Both the position numbers and the translations under genes were made by a program. From Tachypleus tridentatus (taxonomy: Eukaryota; Arthropoda; Merostomata; Xiphosura; Limulidae), in contig NC_134834.1 of NCBI RefSeq assembly GCF_004210375.1, forward strand, positions 142,571,009 through 142,635,008: 64,000 bases of DNA, read 5' to 3'. The notes beneath the pieces were generated by a model. The model did no database searches. It worked only from the letters and a program-made list of their open reading frames with translations, and had not been told where the DNA came from. How positions within the stretch are numbered: the first letter of the stretch is position 1; every line of letters begins with the position of its first letter. Positions 1 to 64,000 of the stretch are shown in pieces.

Positions 1-582
1 GTAGTTTCGCTGAACGCACAGCTCTTTAATGCTTCTTGGAATAGCAAAGGAAATAATTAAAATAAGCTTTATATAGAAGCAGCCCTGAGCTGTGAAATCA
101 GAAAAACTAGTCTATTACAGCGGAAGTCGCGAATAAAAGAATCGATTAGGCATGGTATACCTCATATTATCTTTACTGAAATTCACGCTTTAAAGAGAAA
201 ATAAAATTGCAAATAAACTGATAACTAATTTGCTCACTGAATAATAATGGATAATTAATTGTTACAGTATGTCACATGTTATCCAAAAACCTAAAGTATT
301 TTTGGTTATTAGTGTTAAATAAAAGACTATTTATCAAACCAAACAATGGAATATTCCTATCTTTGTTCTAATACAATAACATACTTGTATGTGTTAACCT
401 ATGATAACTTAATATTATTATTATTTCGTCATTGATCTTTAAATTACATTTACATAATGGTTTACAGCTTTGGAGAATGAAATATAACTGGTCATTGGAT
501 AAGATGCCAGACTAGCACTTTGAATAAATCCTTTTGGTAAAAAAAAAGTTTAAAAAACGACTTTCACTCTCCAGATATATAT
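1..582. other. AT-rich sequence, nothing recognised
   Basis: No convincing ORF, RNA gene or known repeat was found by eye on either strand. Confidence 0.5.
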
Positions 583-745
583 TTAAAAACATTATTTTAA
601 CAAACGTTTCGCCTTTGCGACTTCCTCAGGGTTAACATACACAAATGTTTGATGTTACAATATAACACCTATTCTAATATTAAACAGTTGTGTACATTAA
701 ACCTGAGGAAAACTGCAGAGACAAAACATTGGTTAAAATATTAAA
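583..745. repeat. Inverted-repeat fragment with hammerhead-like motif in each arm
   Basis: Two arms of about 55 bp (roughly 588-642 and 690-745) are imperfect reverse complements. Read on the minus strand, the left arm has the core CTGAGGA, then one extra base, a short GTC/GGC stem, GAAA and CGTT. A 5-bp pairing TTAAC/GTTAA closes the outside. The right arm has a decayed version on the plus strand (CTGAGGA ... AAAAC). Type I hammerhead ribozymes are known at the ends of Penelope-like retroelements, so this is probably a solo terminal fragment. No reverse-transcriptase sequence lies nearby. Confidence 0.4.
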
Positions 746-767
746 AAAAGAATTACATTTGAAGTAT

Positions 768-913
768 TTAGTAGTGTAAAACTAGAGGAAAGGCGGCCAG
801 TCATTATCACCCACCGCCAACTTTTGGGCTACTCTTTTACCAACGAATAGTGGGATTGACCGTCAATTTATAATGTTCCCACGATTGAAAGGTTGTTTGG
901 TATGATAGGGATT
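768..913 (-). mobile_element. SINE family 1, partial (central body)
   Basis: The central domain of the abundant tRNA-derived SINE is present (ACTAGAGGAAAGGC ... GGGATTGACCGTCA). Both the (CAAA)n tail and the tRNA-like head are missing or decayed. In this element the tRNA head points to the right. Confidence 0.8.
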
Positions 914-1410
914 GTTGCAAATAATTTATCCTATGCTGTTACTTATACTGATATTCTGTAAAGTACTTTTGTTAAAAACTGGTCATACGTTATCAAATAA
1001 AATTTAAAATTGTTCCTAAATCATAAAATACAAGAAAGATTACTTGGGACTTGCAAATGTCTTTTCAAAGATGTTTTTGGTCATTGAAACTGTGAAAAAT
1101 GTATTACAGTCAAGTGAAAACATACTGCTGTTACTCAATTCCCTTTAAAACATTTAGTACTATTAGAGGTATGTAAAGACACTCCGTAAGGCATACTCTA
1201 TTACTTGTTCATTTATTATTATTTTGATTAGCAGTATTGGCGAAACCGTTAAATGTATCGAATGTCATTACTTTTAAATTTTATGTTTTATAAGTGTATT
1301 GTATTATAGAAAATTTTAACATAGTATATGTAATAAGAACTAATCTAAATCTCTTCAGCTGGCCGAATATCGAGAGATATTATTGTTTTTTTTTTGGGGG
1401 GTTGGGGTTT
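914..1410. other. AT-rich sequence, nothing recognised
   Basis: No supported gene or repeat seen. Confidence 0.5.
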
Positions 1411-1528
1411 CTTTGGAATTGACACAAAACTGCACAATGGGGTACCTGTTCTCTGCCAACCACTGGTATCAAAACCCGGTTTCTAGCGGTGTGAGTCCGC
1501 AGACATACTGCTGTACCACTAGGGGAGG
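1411..1528 (-). mobile_element. SINE family 3 copy
   Basis: A short tRNA-derived SINE of about 120 bp. On the minus strand it reads head (box-B-like GGGTTTTGATACC), then the GGCAGAGAACAG-type junction and the shared tail. Overlapping short ORFs on both strands are accidental translations of it. Confidence 0.75.
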
Positions 1529-2988
1529 GAGGAGCGATATTATTGAGATTATGGCCGAAAACACTGTTAACATTAACGATACCCAAATGATGAAACATAA
1601 AATAGAAAGTAACACAAGTGTATATAATTAGACATACTGAATGCCAAGTTAACTTTTAATTTTCTCTAAGTTAATACTAATTATTACTCATAAAATATTT
1701 GATTCAAATAAATTAATAAACTTCACATCTTCCTTTATGAGCTTTCTTATGATCCATTGTTCTATAAGGAATGAACTACTACGTTATTAAGAAAAATCTG
1801 ATTGAGTACTTTACCTTTCCAGCAATTTTGATCTTTTAAATCCTTTCTTAAGTTTATGGCAGTACGTCGCTGTTTGAATGTCCATCATGCGAAATGAAGA
1901 ATCAAGGAAAAGAGACTAGGAATACATCTCTAACAGGACACACCAAGTAAGAACTGTACTTCATGTAGCTGTAAGATTTATGGTATATATATAAACTCAC
2001 TAGGTAAGGGGTAACGCCCTCAGTTCTTTCTACACGTGGAGATCACGTTTTACAGATTAGAGTCTATTTATGAAGCTTTAGGTACACAGCAGAATTTTTA
2101 CCTCACACATTTATTAGCGTTACGAAATTAATTAATTATGTACGTACGTGTGTCTATTCAATTGGAAAAAAGGCATAATTAATTGGCCAATCAAGTCAAA
2201 TAAAGGAGGACTTGATTATTTTTTTCAATCGTCGTATCAATTCTCGATAGCACTGGATAATAAAAAAATTTTATGTGTCTCAAAATATGAAGCAAATTAG
2301 CAGAAAACCTTTTTTTTTCCCAGCCATATTTAAAATCCAACAGAAAAAAAAATCACCTCATTTTAAACAAAGTTATTAAGTTGGAAGAATAATCTTAAAA
2401 ATGATTGGAATCAGTCAACTTAACTGTAAGAGGAAATTTGGAAAATATTTAAGTTTATATCACTCAAGTTATCATTCCCAATAATGACTTCAAATGATAA
2501 CTAAACGGGCCAGCCAGAGTCAGCGTTACTGCAACAAGTACCTGCTTAAGAACTGTGTTTTTTATATAAATGAAGCTTGTAAACTCACGTTTTGTGTTAA
2601 TTTTGAATGAACAATGCAACATTATCACACAACATATAATAACTGTTTACCTTGCGTTGTTCAAGAAGTGATTATTCTGCAATGAATAAAAACTACCGCT
2701 AAGATTGTTTGTTAGCTTTATATTCTAATCAACAAAGATTTTAAGAACGAGATAAGCTGTTTTAAAGTTGTATTAAACGTTTGTAGCTTTTTTTAGGTCG
2801 CTGTGCTTTTCTTTTTTTATTAAGTTGCTTAATTGTCTTTAGAACGTCTGAACAGAAAATGTTTCTATTTAGAGAAGTCACAGGTGAGAAATAACCTACT
2901 AGGATATATCATAGCGTATACATATATCTATAAGATACATCACCTTTAAAAACTATGGTTGAAATTTAATATTCTGGCACCGTTACGA
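1529..2988. other. AT-rich sequence, nothing recognised
   Basis: About 1.4 kb with many homopolymer A/T runs and no supported ORF, RNA or repeat. Confidence 0.5.
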
Positions 2989-3120
2989 GCTCCCGTCAGT
3001 GACAAAACGGTATGTTCTGTGACTTACGACGCTAGAATCCGGGTTTCGATATACGTGGTGGGTAGAGCACAGATATTCCATTTTGTAGCTTTGTGCTTAA
3101 TTACAAACAAGCAAAACAAG
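2989..3120 (+). mobile_element. SINE family 3 copy
   Basis: A head with box-B-like GGGTTTCGATA, then GTGGGTAGAGCACAGATA and the tail GTAGCTTTGTGCTTAATTAC ending in CAAA-type repeats. Diverged but near full length. Confidence 0.75.
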
Positions 3121-3209
3121 AAACGTTTCGAGTAACATTCGTTTCCAAGTCAGAAGCAAGTCTGTCGGTTAATGACAACTACAGGAACGCTTTTTTAAAG
3201 GCCACACAT

Positions 3210-3243
3210 ATATAAACACATATATACATGTGTATATATATAT
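3210..3243. repeat. TA-rich simple repeat
   Basis: Alternating (TATA)n and (ATAC)n low-complexity sequence. No function inferred. Confidence 0.7.
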
Positions 3244-3383
3244 AAAACAAAATCAACTTCATTTGCCAGACATTTGTATATATTATGCAACCTCCATCCA
3301 AACTGAACGCAAAATAATAATAAAATCACTTAAAAGGCTTGCGTACTTGTAAAATGACGATTCAAATGTTTTTCGTCTATAGA

Positions 3384-3650
3384 TAGCCAGATATGACCAG
3401 GTGGTTACGACGCTTGACTCATAATCTCAGGGTCACGGGTTCGAATCTCCGTCACATCAAACATGGTCGCCCTTTCAGCCGAGGGGGCTGACGGTCAATA
3501 CCACTATTCGTTTGTAAAAGAGTAGCCCAAGAGTTAGTGGTGGATGGTGATGAATAGCAGCCTTTCCTCTAGTCTTACACTGCTAAATTAAGGACGGCGA
3601 CCGCAGATAGCCTTCGTGTAGTTTTGCGCAAAATTCAAAAACAAACAACC
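3384..3650 (+). mobile_element. SINE family 1, near full length
   Basis: tRNA-derived head with A box (TGACCAGGTGG), anticodon-loop region CTCATAA and B box (GGTTCGAATCTCC). The conserved central domain (CACTATTCGTTTGTAAAAGA ... TCTTACACTGCTAAATTA) and the tail ending AAAAACAAACAA follow. Confidence 0.9.
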
Positions 3651-4247
3651 TTTGTCTAGAGATTGGATGAGAGTAAGTAAATCCGACAAAGCGTTTTGTT
3701 TTTTAAACATGTAATTTAACAAATAGGGCTTTAAACCCATGTAAACATTCTCCTAAGGTATTTTAGCTGTAATTTTGTATAAACTTTAACTGTATGAAAC
3801 CGCACAAACATGTTATGAACGTATTTGTGTTTATGTACTTCTAGTAGAAGATGGTAAAGAAAAAGTTTTGTAGTAATCGAATATGTCACCCTCCAGAGGA
3901 CAAGATAATTAACAATCCAGAAACTGAAAAATAAAACGGTAAATATGGTATTCAACTTTATAAAGGTATTAGAAATGTTAAATACAATATGTTGACTGAT
4001 TACAGTGCATCCAACAACTAATGTTTTACAGCGTGACTTTATCGATCGGCTTTGTGCGGAATATTTGCGCCAATGCATCACGGAAAGATAGCTTTTTACT
4101 TTGTATCTATGGCAAAGCAGCTAAGATTACATACCGATGTCCATAATTTTGAACTTTTAAGCACATGGAAAGCAGACAATCAGCTCCCTTCATTCCCGTT
4201 AAGGGATTGACTGTCATTATTATGTTACGCCCATTGTTTAAAGTATT
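3651..4247. other. Sequence between two SINEs, nothing recognised
   Basis: A 116-residue antisense open frame exists here (3731-4081), but it has no recognisable domain and AT-driven composition. It is not called as a gene. Confidence 0.5.
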
Positions 4248-4523
4248 GTTTGTTTGTTTTGTTTTTAAGTTTCCCTCAAACCTACACGAGGGCTACCTGT
4301 ACTAGCCGTCCCTAAGTTACTAATGTAAGACTAGAGTGAAGACAGCAAGTCGTCATCACCAACCAGTAACTCTTGGGCTACTCTTTCACCAACGAATATT
4401 TACATTGACCGTGACATTATAATGCCCCGATGCTGAAGAGGCTAGCATGTTTGGTGTGACGAGGATTCGAACCCACGACCCTCTTATTACGAGACGAGCG
4501 CCCTAACCATCTGGTCATGCCGA
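4248..4523 (-). mobile_element. SINE family 1, near full length
   Basis: Tail, central domain and tRNA-like head with inverted B box (GGATTCGAACCC) are all recognisable. The copy is moderately diverged (for example CAAACCTACACGAGGGC instead of CAAAGCTAC). Confidence 0.88.
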
Positions 4524-4639
4524 ATAGTTTAAAGTAAGGAGAATACATTTGTATTTTCACATAATTTAGAACCCAACTTCTTAGTACAGAAATCTATAGC
4601 TCAACCCATTCCAACCCACGCTCTTGGTTTTTATTTAGT

Positions 4640-4733
4640 TTAACCCCCTCAGCTACAAATCTGAAGATTTATGAAGGTAAAAACCGGGGTCCAATAATGT
4701 GTAGCTTTGTGCTTAGCAGCAAACAAACGTATT
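4640..4733 (+). mobile_element. SINE family 3, decayed copy
   Basis: The tail GTGTAGCTTTGTGCTTAGCA followed by GCAAACAAAC is clear. The head is only faintly recognisable (CCCCCTCAGCTAC ... AAACCGGGGTC). Confidence 0.5.
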
Positions 4734-4778
4734 TTTAATTTCTATTGTTGCATATTAGTGTATAAAAGATATGTTAAT

Positions 4779-4907
4779 ACTAGAAATAAACGAAAGTTAG
4801 TTTCGGTTTGTATTTTATTGAACAATCTTGAAGAAGCTGCAAAGCGAAACTTTAAATTTACAGATAAATAAAAACATCATTTTGGTGTCATAAGGTCGTT
4901 TATTTCT
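4779..4907. repeat. Short inverted-repeat element with decayed hammerhead-like core
   Basis: The 16-bp termini TACTAGAAATAAACGA (4779-4794) and its exact reverse complement (4892-4907) enclose a segment near 4828-4856. That segment reads TTGAAGA, one extra base, GCT/AGC stem with GCAA loop, then GAAAC. This matches the layout at 583-745 and 39611-39652, with the first core C changed to T. It is probably another retroelement-end fragment. Confidence 0.35.
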
Positions 4908-5520
4908 AGTATATTTAACCTGTATTTTATATTTCTCATAAACCACATGTTGAGATTAACATAGACTTACAGTAAACAGAAAACCTTTAATCCATTTTTA
5001 ACACTTCTATACACAGTGAGTAAAATTACGAACAAAACAATTATCACATTTTATCCAACATAGAGATAATACCGAATCGTTTTAGTTTACATTTGTCTTC
5101 GCTATAAACTGCTTACGAACATATGCCAACCAAACTATCAAATGTTTACTGGACCGTTAACAAAACTTAATGTATTTAATTGACACATTATAAGACTCGA
5201 TATAAGCTGGTATTTCAGATGTTAAAAATATAATATTGAACATGCTCTCTCGCTGTCTGTTTATCTCATATCAATTCATTTACTTGTAGTGACAAAGTCA
5301 TTGTAGTCCACGCAAGCACACCAACCTGTTCGTTAACTGAAACACTACGGATTTATTTAACATCCTACTCTACATTAAGGGTAGCTGCACTTCCGCATAG
5401 TTCAGTTAATTAATTAAAGTAAGGTTTCACGCACTTTCGAGCGTGTCAATTACTAACTCACACATACTGACTTTCAGTGGAACGCAGCATATCTTCTTTG
5501 ATCGAAATCAATTCAAATTT
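4908..5520. other. AT-rich sequence, nothing recognised
   Basis: No supported feature seen. Confidence 0.5.
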
Positions 5521-6120
5521 TTATGTGATTATTCTGTAAACCGGAGAGAAGTGCGGACAAAAATATAGAAATTGAAAGAGCGATTAAAAAAGCGAAAAAA
5601 AAGGGGAAAGGAATAACGAAAATAACAACATTCGAAAACAAATATAGAAAGACAGATAATGAAATGGACAAAGTTGAAGTGATTAATTAACAGAAAAAAA
5701 TGTATAAGAAAAAGGAGAGATTGAAAGACAGAAAACAAACGAAAAAGTGAAAAATATATAAAAGCAAAGACAGCCATAATGATCGAAAAAGAATTTAAAG
5801 AAACAGATAGAGAGAAAGGGGGCCATTAAGGTATGAAAAATAATAATTGTAATGATATAAATAAGAAGGGTGTGTGTGTGTTTTCTTATAGCAACTACAT
5901 CGGGCTATCTGCTCAGCCCACCGTGGGGGAATCGAATCCCTAATTTTAGCGTTGTGAATCCGTAGACTTACCGCTGTACAAGCGGGGGGGGGGGGGAATA
6001 AGAAGAGAAACACGAAGAGTAGAAAATAAAGGAACAACTAACAGTTAGACTGAGAGACAGACTAACAGAAAACATTATATAGAAAGTTACAGGAACAGAA
6101 GAACAGAAATATGTCAAAAA
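5521..6120. repeat. Purine-rich low-complexity tract split by a SINE
   Basis: The plus strand is strongly A/G-biased (GAAAGACAG, AGAAAAAGGAGAGA and similar words) on both sides of a family 2 SINE at 5871-5996. It looks like a decayed purine-rich tandem repeat. Antisense open frames here are consequences of the purine bias (few stops, residues Phe/Leu/Ser), not genes. Confidence 0.6.
5871..5996 (-). mobile_element. SINE family 2 copy
   Basis: A short tRNA-derived SINE. The tail side starts with (TG)n and TTTTCTTATAGCAA, then GGGCTATCTGCTCAGCCCAC, an inverted B box (GGAATCGAATCCC) and a head ending in CCGCTGTACAAGC plus a G run of about 14. Confidence 0.8.
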
Positions 6121-6202
6121 TACACCCTAAAATATTTATACATAGAATAGGCTTAGTACGAAACGTCATGGATAGATAATATCCTTCGAACCCATACAAA
6201 TG

Positions 6203-6692
6203 GTTACGTGTAATGAGGTTTCACAGAACCCTTACCCACAGCCACATGTAATGAAGCTTCACAGAACTCTTACAAACAGTCACAAGTAATAACTGTTTGT
6301 TTGTTTTGGAATTTCGCACAAAGCTACTCGAGGGCTATCTGTGCTAGCCGTCCCTAATTTAGCAGTGTAAGACTACAGGGAAGGCAGCTAGTCATCACCA
6401 CCCACCGCCAACTCTTGGGCTACTCTTTTACCAACGAATAGTGGGATTGACCGTCACATTATACACCCCCACGGCTGGGAGGGCGAGCATGTTTAGCGCG
6501 ACGCGAGCGCGAACCCGCGACCCTCGGATTACGAGTCGCACGCCTTACGCGCTCGGCCATGCCAGGTCCACAAGTAATAAAGTCTTAGAAACAACCACAA
6601 GTAATAAAGTTTTACAAAACTCTTACAAACAGCCACAAGTAACAAAGCTTCACAGAATTCTTACGAACAGCCACAAGTGATAAGACTTCACA
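6203..6692. repeat. About 39-bp tandem repeat (decayed minisatellite)
   Basis: The unit CACAAGTAATAAAGCTTCAC plus AGAACTCTTACAAACAGC recurs with a period of 38-39 bp. Anchors are near 6203, 6242, 6281, 6569, 6596, 6634 and 6672. A family 1 SINE has inserted inside the array. Confidence 0.75.
6293..6568 (-). mobile_element. SINE family 1, CpG-rich subfamily, with target duplication
   Basis: Full length with little decay. The head carries CpG-rich variants (AGCGCGACGCGAGCGCGAAC; TTACGCGCTCGGCCATGCC) shared with copies at 24959, 25433 and 51501. It is flanked by CACAAGTAATAA at 6281-6292 and 6569-6580. These could be a target site duplication, although the host array itself repeats that word. 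An overlapping 79-residue plus-strand open frame is an accident. Confidence 0.92.
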
Positions 6693-7645
6693 TTTTAAAA
6701 TTATTGAACCTCGTTCAGGAACTCAACTGTTACCTTTAAGTTGGTATTTTCTGTCAATAGTAGAGATACCAAGGTTGTCTACCGCCATCCCTCATTTTGA
6801 ACTACTGAGCAGAAGGAATGTAGACAGTCAGAAAAACGTACACATAGCTTAAAATGCAAATATATGTATATATATAGTGTGTGTGTGTGGAATTGCACTG
6901 GTTCAAACCCAGCTCGTAAGCTTCGAAATACAGAGTTCTAACCAGAGACAACCAGCGCCTCTTTAACTGTTGGTGTGGAAAACACTATTCTAAAGTTTTA
7001 AAAATATCAAAACTTGTTCTTTCATTTGTAGGTGTGTAAAGCATTTGCTGCTTAGAACAAAAACTACTTACGTCTAACGACATAATGAATACACCTTACC
7101 AAGCAACATATTAAGATTAAACTAATACGTAAAAGGAATGGCTGAAGATATAAAAAGAAAGGTATCAGTGTGAAGCGTTGAGAAGAAGCTATAACTATAT
7201 AAGTGTCTCTTGCTGTAGGAAGATATGCTTTTTATAATACCATTGTTACAGATATTCATCTGATATTATGTAATACTAAGTTCATCGTCCAGAAACTTGT
7301 TACTTAGACTAAAGAAACTTTATTTAACTCACGTGCTACTTAGATTGAAGAAAAGATTATTCGAGGCGATAGGACATACTGAAGCTTTATGTGTGTTTTA
7401 TCGCTTTCAGTAAATATTAAGAATTGACATAAATCTCGAAATGTTAAAAAAATATTGCTTTATCAATATTAGAAAAAATATGTTAATGATTAACTGATAC
7501 AAATACGGGAATTACAAACAATGAGCAACTGTAATAAAATAATCAACTTATCATTAGTACAATATATCATTGCAGAAGAAACGAATGAAAAGCCAGTAAG
7601 TTGCACAATGTTCTAATATTTTATTTTTAATTTAAACGGAACCGT
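6693..7645. other. AT-rich sequence, nothing recognised
   Basis: Contains a short (TG)n at about 6878-6888 and a box-B-like word (GGTTCAAACCC) near 6900 that could be a SINE scrap. No gene supported. Confidence 0.5.
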
Positions 7646-7854
7646 TGCTACAGGATTGAGTTATCACGTAGTGGAAGGTTCGATCCTTACTGTGGTAACA
7701 GAAGCTACGGGGTCCAGATATCACGTACTAGGAGGATAATTAATTACTGCAGTAGCAAAGGTTACAAGATCAAGTTATCACGATTTTGAAAGAATCATTC
7801 GTTACTATGGTAGCAGTTGCTACGTGATCGAGTTATCACGTGCCTACTACCATT
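7646..7854. repeat. 57-58-bp tandem repeat, about 3.6 copies
   Basis: Units begin at 7646, 7704, 7761 and 7819 with GCTAC/GTTAC followed by GATCGAGTTATCACG-like sequence. Units are diverged from one another, so the array is old. Confidence 0.8.
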
Positions 7855-8247
7855 GAAAGCGTACCTCGGATTTACAATTAAATACAAATAAAAATGTTAC
7901 AATTTACGTTCCTTAAAAATTTATGTAGCATACAATTTGGGCAAATACTACATAAATACAAATGAAAATATTACCACGGTCAATCATTTAATCTTACACA
8001 AATACCAGTTTACATACATATTATAGCCAAGTATGACAGCTATAGTGTCCCTGCGTGATATAAGTTTCTCAAGTCAGCAAGGTCGTTTACATGGAAAATA
8101 TAATTAAGTTTATAAAATTTATTTCAGCCCTCGTATTGCTGCGTGCTATAAACCATACATTCCTATGAAGCTTGCAAATATTTGAATTACATATTTTTCT
8201 GGCTGAGTTCACCTGTTCACTTATCATGCGTATTTACTGTTTATATG
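7855..8247. other. AT-rich sequence, nothing recognised
   Basis: No supported feature seen. Confidence 0.5.
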
Positions 8248-8531
8248 TTTGGTTGTTTGTCTGTTTTTTGAATTTCACGCAAAGCTACAAGAGGGCTATC
8301 TGCGCTAGCAGTTTCTAATTTAACAGTGTAAGACTAGAGAAAAGGCAGCTAGTCATCACCACCCACTGCCAACTCTTGGGCTACTCTTTCACCAACGAAT
8401 AGTGGAATTGACAGTAACGTTATAACGCCCCTACGGCTGAACAGGCTAACATGTTTGGTGTGACGGAAATTCGAACCCGCGACCCTGAGTTTACGAGTCG
8501 GGTGCCTTAACCACCTGGCCATACCCGGGCC
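8248..8531 (-). mobile_element. SINE family 1, full length
   Basis: Tail, central domain, inverted B box (ATTCGAACCCGCG) and head ending GGCCATACCCGGGCC are all present. Confidence 0.9.
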
Positions 8532-8800
8532 CCATACGTAATAAAGTAATCTCTCTTTCTATTCTTCAACTCTAATGTCATAATATTTTTCAATGTGACA
8601 CATTGGTATCAACACTGAAAACTGACCTGTGTACTGGAAACTCCTGTGTATCATGCAACTAATAATAATATTTCTTACCCGTGAAAGTCGAATAAACCTG
8701 AGGAAAACATATAGCAAACAGGTGATTAAAGATAGAATTCACAGAGAGGTTAAGACTGCGCATGGTACTGACAAAGATATTTAAAGAATAATATACTACA

Positions 8801-9823
8801 CATATAGAAAACAAGTAAAAAGAATAACGTAGAACGGAAGGCCTGTTGGACATGCATATAGAAAACAAGTAACAAGAATAACGTAGAACGGAAGGCCTGT
8901 TGGACATGCATATAGAAAACAAGTAACAAGAATAACGTAGAACGGAAGGCCTATTGGACACACATACAGAAAACAAGTAACAAGAATAACGTAGAACAGA
9001 AGGCCTGTTGGACATGCACATAGAAAACAAGTAACAAGTATAACGTAGAACGGAAGGCCTGTTGGACATGCATATAGAAAACAAGTAACAAGAATAACGT
9101 AGAACGGAAGGCCTGTTGGACATGCATATAGAAAACAAGTAACAAGAATAACGTAGAACGGAAGGCCTATTGGACACACATACAGAAAACAAGTAACAAG
9201 AATAACGTAGAACAGAAGGCCTGTTGGACATGCACATAGAAAACAAGTAACAAGTATAACGTAGAACGGAAGGCCTGTTGGACATGCATATAGAAAACAA
9301 GTAACAAGAATAACGTAGAACGGAAGGCCTGTTGGACATGCATATAGAAAACAAGTAACAAGAATAACGTAGAACGGAAGGCCTGTTGGACATGCATATA
9401 GAAAACAAGTAACAAGAATAACGTAGAACAGAAGGCCTGTTGGACATGCATATAGAAAACAAGTAACAAGAATAACGTAAAACGGAAGGCCTGTTGGACA
9501 TGCATATAGAAAACAAGTAACAAGAATAACGTAGAACGGAAGGTTTATTGGACACACATACAGAAAACAAGTAACAAGAATAACGTAGAACGGAAGGCCT
9601 GTTGGACATGCATATAGAAAACAAGTAACAAGAATAACGTAGAATGGAAGGCCTGTTGGACATGCATATAGAAAACAAGTAACAAGAATAACGTAGAACG
9701 GAAGGCCTATTGGACACACATACAGAAAACAAGTAACAAGAATAACATTGAACAGAAGGCCTGTTGGACATGCATATAGAAAACAATAACAAGAATAACA
9801 TTGAATAGAAGGGCTTTTGGACA
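8801..9823. repeat. 54-bp minisatellite, about 19 units, with four-unit higher-order pattern
   Basis: The unit is GAAAACAAGTAACAAGAATA, ACGTAGAACGGAAGGCCTGT, TGGACATGCATATA (54 bp). Most units differ by only a few bases. Three linker variants (ATGCATATAG, ACACATACAG, ATGCACATAG) occur in the order A-A-B-C twice near 8850-9290, giving a 216-bp higher-order period. Because 54 is divisible by three and the unit lacks stops, the minus strand is open in two frames for about 380 and 413 codons, encoding 18-residue Cys-rich hydrophobic repeats. No evidence supports expression, so it is annotated as satellite DNA. Confidence 0.95.
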
Positions 9824-10299
9824 GTGACTCGTGGGAGATATAAAAAAACGCTAATTTTCCCCTCTTTTGATATTTGAATCTGCGATGCAAAAAATAATAG
9901 GAGTGTGAAAAAAACGCATTTACAGTTAACGTAATTTTTATTACAAATTTCAGGTCTATTGGTTTCTCATGTGTCGTCAGATTTCTGCGTTTGAAACGTA
10001 GCATAGTATGACTTAGAGGATGGTCTATATATAACAAATAATAAATAGTATAACGTAGAACCTACAAAACTACATGATATTGTAAAAACAACATACTGTG
10101 TATATAACGTAGGAAGGCAGCGTATGGCCAAAAGGTTTAACGCACGTATAACACGTAATGAATAACACAACATATAACCTGAAGAGCTACATAATATAAA
10201 AAAAAAAAAAGCTTAGCTACTTTACTATATTGTGGGAATTATTATTATTGTAGATTGCGTTTTAAATTTAGACGATTGTATTACTGTTTGGTGAGGAAG
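9824..10299. other. AT-rich sequence, nothing recognised
   Basis: No supported feature. The word TATAACGTAG recurs near 10050-10110 and resembles minisatellite words, which may be ancient array remnants. Confidence 0.4.
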
Positions 10300-11335
10300 A
10301 GATTTAATGTCACGTGATAACATGTGACTTTTTTTTTTTTCTGGAATTTTCCCCCAGAGTTCTAGAACAATTTGAACCGTAGGAAACATGAGCTAGATTA
10401 AAGTAAACGACTGATTACTGAGTTAGCATGTTTTTTTATCAGTTTCTTTGTAACTGTCAGCTAGTGAGAAAGAAAGTTACTTATTCTGGTTTCGTAAATT
10501 TAAAGTTGTTGTTTTTTTTACGAAAAAATGCAAGAGATACAAGAATATGTCGCACAAATAAAATAATTTAAGATAAGATTATGACGGTCGGTGAACATTA
10601 GCTACAAAAAAGTTTGAGCCTTTTACGGTTTGAGGTTAAATAAATAAAACGTTTCTGTCATCATTATGTAAGCCGGACTTTGTATTATTTAGTTAACGAT
10701 TAATGAAAGAAAACAACTCTCGAACAATAGAATCATTTTCTGTGGGGCAAACGGTTTGTGATTGATTTTGTGTGTGACTGTATGTGAGTTATATAACGCG
10801 TTTAATGATGCAACGTATAATCTGCATAGAATAATCTATAATAACACTCTTGTTATATGCATAATTTTACAAATAACATTGCATATCATCTACCTTACAT
10901 TGTACCTAGCACAACATATTGTTGTGTGTTGTGTTATTGGTTTTCTTTAATTTAAATGTTTGCGCTATTGTTTCACTAGAGGGAGTTTTCACGTTACTTG
11001 ATAAGATTGGCTTAATAAATAGAAACTTTTTGAAAGTTTGGGAAATTATATAAAAATTACGAAAAAACGTAAGTTACACAACAGTTTATGATTGCTTAAT
11101 TACTGAGTTAGCGAATTTGTTAGCATTCTTGTGAATTGTTTTACATTGAAATAAACAATCATAAGATAGCGTGACTTAAATATACCAGAGACGTTAGCAA
11201 TTAAGTGAAATTTAATTCTGACTATTGTAAACTTATATCTATAAACGAAAATTAATTAAAGTTACTTGTAAAACTTGTATTCAAAGAAATAAAACACTTT
11301 CGTTATCATTATGTGGACTGAACTTTACACTCCCT
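10300..11335. repeat. Diverged direct duplication, spacing about 650-680 bp
   Basis: Collinear words recur at matching order. ATTACTGAGTTAGC occurs near 10415 and 11099. AAATAAAACGTTTCTGTCAT plus CATTATGTAAGCCGGACTTT (near 10639-10680) matches AAATAAAACACTTTCGTTAT plus CATTATGTGGACTGAACTTT (near 11288-11327). This is an old tandem duplication of noncoding sequence. Confidence 0.6.
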
Positions 11336-11640
11336 CTTTTTTTTTACTAAATAATTCAGCAGAACTTGAAAACAATAGACGAATGTAACAACACGGGTTT
11401 CAGAAATGTTTCTGTTTTGGTAACGTAGTACAAAATCAAATCTGGCCATTAACATGATGATATGTACTCTAAATAAAACTGGAATTTAGGAAAAATTATA
11501 AAAATGTTTGAAGAAAAACAAGTAAAATGAGAATAAAAATTTAAAAATATCAAGAAGAAAGGAACAAAATATAAAAATAAAGTAAAAAAATAAAATTAAT
11601 AATTTAAAAAAGAAAGAAAAGAAGTTAAGAGAGAAATTAC
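11336..11640. repeat. A-rich low-complexity tract
   Basis: The segment 11480-11640 consists mainly of A with scattered G and T (AAAGAAAGAAAAGAAG and similar). No gene. Confidence 0.6.
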
Positions 11641-14600
11641 AAGAAATATATTATTCATTCATCTTGGATATTGATAACAGTAATTAACTAAAGCAAACCT
11701 GTTTCAAGTCCATCATGAGGTAGGTATGTGTTGCATACATGTTGGTGGTTCTTGAATACAGATGCTATACACAAAAACTGCTTTATGGTGTAATATAGTT
11801 CAATCACTACAGTTCTACCCTCTTCGTTAGAGAATCTACTATTCAAGTGGACCACGCGTCACTGAAATGTCTTGTGAAATTCATCAAACTGAATGATGAG
11901 TGTATGTTGGATAACAACAGTAATAAAGTATGAATTTGTTGCACGTAACAAATGACTGTTTCTCCAGTTGATGAAAGCCTATCTATTTATTGAATATCCA
12001 GGTTCTTGGATTTTATGTTGTGGAATCATACTGGAAGTAGTGATTCCAGTGGTGTACAGACTTCTGAAATGTGAATGGAAGTTTAGGAGTTTCTGGAATA
12101 ATAAATGAACAACCCAAATCTAGCACAAATGCTAGTTACATCAAGTGAAACATCACAATCACAGGTCTAAAATGTGGTACAGATGTACATAACCTGTGAC
12201 ACTTACACAATAGTAGAATGATATGCTGTTATAGTGGTGGTACTGAAACTGGAGATGCAAAACATTTAGATTTGAGGTTCATTCATCTTTATATGATGTA
12301 GAAAGTGAAAATAGTCACGGTGTTTATCATACTAGTATCAATGTATAAAATCAGTGTTTTCTTATTGCATTGAGTTCAACATGTTAAGAAATGGCCCAAG
12401 TGCTATAATTTTGCATTACTGAGAGAAATTTGCCACAATAATAAAAACTCCTGCAAAGGTTACCCTTTGCAGTGCATGGTCCAAGAGATTCCTAATCTGA
12501 AAAGAGTAAATATTACTTTCTAGTCATATTAATTACTTCGCTGAATAGTCTGAAGCTATCTATTGATTGAGATATTATTACATTATATCATTGATGTGAT
12601 GGCTGAATAGAAGGCAACATGATTTGAACAATTAGATAACTCCACAGTGAACAAGGAACTGGTTGTTTGTCAAGTAGTGCAAGGTATTGGGTGTGCCATC
12701 TGCAGTTTGATGATCTAGTAGATTTAATAATGTACATCATCAATTGTATGTTTTGAGAGTTTGTGAATTTCAACTAAACAGACTGAGATGAGCTTCTGGC
12801 TTATGTAATGACCAGGTATTATGTAACATTGGAAAAATCAACTGGTTGTTTGTCAAAATTTGTGACACTTGGCTTAGAAATATAGTTAATAGTGAATGTC
12901 ATTCCTGGTCTACCTCCCAGTGCAGGTGTGTTACAGTGTGAACAAAGATATTTAGTGGTTGAGGCCTGCATTAGTACTCATGAATTTTGAGGTCAATGGT
13001 TGAATCAAGCTGTCTTGTAGAAGACGAGATGTTACAGCAATGCAGTGAAAAAATGAAATTTGGAACTTTAGTACATGACCCACAAAGGCTCTGTTCTGGC
13101 TAAACTGGTTCTTATCTTATTTTAAGTCCTAAGACTAATTTAAATGATGAACATTGCAGGATGTTTATACGAGAATCAACTTGAACAAACTTGTGAGTAA
13201 GCAAAAACAAATTCAAAATTTACAGAACAAATATATATATAAAGGCTTTCTGTATAGCTTCTACAGTTACAGTGAAAAGATTGTGATCTTGACTAGAAAC
13301 AAATAATGTTACATAAGTCACAAATTAAAAGTACTTGTTTTGCCAATTTCGCCTGTATTTATTCTTCCTAAGGTACCAGATATGGCGAGTTCGCGAATCC
13401 ATGGATTTTGGAATAATATGGTTGACAGTTCGTATGCTAGGAGTACTGGTTGTCAATGACAGTATACGTGACATTACTATTGATTAACGTATTCAGTTTG
13501 TGTTACAAGTATGTAGTAGTGCACGTGTAGTGAAACCGAAGAATATTCATTCAAGCTGAAGCGGAGTTCTTACTGAAAATTCGTTTCGGCTGAAACTTGC
13601 TTGCAATTATACATTTTGTGATGACTGGATAGAAACACTTAGGAAGTTGTACATTAACATATTACGTGGTTATTGTGCACAATTATCGGAAGATAAAATT
13701 TAGGTTGCCAAAATTACCATACAATCTGTCATGTGTCATAAGTATTCATAAATCCATATATAATTGTATGACGCAGGGTGATGTTGGACATGTATTTATT
13801 ACATTGTGTATGAATATTTCATGTATGCTGTATTATGTGCATGAATATAGTACAAAGGGACATAATATTAAGATGTCGAGATATGTGGTTTCTAGTTTGT
13901 GTCATGCCAAGAGAAAACGCAGAGTATCCGATGTTTTCATTGGTCCTCGCGAGAGAATGATTAATTTAGAACTAAATTATTCGAGAGATCGTAGGTTTGC
14001 CATTGATAAAATGAAAATATTTGTTAGCTTACACAACATTAAGAAAAACAGGTGTAACTTGATCTTTACAGTGATGGTAATTATGAAGGTATTCAGTTGA
14101 ACAGAATTTAAATATTCTTAACAAAGTCAAATTATTTATAAAAAAACAAAGTTACTATGAACATCATAAGTGTCGCTAGTTTTGATATAATCTGTTCAAT
14201 TGTTCAAAACGAAACATTCACAAATGTACACACTTTCACTGAACGTTTTCTTAGCACTTATATTCAGCATAAGTTTCAAACTCATCAAACGTAAACGAGA
14301 GCTTTGACTGCATAGATTGAGATAAGTGTTTGACACCAGGGTAGTTTTGTATTGAGTTCCGTTAAGTTGTACTAATCTGTATGAGGAGCAAAGTCGTACA
14401 GAAACATTTTCAAAAGTCGTAAATTGTACGAATTACATCCAGTGCCATTCAAGCAAAACCATAACATACACAATTCTAGAAAAGCCCTCAAAGGGTTATA
14501 AAATGTCAAACACACTAGATCAACAGCAAAACGCTCATAGGAAGACCACTGTCATAGAAAATTATACCAAAGTCTTCACCTCTACAAATTCAACACCAGA

Positions 14601-14766
14601 CAACAGAGGCTATTATAATTTCTTGGAAACTAGTCGCTTGTCAATATCGCTGTCATACCCAAGCAAGAAAGTAGATTGAAACTTGAAGAATTTCTCAATA
14701 TAAATAGCATTAATTAATGGATCAGAGCCAATAATATTAGTCCGGGATGAATCGAGAGCTCCGAAA
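11641..14766. other. About 3.1 kb of unrecognised, CpG-poor sequence
   Basis: More even base mix than its surroundings in 11.7-13.1 kb, but no convincing exon, domain or repeat. The longest open frame (13666-14100, plus, 144 codons) has no recognisable motif and reads as chance translation. This could be an old unclassified transposon or noncoding transcript; I cannot tell. Confidence 0.4.
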
Positions 14767-14778
14767 CAAAGTGCTAGG

Positions 14779-15060
14779 GTTGTATGTTCGTATTTTTTTT
14801 TATTTTTGCGCAAAACTACACGAGGGATATCTGCGCTAGCCGTCCCTAATTTAGCAGTGTAAGAGTAGAGGGAAAACAACTAGTCATCATCACCCACCGC
14901 CAACTCTTGGGCTATTCTTTTTACAACGAATAGTGAGATTGACCTTCTCATTTTAATGCACCCATGACTGAAAGGATGAGTATGTTTAATGTGACGGGGA
15001 TTCGAATCCGCAACCCTCAAATTACGAATCGAACGCCCTAACCGCCTAACCATACCGGGC
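14779..15060 (-). mobile_element. SINE family 1, full length, with target duplication
   Basis: Flanked by CAAAGTGCTAGG (14767-14778) and CAAAGTACTAGG (15061-15072), 11 of 12 identical. It shares derived variants (CATTTTAATGCACCC, GGAAAACAACTAG, TTTTTACAACGAATAGTGAG) with the opposite-strand copy at 15284. Confidence 0.92.
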
Positions 15061-15283
15061 CAAAGTACTAGGAAGAAACTAAAGAAAATATAAAATGAGA
15101 AACTTCAACAAGCAATAAATGAACAGAGATACAGTAATATCCAGCTACCCTAAACAGCTTGCCTTCAGAGATACAATAATATATAGTTCCTAATAAGTTT
15201 ACAAATCACATTCTATTACTTGTTTACTCATAGCCTTAAAAATATATAATATGAAACCACTGAAAAAAGTAAGAATTTTATAG

Positions 15284-15499
15284 GGCCCGGCATGGCCAGG
15301 TGGGTTAAGGCGTTCGGCTCGTAATCTGAGGGTTGGGGATTTGAATCCCCGTCACATTAAACATACTCATCCTTTCAGTCATGGGTGCATTAAAATGAGA
15401 AGGTCAATCTCACTATTCGTTGTAAAAAGAATAGCCCAAGAGTTGGCGGTGGGTGATGACGACTAGTTGTTTTCCCTCTACTCTTACACTGCTAACTTA
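15284..15499 (+). mobile_element. SINE family 1, 3'-truncated; inverted duplicate of the 14.8-kb copy
   Basis: Head with A box (TGGCCAGGTGG) and central domain. It carries the same private variants as the copy at 14779-15060 but on the other strand. It ends abruptly at CTGCTAACTTA and runs directly into an opposite-strand SINE piece. Confidence 0.88.
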
Positions 15500-15629
15500 A
15501 TGGGATTGACCGTCATATTATAACGTCTTTACGGCTGAAAGGCCGAGCATGTTTGGTGTGACAGGGATTCGAACACTTGATCCTCAGATTGCGCGCCGAG
15601 CACCCTAACCATCTGGCCTCGTCAGGCCC
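15500..15629 (-). mobile_element. SINE family 1, head half fused to preceding copy
   Basis: Starts in the central domain (ATGGGATTGACCGTCATATT) and continues to the head (GGGATTCGAAC ... GGCCTCGTCAGGCCC). Together with 15284-15499 it forms a chimeric element with outward-facing tRNA heads at both ends. Confidence 0.82.
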
Positions 15630-15916
15630 TATTATATTAAGAACATTTTTATTTAAATTTTTTTAAAGTATGAGTTAAAAAAGTTCGATTTTGCACATGA
15701 TTTAATCAGACACTTAGTTTTATTTCTAGAAGCCATATGACGATGTAGAATTGACTATGTAATCTTATAAACTTATTTATTTTATTTTATTTCTGGGAAA
15801 ATGTAATTGTGTTATACTTGATAAATCATCTAAATGCATACTTTAAAGTTGTTAAAGAATTTCGGAGATTTTTTATTTAGAAATTATCGTAAATAAAAAC
15901 GTCTTTTAATTTTTCG

Positions 15917-16034
15917 AGTGTGTGTTTTCTCATAACAAAGCCACATCGAGCTATCTGCTGAGCCCACCGATGGGAATCGAACACCTGATTTTAGAGCGGC
16001 ACGTCTGTAGATTTACCGCTGTACTTGCGTGGGG
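15917..16034 (-). mobile_element. SINE family 2 copy
   Basis: GTGTGTGTTTTCTCATAACA, then GAGCTATCTGCTGAGCCCAC, inverted B box (GGGAATCGAACACC) and head end CCGCTGTACTTGC. Inserted in the decayed minisatellite. Confidence 0.8.
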
Positions 16035-16802
16035 TTTAATTTGTTGAAGTTATATGATAGTACTATATTTCTTACATGACCTAGATAGATATTTATTTTG
16101 ACTTTTCGAGATATGTTTGATGTTGCAAATGATAAATTTTCTACATATGCATTTATTTTCAGTTAACGAGATAAGTTAGTTCTACGTATTGCTCTGATTT
16201 TCTAAATATACAATTGTTTAAAATTCTCAATATAAAATCATTTTTTCTTTCGTACATGAGTTAAATACACTCTTATTCAGAGTTACTGATGTAATTTGAT
16301 GATGTTTCGTTTTGTAAATAATCTAAATATTGTTTTATTTAAAAATTTTCGGGGTAATTTAAAGTTAATATATTTGGTTCGTGATCTTAAACTATTTACT
16401 TTAAATTATTGAGTTAATTTGGTAATTTGATGTGTAATTAATGGCCAAAATTACTTATTCAAATTTCTTGAGGTAATCTAGTGATGTTATACTTCGTACA
16501 CAGTCGAAACATTCATTTAATTATATCTTGAGCAACTATGATGGTGTGATATTTGCTACATTATCTTATGACTCATTTATTTTTATTTTTCAATGTGTTC
16601 TGATGATGTATTTAGTGCGTGAATGTTATATGTACCTACCTAATCACAAACTTATTTTAATTCTTTTAGTTAATTTAAAGTCATTATTAATTTGGATAAA
16701 TGATCTAAATATGTTTTTCTAACTTTACGGGGAACTTTTTTGATGGAATAAATTGTTTAGTTAAATAAGTTTATTTAAATTATTCAAGGTAAAGTTAATT
16801 GC

Positions 16803-17073
16803 TTTTTTTTTTTAATTTCGCACAAAGCTACTCGAGGGCTATCTGTGCTAGCCGTCCCTAATTTAGCAGTATAAGACTAGAGGGAAGGCAGCTAGTCATC
16901 ACCACCCACCGCCAACTCTTGGGCTACTCTTTTACGAAAGAATAGTAGGATTGACCGTCACATTATAACGCTCCCATGGCTGAAAGGGCGACCATGTTTG
17001 GCGCGACCGGGATATGAACCCGCGACCCTCAGGTTACGAGACGCACGCTTTAACACGCTTGGCCATGCCGGAG
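16803..17073 (-). mobile_element. SINE family 1, full length
   Basis: T-rich tail start, central domain and head ending CTTGGCCATGCCGG. Low divergence. Confidence 0.9.
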
Positions 17074-18034
17074 GAAAATTTAATATTTTTCTGTTTAAGA
17101 TATAACGAGTGAATGATGACATAAATTTGTTTGATGATCTGAAAATACACTTAATTTATCGTACAAGATAAAATGACTTTTATTTTTATATGTGCTTAAA
17201 TACACATTTTATTTCTCAAAATATATCAATTTTTAAGATACATGATTTAACTTGCACTTATTTATGTTTCAAAATTTCAAGTTATATTTGTTAAATGAAC
17301 AAAATACGAATTTATTCTAATTTCAAGAGCTATTTTGCTTATATTAAATTTGTTATATGATGTAAATGTAAATTTACTTGGATTTTTTTCTAAATATTTC
17401 TTAATTCTAAATGTAGTATAATTTTTACTTAGGTACTTCTCTCCCCCCCAGTAGACACAGCAGATATACTGATGTGGTTTTTGCTATAAGACATCGCACG
17501 CACACACACACGCTTCTCTTCATTTCTCGAGGTTATACGGCGATGTACTATTTCGTACGTAGTCTTACGCACACATTAATTTTAACTCCTTTCAATAATT
17601 TGATAATGTTATGTTTGTTAAATTATTTTAACTCGCATTTAAATTCCTGCACAAAATTTGACAATTTTACATTAGATGAACGATCTAGATAAACATGTAT
17701 CTAAATTTCTAAAGGTAATATGTTTATGAATATTAGGCGAGTAATCAAATATTAACTCATTTAAATTACGATTTTATAGTTTGTGTTATACTTAGTCATA
17801 TTTGTATTGAAATAGATACAAATTTATATATAATTAAGTAATTCGTTGATGTGTATCTAATTTTATTATCTAAATATACACTTATTTCAATTTCTTATGC
17901 GCACTGTTAGATTTGATATACAATCGAAATATACTCATTTTTCTTTCTTCAAGTAATTTTGATAATACTGCACTTGGTAAATATTCTAAATACATACTTA
18001 CATTAAAATTCGACCAAGTTAATGTATTTATGAT

Positions 18035-18299
18035 TGGTTTGTTTGTTTTTTTAATTTCGCGCAAAGCTACTCGAGGTATATCTGCGTCAGCCGTCCCTAA
18101 CTTAGCAGTGTAAGACTATAGGAGAAGCAGCAAGCCATCAATACCCACCGCCAACTCTTGGGTTACTTTTTTACCAATTAATAATGGGATTGATAGTCAC
18201 ATTATAAAGCACTCACGGCTGAAAGGACGAACATGTTTGGTGAGACGGGGATTCGAACTCCCAATCCTCAGATTACGAGTCGAGCACCCTAATCACCTC
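18035..18299 (-). mobile_element. SINE family 1, head end missing
   Basis: The tail GTTTGTTTTTTTAATTTCGC through the inverted B box GGGATTCGAACTCCC is present. The last bases of the head are replaced by unrelated sequence after AATCACCTC. Confidence 0.88.
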
Positions 18300-18779
18300 T
18301 TTTAGGTTAGTCAGCTTTGTTGAATATTATTTAAAAAATATCAAAACAAATCGAAAAAATGATTATTTCTTTGTCAAACGTTTTACAATGATAATGAAAA
18401 TGGTAACCTTACCATATTTCTAAATATTTTATGAACTTAGATCATAGTAAAACGAAGATTTTGTGAAATAAAAATAGCAGCATTTTCCTCTTCTGTTTTG
18501 AGGAAATACAGTTCGTTCTGTTTTGTGATTTTATAGCTGTGTTTGTTTACATAATACTTTGGAATAAATGGTTTATTTCGACTTAAAGCATTATATTGTA
18601 GGTCATGGAAATATAAAATATTGAATAATAGTTTCTCAAGCTAAATATCACTGCAAACTATGTTACCAAATTTATATATAAGTGTAAAATTAATTTTAAT
18701 AGCTTACGCTTATAACCAATTTTTAAAATGTTCAAGAGACTTCTTACATGATTAAAGAAAAAATACTGACTAACACAGC
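18300..18779. other. AT-rich sequence, nothing recognised
   Basis: No supported feature seen. Confidence 0.5.
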
Positions 18780-18882
18780 GGCATGTCTTCGGAGGTACAC
18801 TGCTTGAAACCGGGTTTCAATACCCGTGGTGGGCAGAGCACAGATAGCCCTTTGTGTTTAATTCCTAACAAACAAACAAATT
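18780..18882 (+). mobile_element. SINE family 3 copy
   Basis: GAAACCGGGTTTCAATACCC, then GTGGTGGGCAGAGCACAGAT, ending in (CAAA)n. The tail is partly shortened. Confidence 0.75.
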
Positions 18883-20556
18883 CTTACCTAATAAATAGTT
18901 ATAATCATGATTTACATAGAAGTTTTAAGTTTTGCTGTTTAAAATTTATGTTAACATGTTTTAATTTATACTCACTCTAACTTGTTACTAAAAATAAAAT
19001 GCACATAGATTTCAACGTTAAAAGACAGCATAATATGTTTTTTGTTTCCGTCGATTTACGCCTTACCCCTTCGTGTGCATTTGTGACTACACCTCGCTCT
19101 TACTAAACAGTTCTATATTTCTCTCTTTCATGAATTCTCATATATCCATATGTGTATCATTTTCAACTATCCATATGTCTACGTCTACATATCATGCATT
19201 TATTTGTCACCCACATTCTAACAAACAATTAATGTTTAAATCTCTATTTTTTATGAACCTGAAATGCAGGTGTCTATATTTCTAATTAGCCTTTTCATTT
19301 ACGTGTGTTTAGTCTTTATAATATATAAATGTGACTTCACTATAGTAATTTTTTTCCGTTTTGAACTTTATAAACGGTAAAAAATTACAAGAACAATGAT
19401 TGAATTCGTTAACAAAAGGTAAAAACCGATAATTCCGGGTTTCTACTTGGCGTATGGGCTCGGAGATCTTGATCACATATTTGACTATAACGAAGACAGA
19501 CCGAGTGATGGTTCAGCTTAGCTGTTGGAGCTTCGACTAAAACTACCTCTTATACTGTTATCTTTTTAAGTGAGGATGCAATGGGCAAATGGAACACATA
19601 GACACTAAGTTGAAGATTTACAGTTAAAACAAAGAGGTCTGAGTGAGACACAAACTGGAAGAATACTTTTTTAATTAAGTTTTTCTTATATTTGAAGCTT
19701 ACATACAACATACGTTTCTTCAAATAGATTAAACTCTTTCACTCCAATTATCATTTTTAATAAACAGCTACTTAATTCTCTAGCACTTTAATATAATAAC
19801 TAATATTTAGGAATAATGTCATTAAAATACGTACAAATAGTTCAGACGAGAAACCGTTGATTGATTTATTAGTGTGGTTGTCGTGTTAAAGTAGTAGAAT
19901 TGACTAATACAATTTATGCAGAATCCGGAAACAGATTCTTTTCTGCAGGAGAGAGCTGACCTGTCGGCCGTTACATGAGCTTTTATTCGATTTTTCCTTA
20001 GTATATTTTCAATCTGCCAAATAGAATGCACATCTACCGACAAGTAGTTCAATACTTAATTGCTCAATTCTATTACTATCGTGTGCAACAGCTGAAAACA
20101 AAAACAAATCTGCTTGTCCATTGTCGCAGGTACAGACAGTGAATCGTCAGCCTCTTCTCTTTCATCTACACTCAAATTACTGTTATCAATACTTTATCCA
20201 AGTGCCAGCTGGCTTGTTTTTTAGGAAGTTTTAAGCTCCATAATTATCAATCGTCTGCAGCGTTAACCCATACCGCAGCGACTTCAAGCTGTCAGAGATT
20301 CTTTTTGATTCTGTTTCATTAATGCAGACTCCGTAGCTAACATAACCCTTTTATTGATCTTGATTACGTCAGCTCGTTACAGTGTAAACATAAGCAGAAA
20401 ATTTCTCAACATATTTCTCTTGAGTCATCGTTGTTATACAATCAATTTTCATACTTCTGTACCTATATCTCACTGTATCGCACTTCTTATTACACACAAT
20501 TATTTGAGGCATTTAAAATATCCAACGATGCCTCAAGACTTAATAAAAACACCTTT
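18883..20556. other. 1.7 kb, nothing recognised
   Basis: No repeat family or supported exon seen. Short open frames (for example 19073-19285, 20354-20566) lack any recognisable motif. Confidence 0.45.
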
Positions 20557-20891
20557 GGTGTGCTAAAAAGGTAGGACTAAGACAAGGATTGAGCGCTCAG
20601 CGTAAAGGACTGAAATCAACATTGGTGATCAAACCTGTAGCTACACTCATAGCACTGTTAAGAATTTTAAAGCAAATATTCATCCACTAATTAACTACGT
20701 TACGTACTTTGTTTTACCCACAATCATGGCGCCAGATAAACAACAAATAAAGGATAACTAATGAATGAATAGTTACTGTGAAATTCCTACCAATAATATG
20801 AGTGTAAGTTCTGGTTTGACCGCCAGTTTTGACTTCATTCATTTAAGTAGCACGCTCAATCCTTTTTTAGCTATGCCTTTTTTGTCACACC
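20557..20891. mobile_element. MITE-like element with about 39-bp imperfect terminal inverted repeats
   Basis: The left end begins GGTGTGCTAAAAAGGTAGGA and runs to GGATTGAGCG (20557-20595). The right end (20853-20891) is its imperfect reverse complement. The inner CGCTCAATCC/GGATTGAGCG and outer GGTGTG blocks match exactly. The element is about 335 bp, has no ORF, and no target duplication was recognised. This fits a nonautonomous DNA transposon of unassigned superfamily. Confidence 0.6.
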
Positions 20892-21238
20892 GATGATATT
20901 TTTTTTATTAAATATTGTGGCTTTTTTTTCAGTACATACCAACAAACCGCAACAAGTTAGAAAGTGACAGTCGATAGTAACTAACATTAGCTTTAGGATC
21001 GCAACCCTATCATTCGGAACATACCTACACTTTACAGAACCAATCATATTCTTTCAAATATACAGTGACAGTTTTAATCTATAAAGCAGTGTTATAACTT
21101 TCGGTATAGCGATACCACATTTGTGCCTAAACGTTAGCAATGGATAATGAATAATATCCTTTCACAATATTAGCACTGTAGGTAGCTAAACAAACTAAGG
21201 CAGAACAAATACAAAGATAAATAATAAGTAGTATACCC
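20892..21238. other. Nothing recognised
   Basis: No supported feature seen. Confidence 0.5.
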
Positions 21239-21435
21239 AACTATATAGACCCATAGGCAGGACAAGTGCATAATATTAGTAATTTATTCTACTACATAGA
21301 CCCAGAAGCAGGACAATTGCGCAATATTAATAATTTATCCAACTATATAGACTGTCAGGACAAGCGCACAATATTAGGAATGTATTTAACTATATAAACT
21401 CAGAGTCAAGATAACTGCATAATATTGGTAATGTA
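21239..21435. repeat. About 50-bp tandem repeat, 4 copies
   Basis: Units start with AACTATATAGACCCA-like sequence near 21239, 21290, 21340 and 21388. Each contains GGACAAGTGCATAATATTAG-like sequence. Confidence 0.75.
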
Positions 21436-21754
21436 CCAAAATTATTTATCTCTTGGTTGCTGCACATAACTTATGAGAATTGTTCACTGCTATAATTTAA
21501 TTTCGTTCACGATGTTGAACATGCATCACAACAGCTTTCTTCAGATTTTGATACAAGTACTTATTTTTTACAATAGGTTCTGAAGAGAAAAGTATTTTTT
21601 GTAATATATTGAAAATGATAACATTTAGGCTTAAGAATAATTAAGGTTGTATGTTACATACATTTAACTTCCATTTTTGTAGCAATAAAGTGAAAGTCGC
21701 ACGAGAAAAAAGACAAATTGCAAATTGTAATCATAACAGAATTTCAAACCATTA

Positions 21755-21996
21755 CAGCTTATTCGAAACATACCATACTTCATACTGACAGTTATTAAAT
21801 AGCATAATTCATAACGACAACTATTCTATATCATATTTTATAATGACAGCTAGTAAATATCATGCTTCATAATGACAGCTATTAAATAGCGTACTTCATA
21901 ACGACAACTATTCTATATCATATTTTATAATGACAGCTTGTAAATATCATATTTCATACTGACAGCTCTTAAATAGCGTACTTTATAATGGCAGCT
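21755..21996. repeat. About 30-bp tandem repeat, 7-8 copies, with alternating unit types
   Basis: Units of the form CATACTTCATAATGACAGCT plus ATTAAATAGC alternate with ATAACGACAACTATTCTATA plus TCATATTTT. The same pair order occurs twice, giving a roughly 90-bp higher-order period. Confidence 0.75.
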
Positions 21997-22499
21997 ATTA
22001 CAACGAACTTATGCTAAAAAATAGCACCAAACAAAAGTGTGAAAATAAACCCCCCTACTAATACGGTTGCGATTGCACTTGTATTATTTTCACAGAATAA
22101 TAGAATATTTTAACTTCAAATCGATGTTGTTGTTAGTATGAGCTTTCCGTCTACTAGATGCTTTGTTGTCTTAGTCGTGTATGTATTCCGACAGGAAAAA
22201 AAAAATAAATGTCAGAATTTATAGACCAAATATATAACACTTCTAAATTATATACGACAAATAACCCTACACATTTAGCTGTCTTCACGTAGTTGTTTCT
22301 TTAAAATCAAAATAGTGAATTTAAACACGCCAAGTCTTTCAGAACTTGCATAATGACTGTAAGCAAAATAGTTGTCTATTTATTATTAATCTGAATAAAA
22401 AGAGAATCGTGTACCGAAACGTACAAAAAATTACCGACTAGAAGAGTTGATGGTTAAAAAACCGCTAATGTAACCCTCTAAATAAAAGTTGTTCATTTC
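21997..22499. other. AT-rich sequence, nothing recognised
   Basis: No supported feature seen. Confidence 0.5.
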
Positions 22500-22655
22500 A
22501 ACTACCAGGGCATAGTCACGTCTATTTTCTGCTTTAGAGATATCGTGGTCGCTGTCAAATTAACTATATAAAATGTATCAATAAGCAAAATGAATAACAA
22601 TTTGAAGTCGTGGATATTAAATTGACTATTAAGTAGTAACAATGATCTATTACTT

Positions 22656-22850
22656 GTCAGTTTGAGTGACTCTGTCAATTTAAGCAATTAGTCAGTTTGA
22701 CTACTTCCTAGTCCGAATGACCATGTCCCAGTTTGTTTGACCACTTCCCAGTCACCCTGACTAGTTCATAGTAGCAGTGCTATGCTGGTCTTCAGGACTA
22801 CTTTGTGGTCAGGAAGACCAACACCATAGTCAGCATTAACTCATGAATTG
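22656..22850. repeat. Left subterminal repeat array of the transposon (20-bp period)
   Basis: Four consecutive 20-bp units start exactly at 22691, 22711, 22731 and 22751. Their starts are GTCAGTTTGAC, GTCCGAATGAC, GTTTGTTTGAC and GTCACCCTGAC, each followed by YACTTCCCA-like sequence. The ideal unit starts with the dyad GTCA-N3-TGAC. More GTCA/TGAC words and a GGTC...GACC hairpin continue to about 22850. This is the expected layout of transposase-binding subterminal sites. Confidence 0.7.
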
Positions 22851-23159
22851 ACACTCTAGATGTTTCTTATAGCATTAAGGCGCAGTTCAAGCAGATGACT
22901 GTACACATGTATTTTGTTCTATAAATACAACTATTGAAACGTGACCAGGACTAAACTTTGCAAGAATTTATTTATTTACTTTTATTTGGGACGGGGGAAT
23001 AAATTTCTTTCACACAAAATAAATCCTACCTAAATAAATCTTATTTATCGATCACGACTATTTTTTCACTGTTTTATTTGACAATTATGTTTTTATATTG
23101 TTGTGTGCATATGTTGGAATATTCGAATATGAAATACAATAATCAATACATTTATTATT

Positions 23160-23560
23160 TCAATCCACAACGATCTAAGTTACGACTGAAATAAACTTTT
23201 CCCACGTGGTTAACACTCGCGCTGACGCTACACGACCGGGAAATGCATCCGATTCGTCTAGTGGTCCGAGCGCAAATCGAGTACAAATGGAAAGCAGCTA
23301 CATTAGGCGCGAGCGAGACTATCTCTTTTCCAGTGGAGTGTACCAGGTCGAGTTTATCTGAAGGCTGCAGGTGGTATTTGTGGAGAGAGGTTAATCATTC
23401 CTCAAGGTGGTCGAGGGGGGATTTAGGGGCTCACATACAACAATACATACACAGGAGGGGAGTGAAGACGGCACGATCCACTCCTTAGCGGCAGCCGAAG
23501 GTAGGGATGACACTATAAACCCAAAGGGGGCGGGGTGGAGAAATCACACACAGTAATATT
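23160..23560. promoter_or_regulatory. GC/CpG-richer island, possible element promoter
   Basis: Markedly richer in G+C and CpG than its surroundings (ACACGACCGGG, GGCGCGAGCGAG, GGGGGCGGGG near 23526). It lies between the left subterminal array and the transposase. An 81-codon open frame (23243-23488) has no recognisable domain. It could be the transposon's 5' regulatory region or an unrelated CpG island. Confidence 0.35.
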
Positions 23561-24958
23561 TTATCGCACATTGCAGAATTACATATGACGTTTATAGAAT
23601 TTGTAATAACCGAAACTTGTACTGACATTGCACAATTGCCATGCAACCGTGCAGATGACGGAAAGAAGAAATCCAGGTAAATATTAATCGTTTATGTCAT
23701 ATTTTCCTATACTATGTTTCAATAAAACAATATAAGAATAGGTATGTTTAACTTTCTAGATTAGCTGAAGTGAATCCATCCGTATTTTTTTGTACAACTC
23801 GTTATGTGTAAACAAGGATGGTTGCCCGTTACATTGTGTAGGTCTGTACTACTGTAGTGTAGTAGTAGAAGAGAAGGAATATTTATATTTAGGTAATGCT
23901 TTGAAGCAAGTATGAAATCGAAAACATTTCCCAGTCTTGACATCACAAATGCACATATTTGGTATCTTGAATGCATATCCTGTGGTAGAATCAAAAGTCC
24001 GCAATGATCCATGTTGCTGCTCTGTTAAATTTAGCGCCAACTCCACCGCTGCTAAAAAGATTTGTTACGGCTACCGTTACACAGATGAAAGTTGTATACT
24101 CATTGAAAGGGACCTCGTCTGTTATTATTTTATAGACCTTTGATGATGAAAGATGACATATGATAATACGTAAATAATAAATCCTTATTTTTAATACATC
24201 AGCAGAGCTACACATTCTAAAGCGTACACACTTTATGCGATGTGTGTATTATGGCGGGATCCACTAACACAGCCAACAATGGAGTTACAAATGGGGACGG
24301 CCAGACAAATCGTATAAAAACGGCGAAAAAGTGAAACATATATTGTGTTTAATGTGTGTTTCTTTAATTTAATATTACAAACTATCTAAAAATCTCTTTA
24401 GGTACGAAATGTATTTACCTTTTTAAACTCTACTTTGAAATCGAATGGTGCGAGATAGGAGCCAGCGCCAGGCCGTACACTACGAATAGAAGGCCCGTGA
24501 TCCTGCAAAATATTACGCCAACCCCTCTCACTTCTTTGCTCCCAGGGAACTTTCTCAGACTTTAGGTCACTCCCATAATCCCTACCGATAAGAGAAATGT
24601 AGGATCCGGGGGATATTGCATCGAGACATGAGCAACCGAGTTGTGTAGTTAAAATAATAAAAATTGTATACCCTTACGAAAATCGGGGAATACCATGGAT
24701 CACGCATCAGCATGTGTCTGCAGAGATTTCCTTGTGTTCACTCTACAGTCCACAATTTATTTCGGATTTCTGTCCAATTTGGTGAATATGTTAGTTAGGT
24801 TGAGGTCTGGCCATTAAATGTTTTTGGCCACCCCGGGTGGGGGATTGTGGCAAGAATTTGCATTTTGAAGTACGTCTTTATTTGCTAGATTGAGGGAAAG
24901 TCCAAAGATACGCCGTCGGTTTGCGAGCGACCGACATTTGCTAGTCATTATTGTTGAA
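23561..24958. other. Transposon 5' region, unassigned
   Basis: Mixed composition with several overlapping short open frames on both strands (23761-24215), none with a recognised motif. A further GC-richer patch lies at 24440-24640. It may hold 5' noncoding exons or extra cargo of the element, but nothing is supported. Confidence 0.4.
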
Positions 24959-25241
24959 TGGCCTGGCATGGCCAAGCCCGTAAGGCGTGCGACTCGTAAT
25001 CCGAGGGTTGCGGGTTCGCGCCCGCGTCGCGCTAAACATGCTCGCCCTCCCAGCCGTGGGGGTGTATAATGTGACGGTCAATCCCACTATTCGTTGGTAA
25101 AAGAGTAGCCCAAGAGTTGGCGGTGGGTGGTGATGACTAGCTGCCTTCCCTCTAGTCTTACACTGCTAAATTAGGGACGGCTAGCACAGATAGCCCTCGT
25201 GTAGCTTTGTGCGAAATTCCAAAACAAACAAACACAAACAA
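24959..25241 (+). mobile_element. SINE family 1, CpG-rich subfamily, full length with 12-bp target duplication
   Basis: Perfect flanking duplication ATTATTGTTGAA (24947-24958 and 25242-25253). Head with B box GGGTTCGCGCCC and the CpG-rich variants of this subfamily. The tail ends in CAAACAAACACAAACAAA. Its near-intact state implies a relatively recent insertion into the transposon. Confidence 0.96.
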
Positions 25242-25432
25242 ATTATTGTTGAAATTTAACATTAAATTTAGTTAAATAAATGATACACTTTACGTTCCAG
25301 AATGAAAACCCGTGACATTTGGATGCATGTCTTGCATAATATTTATTAATAGACACTGCAAAGTTTGGTAAACTTTGGAGTTAAACATGGTAGAACAATC
25401 AGACGTTTCCAATATTTTCCCATGCATTAAAT

Positions 25433-25719
25433 TATTGTTTCTTTGTTTGTTTGTTTTGGAATTTCGCACAAAGCTACTCGAGGGATATCTGTGCTAGCCG
25501 TCCCTAATTTAGCAGTGTAAGACTAGACGGAAGGCAACTAGTCATCACCACCCACCGCCAACTCTTGGGCTACTCTTTTACCAACGAATAGTGGGATTGA
25601 CCGTGACATTATACACCCCCACGGCTGGGAGGGCGATTATGTTTAGCGCGACGCGGGCGCGAACCCGCGACCCTCTGATTACGAGTCACACGCCTTACGC
25701 GCTTGGCCATGCCAGGCCC
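25433..25719 (-). mobile_element. SINE family 1, CpG-rich subfamily, full length with target duplication
   Basis: Flanked by GCATTAAAT (25424-25432 and 25720-25728). Same CpG-rich subfamily as the copy 200 bp upstream but in opposite orientation. It lies just before the zinc-finger segment of the transposase. Confidence 0.95.
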
Positions 25720-25747
25720 GCATTAAATCATAAGGTTAGGCATTTTA

Positions 25748-28131
25748 GCAAGCTTCTTTCACATTTTTATTTGCTTCATGAGCCTGGATTTGTTGTCCCA
25801 TGTGGGGTTAGTGGATGTGAAAGACAATTCAAAAGCACCAAATGTTTGAAAAGACATAAATAAAAAGCATGGATGGTTTGCTACTACCAGTATGCAGGAT
25901 AATGAAGCTGGTGGTGAATGTGCCGAGTACTTTATGGAACAGAGGTATAAAACCTCTGACAGTGATGAGGCAGTTGATGGTAATCAGGAGATGGTTGTCA
26001 CAGACAAGCGAAGAATCTTAGTTAAAACAATTCTGTGCTGCGTAAAAATGAAAAAAAAAAATTACTTATAAAACTACAAGTTATTTTTTTTTTAATTTGT
26101 CCTGTTCTATTATGGCTGCCAAAGGTGATAAACATTTATTCCAAACCATAAAAAGAACATTGATCAGTGAGGGGGTTCCTAGAAATAGTATACGAGTAGT
26201 TACAGTGATGGAAGCTTGTAAGAAAAAAAGTCTTGACTTTGATTGAAAATTTCACTGACCACAATAATTTCCAGTCTTACATTGAAGATAATTTGTTATT
26301 TGTAAAACCTGTTGAGTATGACCTGGGAATTGCTGGTGATGTGAAACATGACACAATGCAGTATGTTTCTTTATTAGATACTCTGAAGTGTTTGCTTAAA
26401 CATGATGATATTTTTAGCCAGGTTGTTTATCCTCGCCAGTCAGCTGATGACTGTCTTAGAGATGTCGTTGATGGTGAACATTTCAAAAGCCATCCATTCT
26501 GGCAAGAAACTCCCCTTGCCCTTCAAATCATTCTCTATTTTCATGAGTTTACAGCTGTGAACCAGGCTAGAATACGAGCTCCTGCTTACAAATGTGCTGC
26601 TTTCTACTATTAGTTAGGCAATATTGAACCTGCTTTGAGATATCAGCTTCATTATATATTCTTAGCAATCTTGGTGAAGAGCCAAAAGGTAAAAAAACAT
26701 GGGGTAAATACAGTGATGAGACCTTTGATTGAAGAACTATCTGTTCTTGAAAACATTGGTATTGACATTGTCAGACCAGAGGGAACATTCAAATTCAGAG
26801 GTGCGCCTCTTTTTGTTGTTGCAGATAATTTGGGAAGCCATGCTATTGAAGGGTTTCTTGAATCATTTTCTGCTCTCAGATCATGTAGATTCTGCATGGT
26901 AACTCAGGATAATTTAAGAAAGTTGATTGATATTTCAAACTGTTCAGAGAGATCTATTGTATCCTATAATTACCAAGTTGCAATGGTCGAAACTGAACAG
27001 ACTTTGTCAAGTACATATGTGGTTAAAAAAGATCGCCCCCTGAACGTTTTGCAGCAATTTCATGTAGAAAATGCTCTACCACCTGATATATTACATGACG
27101 TTTTTGAATCTGGTTTGATGTCAGAAATTTTATAGTTTTACTCATAGATCAGTATGTCTTATCTGGATACTTCAGCCTTCAGTACCTTGCAGGCAGAGTG
27201 AAGGAGTTCCATTACAAAGGAACTGATAAAATCAATAGGTCTGAGTTTGTTATTTTGAGAGGGTCTGGACACATTAAACAAAAAGCTGTGCAAGTTTGGT
27301 GTCTTTTAAGATTATTTCCATTACTGGTGGGTGATGCAATGCCAGAATTCAACAACAAGTGGGGTGTTCTGTTGGCTCTGCTGGATATGGTAGAATTGAT
27401 AATGTGTCCATCAATGTCATATGCAAGCATTGAATTCTTAAATGATGTGATACAACAGTTCCATTCTCTTTATGAAAAAGAATTTCCAAATAGAACTCTC
27501 AAGCCAAAGGGACATTTTACTTTGCATTACCCAGAGATGACCCGCAGATTTGGTCCACTGAAGAATGTGTGGACCATGGGATTTGAAGCCAAACATAGTT
27601 TTTTGTTGATGTTGCAAGACGTACCTAAAACAGGAGGAATCTAGCCAAAACAATGGCAATGAGACACCAGTATAAACTCTGTTCACATTTGGAAAGCAAT
27701 GGATTTCTTGGAATAGATGCCTTTTAACCTGACTAATTCTGTCAGATTGCCTGTGAATTCACTCGAAGAAGAGCGAAACCTTGTCAGTGCATTTGTTGGG
27801 GGAAGGCGATTTTGTCACTAAAGCGTCAGGTTGTACAGTCAACTGCCTCACATACAACACAGGGACAATGGTTGTCAGTAGCTACGAATTCGACAGTCTT
27901 CAATTTTCTTCAGTGATCTGTTGCTTTGTTCTTTGGGGAAAACCTTTTTTGTATTGTCAAAGATACCAAACTGTTGATTATCACAGGCATCTTCATGCTT
28001 ACATTGTAGAGCCAATGAGAAGTTATGAACTTCTGAGCATTCCAGATCTTTATGATCATTACCCATTGCCTTGTTATGTGAACAAAGGTGAAAATATGAT
28101 CATCCTACATCACTACATTCGTGGCGACTGA
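25748..28131 (+). pseudogene. CACTA-like transposase pseudogene with N-terminal zinc finger
   Basis: Broken remains of a large transposase. A zinc-finger-like segment (PGFVVPCGVSGCERQFKSTK, C-x4-C then CLKRHK) lies at about 25785-25862. A highly decayed stretch follows. The core runs from 26233 (FTDHNNFQSYIEDNLLFVKP; DCLRDVVDGEHFKSHPFWQE; LALQIILYFHEFTAVN), through 26635-27135 (VADNLGSHAIEGFLESFSAL; SCRFCMVTQDNL; NALPPDILHDVFESG), to 27198-27644. The C-terminal part is at 27781-28131 (VKGEH-like VNKGENMIILHHY). These blocks match in order transposase-derived proteins I recall from fish and invertebrate genomes, including the ADNLGSH and LPPDILHD signatures. At least three stops or frameshifts separate the blocks (near 26612, 27133 and 27642), so no intact enzyme is encoded. 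Confidence 0.8.
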
Positions 28132-28469
28132 ATGATGACAAATTTTAAACAGAACTTTGTAATCAGTTGTAAATTTTAACCTATTTTATGCAACTTGGTG
28201 TGTCCCTTTTCAGAGAACTTTTGTCATATTAATATGTATCATGCATATTTGCACCAAAATCACCACTATCATCACCATCTTTGAGGTCAGACTACTTATA
28301 TTTGCTTTCACCTTTTAAAGGTTACTATTTGTTAGGGAAAAACCAAATTACTTATTTAGCTGATTTATACCAATCCTGCTGATGTTAAATTTATGGAAAT
28401 GTAATATATCTTTTTGGTGTTTTGTAGTTTGCATGTGTATACATATAAATCATTTTTGATCAGTACCAT

Positions 28470-28740
28470 ACTTTTAGATTCCAGAGAGATGGTTTTATCC
28501 TACCACATTACCTACAATGAAAAACAATTGTCATTGGATGATCTGGGATTGTTGCCCAGTAAGATTTCTGACAACTTAAATCTGGATGTAGATGCTACCA
28601 ACTTGTCAGCTTAAGTGTATGTGGAAGACTGGCACGACTGGGTGGATATTCAATGGTCTGACATTCCAAAACCAGGAGCAAAGTTGCGCGTTTTTCTGGT
28701 TTCTAATGTTGGGGCCTCTGACGGAGAGATAGTTGTTGTG
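28470..28740 (+). pseudogene. Second transposon gene, exon 1 (N-terminal domain)
   Basis: The open stretch reads VLSYHITYNEKQLSLDDLGL and DNLNLDVDATNLSA, then, after one in-frame stop, DWHDWVDIQWSDIPKPGAKL and VSNVGASDGEIVVV. A strong splice donor follows (GTTGTTGTG|GTGAGT at 28740/28741). It is the first recognisable part of a SAMD3-like protein encoded downstream of the transposase on the same strand. The exon start is uncertain. Confidence 0.5.
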
Positions 28741-28939
28741 GTGAGTAGTTTGTAAGAATACGCAACCCATTTAAATTTGAGTGATTATAATAATTTATGT
28801 AGTCATTGGAAATCATCCTGCGGAAACTTTATTCCGAAGAAAAGAAGTAAAATTGTTCAATATACATTATTCAACACAGCACAATTACTGTTATTTTTTA
28901 TTACAAATTTTGACCCGTTAAATATGTATTTTTGAGCAG

Positions 28940-29028
28940 AATCCACCGAACACTGAAGTGCCTTCAAGCAAGCAGAGTGCATCTTCACCCGGTCCCAGTA
29001 CTGAACGTATTCAGTCCATATAATCATG
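28940..29028 (+). pseudogene. Second transposon gene, small exon (linker)
   Basis: Bounded by an acceptor (TTTTTGAGCAG|AATCC) and a possible donor (CATG|GTAGGA). It encodes a Ser/Pro-rich linker (NPPNTEVPSSKQSASSPGPS), typical of the variable region between domains in this family. A stop (TAA) lies near its end. Confidence 0.4.
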
Positions 29029-29148
29029 GTAGGATATGTCCTAATGAATGTCAAATAGATCTTTAATTTGTTGGAGAAATAGTTTTATCTTTCACTTGAG
29101 ACAATGTGTATCATTTCTGATTACAAACGTGTAATTATATCTCTTCAG

Positions 29149-29296
29149 ATGTCTTCATCTGTATTTGACAGCCTGCCCAACCTCTATTTTCCAGATATCC
29201 CACTTCAAGGCAGTATGACTAAGTAGTGGATGAAATATTTAAGCGCTACCCTCAGCTGTCAAATGCCCCAAATCTAATACCCCAAGGTGTTCCTAA
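29149..29296 (+). pseudogene. Second transposon gene, exon with VDEIFKRYPQL block
   Basis: An acceptor (ATCTCTTCAG|ATGTC) precedes SSSVFDSLPNLYFPDIPLQG. After a one-base shift comes VVDEIFKRYPQLSNAPNLIP. The DEIFKRYPQL block is continued by ELWRMRLRQKF in the next exon, as in SAMD3-like relatives. A frameshift near 29220 marks decay. The donor is unclear (CCAAGGTGTTCC). Confidence 0.5.
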
Positions 29297-29912
29297 AGTA
29301 CTATCTACATGCGCATTATGTTATGTTTGTTGTGAAATATATTCTCATCACAAATATATTCTTTTATCTATACATTTGACTTTGAGTCCAAAAGCCAATG
29401 AGCTCAATAAAATTCGTCCTAAAGTGTATAACAGGAATCACCATATCACCACTTGTAAGGGTGTAAATGTATTCTGCAAAAAATATGTTCATTAGTTACA
29501 AAATATATTAAATGGCATTTTTTGTGTTGCATAATATTAGTGAAGAAATTAGTGAAAATTTTGTGGGAAGTTGTATATTTTTTTAAAATGCACACAAGTA
29601 CATATATCTACTAAGGAGGGCTGTGGAAAATGCTATTTTGATACTTTGGAATATTTGTTTTGTTTGCATACGACGTAACGTGACTCAACTAATGAAACTC
29701 AACTAATTTGATGCTAAACAGAATACATTGTCAAGACGAACTCGTACAACTGATTTAGTAACAAGTATATGTATGACTTTCAGTTTCTTAGATTAAACCT
29801 GAAAATGCCAAAAGTGGTTTAAAAGAAATATTGTGCAAAATAATTATAGTTATACCAGGGCAGTTTTGTTATTCATTCTCAATAGAACTAATTCTGTCAA
29901 TTCTAATTGCAG
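29297..29912. other. Presumed intron within the transposon's second gene
   Basis: AT-rich, no coding block. It ends with a pyrimidine-containing acceptor (TTCTAATTGCAG). A short open frame running into it is read-through. Confidence 0.4.
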
Positions 29913-30768
29913 GAGCTGTGGAGGATGAGACTTCGTCAAAAATTCCAGAATAATAGAAAGCGGAAGGATTCATCATTGTCTATAGTCCAAGAAAGAAAGA
30001 AAAAGACGAAAACTGCAACAGATGAAACCCCATTTCCAATCCACATCTCAGAACAGAGGCTATATGGATTAAAGCAATACTTGTGTGAAAAGCCAGTTGG
30101 GGAGGATAAAACTTCCACCGAAAAACTCAAGGAATGGATGAAAACTCGTCTGCATTGCAGAAAAAAGGGTGATCTTTGTAAAGTGGACTTTCTTATGGGC
30201 AAAACTCTGCATGATCGTATGAAACTGGTCATTGACAACACTCCTGTTAATGAACTTGTAGAGCATTATCCTTTCCTTGTGGTACCACCAGCACAGCTAT
30301 TGAATGAATTTAAGCGGCTAGGAAATGATGCAGAAAAAAGGAATGTCCAACTTTGTCTCTCAATATAAGGACTCCGTAAATTCTCACCTGCAGCACAGAA
30401 ACATATCACCAGGAAATAATTCATTGCTAGCATTTCTTATGAAACAGTCCTTACACATGCCTGATGTTACATCTAGTATTGCCATTCTTGGTATCCCTTT
30501 TCTTCTAAAAGAAAGTGAAAGTATCATGGTGGGAACTGAAGTTAGGGAACCTGCTGAGAGTGGTATATACATTCAATGTGGTTCGGTTCCTCAGTTTTAT
30601 GACCAGAAATTCAAACTATATGTTGATGACATTGATATTTGTGCCACTGAAGATTTTGTGGAAGCATTCACTATGTATATAGGGAGTTTTTATATCTTCA
30701 ACTTTGCATTTCCAACAAAACTCAAGAAAACTTTCAACTTTGTTGAAATGGTTGTTCTGAAGCTCTGA
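29913..30768 (+). pseudogene. Second transposon gene, large 3' exon (SAMD3-like C-terminal domain)
   Basis: Starts after the acceptor at 29910-29912 with ELWRMRLRQKFQNNRKRKDS, then a Lys-rich basic segment, a central block (LKEWMKTRLHCRKKGDLCKV; LVEHYPFLVVPPAQLLNEFK) and a C-terminal block (ITSSIAILGIPFLL-like TSSIAILGIPFLLKESESIM; FVEAFTMYIGSFYIFNFAFP). The frame shifts by one base in an A-rich run near 30335-30345. The protein ends at TGA 30766-30768. Related C-terminal regions occur in fish and invertebrate proteins annotated as SAMD3-like; their role is unknown. Placement directly 3' of a transposase suggests an accessory gene of the element. Confidence 0.65.
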
Positions 30769-31149
30769 GTCCAGGAAAATTACCAAATCTGAAAAAGATG
30801 CAGACAGATGTGTTCTTCAGTTGCTTGATCTCTTGAATGTCAAAAAACATAGCAGCGGGAAATATGTCAAAACATCCCAAAGGTAAAGGAAGAGGAAAGT
30901 GTTCAAAGCCATAAGGTTATATTAGATCTAGTAATAGTAACTTGTATTTGATCCAGGGTGAATTTTCAATAACCAAGTGTAAAGTTCAGTTGTTTATTTT
31001 CAAATTGTTGCTGCATTTTGAATTTTATTTTGGTACATGTATATTGATCTACACTTGTTCAGCTTAAAATAAAAATGATGCTGCTAAAATGCATTTTATA
31101 TTTTTTCAGGATGGTAGCTGGTTACTGGGACTTAGGTTGAATCATCAGA
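30769..31149. other. 3' noncoding part of the transposon
   Basis: AT-rich, with possible polyadenylation words (AATAAAAATG at 31067-31076). No coding block. Confidence 0.4.
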
Positions 31150-31690
31150 TGGCTGCGGGGTTGACTGCTCAGTGACGGTTCTGCTGACCACAACTGACTA
31201 AAGATAGTCTCTTTGCCTTACAGTGACATTGCAGAGGTGGTCCTGGCCGGTTCAACATGACTTATCTTCAATGGTCGTTGGATAGTCATAATGACAACAG
31301 TCCGTTGTTAATGGATGGTCATAATGACAACCACTCCTTGGACGAATAGGGTCACACTGACTATGTCATGACTACTCTGTAGTGGTTTGCAGGTAGGCAG
31401 TGAGACTATTGTCAGGTAGTCAGCATTGGTCAGAATGACTACCTAACGAAAGTCATAACGACTATCATAGTGCAGTCAAATTTATTACCTGCCAGGTATC
31501 CCTGCTACCATTATCTGACTATTTCCCGACTACACAATAGTAAAAATGACTAATATTTAATAGTCACATCAGGTAGTCATCGATTTTAGCGACTACTTGG
31601 AGAGTCTTTTTGGCACCGCTTGACTATCTGATTTACTATTCAAAAGTCGTCGCCTTGACTAGTTCTTATTTTGAGTGAATTTTCTGAACG
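31150..31690. repeat. Right subterminal repeat array of the transposon
   Basis: About 500 bp dense in TAGTCA/TGACTA words. Perfect or near-perfect dyads GTCA-N3-TGAC lie at 31285 and 31318 (both GTCATAATGAC), 31351 (GTCACACTGAC) and 31429 (GTCAGAATGAC). A one-base variant lies at 31452 (GTCATAACGAC). Spacing is less regular than on the left (33 bp between the first three). Confidence 0.7.
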
Positions 31691-32974
31691 TATTCAACAG
31701 AACTTGACGGAAAATCACAGAGAAACGAAATGACGTACAACTTTGTGTAATGTTGTGTTCCCATATAATGTAACAGAACTATACTAATCTTTAGTGTTCT
31801 ATTTCAAAGAATCTCATGTTTCATTAAATTTCAAAGCATGTAAACATGCTACAGTAGCATTGCCAGTAATAGTCATTTAGACGATCCTAGAATATTACGT
31901 TTTAATACAGATTTTAGAGTGCTCATACAAAATTGGAAATGCATAGTTTCATACACAATAAAAGTCAGCAATGAACACAATAAACTTCAGTAGTTCTGTA
32001 TCGCTGTGTTATGAAGTTGTAAAGAGTTGATTTTAATTAATGCGTAAGTAATGATACATTATATTAAGATAAATATAAATATTTAGACACAGAAAAGTAC
32101 AAATTATAACTTACCAATTGGCTAGAATTATCTTTTATGAGAGGCTGGGACGAATGCGTAGTTAGCGTGTGAGACTGCGGATTCGAGGTTCACAGCTCGT
32201 TACTGTAAAAAACAAAAAATCGCGTTCCGCACTTTGAAACATGGATGCGTTATAGGAATGACAGCCAAATCCTTTTATTCGATTGAAGTAATCCACAAGT
32301 TGACTAGCTAGCTACTTTTTGTCTTTCACATCAAAATTTGGGACTGCTAGTGGGGATAACTCTCGTTTTGGTCTGCGCGAAATTTAACAACAAACGACAT
32401 GGTAGGAAACGTTTCGAGCATTTTCCTACACAGGGTTTCGACAGGACTAGACTCAGCTATTGTCTTTGTTTTATGGCGTGTCATAATAATGATTTGATGG
32501 GTTTGCAAGAGCTTTCGTGACCCTTGCTTTTGTTTATGAATTTTATGGGATTAGCACGAGAATTGACAGCACTTATCTTCAATTTATAATTGTGATGATT
32601 TCATAGATTTACAAAACGTTCGTTGAATTTTATCTTTAATTTATAATGATATTGATATGATAGCTTATATTTAATTTTGTTGGTAGTGATTTTATGAGTG
32701 TGCAAGGGGTTTGTTGAAATAAGTAAGACACTGGCGTTAATTAAGAGTTATAATTACTTCAACAGAACACAATCAGTCTATGAACATATTTTAGAGTCAG
32801 CACGTTTGATGATGACCTTTTGTCTCTAGCTGCACTTATAAATATCCTTTCTATATCGCAAGTAGAGCGAAGAAAACATGCTGTTCAGAAACATATCTCG
32901 TGCATCAAACCGAAATACTACACATGTTCGAACCTTTGTTTGTTATTTGCAGCTATCAAGTTCCAAATAATTTC
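31691..32974. other. Mostly unrecognised sequence
   Basis: A possible tRNA-like SINE scrap lies at about 32147-32205 (GATTCGAGGTTCACAGCTCG). Short open frames at 32338-32520 and 32820-33047 carry no motif; the latter runs into a SINE. Confidence 0.4.
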
Positions 32975-33095
32975 AGCCTCCCCAGTGGTGCAGAGGTTTG
33001 CCTTTGAACTTATACTGCTGGAAACCGGATTTCGATACCCTCATTAAGCAGTGCACAGATCGTCTAATGTGCATATCTGTGCTTAACAACAAATA
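32975..33095 (+). mobile_element. SINE family 3 copy
   Basis: Head GCCTCCCCAGTGGTGCAGAG, box-B-like GGATTTCGATACCC, and the tail TGTGCTTAACAACAAAT. Confidence 0.72.
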
Positions 33096-33690
33096 AAAAA
33101 AATATATATATCTCCCAAACACTTTCTTTCATGAATATATTTATCTACTAGCAGAGACCTGCTAAACATTTAAGGTCAAATTAGTATTTTCATTGCAACA
33201 CTACTTTTTAAATATAGGTTTCCTAGAATAATACAAAAGAATTCTAATCGCAGACACTAAAACTTTCTGCAAGTCCACTTTTCTCAGGCCTAACATTAGT
33301 TACGTCTTTATTAGCATGGCCTGTATTCGCTAAAGAGATACAGTATTAATTTAACTTTTTTCTTTTTTTTAGTTCATTTAGGGCTAAACCCCACTGTATT
33401 TAATGCTGTCAGTAAAGAAAGTTTTAATATTATTCTACGATCTAACGTTAGAACTTTTAAACAACTTTAATATTTTAATATGTTGTATACAATGTCTACT
33501 AAAGTGTATTTATGTCCGCCTTTTGTATACATCCAGTAAAATGAATTGAGTGCGTATTTTCAGGACAAACAAAAAATAAGTATTATTATAATAGATAACA
33601 AGAATAGAAGTAACAAAAATAAGGTTAATGACGGTCAATCATAAGACAGGTATACTTCTCTTTACGTGTGTAGGATCAATAAATAAAGAT
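33096..33690. other. AT-rich sequence, nothing recognised
   Basis: No supported feature seen. Confidence 0.5.
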
Positions 33691-33866
33691 TGGTTTGGTT
33701 TGTTTTGAATTTCGCGCAAAATTACACGAGGATTATCTGCGCTCGCCGTCCCTAATTTAGCAGTGTAAGACGAGAAGAAAGGCATTTAGTCATCACCACC
33801 AACTCTTGGGCTACTCGTTTACCAACGAATAGTGGGATTGATCGTAACATTATAACGCCTCCACGG
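33691..33866 (-). mobile_element. SINE family 1, tail half; left arm of a SINE palindrome
   Basis: Runs from the tail (TGGTTTGGTTTGTTTTGAAT) through the central domain to GCCTCCACGG, where it changes abruptly into an opposite-strand copy. Confidence 0.9.
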
Positions 33867-34122
33867 TGGTTAAGGCACTCAACTCGTAATCCAAGGGACG
33901 CGGATTCGAATCCCTGTCACACCAAACATGTCGCCCGTTCACCCGTGGAGGCGTTATAATGTGCGATCAATCCCACTATTCGTTGGTAAATGGGTAGTCC
34001 AAGAGTTGGTGGTGGGTGGTGATGACTAGATGCCTTCCTTCTAGTCTTATACTGCTAAATTAGGGACGGCTAGCGCAGATAACCGTCGTGTAGCTTTGCG
34101 CGAAATTTGAAACAAACCAAAC
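33867..34122 (+). mobile_element. SINE family 1, near full length; right arm of a SINE palindrome
   Basis: Begins at TGGTTAAGGCACTCAACTCG (head lacking its first bases) and ends AACAAACCAAACC. The stretch 33943-34122 is nearly the reverse complement of 33691-33866, with private variants shared (CTCCACGG/CCGTGGAG and ATTTAGTCATC/GATGACTAGAT). It can form a foldback with a 76-bp spacer. Confidence 0.92.
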
Positions 34123-35124
34123 CTATCGTCAATAGTACCATCTCCTACTTTAAAATTTCGGATATTTTTATTTAATATGGATTAGGCCCAAAAAGCTGAC
34201 ATAAATCACCAGCCTCTCATTTATTAATTTAAATTTTAAGTTATCTTTTCATGCATTATACCTTTTGAAGTAAATTATAAACACAATTATGACGTGGCGT
34301 GTCATTTGAGGCAGCTGAACGACATTATATTTTGGTATGTAATGAACGGCTTGTGCTATTCGATGCATCGCAGTTTTCTACCTATTAGGGGTACCAGGAA
34401 GTATTTTCATTTTTGTTGCCTTTAATTTAAACGTTTTTAATTAACTTAATTTAATTTAGCAGCCAAGAAAACCCTTCTTGTTAACCAATTGTCTGTTAAC
34501 AGAACTAGTTTTTCTCTGACCAGAAAAAACAAACAAACTAAATTCCTGAAGTGAATCAAATTCGACATTGCATGCCGTACGAGTTTCATAACGGTAACAA
34601 AGCAACGCAGACAATTAAAAACATTTATAGGGTTCATAAAGATGATTTGAGTGTTCGTAAATACTAGCGGTTCTTCAGGATATATAGATCAGGTGATTTT
34701 TGATCTCCTCAGGTTACCATTGTTCAGGAAGATCACTAGATTTGGACCATGACCTGAGGTCAGAGGTTGAGTCAGATTCCTGTCAAACCGTCAAACAGTT
34801 GTTATAATAACTTAATAATTCTTGGTCTATCGTTCAAAAACTTCTTAAACAGATTGGGAAGGTCAGCAGACTATAAGTTTGTTCCACACGAGTTGCTATG
34901 TGACAACAAAACCAATGCATAGCAGTGTACAATTCATTGATAACCAAACATGAGAAAGAACTATGCCTTTAACGGGTTGTTACAGGAAATGAGAAATTGG
35001 TTCTTTATATTAATATCATGCGCAAGAATCATTGGCTTAGATCTGGCTTGAACTTAATTCCCACAGATAAACCCTCAGAAAGTCTTGTGCAATTGATAAC
35101 TTTGTAAGGTAATATTTGAAAAAA
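34123..35124. other. Nothing recognised
   Basis: No supported exon or repeat. One antisense 63-codon frame (34446-34637) lacks any motif. Confidence 0.45.
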
Positions 35125-35316
35125 AAAAGTAAACTTACCTTCCAAAATTAATATCGTATTAACATTAACAATAAAAGTAAACTTAGTTTTAATATATAAC
35201 TTATATTAACAATAAAAAGAGGATTACTTTGCATTCGTAATTTGTTAACGTTACAATAAAAGTAAGTTTACTTTGCATACATAATTTGTTAACATTAAGA
35301 ATAAAACTAAGTTATA
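35125..35316. repeat. About 44-bp tandem repeat, 4-5 copies
   Basis: The word AATAAAAGTAAACTTA/AATAAAAGTAAGTTTA recurs near 35126, 35171, 35211, 35255 and 35300 with ATTTGTTAACATTA spacers. Confidence 0.7.
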
Positions 35317-36315
35317 GCTCATTAGTACTTGTAATAAGATTATGGTTACTTCTACACTTTAGTTTGCGCATCAGAAAAGCCCGAGGAATATGACGAAAGC
35401 TCGTAACACGATTACCCCGTTAAGTAAGCCTTTCTGGCTTGGATAAATATACAGATAGAGGAGCTGTAGTGGATGGGAAATGTAAAAAACAAAACAAACT
35501 TAAACATTAACTATCAAATACCTCTTTCTCTCTTTCATCTTCCACTATAAAAAGCTGCCAACTTCCTACTTATCAATTCACGAAAGTAAAATTTGTAAAC
35601 TATATCAAGACCTTATTTTAGAAGTATTAGAAACGTTAGATCTAGCGATAAAAACACCGACTAGCAACGCTAAGCTAATAGTGGCTAAGTACACAATACC
35701 ATGTAAATAACCTAAAATATGATTTAGATCCACTAAAGAGGAACATCACCAAACATGTATGCGTACAAGCTTCGATACGTTCACGTGTCCTCTTTACTTC
35801 AATATTTGAAACTGGTATCCGCATAACCTAGGTGTTGTTTCGGAATAGTGAATTTAAACTTTGTTTCATAACGCTAGAGTCCGCGTAAGTTTGCGTTTGT
35901 TTGATTTAGGTAAAAAACATTAAACATGGCGGGCAACTCCTCTAATGTTAGTATCTTTCGTCAATAGGATGACAAAATCCGCTACTTTGTCTATCCGCCT
36001 TTACTATTACTGGTGAAAAATACTTATCCTTGTGTGACAAAGTATACCCCTTCCTGCTGTTATAATTGCTGACTAAAACTAGTAATACATTTATTATATT
36101 GAGATAATATTTGTGTGTGAGCGCGCTAGATAATACTATCCTTTTGTTTATATGTATAATGAATTCAGAATTACCTTAATCTAGATTCTCTTGTTGAACT
36201 GATGTTTTCGAGTTTCGTGTGTTGCTAAACAGTGTTTCGAGATGTGTATTACAATCTTCTCAAATATAAATCAAAAACAAATTTACTGTCACAGTCATAA
36301 AGTACAATTCTCAGA
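35317..36315. other. Nothing recognised
   Basis: No supported feature seen. Confidence 0.45.
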
Positions 36316-36434
36316 GTGTGTGTTTTTCTTATAGCAAAGCCATACCGGGCTATCTGCTGAGCCCACCGAGGAGGACTGAACCCCTGATTTTAGCGTTGTA
36401 AATCCAAAGACATACCGCTGTACGCTGAGGCATA
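36316..36434 (-). mobile_element. SINE family 2 copy
   Basis: GTGTGTTTTTCTTATAGCAA, GGGCTATCTGCTGAGCCCAC, inverted B-box region and head end CCGCTGTACGC. Flanked by TTCTCAGA (36308-36315 and 36436-36443), a possible target duplication. Confidence 0.82.
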
Positions 36435-36489
36435 GTTCTCAGAATCTATCAAAATCTTTTCAGGGTCCCATATTTCTTTTGTTGTAAGG

Positions 36490-36745
36490 AAGGATCTATC
36501 TATTATCAGAGTGAAAAAAAGGCAGACCACAAACTCTGTGGTGGTATTCTCAGGAGCCTAAAGCTCTTCCTATGAGGAGTGACTGTTTGTTATCAAAGTG
36601 AGAAGAAGCAAGACCTTAGATTCTGTTATAGTCTTCTCAGAGGCCTAAAGCTCCTCCTATAAGAAGCGACTGTTTATTATCACAGTTAGAGAGAGAAGAC
36701 CTTAAACTCTCTGGTAGTCTTCTCAGGGGCCTAAAGCTCTCCTTC
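36490..36745. repeat. About 87-bp tandem repeat, 3 copies
   Basis: Each unit contains TTATCAnAGTGAGA, a GACCTTAnACTCTnTGGTAG block, TTCTCAGGGGCCTAAAGCTC and CTATGAGGAGTGACTGTTT. Anchors near 36495, 36584 and 36671. Confidence 0.75.
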
Positions 36746-36983
36746 TGCGACTAATTATAAGTAAAATATATCACCATGAATTAATAAAGTGTTATAAATT
36801 TCTCCTTTAGATATTAAATGTAGGAAAATCTTTACTTCGATAACAGTTCTTATTCTTTGAGAAAGTATCAGTTTTGTCTTTCTTAGTTTCAACACTAATA
36901 TTTTAATAGTCTAGCAAAAAATAAATTTTCGGCAACTCATCATTGCATGAAGGGTAGTTATTGGTGTTATTTGTTCTTCGGTT
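36746..36983. other. Nothing recognised
   Basis: No supported feature seen. Confidence 0.5.
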
Positions 36984-37046
36984 ACAAGCCATTATATGCG
37001 GCACTACTTTAGGCGGATGTACACCTTGCCGCATATAAAGGCTTGT
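36984..37046. other. 20-bp-stem hairpin (pre-miRNA-sized foldback)
   Basis: ACAAGCCATTATATGCGGCA (36984-37003) pairs with TGCCGCATATAAAGGCTTGT (37027-37046) at 19 of 20 positions across a 23-base loop. The size fits a microRNA precursor. It could equally be the tip of a foldback element. No expression evidence. Confidence 0.4.
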
Positions 37047-38129
37047 TTAGAGCATGATAGTCACAGTAGACTTAATAAATGGGTGATGGTTGGGTGCTAT
37101 ACTAGTTTATTTAGATAACTGGGTGAGACTCTTCATACTAATATAATTCATTTACTGGGTTACCAATTACTGCCTTTCTACCGTAATGGGGACTGGAATG
37201 CTAATTTCAAGGGGTGAGTTTTAACTTACTCCCAAATTGTAGTATTTTATTTTTTTCAATCATTTTTTCTTCTTTACTTAGCAGAGCAATCACCTTCTCA
37301 CAACTGTCTGCAGGCAGTAAGGGGCGGTATAGATGTGGGAGATCTCGCTCTCTTAATTTCTATTTCTATATTTACTGCAACTACTTTATTTCATATTTTT
37401 ATGTAAGACTGGCGAATGGAGGTTAAGGCTAATAGATGGTGTGTCCCAACCGCAAAATGGATTCTACTTCTGCAGTCACCTCCAAAACCTAGGGTACATT
37501 TTATATCTTACATTATAACTTGTACCCTGGGATCTTTACATTAGTACAGCGTTTTTGCTTATTATTTTAGTGTATTTTTATTTCGGCTTGTTTTCAGATT
37601 ATAACAAACTAATAGTTTTCTATATATTACTAAAAATAACACTGCACAACAAAGTTTTTGCTTCTTGAACACTATTGGGTGTTCCTGCTGATCACGAAAA
37701 TCACATCCAAATTTGCCCATCACGTACCGTTTCATTGAAATCTTCAGTTTTGCTACAATGGAAAAACGATATCAGGGCAATTGGAATGAATCCGTCAATG
37801 TTTGCTGACTACTGTTGGATACTGCAACGTGATGCACCGGACGTTGAATACAAACAAAAATCAGGAGCAAAACACTTTTAATGATGTTAAACTTAATAAC
37901 GTATTAGAAACATAAACGCAATTAAATACGTTATTGCCAGTAAACAGTTAACTGTCTATTTCTTAAAGTTCCTACGTGATGAAGCAAAACCAAAACTATA
38001 TTTGTGCATACCCACCAGGTACCTGTTACAATCAGCAATACTTTTCAAAAAAAAATTGTTGTACAGTATAATAGCTCGGGGATGTTATTTGAGAACAGTA
38101 TCTTACCTTCATAATTGTACTGTCGTTTG
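37047..38129. other. Mostly unrecognised; one possible transposase scrap
   Basis: The plus-strand frame at 37675-37881 reads ...IGMNPSMFADYCWILQRDAP, then DVEYKQKSGAKHF. This loosely recalls C-terminal ends of transposon-encoded proteins (FADYCW...RD...Y..KS). The resemblance is from memory and weak, so no gene is called. Confidence 0.3.
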
Positions 38130-38310
38130 TGCAACTGTTATTTACCAAATGTTTTTTTTATCTAGCAATGTGTTATCCTGTCTGTTTACGTGGCCACATG
38201 TTGAAGTATTGTCTGTATATTACCGTGTATATTTCTACCTGTCTACATAGCCATGTATCTATCTGATGTATATATCTATAATATTTTATTGTTTATATTT
38301 ATCTATCTTT
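38130..38310. repeat. TCTATCTGT-rich decayed tandem repeat, left part
   Basis: Pyrimidine-rich words (CTGTCTGTTTACG, TATTACCGTG, CTACCTGTCTACAT, GTATCTATCTG) match the array at 39690-39935 on the other side of the Penelope-like element. One array was probably split by that insertion. Confidence 0.55.
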
Positions 38311-38339
38311 AGACATATCCACCTCACCTTCTCGCCTGA

Positions 38340-39010
38340 AGTCTATTCTTTAACGAAGCCTGCAAGGTAGCCTTGGAACTCTACATCCGAGATCCTAACC
38401 CATCAATAGACATTCCCAGCAACCAATTAGCAACCCTCATAGAATTCACCACGATGAAAATAAACTTCATGTTCAACAACCACAACTATATACAAACAAA
38501 TGACCTAAGCATGGGCCACCCAGTATCACCAGTTCCTGCTAATATTTTTATGGCACAAGTTGAAACACAAGCAATTAACACAGCATTACATCCACCACTG
38601 TACTGGTACAGATATGTAGACGACACGATTCACATCTACAGAATACACACTTAATTTTTTCAATCACATTAACTCTATACATCCCAACATTTAACTTCAC
38701 ATGTGAACAGGAAGAAAGCAATCAAATATCATTTTTTAACCTCAAAATTACAAGAACCGATACACAATTTAAAACAGAAATCCACCGAAAAATCACCCAT
38801 ACTGGACTATACATTTCTTGGGACTCAGCAAATGAAACAAAACAAAATCTCAACATACTAAGAAACCAAATAAACACAGCCATAAAACTATGCTCACCAG
38901 ATAAAATTAATGATGATTTAGACAAAATTAAACAATACTTCATCAACATCCATAAGTTTCCTCCACAAACCGTAGAAAAAAATTATACGCACACATTTAG
39001 ACAGAAAGCA
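38340..39010 (+). pseudogene. Penelope-like reverse transcriptase, C-terminal part (broken)
   Basis: The first frame (to 38654) reads LATLIEFTTMKINFMFNNHN, then LSMGHPVSPVPANIFMAQVE (the MGxPxSPxxANxFM block of this RT group). YWYRYVDDTIHIY follows, with the catalytic YVDD at 38613-38624. The reading then shifts: TCEQEESNQISFFNLKITRT, EIHRKITHTGLYISWDSANE and NTAIKLCSPDKINDDLDKIK correspond to the thumb/connector region (FFNLKI and HRKITHTGLY blocks). At least one frameshift near 38640-38700 and a missing N-terminus make it nonfunctional. Confidence 0.88.
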
Positions 39011-39504
39011 AAATCAAGTAATAAAAGTAAATATATCTCACGAATTAAAAAGTCACGAAACCGTGTGCTGCTGCATACCATATATTCCCGACATCAGCAG
39101 AAAAATAACAAACATTTGGCAAAAACTAGTAACAAAATGACATTCCAGTTAATACCAAATTTATTCAAAAACCAGGTTCAAAACTCAGCTCTATACTGTG
39201 TAAAGACTACACTGACAAACACCACTCCAACATTATTTATAAAATACAATGTGATAACTGCCACGACTTCTATATTGGAGAAACAAGTAGAAAAATGGAA
39301 ACCAGATTCAAAAAACACAAAAAGTCACCTTCACACGTTTTCGAACACTGCAAATCAAATAAACACAACATAACCATAGAAAACACTCAAATACTAAATA
39401 AAGAAACAAATATAAACAAACGCAAAATTAAAGAAGCCTTACTTATACAACAGCTCAAGTTCAAAATAAACCAATACAAAGGAGCACCTTTATACCTACA
39501 TTAA
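39011..39504 (+). pseudogene. GIY-YIG endonuclease domain of the Penelope-like element
   Basis: In the reading that crosses 39236-39504 the segment IIYKIQCDNCHDFYIGETSR is followed by KMETRFKKHKKSPSHVFEHC, HNITIENTQILNKETNINKR and KIKEALLIQQLKFKINQYKG. It shows the xYKIQC (GIY side), FYIGET (YIG side), R...H and C-terminal E-A features of Penelope-type endonucleases. The terminal part is open to a stop at 39502-39504. Upstream, the frame shifts once (about 39230). Confidence 0.85.
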
Positions 39505-39610
39505 TAAAAATATGCAACATCTAAGCACGCCCTCTACATTCCTACACTCGGTTACACAATCCCCTTCAAACATGTAGTCAGCTATCGATCAGTTACCTCT
39601 TTCTTTCTTT

Positions 39611-39652
39611 GTGAACCTGACGATGACCGAAGAAGGTCGAAACGTTGTTCGC
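39611..39652 (+). ncRNA. Type I hammerhead ribozyme of the Penelope-like element
   Basis: Stem I GTGAAC (39611-39616) pairs fully with GTTCGC (39647-39652), one pair being G-U. The core CTGACGA (39617-39623) matches CUGANGA. One extra T (39624) precedes stem II GACC/GGTC (39625-39628 with 39635-39638) closed by a GAAGAA loop. GAAA (39639-39642) follows. Stem III is only ACGT, self-complementary, so activity would need a dimer, as proposed for other short-stem-III hammerheads of retroelements. Predicted cleavage is after T39646. The extra base is also present in the decayed motifs at 583-745 and 4828-4856. Confidence 0.72.
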
Positions 39653-39689
39653 TCCTCTGCATAAAAAAAAAAAAATTCTCAACCCAAAC

Positions 39690-39935
39690 CAGCCGTTTTT
39701 ACATATATTTTTATATATTCCTGTCTATATACATTTCTATCTGTGTATCTATTAACGTGATATATTTTATATAATTCTGTCTGTATATATATCCAACTGG
39801 TTATGTATTAACGTGCTACCCTTTATATATTGCTGTCTGTATATATACTCACCAGTTTATAAAACGCCTGTCTATTAACGTGTCGTCTTGTGTATATTCT
39901 TTTCCATATATACCTTTCTATCAGCTGTCTGCCTA
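39690..39935. repeat. About 60-bp decayed tandem repeat, right part
   Basis: TATTAACGTG anchors at 39750, 39806 and 39873 within CTGTCTATATACATTTCTAT-like units. Continuation of the array at 38130-38310. Confidence 0.65.
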
Positions 39936-40526
39936 TTTTTCTCTGTGCAGTGTCGTAAGATTTAACTGAAGGAACCTTCAATATTTTCGCTCTGAACTTT
40001 CAATAAATAAATTATTAAGAATTTTAAAAGTAATTTTTCGAGCATTCTAACTTAAGCTATTTCTATATTGAAATAAATGATACTTCATAATATTTGAATT
40101 AGTAATAATGTAAAACAAAAACATATTCTACGATACAGAATATTTTAATTTATTCCAAGTAAATAAAAAGTAATAACATTATCCATACAGATAGGGTAAA
40201 AGGTTTTTTGTTTTTTTTTTCGGAATGGAACTTTAATGGGCCCTGTTATTCTCATTTGTTCGGATAAAAATACTATTAAAATGTTCCAATAGATGTTTGC
40301 TTTTAAACTTTGCTTGTTGACATAAGGATGCAATTAAAACATTTTATCATAATGCTTAGAAATAAGTTTCATGATGCATTTTAAATTAACTTTATCCTCT
40401 TAAATCTTGGAAACTTCATAAAAAATTCGTAATTTAACGTATGGAAGTATTTACTTATTTTTTGTTAGTTGTAAAGTACTTTCATTTGGTATGTTTGATA
40501 TACAAAACGCTTCTATTTTCTTTTAG
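39936..40526. other. AT-rich sequence upstream of an exon, nothing recognised
   Basis: Ends in a pyrimidine tract (TTCTATTTTCTTTTAG) that serves as a good splice acceptor. Confidence 0.5.
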
Positions 40527-40909
40527 ATTCCACCCAAAAAACTCCACTGAAAGAATGTTATTATTTTAAACACTATGTCAGAATGCCTACCTATAAACCA
40601 CTACCTATTGGTGGCAAAAGAAGGAGACCTGGAGAAACTGGAAACCCTTAGAAACAATCAAGAGCTCGTACCTAATATTCGAGATGTATTTGGCGTCACA
40701 TGTGTATATTATGCAGCAAGTGGTGGGCACGTAAAGGTTTTAAAATTTTTGGTTAAAAAATGTCGAATAAAGGGTAATGGTCGTTCATTTGTTCGAACCA
40801 CTCCCACCCACGACGCTGCAGCTATAGGTAAAGTAAATTAATTCCCTTTCATGGCTTCTAAAACACAAGGAGACAATGATGGTACTACTGTCTTATACGT
40901 AGCAGCAAG
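40527..40909 (+). pseudogene. Espin/forked-like ankyrin-repeat exon with one nonsense codon
   Basis: An acceptor (TTTTCTTTTAG at 40516-40526) and a donor (GCAAG|GTAGGG at 40909/40910) bound this exon. Translation from ATG 40575 gives ankyrin repeats: LLVAKEGDLEKLETLRNNQE, then NIRDVFGVTCVYYAASGGHV, KVLKFLVKKC and TTPTHDAAAIGKVN. A TAA follows at 40839-40841. The same frame continues with TQGDNDGTTVLYVAAR up to the donor. The THDAAA...G and DNDGTTVLxxAAR blocks in this order match the N-terminal ankyrin region of espin and insect forked, actin-bundling proteins. The stop falls where the family has a residue between the N of GKVN and an L/F. Either this is a decayed duplicate of the espin gene or the stop is a sequence error. 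No downstream exon was found. Confidence 0.6.
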
Positions 40910-41106
40910 GTAGGGTAAAATTTCGTTTTATCAGTTATAACAAGTTTCAAATTGGATTCAGAAGGGAAAAAAAAAATACCTATTTAAGTCATGTTCACAA
41001 AAATGATCGTGGATAGAAAATTATAAAATAAAGTGATATATCTGTAATAACAATAACCAATAAGTAATTATTAGATCTTATTTCTGAGAAATTTAACCAG
41101 AAGCTG

Positions 41107-41234
41107 TTGTTGTTGTATTTTTGAATTAAGCACAAAGCTACACAATGGGCTATCTGTGCTCTGCCCACCACGGGTATCGAAACCCGGTTTTTAGCTTTGT
41201 AAGTCCGCAGACACACCGCTAAGCCACTGGGGGC
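41107..41234 (-). mobile_element. SINE family 3, full length
   Basis: The best family 3 copy here. The tail TTTTTGAATTAAGCACAAAG, CTACACAATGGGCTATCTGT, inverted box-B-like GGGTATCGAAACCCGG and head end CCGCTAAGCCACTGGGGGC. Confidence 0.88.
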
Positions 41235-41828
41235 ATTAACGAGAAGCAAGTGGCAATCACATTATACACCAGATATTACGTTATAAACTGTGGAGTCAAA
41301 CAAATCACCTTTCTTCATTAAAATGTGTAAATATTTTCTTTTACGAATACTGCGATTTCAGTTGTACTCGTTAGAGAATTTGTATGGTTTGTCTGTGTGA
41401 AAAAACATGATTTCCTCGAACCTAATTTCATTGATATCTTGTTCTCGTTTATATATGGATACTGGTAATCACGGGTCAATGATAATAAAAAAAAAAAAAA
41501 ACAGTTTACGTACATGTGCTGTTATAAAGAAATTGTTAGACAATAATAATAACAATTTTGAAATAACAGGTTTTAAAAAGCGCGTATGAAAGTGTTACAA
41601 TAGGTATTAATGATAGAAATGATTACATTTAAATGTTTTTTGTTCGTATTTCTGAGTTTCAAATGAATATTAAAATATTTTCAGATAAAAATCATTATTA
41701 TTATATATTATATAATCATTATCAAATTTGAAAAAAAAAGGTAAATTTTGTTTTTACGATACACGGGTAAAAATATCTTTAAGTAAAGAAAATTTCAAAA
41801 GCATTTGAAGGAGATACAAATCTTGCAA
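41235..41828. other. AT-rich sequence, nothing recognised
   Basis: No supported feature seen. Confidence 0.5.
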
Positions 41829-42480
41829 AACTTTCTTGAATCATTTTACAGAAATACGGACTGTCTCAGAGTTAACACACAACCACACTGCTGTAACTGC
41901 CAACAGCAACATACAGCAAACTATGAAGGATGCTAAAAATACAAGAACATCAAAATATGCATACCAAACAACACAAAAACAAAAGACATTCACACGTACA
42001 AGATCAGGAAAAGGATAAAACACAAATAAAACACATTAAAAGAATCCATTACAAAGCAACAATCTACAACACGTACTTATGCACAAGGGGCTAAAACATT
42101 CACTCGAATTCATGAGACACCCGAACAGAAGAGCACAGACAAAAATGAAATCATAACTAAAATAACAGAAGCAACAAAAATATCTACTATGAATTTCTAA
42201 TAGAATACAGAAACTCACTAAATAAAGAAGACAGCATCACACTATTCATCAAAATAGCCATTAGATGCCTTACTATCTCAGATAATTCAATTACCCGTTT
42301 TTTCACCAATACCACAAAACACAATCGTACAGTAAAATTAATCTCATAGATAGACATAACCCAATGACATAAACAACTGTGGCCCTGAAAAGGAAAATAA
42401 CAATCCGACACTAATAGACACCCACGCAAACCAGGTTACAAAATTCAAAAATGAAACATCCAACAACACCAGTACTACAA
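41829..42480 (+). pseudogene. LINE ORF1 (gag-like) relic with zinc knuckle
   Basis: One frame reads NTDCLRVNTQPHCCNCQQQH, then TANYEGC (Cys codons at 41889, 41892, 41898 and 41931; His at 41910). A stop and KYKNIKICIPNN follow. The CCNC...H..NY.GC..Y pattern is the zinc knuckle of Jockey-like LINE ORF1 proteins. Downstream the strand stays A/C-rich in ORF1 fashion (Lys/Thr/Asn-rich in several frames) with many stops. Probably an old LINE fragment; the exact clade is uncertain and no endonuclease or RT follows. Confidence 0.5.
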
Positions 42481-42684
42481 GAGCAAAGAAGAGCTCTACC
42501 TAATACCTGACCCTTTCCGGTCATCAGGGTCAAAATACCGATACAGAACTTTGATTGACGTGCTTAGACCATACACAGACTTCTCCATGGTTTATAACGG
42601 ACATCTTCTGTCTATCATAATTTACTTTATCAAACCTTTATGGTTTTCTCTAAAGCTGTGTATTCTTATCTGTAATTCCGTAAA
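42481..42684. other. Nothing recognised
   Basis: No supported feature; may be the edge of the LINE relic. Confidence 0.4.
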
Positions 42685-42905
42685 GGCCCAGCATGGTCAG
42701 ATGGTCAAGACGCTCGACATCTAATTTGAGGGTCGCGGATTTGAATCCCCGTCCCACCAAACATGCTCGACCTTTCAGCCGTGAAAGTGTTATAATGTAA
42801 CAGTCAATCCTACTATTCGTTGATAAAAGAAGCCCAAGGACTGGCGGTGGGCAGTGATGACTAGCTCTCTTCCCTCTAGGCTTACACTGCAAATTAGGGA
42901 CTGCG
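42685..42905 (+). mobile_element. SINE family 1, 3'-truncated
   Basis: Head GGCCCAGCATGGTCAGATGG, B box GGATTTGAATCCCC and the central domain up to TTACACTGCAAATTAGGGAC. The tail is absent. Confidence 0.85.
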
Positions 42906-44589
42906 AACATGTTCGGAGAACAGCCTGTATATCTTTGATAAGTTAGACTATATTCCATAATAACGTACGGCAAGTGTTCGCTACAATCGATTCGACCGAG
43001 ATTATAAAATAAACTTAGCTAGCATATGCTTAAAAGTCTTGTATTACCTTGTAAGCCATCCGACTGGTGTGATGGTCCCAGTTCTCTTACAGCATTTTGA
43101 TCACTTATGTTGTTCTTAAATTTTTAAAATGAAATTCTTTAGTATCGAGTCCCATTAAGTACTGAAAAAGATGTAAGCCTTTTTTTTATTCATGTTCAAG
43201 GCCAGCTGATAAAAAAGTTTATCAACCTGGACTTCCTCATTTCTCGGACCCCTCCATTTTTAGTTTTATATTTGGTAAATACTCTACTGTATAGTCTCAA
43301 ATACTGGTCTCTTATTTTAACTTCTCATTATCAAATTTATGATAAAATTTAATGTTAATATTAATTTTCCCCAATTAGCGTACAAATAATATGGATCAAA
43401 GTATGCACAAAAACATTATAATACAACTTGTAACCTCTTAATTTCAAAATTCGACAATATCTTTAATATTAATTTCTTTGTGTGTTTGTTTCAAAAGTTT
43501 AGCAAAAAACAGTTAGTTCATGATTTCTTATAGGTATATTAGAAACTAAATATCTAACAGGACATTCTTTATCATGTACTTTAGGAACATCATATTAAAT
43601 ACTAGGATCATTACCTGCCAGCTTAACCCTTAAATATCCTTCCTGTTTTTGTGAGATTTGGATAGTTAAATAGGTGTGTGTGTGTGTGTATTATTCCTTC
43701 AGTTTTGATTTATGTAGTTTTTAAATGAGTATCTATTATGTATCATATATAGCTAAACATGCTCTGTGGCACTTACTTTGGGGTTTGCATTGGTTTAGCA
43801 TTCTTTTTCAGCTTATAGCTACCCAATGAATTATATGCCTTGAGTCCATCGAGGGTTGATCTATCTCCACGTTTTGGGGTTACAAATTCTCAAGTCATAT
43901 ATATATGCGGGTTTTGTCTTTTCGATTTGTCTGATAGATACTTTGAGGGAAGTAATGGATGCTAGTAGGAATGCTCGTCTTCTTATCAAAGTTAAGTAAC
44001 TAAAATTAAAAAAGAATATATTCTGGGTTAGCTATTTGTCTGTGTTACTTTCACCGATATATATATATAAAAAGAGAGAGGTTTTGTCGGTTCGGTTTGT
44101 CTGATAGATACTGCAAATTTTCCCTTTTGTTAAATTGGTGTATCTGGTTGTTGACGATTAAAGAAACACGAAAAGCAATTTTCAACGGTTCAGAGATGTC
44201 TTCTTATGTGACGCATACCGCATACCGTATGCTATTTGAATGGTTCATGAGATTTTTGTTTCGTATTTAATTATGCAGATATGTACACTTTAAAACCGTG
44301 AATGATTTTTAAGCTCTGATGATAAAGTTTACTAAAATGTTTATAGGTTTTAAAGTCACAAGGAAATATCCAATTTTAATAATGCAAGCAATAAAGACAT
44401 GTTTTAGAAGCTTTAATAGAGTTATTAAATTAATAACTGAAGTTCAAACACACCCAGCATTTTAACAACAAAGTTAAAACATTACAAAAACTAAGACAGC
44501 AGAAGCACTAACTTCCACTAATTATAAGAATCATTTCAGGTAGGTAAATTTAAAAAACCAAATCATATCTTAATAAATGTGAGAACATT
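42906..44589. other. Mostly unrecognised sequence
   Basis: Contains (TG)n at about 43674-43690 and a pair of direct repeats (listed separately). No gene supported. Confidence 0.45.
43897..44112. repeat. Direct repeat pair, about 160 bp apart
   Basis: (AT)n followed by GGGTTTTGTCTTTTCGATTT and GTCTGATAGATACT (43897-43942) is repeated as (AT)n, AAAAAGAGAGAG, GTTTTGTCGGTTCGGTTTGT and CTGATAGATACT (44057-44112). Origin unknown. Confidence 0.6.
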
Positions 44590-44861
44590 TGTTTGTTTTT
44601 TTATTTCGCGCACAGCTACTCACAGGCTATCTGCGCTAGCCGTCCCTAATTTAGTAATGTAAGGCTAGAGGGAAGGCTGTTAGTCATCACCACCCACAGC
44701 CAACTCTTGAGCTACTTTTTGACCAGGGATTAGTGGGATTGACCGTCACATTATAACGCCCCCACGATTGAAATGGCGAGCATGTTTCGTGCGACCGGGA
44801 GTCGAACTCGCGACCCGTAAATTACGAGTGAAACGCCTTAACCCACCTGGCCATGCCGGAC
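44590..44861 (-). mobile_element. SINE family 1, full length
   Basis: Tail, central domain, inverted B-box region (GGGAGTCGAACTCGCG) and head ending ACCTGGCCATGCCGG. Confidence 0.9.
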
Positions 44862-46571
44862 TCATGCGAAAACGTGTTTAATATAGAACAGTAGTTTAGC
44901 CTAATGAAATCTATGTAGTTTTAAGCCTAAATCTTCTTTTTTAAACAAATACATCAAAATTATATATGGAATAAGTAAGCAAATACAAAACATTAATTAA
45001 TCTCGCATGAAGCGAACAAAAAGTGTATACCACCTAAGTATTAGTGTTTGGTATACATAAAGTACATTTTAAATCGTTTTGCCATTTATGGATTTTTAAG
45101 TTTAAAAACAACGATAGAATGTAGTGAGCATTTAAAAATTTTCGTATCCAGAAATTTCGCTGATTCATCTTGGAACTTCAATTGTGTATTAAATTTTGTT
45201 TTTTTGAAAATAAAGCTAATTCAAACATTGTGGGGGTTGTAATTGTTTACAAATTCACATGTTTTTTTTACCTGCTGGAAACAGGATTATATTGGTTCCA
45301 CGAATCGATACCTAGCAGTTCGAATCAACAAAAGTCTTAAACCAAGTAAGAACGTCATTCCAGTATTTACATATACGACAGTAACATGTGTAACGGAAAC
45401 ACTGCTATAAAGAGTTCAGCATTTTCTGCTTTGCAGAAAGTGAGGAAACGATGTGAATAAGATGCTTTATTGATTAGGTATTTGAAGCCAGATGTTAATG
45501 ATTTTTCATCGTCTTTTCCGATATATTTAAAATTGTAGCAATGTAAGTATTTTTAACTCTCGTAATATGGAGATTTAATTATCTGAAGTGACGAACGCAG
45601 TAACTTGATGTTTGATATGATATATATCTAGGTTCTCAGTTAGCGTGTTTTTTACATGTTTGTTTTTATGCAAGTTTAATTAATCTTTTATATTCGTTTA
45701 TACATTCTGTTTATAATTTCCATGTATAACGAAAGGAATATTTAGGCTTAATATACATACTCTATTAGTATTAGGCTATTGTTCTAAAATGGAATTTATC
45801 TCAGGTATTTTCTTGTCACGGTTTTATTCCGCTTTGTTTATTAGACTTGTCTAATTGAATGTGTTGAAATTCTTATTAATTAATGAAAGTTTTTCTTCTT
45901 TTTACTTAGTCGTATGTTAACTTCGTTATTGGACCGATACCACTCTTAGCTTTCTTTTTTATTTTATACTTAGACTAATGTTTCTTAAACATGTTTATTA
46001 CTTGCATTATTTATTGTTAACAAACATTACTCTAACAGTGGTAATAAGTAGAGTTACATCGTTACAATCATGAAGTACAACAATGAAGAAAATATTATTA
46101 TCATTGTTACCCACTCCCCTTCTTTCCTTTCTTTTTAATTGCTAATCTGTCAAATGTTTGAAGAATGAGTTTATGGTATATCAGTAAAAAGTCGATATCT
46201 TATGGCTCAGCAGCAAATCTAAAGGTAATAACCAATCAAGAAGTACTTTAAATTATTTTAAGCGGGGTTAAAGTAAATTATTATCTCCCCCAACCTTTTA
46301 GTAGTAAAATTTTTGTGCGCTATCAATACCAAACCTGGATCGTGTATACCCGATTCGATTTTAATGTTCATCAGGATTTTTAACAGTCTACTCTCAAATT
46401 GAAATGGTTTTAGGTAGGATTATAATAGATTAATCTACAAGACCTTGACCGTGGTCAAATACATATCAATCCAAAAAGATTGAGTCCAAAACTGTAAAAA
46501 TGTCTCGAATGAGTCAAGAGATGGAGCCACAAGCAAAAGGTTTGTACTTGAAAAACTCTACGAACCACTAT
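44862..46571. other. 1.7 kb AT-rich, nothing recognised
   Basis: One 64-codon plus frame (45048-45242) lacks any motif. No repeat recognised. Confidence 0.45.
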
Positions 46572-46656
46572 CCTGCGGCTAAACATCGGATTTCTATACC
46601 TGCTGTCCTCAGAACACAGATATTTCATTGCGTAACTTAGCGCTTAACAAAAAACA
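46572..46656 (+). mobile_element. SINE family 3, decayed copy
   Basis: CATCGGATTTCTATACCTGC, then CAGAACACAGATATTTCATT and the tail-like GCGCTTAACAAAAAAC. Strongly diverged. Confidence 0.5.
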
Positions 46657-46980
46657 TTAGAAAGTTATTGGATTTTATAATAGATCACCAGAAAGGTTTA
46701 GTTACTGACACGTAATTAAAAAAAAAAAAGCTCAAGTTTTCCAAATTTCATTATTTAATTTATATTAATCAATTCACATCAGTTTTCTTCAAATACAAAC
46801 GTAAATATTCAAGGGAAAATAAAACCAGAAAAACATACACCGAGAATAGTAGAATATTTTGTAGTGCTTTATACAATATACATATTTGTATATGTATATA
46901 TCAATACATCTACTGGTATTCAGGGTTAGTTTAAGTTAAAAAACACTAATTAAAAAAATAAAATCATGTGCAACTAAAGT

Positions 46981-47094
46981 GGGTGTGTTTTTTTAGCAAA
47001 GCCTCATCAAGCTCTATGCCTAGCCCACCGAGAGGAATCGAACGCCTCATTTTAGCGTTGTAAATCCGTAGACTTACCGCTGTACCAGAGGGTA
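46981..47094 (-). mobile_element. SINE family 2 copy
   Basis: GTGTGTTTTTTTAGCAAAGC, TAGCCCACCGAGAGGAATCG, AACGCCTCATTTTAGCGTTG and head end CCGCTGTACCAGAGGG. Confidence 0.82.
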
Positions 47095-47718
47095 ACCGCG
47101 CAACTCAATCCAAAACAATGTGTTATTTAAATATATTTCTTAATTTATTTCTATATTCGCTAGTTCTGAATGGACACGAAATGTTACGCCACCCACAAGT
47201 GTTTTGTATAAACGTTTGTCTCAATATGTGCTCCCTTTGAGAAAGAAAACTATGTCTAAGCTTTCAACATTGGCTAACGATTGATGGTGAATTCGTTTTT
47301 ACTCCAATGGGGTACCACCATTGGGAAAAATATTCAGGACAACGAATAAACACTCACGAACCACCATATCTACATACAATTTGCAGCGAAACCCAAATAT
47401 TGTTAGAGAGCCGTAACTTATTAGAACGTGTTAAATGGGCAACGGTCGCGTTTCTACATTCAATGCGAATAGGCAAGTACCAAACCTTTTACTCCATACT
47501 GACTGCGCAAACTATCCTACAAAAATTGGCCATAATAAATCTTTCATATCTTCAATAACGGTGGAGCAACTGAAGTTATTTGTTCATATTTGTATACTCT
47601 AAGCGAATTTGATTCGAAGCTCCTATTATGTGTGTGTGTGTGTGTGTGTTTTTTTTTTGTTTTTAACGTGTTTAGCGTTTTCTACACAGTCTGCATTTTT
47701 TCATGAAATTCCTTGAAG
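47095..47718. other. Nothing recognised apart from a (TG)n run
   Basis: (TG)n at about 47631-47649 followed by a T run. An 83-codon plus frame (47307-47558) has no recognisable domain. Confidence 0.45.
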
Positions 47719-47972
47719 TGCGCTCGACTCGTAATCTGATTGTCACGGGTTCGAATCTCCGTTGCACCAAACATACTTGCCCTTTCAGCCGTGGGGACAT
47801 TATTATGTTATATTCAATACCACTATTCGTTGGTAAAAGAGTAGCCCAAGAGTTGGCGGTGAGTAGTGATGATAGTTGCCTTCCCTCTAGTCTTACACTG
47901 CTAAATTAGGGACGGCTAGCGCAGATAACCCTCTAGAAGCTTTGCGTGAAATTCAAAAACAAGCAAGCAAAC
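47719..47972 (+). mobile_element. SINE family 1, 5'-truncated head
   Basis: Starts at GTGCGCTCGACTCGTAATCT (A box missing). B box GGGTTCGAATCTCC, central domain and tail AAAAACAAGCAAGCAAACAA are present. Confidence 0.88.
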
Positions 47973-48560
47973 AATGGCTTGAAGTGGTCGCATAGCCAAA
48001 AACCAAAGCATTAACGTTCTCTGCGTGAGGATCATACTTCAACCAATATATGTTGGCTTTTGATCTCAGAAATTAGAGCCTCTCTTCAAGCATTATGTTC
48101 TAATGGCATTTGTATTAACTTGCAGCCTTGAAAATTTGGGAATATTTTCTTAAGATGTTTGTTGCTGTTATTTAAAAAAAGGGTTAAATGCTTGCTTATG
48201 TTTCAGATTTTGATTACAGTACTTTGTCTTCCAATATTTTTGTAAAACCTTTCTATAAAAGTTTTATTTTAGAAAACTCTTGATTCGAAAAACACCGAAT
48301 GCAGTTCCTCCGTTTGTGTTTATGATCACGGTACCAAAAAAATATTTTTTACAACATAAAAACTACACAAACAAGCTATTTTTTGTCAACTTATTGATCA
48401 GATGATTAAAATTGTGGTTATTGTTAAAACAACATGTTTTCATTTTAATAAAAAAACTACGTTTCACTAGTTTACCAAAAACATCAGCCGTGAGCTCAAA
48501 TACAAGGGAAGGGCGATATTAAATGTTCTTTTAGTCTTAAAAGACTTGTCAAACGATTTT
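47973..48560. other. AT-rich sequence, nothing recognised
   Basis: No supported feature seen. Confidence 0.5.
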
Positions 48561-48830
48561 TCTAATGTAACAATGACCACAACATGCATTATTAGAAGTT
48601 CATATATGGTAATACACGTTGTGGCCATTCTTACATTGGAGAAACCAATACAAATATCTTATATTTAATTTCAGTGATCTGTTTAGCCCATTCATGCTTA
48701 CTTAGGCTGATAACATTGAATGTAAACACAGCGTTATTGACGAAACCAATTCAATACAGTCGAGTAGTAAACGATTTAACCAAGCCTACCTAATCTTGCA
48801 CACACACACAAAAAGTTTTTTACTGCACTG
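48561..48830 (+). pseudogene. Possible GIY-YIG relic of a second Penelope-like element
   Basis: Plus-strand translation from about 48612 gives NTRCGHSYIGETNTNIL, which resembles the C..xYIGET box of Penelope endonucleases. A later segment (near 48710-48800) reads NIECKHSVIDETNSIQSSSK and RFNQAYLI, like the C-terminal H-N-I-x...KR...EA..I region. The first part is also the right arm of a 31-bp inverted repeat (48561-48591 with 48610-48640, 26 of 31 matching, 18-base loop), whose left arm encodes a similar YI box on the minus strand. So two pieces may be fused head to head. Confidence 0.35.
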
Positions 48831-49029
48831 CAACCTTGTAATTCAACTGAAGTTTAGAATAATAAATTAAGCTTTAAACAATAAAATCAGGACAATAATT
48901 TGGCTATCTACTGCACGTGTCCACTGCAAATAGTCGAACTCCCTATTTCGGAATTCTAAAGCTAGTAAACTTAACGCTGTTCCACCAGTAAACCGCACGT
49001 TGTTCTCACATTTTTTTTTTTTTTTTAGT
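48831..49029. other. Nothing recognised; ends in a poly-T run
   Basis: A T run at about 49011-49026 precedes a SINE target site. No gene. Confidence 0.5.
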
Positions 49030-49041
49030 AATGTATAATCA

Positions 49042-49132
49042 GTTGTTGTTTTGAGTTAAGCACAAAACTACACAATGGGCTATCTGTGCTCTGCCCACTA
49101 CGGATATCGAAACCCTGATTTTAGCGTTGTAA
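49042..49132 (-). mobile_element. SINE family 3, 5'-truncated, with perfect 12-bp target duplication
   Basis: AATGTATAATCA flanks it at 49030-49041 and 49133-49144. The element contains the tail and half of the tRNA-like head, stopping at TTTTAGCGTTGTA. Truncation of the head side together with an intact duplication is the signature of incomplete LINE-driven reverse transcription. Confidence 0.9.
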
Positions 49133-49228
49133 AATGTATAATCAAGGTAATTTGTTGTTACTTAGCTGAGCGCGGCCCAATGGTTAATAGATTGTGGTGC
49201 TAAGGTTCCGTATTTCAGACTTTGTTGT

Positions 49229-49266
49229 TATAAAAAAAAAGAAAGAAAGAAAGAAAGAAAGAAAGT
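49229..49266. repeat. (GAAA)n microsatellite
   Basis: About seven GAAA units after an A run. Confidence 0.9.
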
Positions 49267-49329
49267 AAAATAATCGAACTTTGTACTTTAAGGCTGTGAG
49301 TAGATTACAAGGGTGATAATAAAATTAAA

Positions 49330-49609
49330 GGCCCAGTATGTCCAGATGGTTAGAGCGCTCGACTCGTAAGGTGAGAGTCGCGAGTTCGAATCCCCGTTAC
49401 ATGGAATATGATCACCCTTTCAGCCTTCGTAGTGGTGGGGGTTATAATGTTTTGGCCAATCTCGCTGTTCGTCAGTAAAAAAGTAATTCTTGGTTGGCGG
49501 TGTATAGTGTAGACTAATTGCTTTTCTTCTAGCCTGTCACTGCCGATTTCGGAACGGCTTGCACAAATAGCCCTCGTATGAGTTTGCGCGAATTTCGAAA
49601 ACAAACAAT
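49330..49609 (+). mobile_element. SINE family 1, full length with 10-bp target duplication
   Basis: TAAAATTAAA at 49320-49329 and 49610-49619. Head with A box (TGTCCAGATGG), B box GAGTTCGAATCCCC and tail AAAACAAACAA. The central domain carries several private changes, so the copy is old. An antisense 84-codon frame over it is accidental. Confidence 0.92.
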
Positions 49610-49619
49610 TAAAATTAAA

Positions 49620-50520
49620 CTACTCTTGCAATAGGAGTTGACGATGGGTGTCACTTAAATTACGGGTGGCTAGTGCAGACAGCCATCCAGGAGCTTTGTA
49701 CAAAATTCAAAGAAACCTTTTGTTCCAATTTCACAAGAAGCCACATTGGCTTGTACACTTTAGTATAAAATATTAAAAATGTAGCGATGTTGAAAAGTTC
49801 GAATATTTGTTAGTAAAAAAGTTACTTACTAAATACCTCCAAATCCTTTTGAAACAGTTCCGAGTTCATTTCTACTGCTTACCATGTAATATAGTTACAA
49901 ACTGTGAGTTTCATACAAAGGTTAGGGATGGGGGGAGTTAGAAAAATAATGATGAACACAAGCGTGGTCTCTTCCAGTTTCCACTCCACGATCTCAGGAT
50001 TAGGCAGCTCTAGGTGTTGCACGTGCGCTTGTCGCCACGTTGCTGTCTGACAAGTGCGCGTTTGATGTGGAAGGACAAGACATAACTTGAGGGTGAAAGG
50101 ATCTATGAAGCAGAGGATTTGACAAACATGATTTAACATGTCTTGTGCAAAATGGTAGTACTTCAAATATTGTAAACTTCACAAATAAATAGTTCTACAT
50201 TCTTGGCACTTTGGCCATCTACGTCATCCTCACTTAAACATTTGAAAAACCATGGTACACAATTTCTTTTTATGCACCGTCAATAGAAGATAGTTTTACT
50301 GTCACTCAGAGTATGAAATACAGGGATGGTTTCTGGAACAGTATGTTCAAATCATACTTGGTCCATAATATTATGAATTGGAAAATACTTTCTCTTCTTG
50401 GATGTTGAAGATTCCTAATTTCTTGTTGTCTAAATCTTTATCATACTACTTCACAGACACTTTGGTTTTCATAAAACACATTGGATTCATGTATGTCTCA
50501 GTAATTTTACTAATTTTTAT
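49620..50520. other. Unrecognised; GC-richer patch at 49950-50130
   Basis: The patch has overlapping antisense open frames (49879-50166, 50000-50182). One contains LELPNPEIVEWKLEETTLVF but no known domain. It could be an unidentified exon or transposon scrap; not called. Near 49660-49710 a small SINE-tail scrap (GGGTGGCTAGTGCAGACAGC) is visible. Confidence 0.35.
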
Positions 50521-50799
50521 GTTTGTTTGTTTTTTGAATTTCGCACAAAGCTACTCGAGGGCTATCTGTGCTAGCTGTCCCTTATTTAGCAGTGTAAGAC
50601 TAGAGGGAAGGCAGCTAGTCATCACCACCCACCGCCAGCTCTTGGGCTACTCTTTTACCAACAAATAGTGGGATTGACCGTCATATTATAACGCCCCCAC
50701 GACTGAAAGAGCGAGCATGTTTGGCGCGACGGGGATGCGAATTCGCGACCCTCAGATTATGAGTTGCACGCCTTAACACGCTTGGCCATTGCCAGGCCA
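50521..50799 (-). mobile_element. SINE family 1, full length
   Basis: Tail GTTTGTTTGTTTTTTGAATT through head end GCTTGGCCATTGCCAGGCC. Flanked by CTAATTTT (about 50510-50517 and 50801-50808), a probable target duplication. Confidence 0.92.
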
Positions 50800-51487
50800 C
50801 CTAATTTTCATGGCTCTTTACCAAAGTTAAGTTTATATAGCCTTGAAATTTATTTGCTTATGTATTTTTTTTATGGACGAAACTACTCGGTTAAAAGTCA
50901 TGTAATAAAAAATACATCATAAAAATGATTTAAAACAATATTTGAATAATAATCTTTAAAAGAATAAATGTTTTTGAATGACTTATTTTCTGACAGTGTA
51001 GTTCTTCATTCAGCTTGAAAAAATAAAGGGATTTACATGAGACTGTATAACTGCATCTATGTTAAACTGAATAAAAAAATGTGTAATAAAGTAGCTCTGA
51101 AGAAATTATGAAGCATTACTATTTTAAAATGATGATGATGTTTCTCCATTTTTGGTAAGTATTTTCTTTAAGCCTGGTTTAAAGGTTAAAACGTGCCTTA
51201 CAATTTAATAGACATTAAAATTTTGGATTCAATACCTTAAAATCATGATGAAAATAGTGTTTGAAATTTTTTTATATAACAGTGGTGTTTAAAATTAATT
51301 AAGCATAAAAATAAACAATTAAACACAGCATGACAATCTTAGTTTAGAAACAATGTGTGGCTAAAATCAATAAAACTGCACCTGTGTTAATGTTAGATGT
51401 TCAAATTAGCGCTATTTTTTCAAAACATTCCTTACAAGGGGCTACAAGTTCTGTAATGTAATTTGTTTAAATAGAATGTTGTCTGCG
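50800..51487. other. AT-rich sequence, nothing recognised
   Basis: No supported feature seen. Confidence 0.5.
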
Positions 51488-51500
51488 AAGTACGATAGTC

Positions 51501-51717
51501 TTTTTTGTTTTGTTTTGGGAATTTCGCACAAAGCTACTCGAGGGCTATCTGTGCTAGCCGTCCCTAATTTAGCAGTGTAAGACTAGAGGGAAGGCAGCTA
51601 GTCATCACCACCCACCGCCAACTCTTGGGCTACTCTTTACCAACGAATAGTGGGATTGATCGTCACATTATACACCCCCACGGCTGTGAGGGCGAGCATC
51701 TTTAGCGCGACGCGGGC
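51501..51717 (-). mobile_element. SINE family 1, CpG-rich subfamily, head-truncated, perfect 13-bp target duplication
   Basis: AAGTACGATAGTC at 51488-51500 and again at 51718-51730. The body lacks the tRNA head beyond TTTAGCGCGACGCGGGC. It is close to the subfamily consensus, so probably a recent insertion in which reverse transcription stopped early. Confidence 0.97.
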
Positions 51718-51730
51718 AAGTACGATAGTC

Positions 51731-54700
51731 AAACAGAAAGCCTGCAATAAGAAAGCGGATATGTACTTACGTCCCAAAATGCAAAACGATTATTCAGAAT
51801 GAATTTAATACCTATAATTCGAATGTACACGGAATCTTCAATTTAGTGAGAAGATATTATCCAGTGAATTTTTCAACACAACTTGACCATCATCGCGTCT
51901 CGTCATATAACGTGCATTTTGAATCGTGTTTGTGTACACATACCTAATAAAGACGCACACTGAAAATAAATGTATTTCCCTAAAATAAACATAGCCTTGC
52001 TGACGAAACAATGTAAAATCGTTTTATTTATCTATCTATTTTATTTATTTTTTAGGAAGAGAAGATGGAGTGACAATATAGCTTGAAGTAAAGATATTTG
52101 TCTAAACTTTTTCCGAAAAGCTTAGAAACAGTTAATTTTTGAAATTTATGTACACCATTTAATAATGCTTCTATTTTGCTTATTTGAGATAGGGCGAATA
52201 TTTAGTAGACGTTTAACATTTTTACGTGTTCTACGTAATGACGGTTGATATCATTCCTGTACTATAAATACAATGTCAGTCACTAGTTTATTAAATGTTT
52301 CAATCCATACTATACTATGTCTGCTTACACTATCTGCCTAGTCACTTATTCAAAAACCATAATATATCTTTACTAAAGGTAAAATATTTGTCTTTTAATG
52401 AATAACTGCATAACTGGTTCCGTAAGAGTTATTAAGATATTTTTATTAACTGGTAAACAAAAAAAATAAAAATAATTTTATCGTTGAAACTTTCCTTTTT
52501 TCAACATTTCTAAGTTATAAAAATATGCAATTTCAGCCTGATTAGCTTTAGGACATTCGGGGGCACTTTCAACTTTTAAAGTTTCTTGTCAAAACTACAA
52601 GTGGTGCTATTCATGATGTGTGATTATTGTAAATTGTTTGAATTAATACCGTATCTTAGTATGTATCAGGCCTGTGGGAAACAGTTTTATCCTGACTTAT
52701 AATCTGAATCCTTCAATCCTAAAGCAATATATGAAGACACAAAATATTTCGTCAACATGTTGGATGATAACTAACTCGAGGGCATGCGCAATGTTGTGAC
52801 TTAAGGTATCGTCTGCTACATCAAGCGAAAACTTAACCTAGCATTTGTACGAAAGTGCAGACACCTGTTAAAACGTACATGTAGGCCTAGTAGCATTGGT
52901 AAGCTAAAATAAAAGTTTTGAAGGTTTATTAATTAACTTTTTAAATGAGATCTTATGTGTTATTAATTGGATTAAAAAGTCACGTATATAAAAAAGGTTA
53001 ATACAATTCTGTAACTTGTGTTTTTGTTTGATAAATGGTTTGACATAGTGACATTCGACTTGAGTAAAGCGAACTGGCTATTTACAGCAGATTCTTTCAG
53101 GTTCCAGGCGTCTTTCTGTATAAGCAACATCTAAATATTCTGTTAAGGTTTATTTTAACTTTTAATAATTCAAATTATTACTGTCTTGTTATTAACGCTA
53201 GGGTATGTTGCTAGTATATCTTTTCCTTTTACTATTTCACTTTTTATATTCAAGCTTTATTTTAAAATGTAATTTTATGAAAAAAAGCAAATATAATTTA
53301 TTTTGTGATTTGTTCATCTTTACTTCAGTACTTAATGCTAACATAAAAACGAATTATAATTTGTATAAGTAGGCTTAAGAATAATTGAAATTTTTATTTT
53401 TCCATATAAATAATGTTTCTTCTCTTAATTTAAAAATTTAAACCTTTGAAAAATATGACTAATTTAGTTATCAAATAAAAACAAAGTTAATAGTAACGTT
53501 TGACTAGAACTATACAGTAACTTTTCACAACATTTACAATACAAGAAAGTTTTTTAGTTTGGTCAAAAAGTACTTGTAACTTACCAAAAATAAATATTTT
53601 AGGCCTAATATGTAAAATTTGGTAATTGTATAGCTAACTTTCTAAGAATCTGTTAAAGGTAACTAATTAAAGTATTGCAGAAGTATTACAAATTAAATAT
53701 TGTTAAAAATCTTTTACATTTATATAGTGAGACAGTATCTCATACCTAAAATTTTGATAAAAAATGTCGCATGGTAATTTAATGTTTTTGTTTGTTTATT
53801 GTCATTATATTTGTTTAGTTCAGACTAATCATTAACACAAAATGTGTTATTCTAGCCATTAAAGTTCTCTACATAATAGTTGATGGTGAAATTGACTCAC
53901 TCTTTCTCCTTTATACATCAGTATATTATCCAGAACTCTTGTGACTAAGTGTTTAGATATAGTTCTAACTTGTATAGAAAACTGTATTGCTTTTTATAAT
54001 AATGATAATAATGCTATAATTGTTATTAGATCTGATGTAGTTGACAAAATAGGAACATGTGTTCTCAGCTACAGAAGTTACCTATTTGAAAGCTCAAATG
54101 TATTTTAAATATTATGAATATTCTAATATAATGTTAATACAGTAATATTTACATTATCTATTGATCTTCATACCTGATTTTTATTTTTTCTGATTGAACT
54201 GTGAGCATGTTTTGCTTAGAAATGTTTTACTTGATTATATGCATTGGTGTTCAATGTTGTACAAACCATAGACATTGAGGTATGAAATATATAAACACAC
54301 ACAGGGTCTCTCTTTAAAATGTTCATTAGTCAGTTAAACAAATTATAGGTAAGGAGAGGCTAAACTCCAGGTAAGATAGTTTTATATTTCTAAGGTGGTT
54401 ACATATGGAGTTAGTATCAGTAGTAGAGGTTAGAATTTTATAGGAATTTAAGAGGGGTATAGGTAATTTCCCAAAAGATAAAGGATTGGTTTAAATCTTT
54501 ACTTTCCTCAAGGGTGGGTGTGAAATAATAATAATAAAACAGTTTTTTCTTATTTTGTTAATTAAACTCAAAATTAACACTTTATTTGATATCATATGAG
54601 AATTTTACAATTTTAAGTTTAAAATGGAATTCTAAAAAATAGTTATTCTGTATGTATTAAAATTTACTTTAGTATTTTATTAATAAAGTTTTAAAGTTAT

Positions 54701-55288
54701 GGAAGCAAGTAAAATGTATTTTTCACATATTACATATGATTGATTTAGGAGTGTGGTAGTTCAAACTTCACCCATTTGTTTGCAGTGATGTGTTAACCAA
54801 CTAATAATGTAAAAATAAAAGATTAATAGGGGGGTGATTGATTATACTTTTAATGTGTTTATATATCTGAGTTTGCACTGTAGTTTTGTACATTTATTTT
54901 TGAAATATTTTGCATAAATAAATTTATATTTACCAAATAATTAGTATTAAAATGTAAGTCTACATTTCTGAACAAGAAATAATCTACATAAATTTTTGCT
55001 CTGAATAAACTGGAAGGTTGAATGTTAAGCCTTTGTTTTTTATTGCCATGAAAATAATGTTAACTGTTAATTGTTAATCAGGTGGAGTGAATGTACTGGT
55101 ATGATAGTAAAAGAAGTTATTGTATGTCACAGAACTCAGTATCAGAGTACTAATATTAATCAGTAGCCATGAATTTAAAATGAGAAGTATACCAGTTTTT
55201 TCTGTCCGTGTTTTTCAACAAATGTAACTATTTAAATAAATCAATTGAAAAAATAGATATATTACAGAACCTTTTTTATGTTCATTTT
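51731..55288. other. 3.6 kb AT-rich, recognisable-SINE-free; possible promoter and 5' exon near 52.7-52.9 kb
   Basis: No repeat family was recognised. The segment 52740-52910 is less AT-rich (CTCGAGGGCATGCGCAATGT; ACATGTAGGCCTAG) and is followed by a donor-like ATTG|GTAAGC at about 52899. It could be the untranslated first exon of a gene continuing at 55.65 kb, but this is conjecture. Confidence 0.3.
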
Positions 55289-55489
55289 GATCTTTATTTC
55301 AATAACAAACTGAAATAAATACATTCTTGCCATCAAATAAAAATAATGTTTTCAGAAGTTATTCAAAATACTCGTAGATTTTTCATTTTGGTAAAATTAA
55401 GTAGTCAAATAAAAGAAAACTTCTGAAAACATTATTTTTATTTGATGGCAAGAATGTATTTATTTCAGTTTGTTATTGAAATAAAGATC
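55289..55489. repeat. Perfect 72-bp inverted repeat (hairpin), 57-bp spacer
   Basis: The left arm 55289-55360 (from GATCTTTATTTCAATAACAA to TTTTCAGAAGTT) and the right arm 55418-55489 are exact reverse complements over all 72 bases. Outside the arms the identity ends at once. It might be a recent foldback/MITE-type insertion, a hairpin-RNA source, or a fold-back sequencing or assembly artefact. Confidence 0.95.
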
Positions 55490-55653
55490 CAGAGATTTTA
55501 TGCAACAGATAAATTTTGATTTAAAATATGAAAAATTTAAGAAAAATCAGTTTTATAAATATTTATTCCCAGCAGTAATTTTTGTATTTATAACAAATTT
55601 TTATGATAAAATTTATTTTCTAAATTAGATTTTTCATTAAATATAATTTTCAG

Positions 55654-55847
55654 AGATAAGTAGCTACAAGTTCCAGTTAAAAAAACAAAATGAATCGAGA
55701 ACATAAACTGGAATCACAGGATCCTGTGCATGTGCCCATTAATGATAACCCTAGCTCTCCAAAAGGTTTCTCTGAAAGTTCAACAGTAGCTGAAAAAACT
55801 AATAAAACGCACGTTTCCTTGTTTACAGAAAAATTTTCTCAATTCAG
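55654..55847 (+). CDS. Candidate first coding exon of an unidentified gene
   Basis: A good acceptor (TATAATTTTCAG at 55642-55653) and a good donor (AATTCAG|GTAGGTA at 55847/55848) bound 194 bp. A 36-base 5' UTR piece is followed by ATG at 55690 in context ACAAAATGA. The open frame is 52 codons plus two bases. It begins MNREHKLESQDPVHVPINDN and ends THVSLFTEKFSQF, then runs into the donor in phase 2. The peptide is hydrophilic, Ser/Lys/Glu-rich, like a disordered N-terminus. The codon mix is much less AT-biased than the surroundings. I do not recognise the protein. No following exon was identified within the window. An in-frame TAG arises only if the intron is read through, which supports splicing. 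Confidence 0.5.
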
Positions 55848-58800
55848 GTAGGTAAAACTTTTAAGCAATTTTTAAAATTCTGAAATTAAAATTGCTTTAA
55901 TTTTCTTTAACCTGTTTATTAACAATTGAATTATTTAGTTATAACTAAAATACTTGTTATCCAGAAGATATATGCTTTTTTGTATTATTCCAAGTGTGGG
56001 TAATTTTTATTACCTTTATTGTAACACTAGTGTTATTAGAAGTACATGCATGGTAGCATTTTTACAAATATTGTATTTTGAGCTAAGATGGGGGAAAAAT
56101 TAACATTTTCAAATGATAGTCAGCTATTTGATTTGTTGATGAATACTTTTATTTCCTTTAGTCAAAGCTCATTATGTGGTTATATTGTGCTCCAAAAAGA
56201 TTTGTTAATTGTGTTTTACAGATTAATTATTACATCTTTGTACTAAAATTTATCCCTATTTGAAACAATGTAATAAACAATTTATTTAAATGTTTAGTAT
56301 GCACAATTTGAAAATTATTGCATCATTTAGTAACATATAACATTGTTTTCATCAATAAATATTTAAGTACTGTGAAATGTTACGAGTGTTTTATTTAGTT
56401 ATATAAATAACAGACAAAAGTAAAAATTCTTTAAATGTGTCATTATGTTAATGTGTGGATGTATAATAAAATGCAGGTCTGATTTAATTTTGCTTTTTCT
56501 TGGGTTCAGTTTTGTTCATTTATACAAATTTTAAAATAAAATATGTTTCCATGGTAAATTTTAGATTTATTTTGATAAGCATTGTTAACAATTTCATTTT
56601 TGTAATGAACTTTGGTTAGAGAAACAAGTACAGGTTGTAACAGAAACACTAAATTTATATTAGCATTTTTTTACTTGTTACAAGGTTTTTAAACAAGATA
56701 TTCTCCTACAAATAATACTTTATCAATCACACTGTGGTTTTGAAGTTATACTTCCATCTTTTCATTTATTTCTGGTTGAAATTAACTCTGTATAGCAAAA
56801 TTAAGTTGCATAACTGTTTGTTAGTAGAGGATTCTTTGGGAATTATACAAGAATATTTGGATATACTTGAGATGTTTCTGAAACTTTTAACTAAGTTATG
56901 CTTTGCCATCTAAGATGTTTAATGCCAGTGAAATAAATCCATTTCAGTCCACTAGTGCATTTTTTTAAATCCTTTGTTTCAAATGTCAATAAATGAATTA
57001 GTTTTTTTGTTTTTTTTTACATTAAGTATATTTATAAACAAAAGAATAACACATCAATTTCACTTAAATTCTAAAATCCAATTGGCAAATTACTGTTATT
57101 TGATTAATATAATACTAAATTTATTTGGAGTAGTAACCTGAAAATTTAGTGCACAATTTACTTGTAAGGTTTAATACATGGTATTTTTGAAGATTCAAGT
57201 TTTTATAATGCATACTTTCAATTAAAAACAACTATATATGCATTTATTTATTCTTGTCAACTTGCGAGAAACTTTGTCACAAATAGATAACCATAAATTA
57301 CCTTGCACATTAAACATTTTTTCTGTAATGACATGACAGAGTTATTTTATTTTTCTTACTTTAACTAGACCATTCAAGTTTGTAACATCTGTCCTAACTT
57401 TTTGATATTATGATGCAGTAAGAATTTAATAATACTATGCATGAAGTGAGAGCCAGTTTTGTCACAAAATAAACTTTGAAGCAAAGAAGTCTGTCATTGT
57501 AATGTTTGTTTTACTTTATTTGTGTTATATTTAGCATATGTTTATGTATTTTCCTTGTGGACTGTCATGTATAAATTTTCTTTCATCCAAAGACATTTGG
57601 TACTATAATAACAATGTTCAGTAGTCCTCCTAATTACCTTAAAGTACTACAAGTACACATGCAATAAGTTAATGTATTCTTGGCCATAGCCACATTGTAC
57701 TTTTATTTACAGAAACTGTTTAAAATATCTCTCATTACAATGAAGATTAAGTCATTTCATCACTTATCTGTTTTGTTAATGTGTTATTCAATACATTTAT
57801 TACTATGTTTATTTTTCTTGTGTATGTGTGTGTGTGTGTGTGTGTATGTATATATTTATGTATATAAAAACTAATAATTTTCTTATTCTCATTTTAAAAA
57901 CATTTAAAGTACTTCACTGCAAAGCAGTAATGTATATTTGGTCAAATTTTATATACGTGTGTATGTGTATTTCTGTTCAGTGTTTTTTTTTTAAATTTAA
58001 TTTATTACTTAGTTTGTGTTACTTTATGGTAAGTGGTAGAACACCTGTTCAGTATTGTAAGTTATTCAACATTTTATGTGTTACAAAGCAATGTTTTTTG
58101 CACATTTATCATTATTAAATGTGTGCTATATTTTTTATGATCTTGTACAAAATTTATTCTTAACCAGCTTGTATATATTATTGAATATAGTTTGACTGAA
58201 GCTTGTGTGAGAGTGATTTTAGGTTGTGGTTGAAATAAAAGAATGACCACTGATGAAGCTTTAATGTGCAGTGTGGGCTTTAGTCCTTGTCTATATACCT
58301 TAAAGTATTTTATATGTTGTCTTTTCCCATAATGGGGGTCATAGCTAGGTATAAATTTGAGTTGCATACCCAATGTAGGTGCCATTTTCCTCTTGGAAGC
58401 TTCCCCCTTTTGATAGGTTTTGCAATTTGAACCTGAAATCACCCATTGTGTTTATTACCTGTTATGCATTTAATATCTAGAAAACATTAACGACACAGGT
58501 GTTTTAAAATAATTTATAAAAAATATAACTCTATTATATTTAACACTTTGTATGAAAGAAACTTCGTGTCTTGAATTTTCAATGTTGTACACAGGTGTAT
58601 GCCAAACACCATCTCAGTATAATGTGAGAATTTATTAATCACCTTCACTGTAATTTTTAGCCTTTGAGTCTGGATGTATCTATAATCTCCATTTGTAATA
58701 AATTATAATTATTCATGTATTCTTGAGGTTCTGTTTGTGATCACTTACGTCATTTTTAATAAGGTAAAAGTAGTAGTCTGTTTCTAATCAATGTCACTGA

Positions 58801-60732
58801 CCTACCTATCCTGGATAAGATGTTTTGAACGCAGTAATATGAATAGAAACTTGGAACAGTACAATACCTACGAATACAGCTAAAGGCTTACAATGATTTT
58901 TTTTCCCAAAGCAAACTGTTCCTAGTTTCGGAAGCGCACATGCCCTTCACAGTTGATGTATACATTTTCTACCAGTATTCACCAAGAGAATGGTATAGAC
59001 TCTAACGCTCTTATATTAATTACCGTGTCTTTAGCCGCCACCGCTGTTGTTTTAGGTCGGGGAGCAAGGAATGATTCCTGACAGTAACATTCATTGAACC
59101 TTAGTGTAGATCTATGCAATAGTTTAGTGAGGGCGATATGATATAATCGGCGTATAAATGTATCTGAATTGTACCCGTGTTTAATTGTCATGAGATTAAT
59201 ATGGTACTAATTTCAGTAACTACTGCAATTTTTTGTATTATATTTTCACTTGAGATGCTTCAGGTAGTTATTTCAAACCATGTTAAGAAATTTCATTGTA
59301 ATCTAATGATTAATGAATTGGGTCATTTATCTGTAGAATGTCCTGTGGGTCAGTTTAACAGGAATTGAATGTGTGCAGTTGTTTGACATTTACTAGTTCA
59401 ACAATCGTTACCATGAGTTAACATACTTGCATATTTAAAGTAAGAATTCCAGAGTAGACTTGACATATAATGTTTAATTCAATTTTGATACACTTTTTCG
59501 TTTTTGTTTTTTTTTACTTTGTCTTTACGAACTTATTTTGGTATTATAATTTATGAATTGAGTTTTTAGTCAAACGTAATAATGTTCTGTGTCATATGTT
59601 TACCTTGTTTTTTACTTTTTTGAAGAGCTTATAAATATATCTGTGTGAAAATTCGTTTTAATTACTTGTATTTTATGTGAATGCATGAATTCTAGTATAT
59701 ATTTTTTATACAAAATCACTCGCACACAAACATCAGTGCATTATGGTATATACGATCAATATATTTTCTCTCACGTTCTCGAACTGCATGAAGCCTCGCA
59801 AGATTTGCAGCCTATATTATACCTGTGCCCTTATCAAAGAAATAACTTATTTTTCTTATCATATTTTCCTTCCAATACTTGAAAGTTTTATTTCATATTT
59901 TCCTTATCAATGTTTAAATTTTTGTTAAAGATTTAATTGGGTCAAGAGATTCTAAAATCGATCGGATATTAGACTTGTGTGGCGAGTTGTACATTGTAAC
60001 TTCTATCGTTCTGGCAGTATCTATAAAGGCTCGAAAGCGGAACGATAATTCTTGTTATTTGTCTTCATATAGACAATTTTATTTAAGAATTATCATTCAA
60101 GTAATTTAGTATAATGTGCTAAAATGAATTATGTTATTTTCACGGAAAGTGGGAGCCAATCAGATTGTTTTCATTGGATTTCCTTTTGTTTTAAACAGGA
60201 CTGGTGAATGTTATAATATTGACTTGAATATGAATTAAGAACCGTAATATTTTCCTTCCCGTTTCTGAGAAGATGGCTTTCCTACAAGCTTTGATTTCAG
60301 ATCGCTGTTTCAAAGCTTCCAGCCATCCTGTTATAATGTGTAATATTTTTACTTTTTTATGTACATTTCATTATTATCAATGCATAATACTTCAGTTTTG
60401 AGTATTAGGTCAATTTTTTATTGTAACTAAGTTATTCACGTAAGAAACTAATTGTTTCCCCTCATTATAAATCTATAGGATAAATTTTCCACTTCTTGTT
60501 CCATGATGTGTTGTTACTAATACAGATTTATGGTCGTCTTTTCAAACACAAGTATGATACAAGCACACGTTTCTTTATTTCATATGCTCCATAGAATATA
60601 AAACTCATTTATTTAATTGATTTTCATATATAGAAATACATTTATTTGCATGGTAACTTATTGTCCTTACTTTTTTTTATGCCTTATAATAGTGCGTGAA
60701 CTCCATGCATAACTAAATTAATAATTACATTA
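55848..60732. other. 4.9 kb AT-rich, possible intron; nothing recognised
   Basis: No recognisable SINE and no domain-bearing frame. (TG)n lies at 57824-57846. A slightly GC-richer patch at 58930-59170 (GCCGCCACCGCTGTTGTTTT) carries an antisense 70-codon frame without motif. Confidence 0.4.
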
Positions 60733-61147
60733 CTGAGGACGTAGGATCGCAACTCGTAGCCGAACATGCTCATCCTTTCAACCGTAAAGACAGAGGCATA
60801 GCCGGCGGAGGGGGCAAGGAGGCTCGACCTCCCTGAAAAATCTAGACATATTATCCGCAGATTATTTCAGCTTATGAGTAATAAACGTGATGATCATTAT
60901 TTTAAAAATTAAAAAAACAGTGTTGATAAATTTCAATCTGATAATTTACTTGCCCCTCTTAAAGTGTTCTGCCCTCTACTCTACAAGTGGAAAACCTGGC
61001 TACGTCACTGGTTGTCTGTGTGTTATAATGTTACGGTCAATCCTACAATTTATAGGTGAAAGTGTTACCCAAGAGTTGGCGGTCAATGTTGGTTAGTAGC
61101 TCCTTTCCTTCTCGTCTGCCACTTGCTGTGCGCAAATTTCAACAATA
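60733..61147 (+). mobile_element. SINE family 1 remnant, split by a MITE
   Basis: Head-side scrap at 60733-60790 (CTGAGGACGTAGGATCGCAA ... ACATGCTCATCCTTTCAACC). After the insertion, the body continues from GTTATAATGTTACGGTCAAT to CTTTCCTTCTCGTCT (61027-61120) and fades. Confidence 0.7.
60791..61010. mobile_element. 220-bp MITE with hAT-like terminal inverted repeats
   Basis: The left end is CAGAGGCATAGCCGGC. The right end, read inverted, is CAGTGACGTAGCCAGG (11 of 16 matching). The subterminal sequences GGGGGCAAGGAGGCTCGACC and TTGCCCCTCTTAAAGTGTTC resemble the widespread CAGTGGCGTAGCC-type MITEs of animals. No clear 8-bp target duplication. Superfamily is inference. Confidence 0.6.
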
Positions 61148-61457
61148 TCAAAGATGTACAATCTAAATATTTATTACACACATCCTTAGTTGTGGTCATC
61201 TTCAAGTGTTTGCAATCTCGAGATTGTACTTTGTACATCATAACTCAGATGTTAAGCGTTGTAGTAGAATAAACTTTAATAGGAAAGTCTGGTAACTAGA
61301 AGTGATTTTGATTGCAACTGTGGAAATAGTCAGTGATGGAACTCTGAGCTTGACGTAAAATTTAAATTACAAGAGAATAAAAGCAACTTAAATCAGCTTG
61401 GTAGTAAATGATACATCTGTTAATGTAACTTATCACATGTTTGTTTATTATATAATG
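61148..61457. other. Nothing recognised
   Basis: No supported feature seen. Confidence 0.5.
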
Positions 61458-61713
61458 GCATGGCCAAGTGGTTAAAACGCTCGACTTGTAATCTGAGGGT
61501 CGCGGGTTCGAATCCTCGGCTCATCAACCATGGTCGCTCTTTCAGCCGTGGGGGCGTTTTAAAGTGACTGTCAATCCCACTATTCGTTTGTGAAAGAGTA
61601 GCCCAAGAGTTGGCGGTGGGTGATGATGACTAGCTGCATTTCCTCTATTTTTACATTGCTAAATTAGGGACGACTCGTGTAGCTTTGCACGAAATTAAAA
61701 AAACACAAAAACA
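61458..61713 (+). mobile_element. SINE family 1, near full length with target duplication
   Basis: TTATATAATG (61448-61457) and TTACATAATG (61714-61723), 9 of 10 matching. Head GCATGGCCAAGTGGTTAAAA, B box GGGTTCGAATCCTC, central domain and a tail with a small internal deletion (GGGACGACTCGTGTAGC). Confidence 0.92.
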
Positions 61714-64000
61714 TTACATAATGTTCAAGTGATCTTTGCCAAATAAAGTGTATGCGATGATTTTAACGTTTTAAATAGATTAGGTAAAATCATGTCGTGA
61801 AAACAGGGAATAAAATGGTTTATTAACTTTTCGTTGTGACTTGTTCATTACAGTGTTTACGAAATCTAACCAGAGTCAAACAATTTTTGTTACTTTAGGT
61901 AGGGGGCTAATGTATGGATTGAATCATTGACTAGACTAATCCTTAAATATGTTACAGGTTAAGTTGAACTGTAACTATAATACAAGGTATTTGATACTTT
62001 ATCTGTTTTTAAAATATCATTCTTTTCGTATTTGAGAGAGAAGTGTAATATTGTATTTTGTATCGTTTGCTACCAAGGCTGTCTTTATCTTAACTATTAC
62101 TTATCAACCAGGTGGCTTGCGCTATTCCTGGGTTATAAATAATATGTTAAGCTAATTTTAAATTGCTCTTAAGTTAACTTCATAGTGAACAAGAAAACAA
62201 ATCTTTAGAACTTGGGCATTAAACCATGTGTATAATGGGTAAACTTTGTGGCTGTTTATGTATTTGAAATCAAATATCAGCATGCATTCGAAACGTGCAA
62301 TGTCGCGTGATCGGGTTTAAATTAGTTACTCTGTATTAGAGATTCCTCCTTCCTCACCAGATCTTACGTACTCTTGTAAAGATGACATTTTAATCCATTT
62401 ATGCTTTACTTCGATCTGATTATTTAAAAGCTTATGATATGTTGTAACCACTACAGTATACAAAATTTCCCATTTTTTTTTTACGTTTGTAGGTGTTATG
62501 ATGGGCTTTATGACAGGAAGTATTGGTAACTGTATAGTAAGTAAAGTGGAGATCACCATCAAGTATGCTTTTATCTCGCATACATTTAGATTATTACTGG
62601 TTTAATTGTGTATAATGGCTTTCGTCTAGTTTTTATGTATTTGATATGGCTTTACAACTCTGTCCTCTGACTAGCAAGCTAAAACAAACCTGTGTAGAGA
62701 AACTCGCACCTACTCTATATAATCAACACTATAAAAACTAAATTAACCTGTAACGCGTTGAAGTGTTATACGTATATAAAGTTTATCTCTTTTCTTAATT
62801 ATCCTAAACAGTAAAACAAAGTGATGTTTCTTGAGGTAGTGGTGAAAGGTAGGTTTAGTTCTATGAAATGTGACTAGTTAGGCGTTTATAAGTTTAGGCT
62901 GAGGATAAATAAAAGTAGAAACTTTGTTAATGAGATATATGTTGGTAGTATATGTTACTTCCATTAATGTGAAATATAACAAGTTTAAAAACTTGGGACA
63001 AAAATAAAAATATATGGTCTTCTTATTGGATATAAAAGAGCCACTTTAAACAGTTATTAAACTGATGGGACATGGTTTGGCCATGTGTGGAGTTCTGGAT
63101 TTCTGAGCGAGGGAGCTGAGTTAAAATTCGTAAAAATGACACAGCACCTGACTGGTTGCTAACTGGTCACCTTTCTCTGTGGTCAGTAGTTCAATATTAG
63201 GGACAGCAGCAGACAAGCTTGTTAGTTTTACTATAAATACAAGTCTAAAGTGTCGAATTATGCTGCATGTAAGCGATTGCTTCATGATTTGATTTTAATG
63301 TGATTTGGAGGTAGGGGGATGACGGTGGCCATTTACTGATAAAATTACTAGCTAATATAAAAAAAAACATTAATTAATAACCCCTTCTTGGTTCTAGAGT
63401 GTATGTCAAGGTATGTTGAGGCTAGTCAAAACTGTAACTGAAATGAATACAGATGACACACTTAAGGGCTCTAATGGTGCATACCAAATTTGGTAGACAT
63501 TGGTGTAAAAAAAGCGGAGTACCTCTAAGGAGTAACTTGGGAGAGTATACAAACAACCCTCATCTATTTCACTCCTAAGGTTACCTGAAGCATTGGTGAT
63601 ACGGGATCAAATCAGAATAATTATATATATTACTGTTTATAGTCGCTGTATAGGAAACTTAGTATAACTCATCGATATAGAACAAATGCATAACCATGAA
63701 TAACAGTGTTTGCAAAAGTGTTTCAAAAATGAAGTGTGCTTTTAACAGGATATCAGACATTCCGAATAATTATTTGTGTATGTATCATCCATAGCTGTTA
63801 TCTTACCTACTCGACAACAAAAAACAAGTTTTTAAACATTACTCACCTGAAGGAGCAAGGTACCAGTATGCCTATCGAGGCACGCAAACACAAGACCACT
63901 TGCATTAAACTTTTTATGCATTAGACCAAAAAATGTTTCGTCTGTTTTTCTAAAGTTACCTACAATCATGTGTGATAGCGCATTTACTGTTGTCCAGTCA
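61714..64000. other. 2.3 kb, no supported feature
   Basis: AT-rich. Near 62490-62540 a pyrimidine tract plus TTTGTAG, followed by a frame VMMGFMTGSIGNCI and GTAAGT, looks superficially like a tiny exon. It does not continue in phase from the exon at 55654. No recognisable SINE or gene elsewhere. Confidence 0.35.

Follow-up and report, generated by a model that had tools for sequence, protein, structure and literature searches.

Subterminal repeats of the plant transposon En/Spm are bound by TnpA, and its target duplication is 3 bp. The element has CACTA termini, requires both TnpA and TnpD for transposition, and produces the two by splicing from one transcription unit, according to the portion of a study of animal relatives drawn on here (PMC1636069). 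Those animal CACTA-related transposons (TRC) include SmTRC1 and a 9.2-kb Aedes aegypti element, with CCC proposed as the core of their ends (same portion of PMC1636069). More broadly, the part of PMC12730594 that we used describes a CMCT clade, which includes EnSpm and is characterised by C(2)C and H(3-4)H motifs between the second D and the E of the transposase, 5'-CA..TG-3' termini and target duplications of 2 to 5 bp.

Within a 64-kb stretch of Tachypleus tridentatus DNA (the window), a two-gene transposon of about 9 kb had been predicted at 22500-31690. We assign a probability of roughly 0.8 to the reading that this block represents a degenerate member of a family of CACTA-type cut-and-paste DNA transposons with two genes, in which the second protein is an accessory of the transposition complex. 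The predicted size holds, but the coordinates are slightly off, as alignment to further copies within this 2.17-Gb genome sets the element at 22474-31677 (9204 bp). Its features, in window positions, are as follows:

22472..22473, unstranded: left target duplication AA, 2 bp; AA flanks both element sides
22474..31677, + strand: whole element, CACTA-type, termini CACTC...GAGTG (window copy: CCCTC at left), from copy alignments and common termini
22474..22502, + strand: left terminal inverted repeat, imperfect, consensus CACTCTAAATAAAAGTTGTTCATTTCGAC, from copy comparison
22554..22830, unstranded: left subterminal palindrome array, from a motif scan; GTC-N5-GAC at 22691, 22711, 22751, 22788, 22808
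24959..25242, + strand: SINE-like insertion nested in the element and foreign to it; site spanned without it in 11 of 14 copies
25433..25725, - strand: second nested SINE-like insertion, in opposite orientation, from copy comparison
25726..25860, + strand: transposase start, C2H2-type zinc finger region, from the frame and tblastn matches in other copies
26209..26613, + strand: transposase, first catalytic aspartate region (D to H in the window copy), from open frame and copy comparison
26614..27135, + strand: transposase piece with the second catalytic aspartate (ADNLGSH) and the C(2)C motif, from a sub-threshold Transposase_21 match and similarity to homologue L007
27108..27644, + strand: transposase, H(3)H motif and catalytic glutamate (GFEAKH), from similarity to L007
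27757..28131, + strand: transposase C-terminal piece, from the open frame; similar product in one frame in copy L034
28480..28752, + strand: second gene, first recognisable exon, with one stop at 28612-28614; open in copy C10_134 (L063)
28940..29020, + strand: second gene, probable second exon behind a GT...AG intron, read from the sequence only
29193..29300, + strand: second gene, probable exon remnant with one stop, adjoining a missing stretch, from frame and copy comparison
29913..30768, + strand: second gene, main exon, with a frame change near 30350, from open frames and copy comparison
31160..31660, unstranded: right subterminal palindrome array, from a motif scan; GTC-N5-GAC at 31285, 31318, 31351, 31429, 31452, 31649
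31649..31677, - strand: right terminal inverted repeat, imperfect, reading inward CACTCAAAATAAGAACTAGTCAAGGCGAC, from copy comparison
31678..31679, unstranded: right target duplication AA, 2 bp; AA flanks both element sides

Alignments to copies start at 22466-22473 in five of nine left regions and stop exactly at 31677 in 5 of 10 right regions, the others running 1-20 bases further out. The terminal repeats emerge from this comparison; sought in the window copy alone, they scored 35 vs a shuffle maximum of 46. The copies share termini CACTC...GAGTG, which fall within the CA..TG, typically CAC..GTG, pattern of CMCT/CACTA elements, while CACTC, their common left end, lacks the CCC core proposed for animal TRC elements. 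Flanks were examined in 26 of 52 two-ended elements (20 hand-picked and 6 others), and 18 of these 26 have a 2-bp target duplication (shuffle mean 3.2; none of 5,000 shuffles gave 18 or more), a length found in animal TRC elements and within the 2-5 bp of the CMCT/CACTA group. Because a 3-bp duplication was seen in only 1 of 26, we do not file the element as EnSpm in the narrow sense. The two nested insertions, which we take to be SINE-like, are 94% complementary to each other.

Judged from its sequence, the transposase is built on a DDE core and shows the CACTA-clade motifs C(2)C and H(3)H, placed between the second D and the E as in the H(3-4)H arrangement of CMCT transposases. The first catalytic residue is D in 27 of 28 other copies and N in one; among the best 29 copies, the second D is retained in 24/29 and the E in 23/27, the two cysteines in 25/29 and 27/29, and the two histidines in 25/29 and 26/29. 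The Pfam family Transposase_21 matches 26614..27135 with E 5.6e-4 (19.6 bits vs a gathering cut-off of 28.6), and gives no match in L007 or in the transposase pieces of a divergent family described below. The 26614..27135 and 27108..27644 products are 45% and 38% identical to L007 over 140 and 171 aa, respectively. L007, a related transposase on a contig assigned to an Aquifex MAG, was one of two matches in a pattern scan of genome contigs; we take it as animal contamination, the contig stops short of any second-gene position, and a search of that one MAG for the second gene found none (0/1). The other match, L008, was judged unrelated by eye. The N-terminal zinc finger originally predicted is present as a recognisable stretch, also seen in the copies, but every Pfam match to it lies below cut-off (zf-BED E 0.0076), as do C2H2-type matches in L007 and the divergent family. 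The window transposase is broken by frame changes, by one or more in-frame stops (26611-26613) and by an H in place of the first catalytic D, and this copy cannot mobilise itself.

The second gene lies downstream on the transposase strand in the window, just as predicted, and usually so in the copies. Read from the sequence, it looks multi-exon and is likewise broken in the window, with one frame change and two stops in the exons as read; about 260-270 bp are absent at ~29101-29105 that are present in 7 of 10 fetched copies. The "SAMD3-like" label attached to its product in the prediction is an assumption. Pieces of the protein gave no Pfam match at E<=0.03, neither to SAM nor to a known DNA-binding family, and a sequence search of PDB with the piece 29907-30368 returned nothing below E 0.46 and no SAM match.

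Dozens of copies of the family populate the genome, and they regularly carry the second gene, bearing out the claim that it belongs to the transposon. Among the matches listed, it follows the transposase within 12 kb and on the same strand at no fewer than 93 of 107 places, 72 of these 93 at a distance of 3.2-3.95 kb. The match lists behind the place counts comprised 150 scored matches of 242 candidates and 150 of 244, with split matches merged by hand, giving 119 and 116 places; the counts are lower bounds, and partners may be unlisted. End patterns matched 114 times on the left and 115 on the right, with 100 of each listed and analysed; eight left ends in tandem at C10:109786 are counted once, so that 93 left ends remain. 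Segmental duplication probably accounts for some places, such as those around C13:82.1-82.6 Mb. Among the ends listed, 52 elements have both ends, of which 42 carry both genes, six the second gene only, two the transposase only and two neither. The two genes therefore occur together between the same ends as a rule but not always, and the 10 elements without one or both look like internal-deletion derivatives. Full-length copies ending between the genes were looked for; the right ends instead lie beyond the second gene, which is upstream of 84 of the 100 listed (transposase only 5, neither 11) at 1.49-2.16 kb in 82 of the 84. Of the 93 left ends, 20 have neither gene among the matches listed.

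The GTCA-N3-TGAC dyads described at both ends of the block sharpen to a palindrome, GTC-N5-GAC. Their predicted density there and rarity elsewhere is borne out: 11 of 12 occurrences in the window fall within the arrays, five in the left one and six in the right, that is, 11 in 1,004 bp vs 1 in 62,996 bp outside, and the longer form RGTC-N5-GACY occurs eight times, always inside. In 2,000 dinucleotide shuffles of the arrays, the mean was 0.23 and the maximum 3. Both arrays coincide with the copy-defined element boundaries. The consensus of five left ends has eight sites, four with a 20-bp period, and that of 11 right ends has seven, three with a 33-bp period; single copies have 5-8 and 3-7 sites, respectively.

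A divergent family in the same genome, whose transposase piece is 38-44% identical, has a homologue of each gene, arranged in the same order, the second one lying downstream of the transposase at 11 of 12 places. Ten of these 12 copies lie at C11:0.6-3.7 Mb with common flanks, and therefore represent few independent insertions. The second proteins of the two families match in hhalign with a score of 40.0 (E 6.4e-5, probability 64%; maximum 21.6 in 30 shuffles) and in single-comparison BLASTP with E 5e-9, or 4e-8 once composition is corrected for (43.1 bits vs a maximum of 23.9 in 100 shuffles). The two-gene arrangement would thus be older than both families, or have arisen twice. No GTC-N5-GAC occurs in 10 kb of the divergent-family sequence L041, so the second protein is not generally paired with the palindrome array, unless its binding site changed with the family. 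A search for the right end of this family using the inverted left-end pattern gave 31 matches vs 16 for the control, none fittingly placed downstream of copies. Protein and pattern scans of viral contigs found nothing apparently related to the element; six pattern matches there looked unrelated, judged by eye on their translations.

From these data, we infer that the second protein acts in transposition. In the mechanism that we propose, the DDE transposase would cut at the CACTC ends, while a dimeric element-encoded protein, either the second protein or the zinc fingers of the transposase, would bind the palindromes, many of them spaced by whole helix turns, and gather the two ends. The second protein would be an accessory of this end-gathering complex, in the role of TnpA in maize En/Spm.

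The rival that we take most seriously, while considering it somewhat improbable, is that the second protein is carried without a role in transposition, serving silencing escape, expression or targeting, and that the transposase zinc fingers read the palindromes. Such roles have been proposed for extra transposon proteins, namely TET/JBP in fungal elements, in the part of PMC12730594 used here. The transposase does have C2H2-type finger stretches, none of which reaches its Pfam cut-off, no DNA-binding domain is recognised in the second protein, and the divergent family keeps the second gene with no GTC-N5-GAC array in L041; nothing speaks directly against this rival, and persistence of the second gene in two families suits either role. 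Far less probable is capture of a host gene on a single occasion, followed by passive amplification with the element. Plant CACTA elements are known for gene capture and some derivatives here lack the second gene, but the divergent family, with its dissimilar transposase piece, has a homologous gene at the corresponding position. Two separate transposons side by side or nested, a thought invited by the SINE-like insertions, are refuted for this family by the constant order and strand in 42 of 52 two-ended elements and at least 93 of 107 transposase places. Some 470 bp outside the left end there is indeed a tandem array of 29-bp units containing TGAC words, but to read the palindrome arrays as ordinary satellite, or as chance clusters of the motif with no connection to the element, is refuted by their position inside the ends, recurrence in copies and excess over shuffles.

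Returning to the second protein as an accessory of transposition, we suggest tentatively that an animal CACTA-type lineage could be an obligate two-component system, with the second protein as a TnpA counterpart binding family-specific palindrome arrays. If so, and if the second protein is, as we presume, the one annotated in many animals as SAMD3-like, many genes so annotated would be transposon genes. Annotation pipelines may label such repeated genes as host genes, and a transposon origin is offered here for a class of them. The element also provides a concrete two-protein system for CACTA-type transposition in animals that is open to experiment, with the palindrome repeated at 20 and 33 bp as a ready probe for the binding protein.

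The architecture was predicted to be uncommon, and searches of the openly licensed literature, judged from the listings, turned up no report of this pairing of transposase and second protein. Elements of the CACTA type in animals and DNA transposons with two proteins are each known. Among the latter, Kolobok, with KolX and other accessory proteins, is also a DDE transposon with a second element-encoded protein, though of a different superfamily and with second proteins different by name, as far as the part of PMC9587614 used here goes. The EnSpm/CMCT elements in the portion of PMC12730594 cited above share the motifs and termini of the window element, but differ in being fungal families with TET/JBP genes and, for EnSpm, in having 3-bp duplications. 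Plant En/Spm resembles it in its CACTA-type termini and two element proteins, the likeness to TnpA being an analogy of role, but differs in that TnpA and TnpD share one spliced transcription unit (portion of PMC1636069 as above). In that same portion, the animal TRC elements (DeMarco 2006, PMC1636069) have a transposase ORF and alternative transcripts, one with a second ORF, with no protein there like the second one here, and their CCC end core contrasts with the CACTC common here, although the window copy has CCCTC; they resemble the window element in their animal hosts, CACTA-related transposase, 2-bp duplication and, for the Aedes element, a size of 9.2 kb.

The second gene of the element, which lies downstream of the transposase, is part of the transposon. 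The genome size (2.17 Gb in 205 contigs, with the window at C10:142571009-142635008), apparent introns and SINE-like repeats suggest an animal host. The gene's main exon has at least 150 matches in this genome, and among the matches listed, with split matches merged, it lies within 12 kb at 93 of 107 transposase places, always downstream and on the same strand (93/93) and at 3.2-3.95 kb in 72 of these pairs. Among the same matches, 14 transposase places lack the second gene and 23 second-gene places lack the transposase. We take the name SAMD3-like, given to the second protein in the original prediction, as an assumption; a stretch of the divergent family's sequence (L041:7710-7955) also gave us the impression of a SAM-like look, and Pfam and PDB sequence searches supported neither the name nor the stretch.

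The left end reads CACTCTAAATAAAAGTTG and the right end, read inward, CACTCAAAATAAGAACTAG, which together form an imperfect terminal repeat. When 10 second-gene regions and 9 left regions were fetched from other copies, right-hand alignments ended exactly at window 31677 in five of ten and 1-20 bases past it in the other five, while left-hand alignments started at 22466-22473 in five of nine, the remaining four being too short to include the end. Genome searches using 23-base end patterns, with up to two mismatches allowed, returned 114 left and 115 right ends, compared with 1 and 0 for control patterns. DNA identity to the window averages 90.6% among the best copies (31 alignments >800 bp), a figure that understates family divergence because the copies averaged are the best matches. 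One copy (L070, C10:109786321-109786798) carries its left terminal 65 bp as eight head-to-tail repeats, and the terminus itself can therefore multiply.

Both genes are present in 42 of the 52 two-ended elements found among the ends listed. Among the 26 of these 52 elements with flanks read, a 2-bp target duplication is present in 18 and absent in 8; shuffled flank pairing gave a mean of 3.2 such duplications and reached 18 in none of 5,000 tries, and a 3-bp duplication fits one of the 26. Taken singly, the left ends listed (n = 93) are accompanied by both genes in 54 cases, the transposase only in 11, the second gene only in 8 and neither in 20; for right ends (n = 100) the corresponding counts are 68, 5, 16 and 11. 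The ten two-ended elements missing one or both genes look like internal-deletion derivatives, with matching target duplications in five of nine whose flanks were read: two carry the transposase alone (5.4 and 7.6 kb), two carry neither gene (1.76 and 3.45 kb), and six, of similar length (5.0-5.9 kb; duplication matching in three of five with flanks read) and perhaps an amplified derivative, carry the second gene alone:

C2:82128152, C4:92512837, C7:71152400, C2:64021464, C2:56451347, C6:109033054: two-ended elements with the second gene only

The transposase of the window copy is broken. Across the 29 best copies, the residues D, D and E are mostly kept, as are the paired motifs C(2)C and H(3)H, features given for the CACTA-related clade (PMC12730594), and the H that the window has at the first D position occurs in none of 28 other copies readable there. 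A zinc-finger CACTA-type transposase gene also lies on contig L007 (QNXQ01000188.1), which is recorded as part of an Aquifex MAG and probably reflects contamination by an animal; the window's transposase pieces match it at 36% (113 residues), 45% (140 residues) and 38% (171 residues). Pfam Transposase_21 gave a sub-cut-off match in the window copy and none in L007 or in the divergent family's transposase pieces. One copy of the element (L012 1-868) contains about eight tandem units of an 89-bp stretch from the transposase region.

The divergent family occupies 12 places on C11 and C19, with a transposase piece 38-44% identical to that of the window element, and among the matches listed the second gene lies 4.1-4.5 kb downstream in 11 of the 12, with one extra second-gene place lacking a transposase. 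Judged from sequence comparison, the second proteins of the two families are homologous, with 26% identity over 134 residues, a BLASTP E-value of 5e-9 that becomes 4e-8 once composition is corrected for (43.1 bits vs at most 23.9 in 100 shuffles) and an hhalign score of 40.0 (probability 64%) vs no more than 21.6 in 30 shuffles. In two families whose transposases clearly differ, the second gene keeps the same position, which passive capture does not easily predict. Copies of the divergent family are about 97-99.6% identical in long alignments, those inspected have three distinct left flanks, and the left end starts CACTGTAAAAAATAACCG, preceded by TA in most; a search for the right end did not find it, nor was a GTC-N5-GAC array found in the 10 kb read. 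In one copy (L043 7057-9721, transposase strand) a different right part, with frames that look reverse-transcriptase-like by eye, replaces the second gene.

The GTCA-N3-TGAC dyads originally described at the element's ends are real, and their tighter form is GTC, five bases and GAC. This spacing occurs at 11 sites within the arrays, the next best between 0 and 15 being 15 bases with 3 sites, and 11 of the window's 12 GTC-N5-GAC sites fall inside the arrays. The left-end consensus (five ends, including the window's) contains 8 sites, of which four recur exactly every 20 bp, and the right-end consensus (11 ends) contains 7, of which three recur every 33 bp, suggesting spacings of two and three helix turns, respectively; in individual copies, 5-8 sites remain on the left and 3-7 on the right. 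A 29-bp tandem array (window 21770-22000, 8 copies, word CATAAYGAC) lies beyond the left end at a distance of about 470 bp and is similar by eye to GTCATAATGAC of the right array.

Elsewhere in the window, a 54-bp (18-codon) tandem unit occurs nineteen times at 8801-9823 and leaves long minus-strand open frames (435 and 421 aa), probably a repeat effect rather than a gene. A further open frame at 39133-39504 resembles the GIY-YIG terminus of Penelope-type elements; a Pfam search, run on the overlapping frame 38579-39373, gave no clear match.

A 2006 paper (PMC1636069) described CACTA-related elements of animals that have 2-bp duplications, and transposons that encode accessory proteins are known (PMC9587614). 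Our searches of the openly licensed literature showed no report of this second gene in a CACTA-type element. We infer that the second protein may be needed for transposition, beyond being carried by the element. The most economical mechanism would be a two-protein transposition complex assembling on the palindrome arrays, as in En/Spm.
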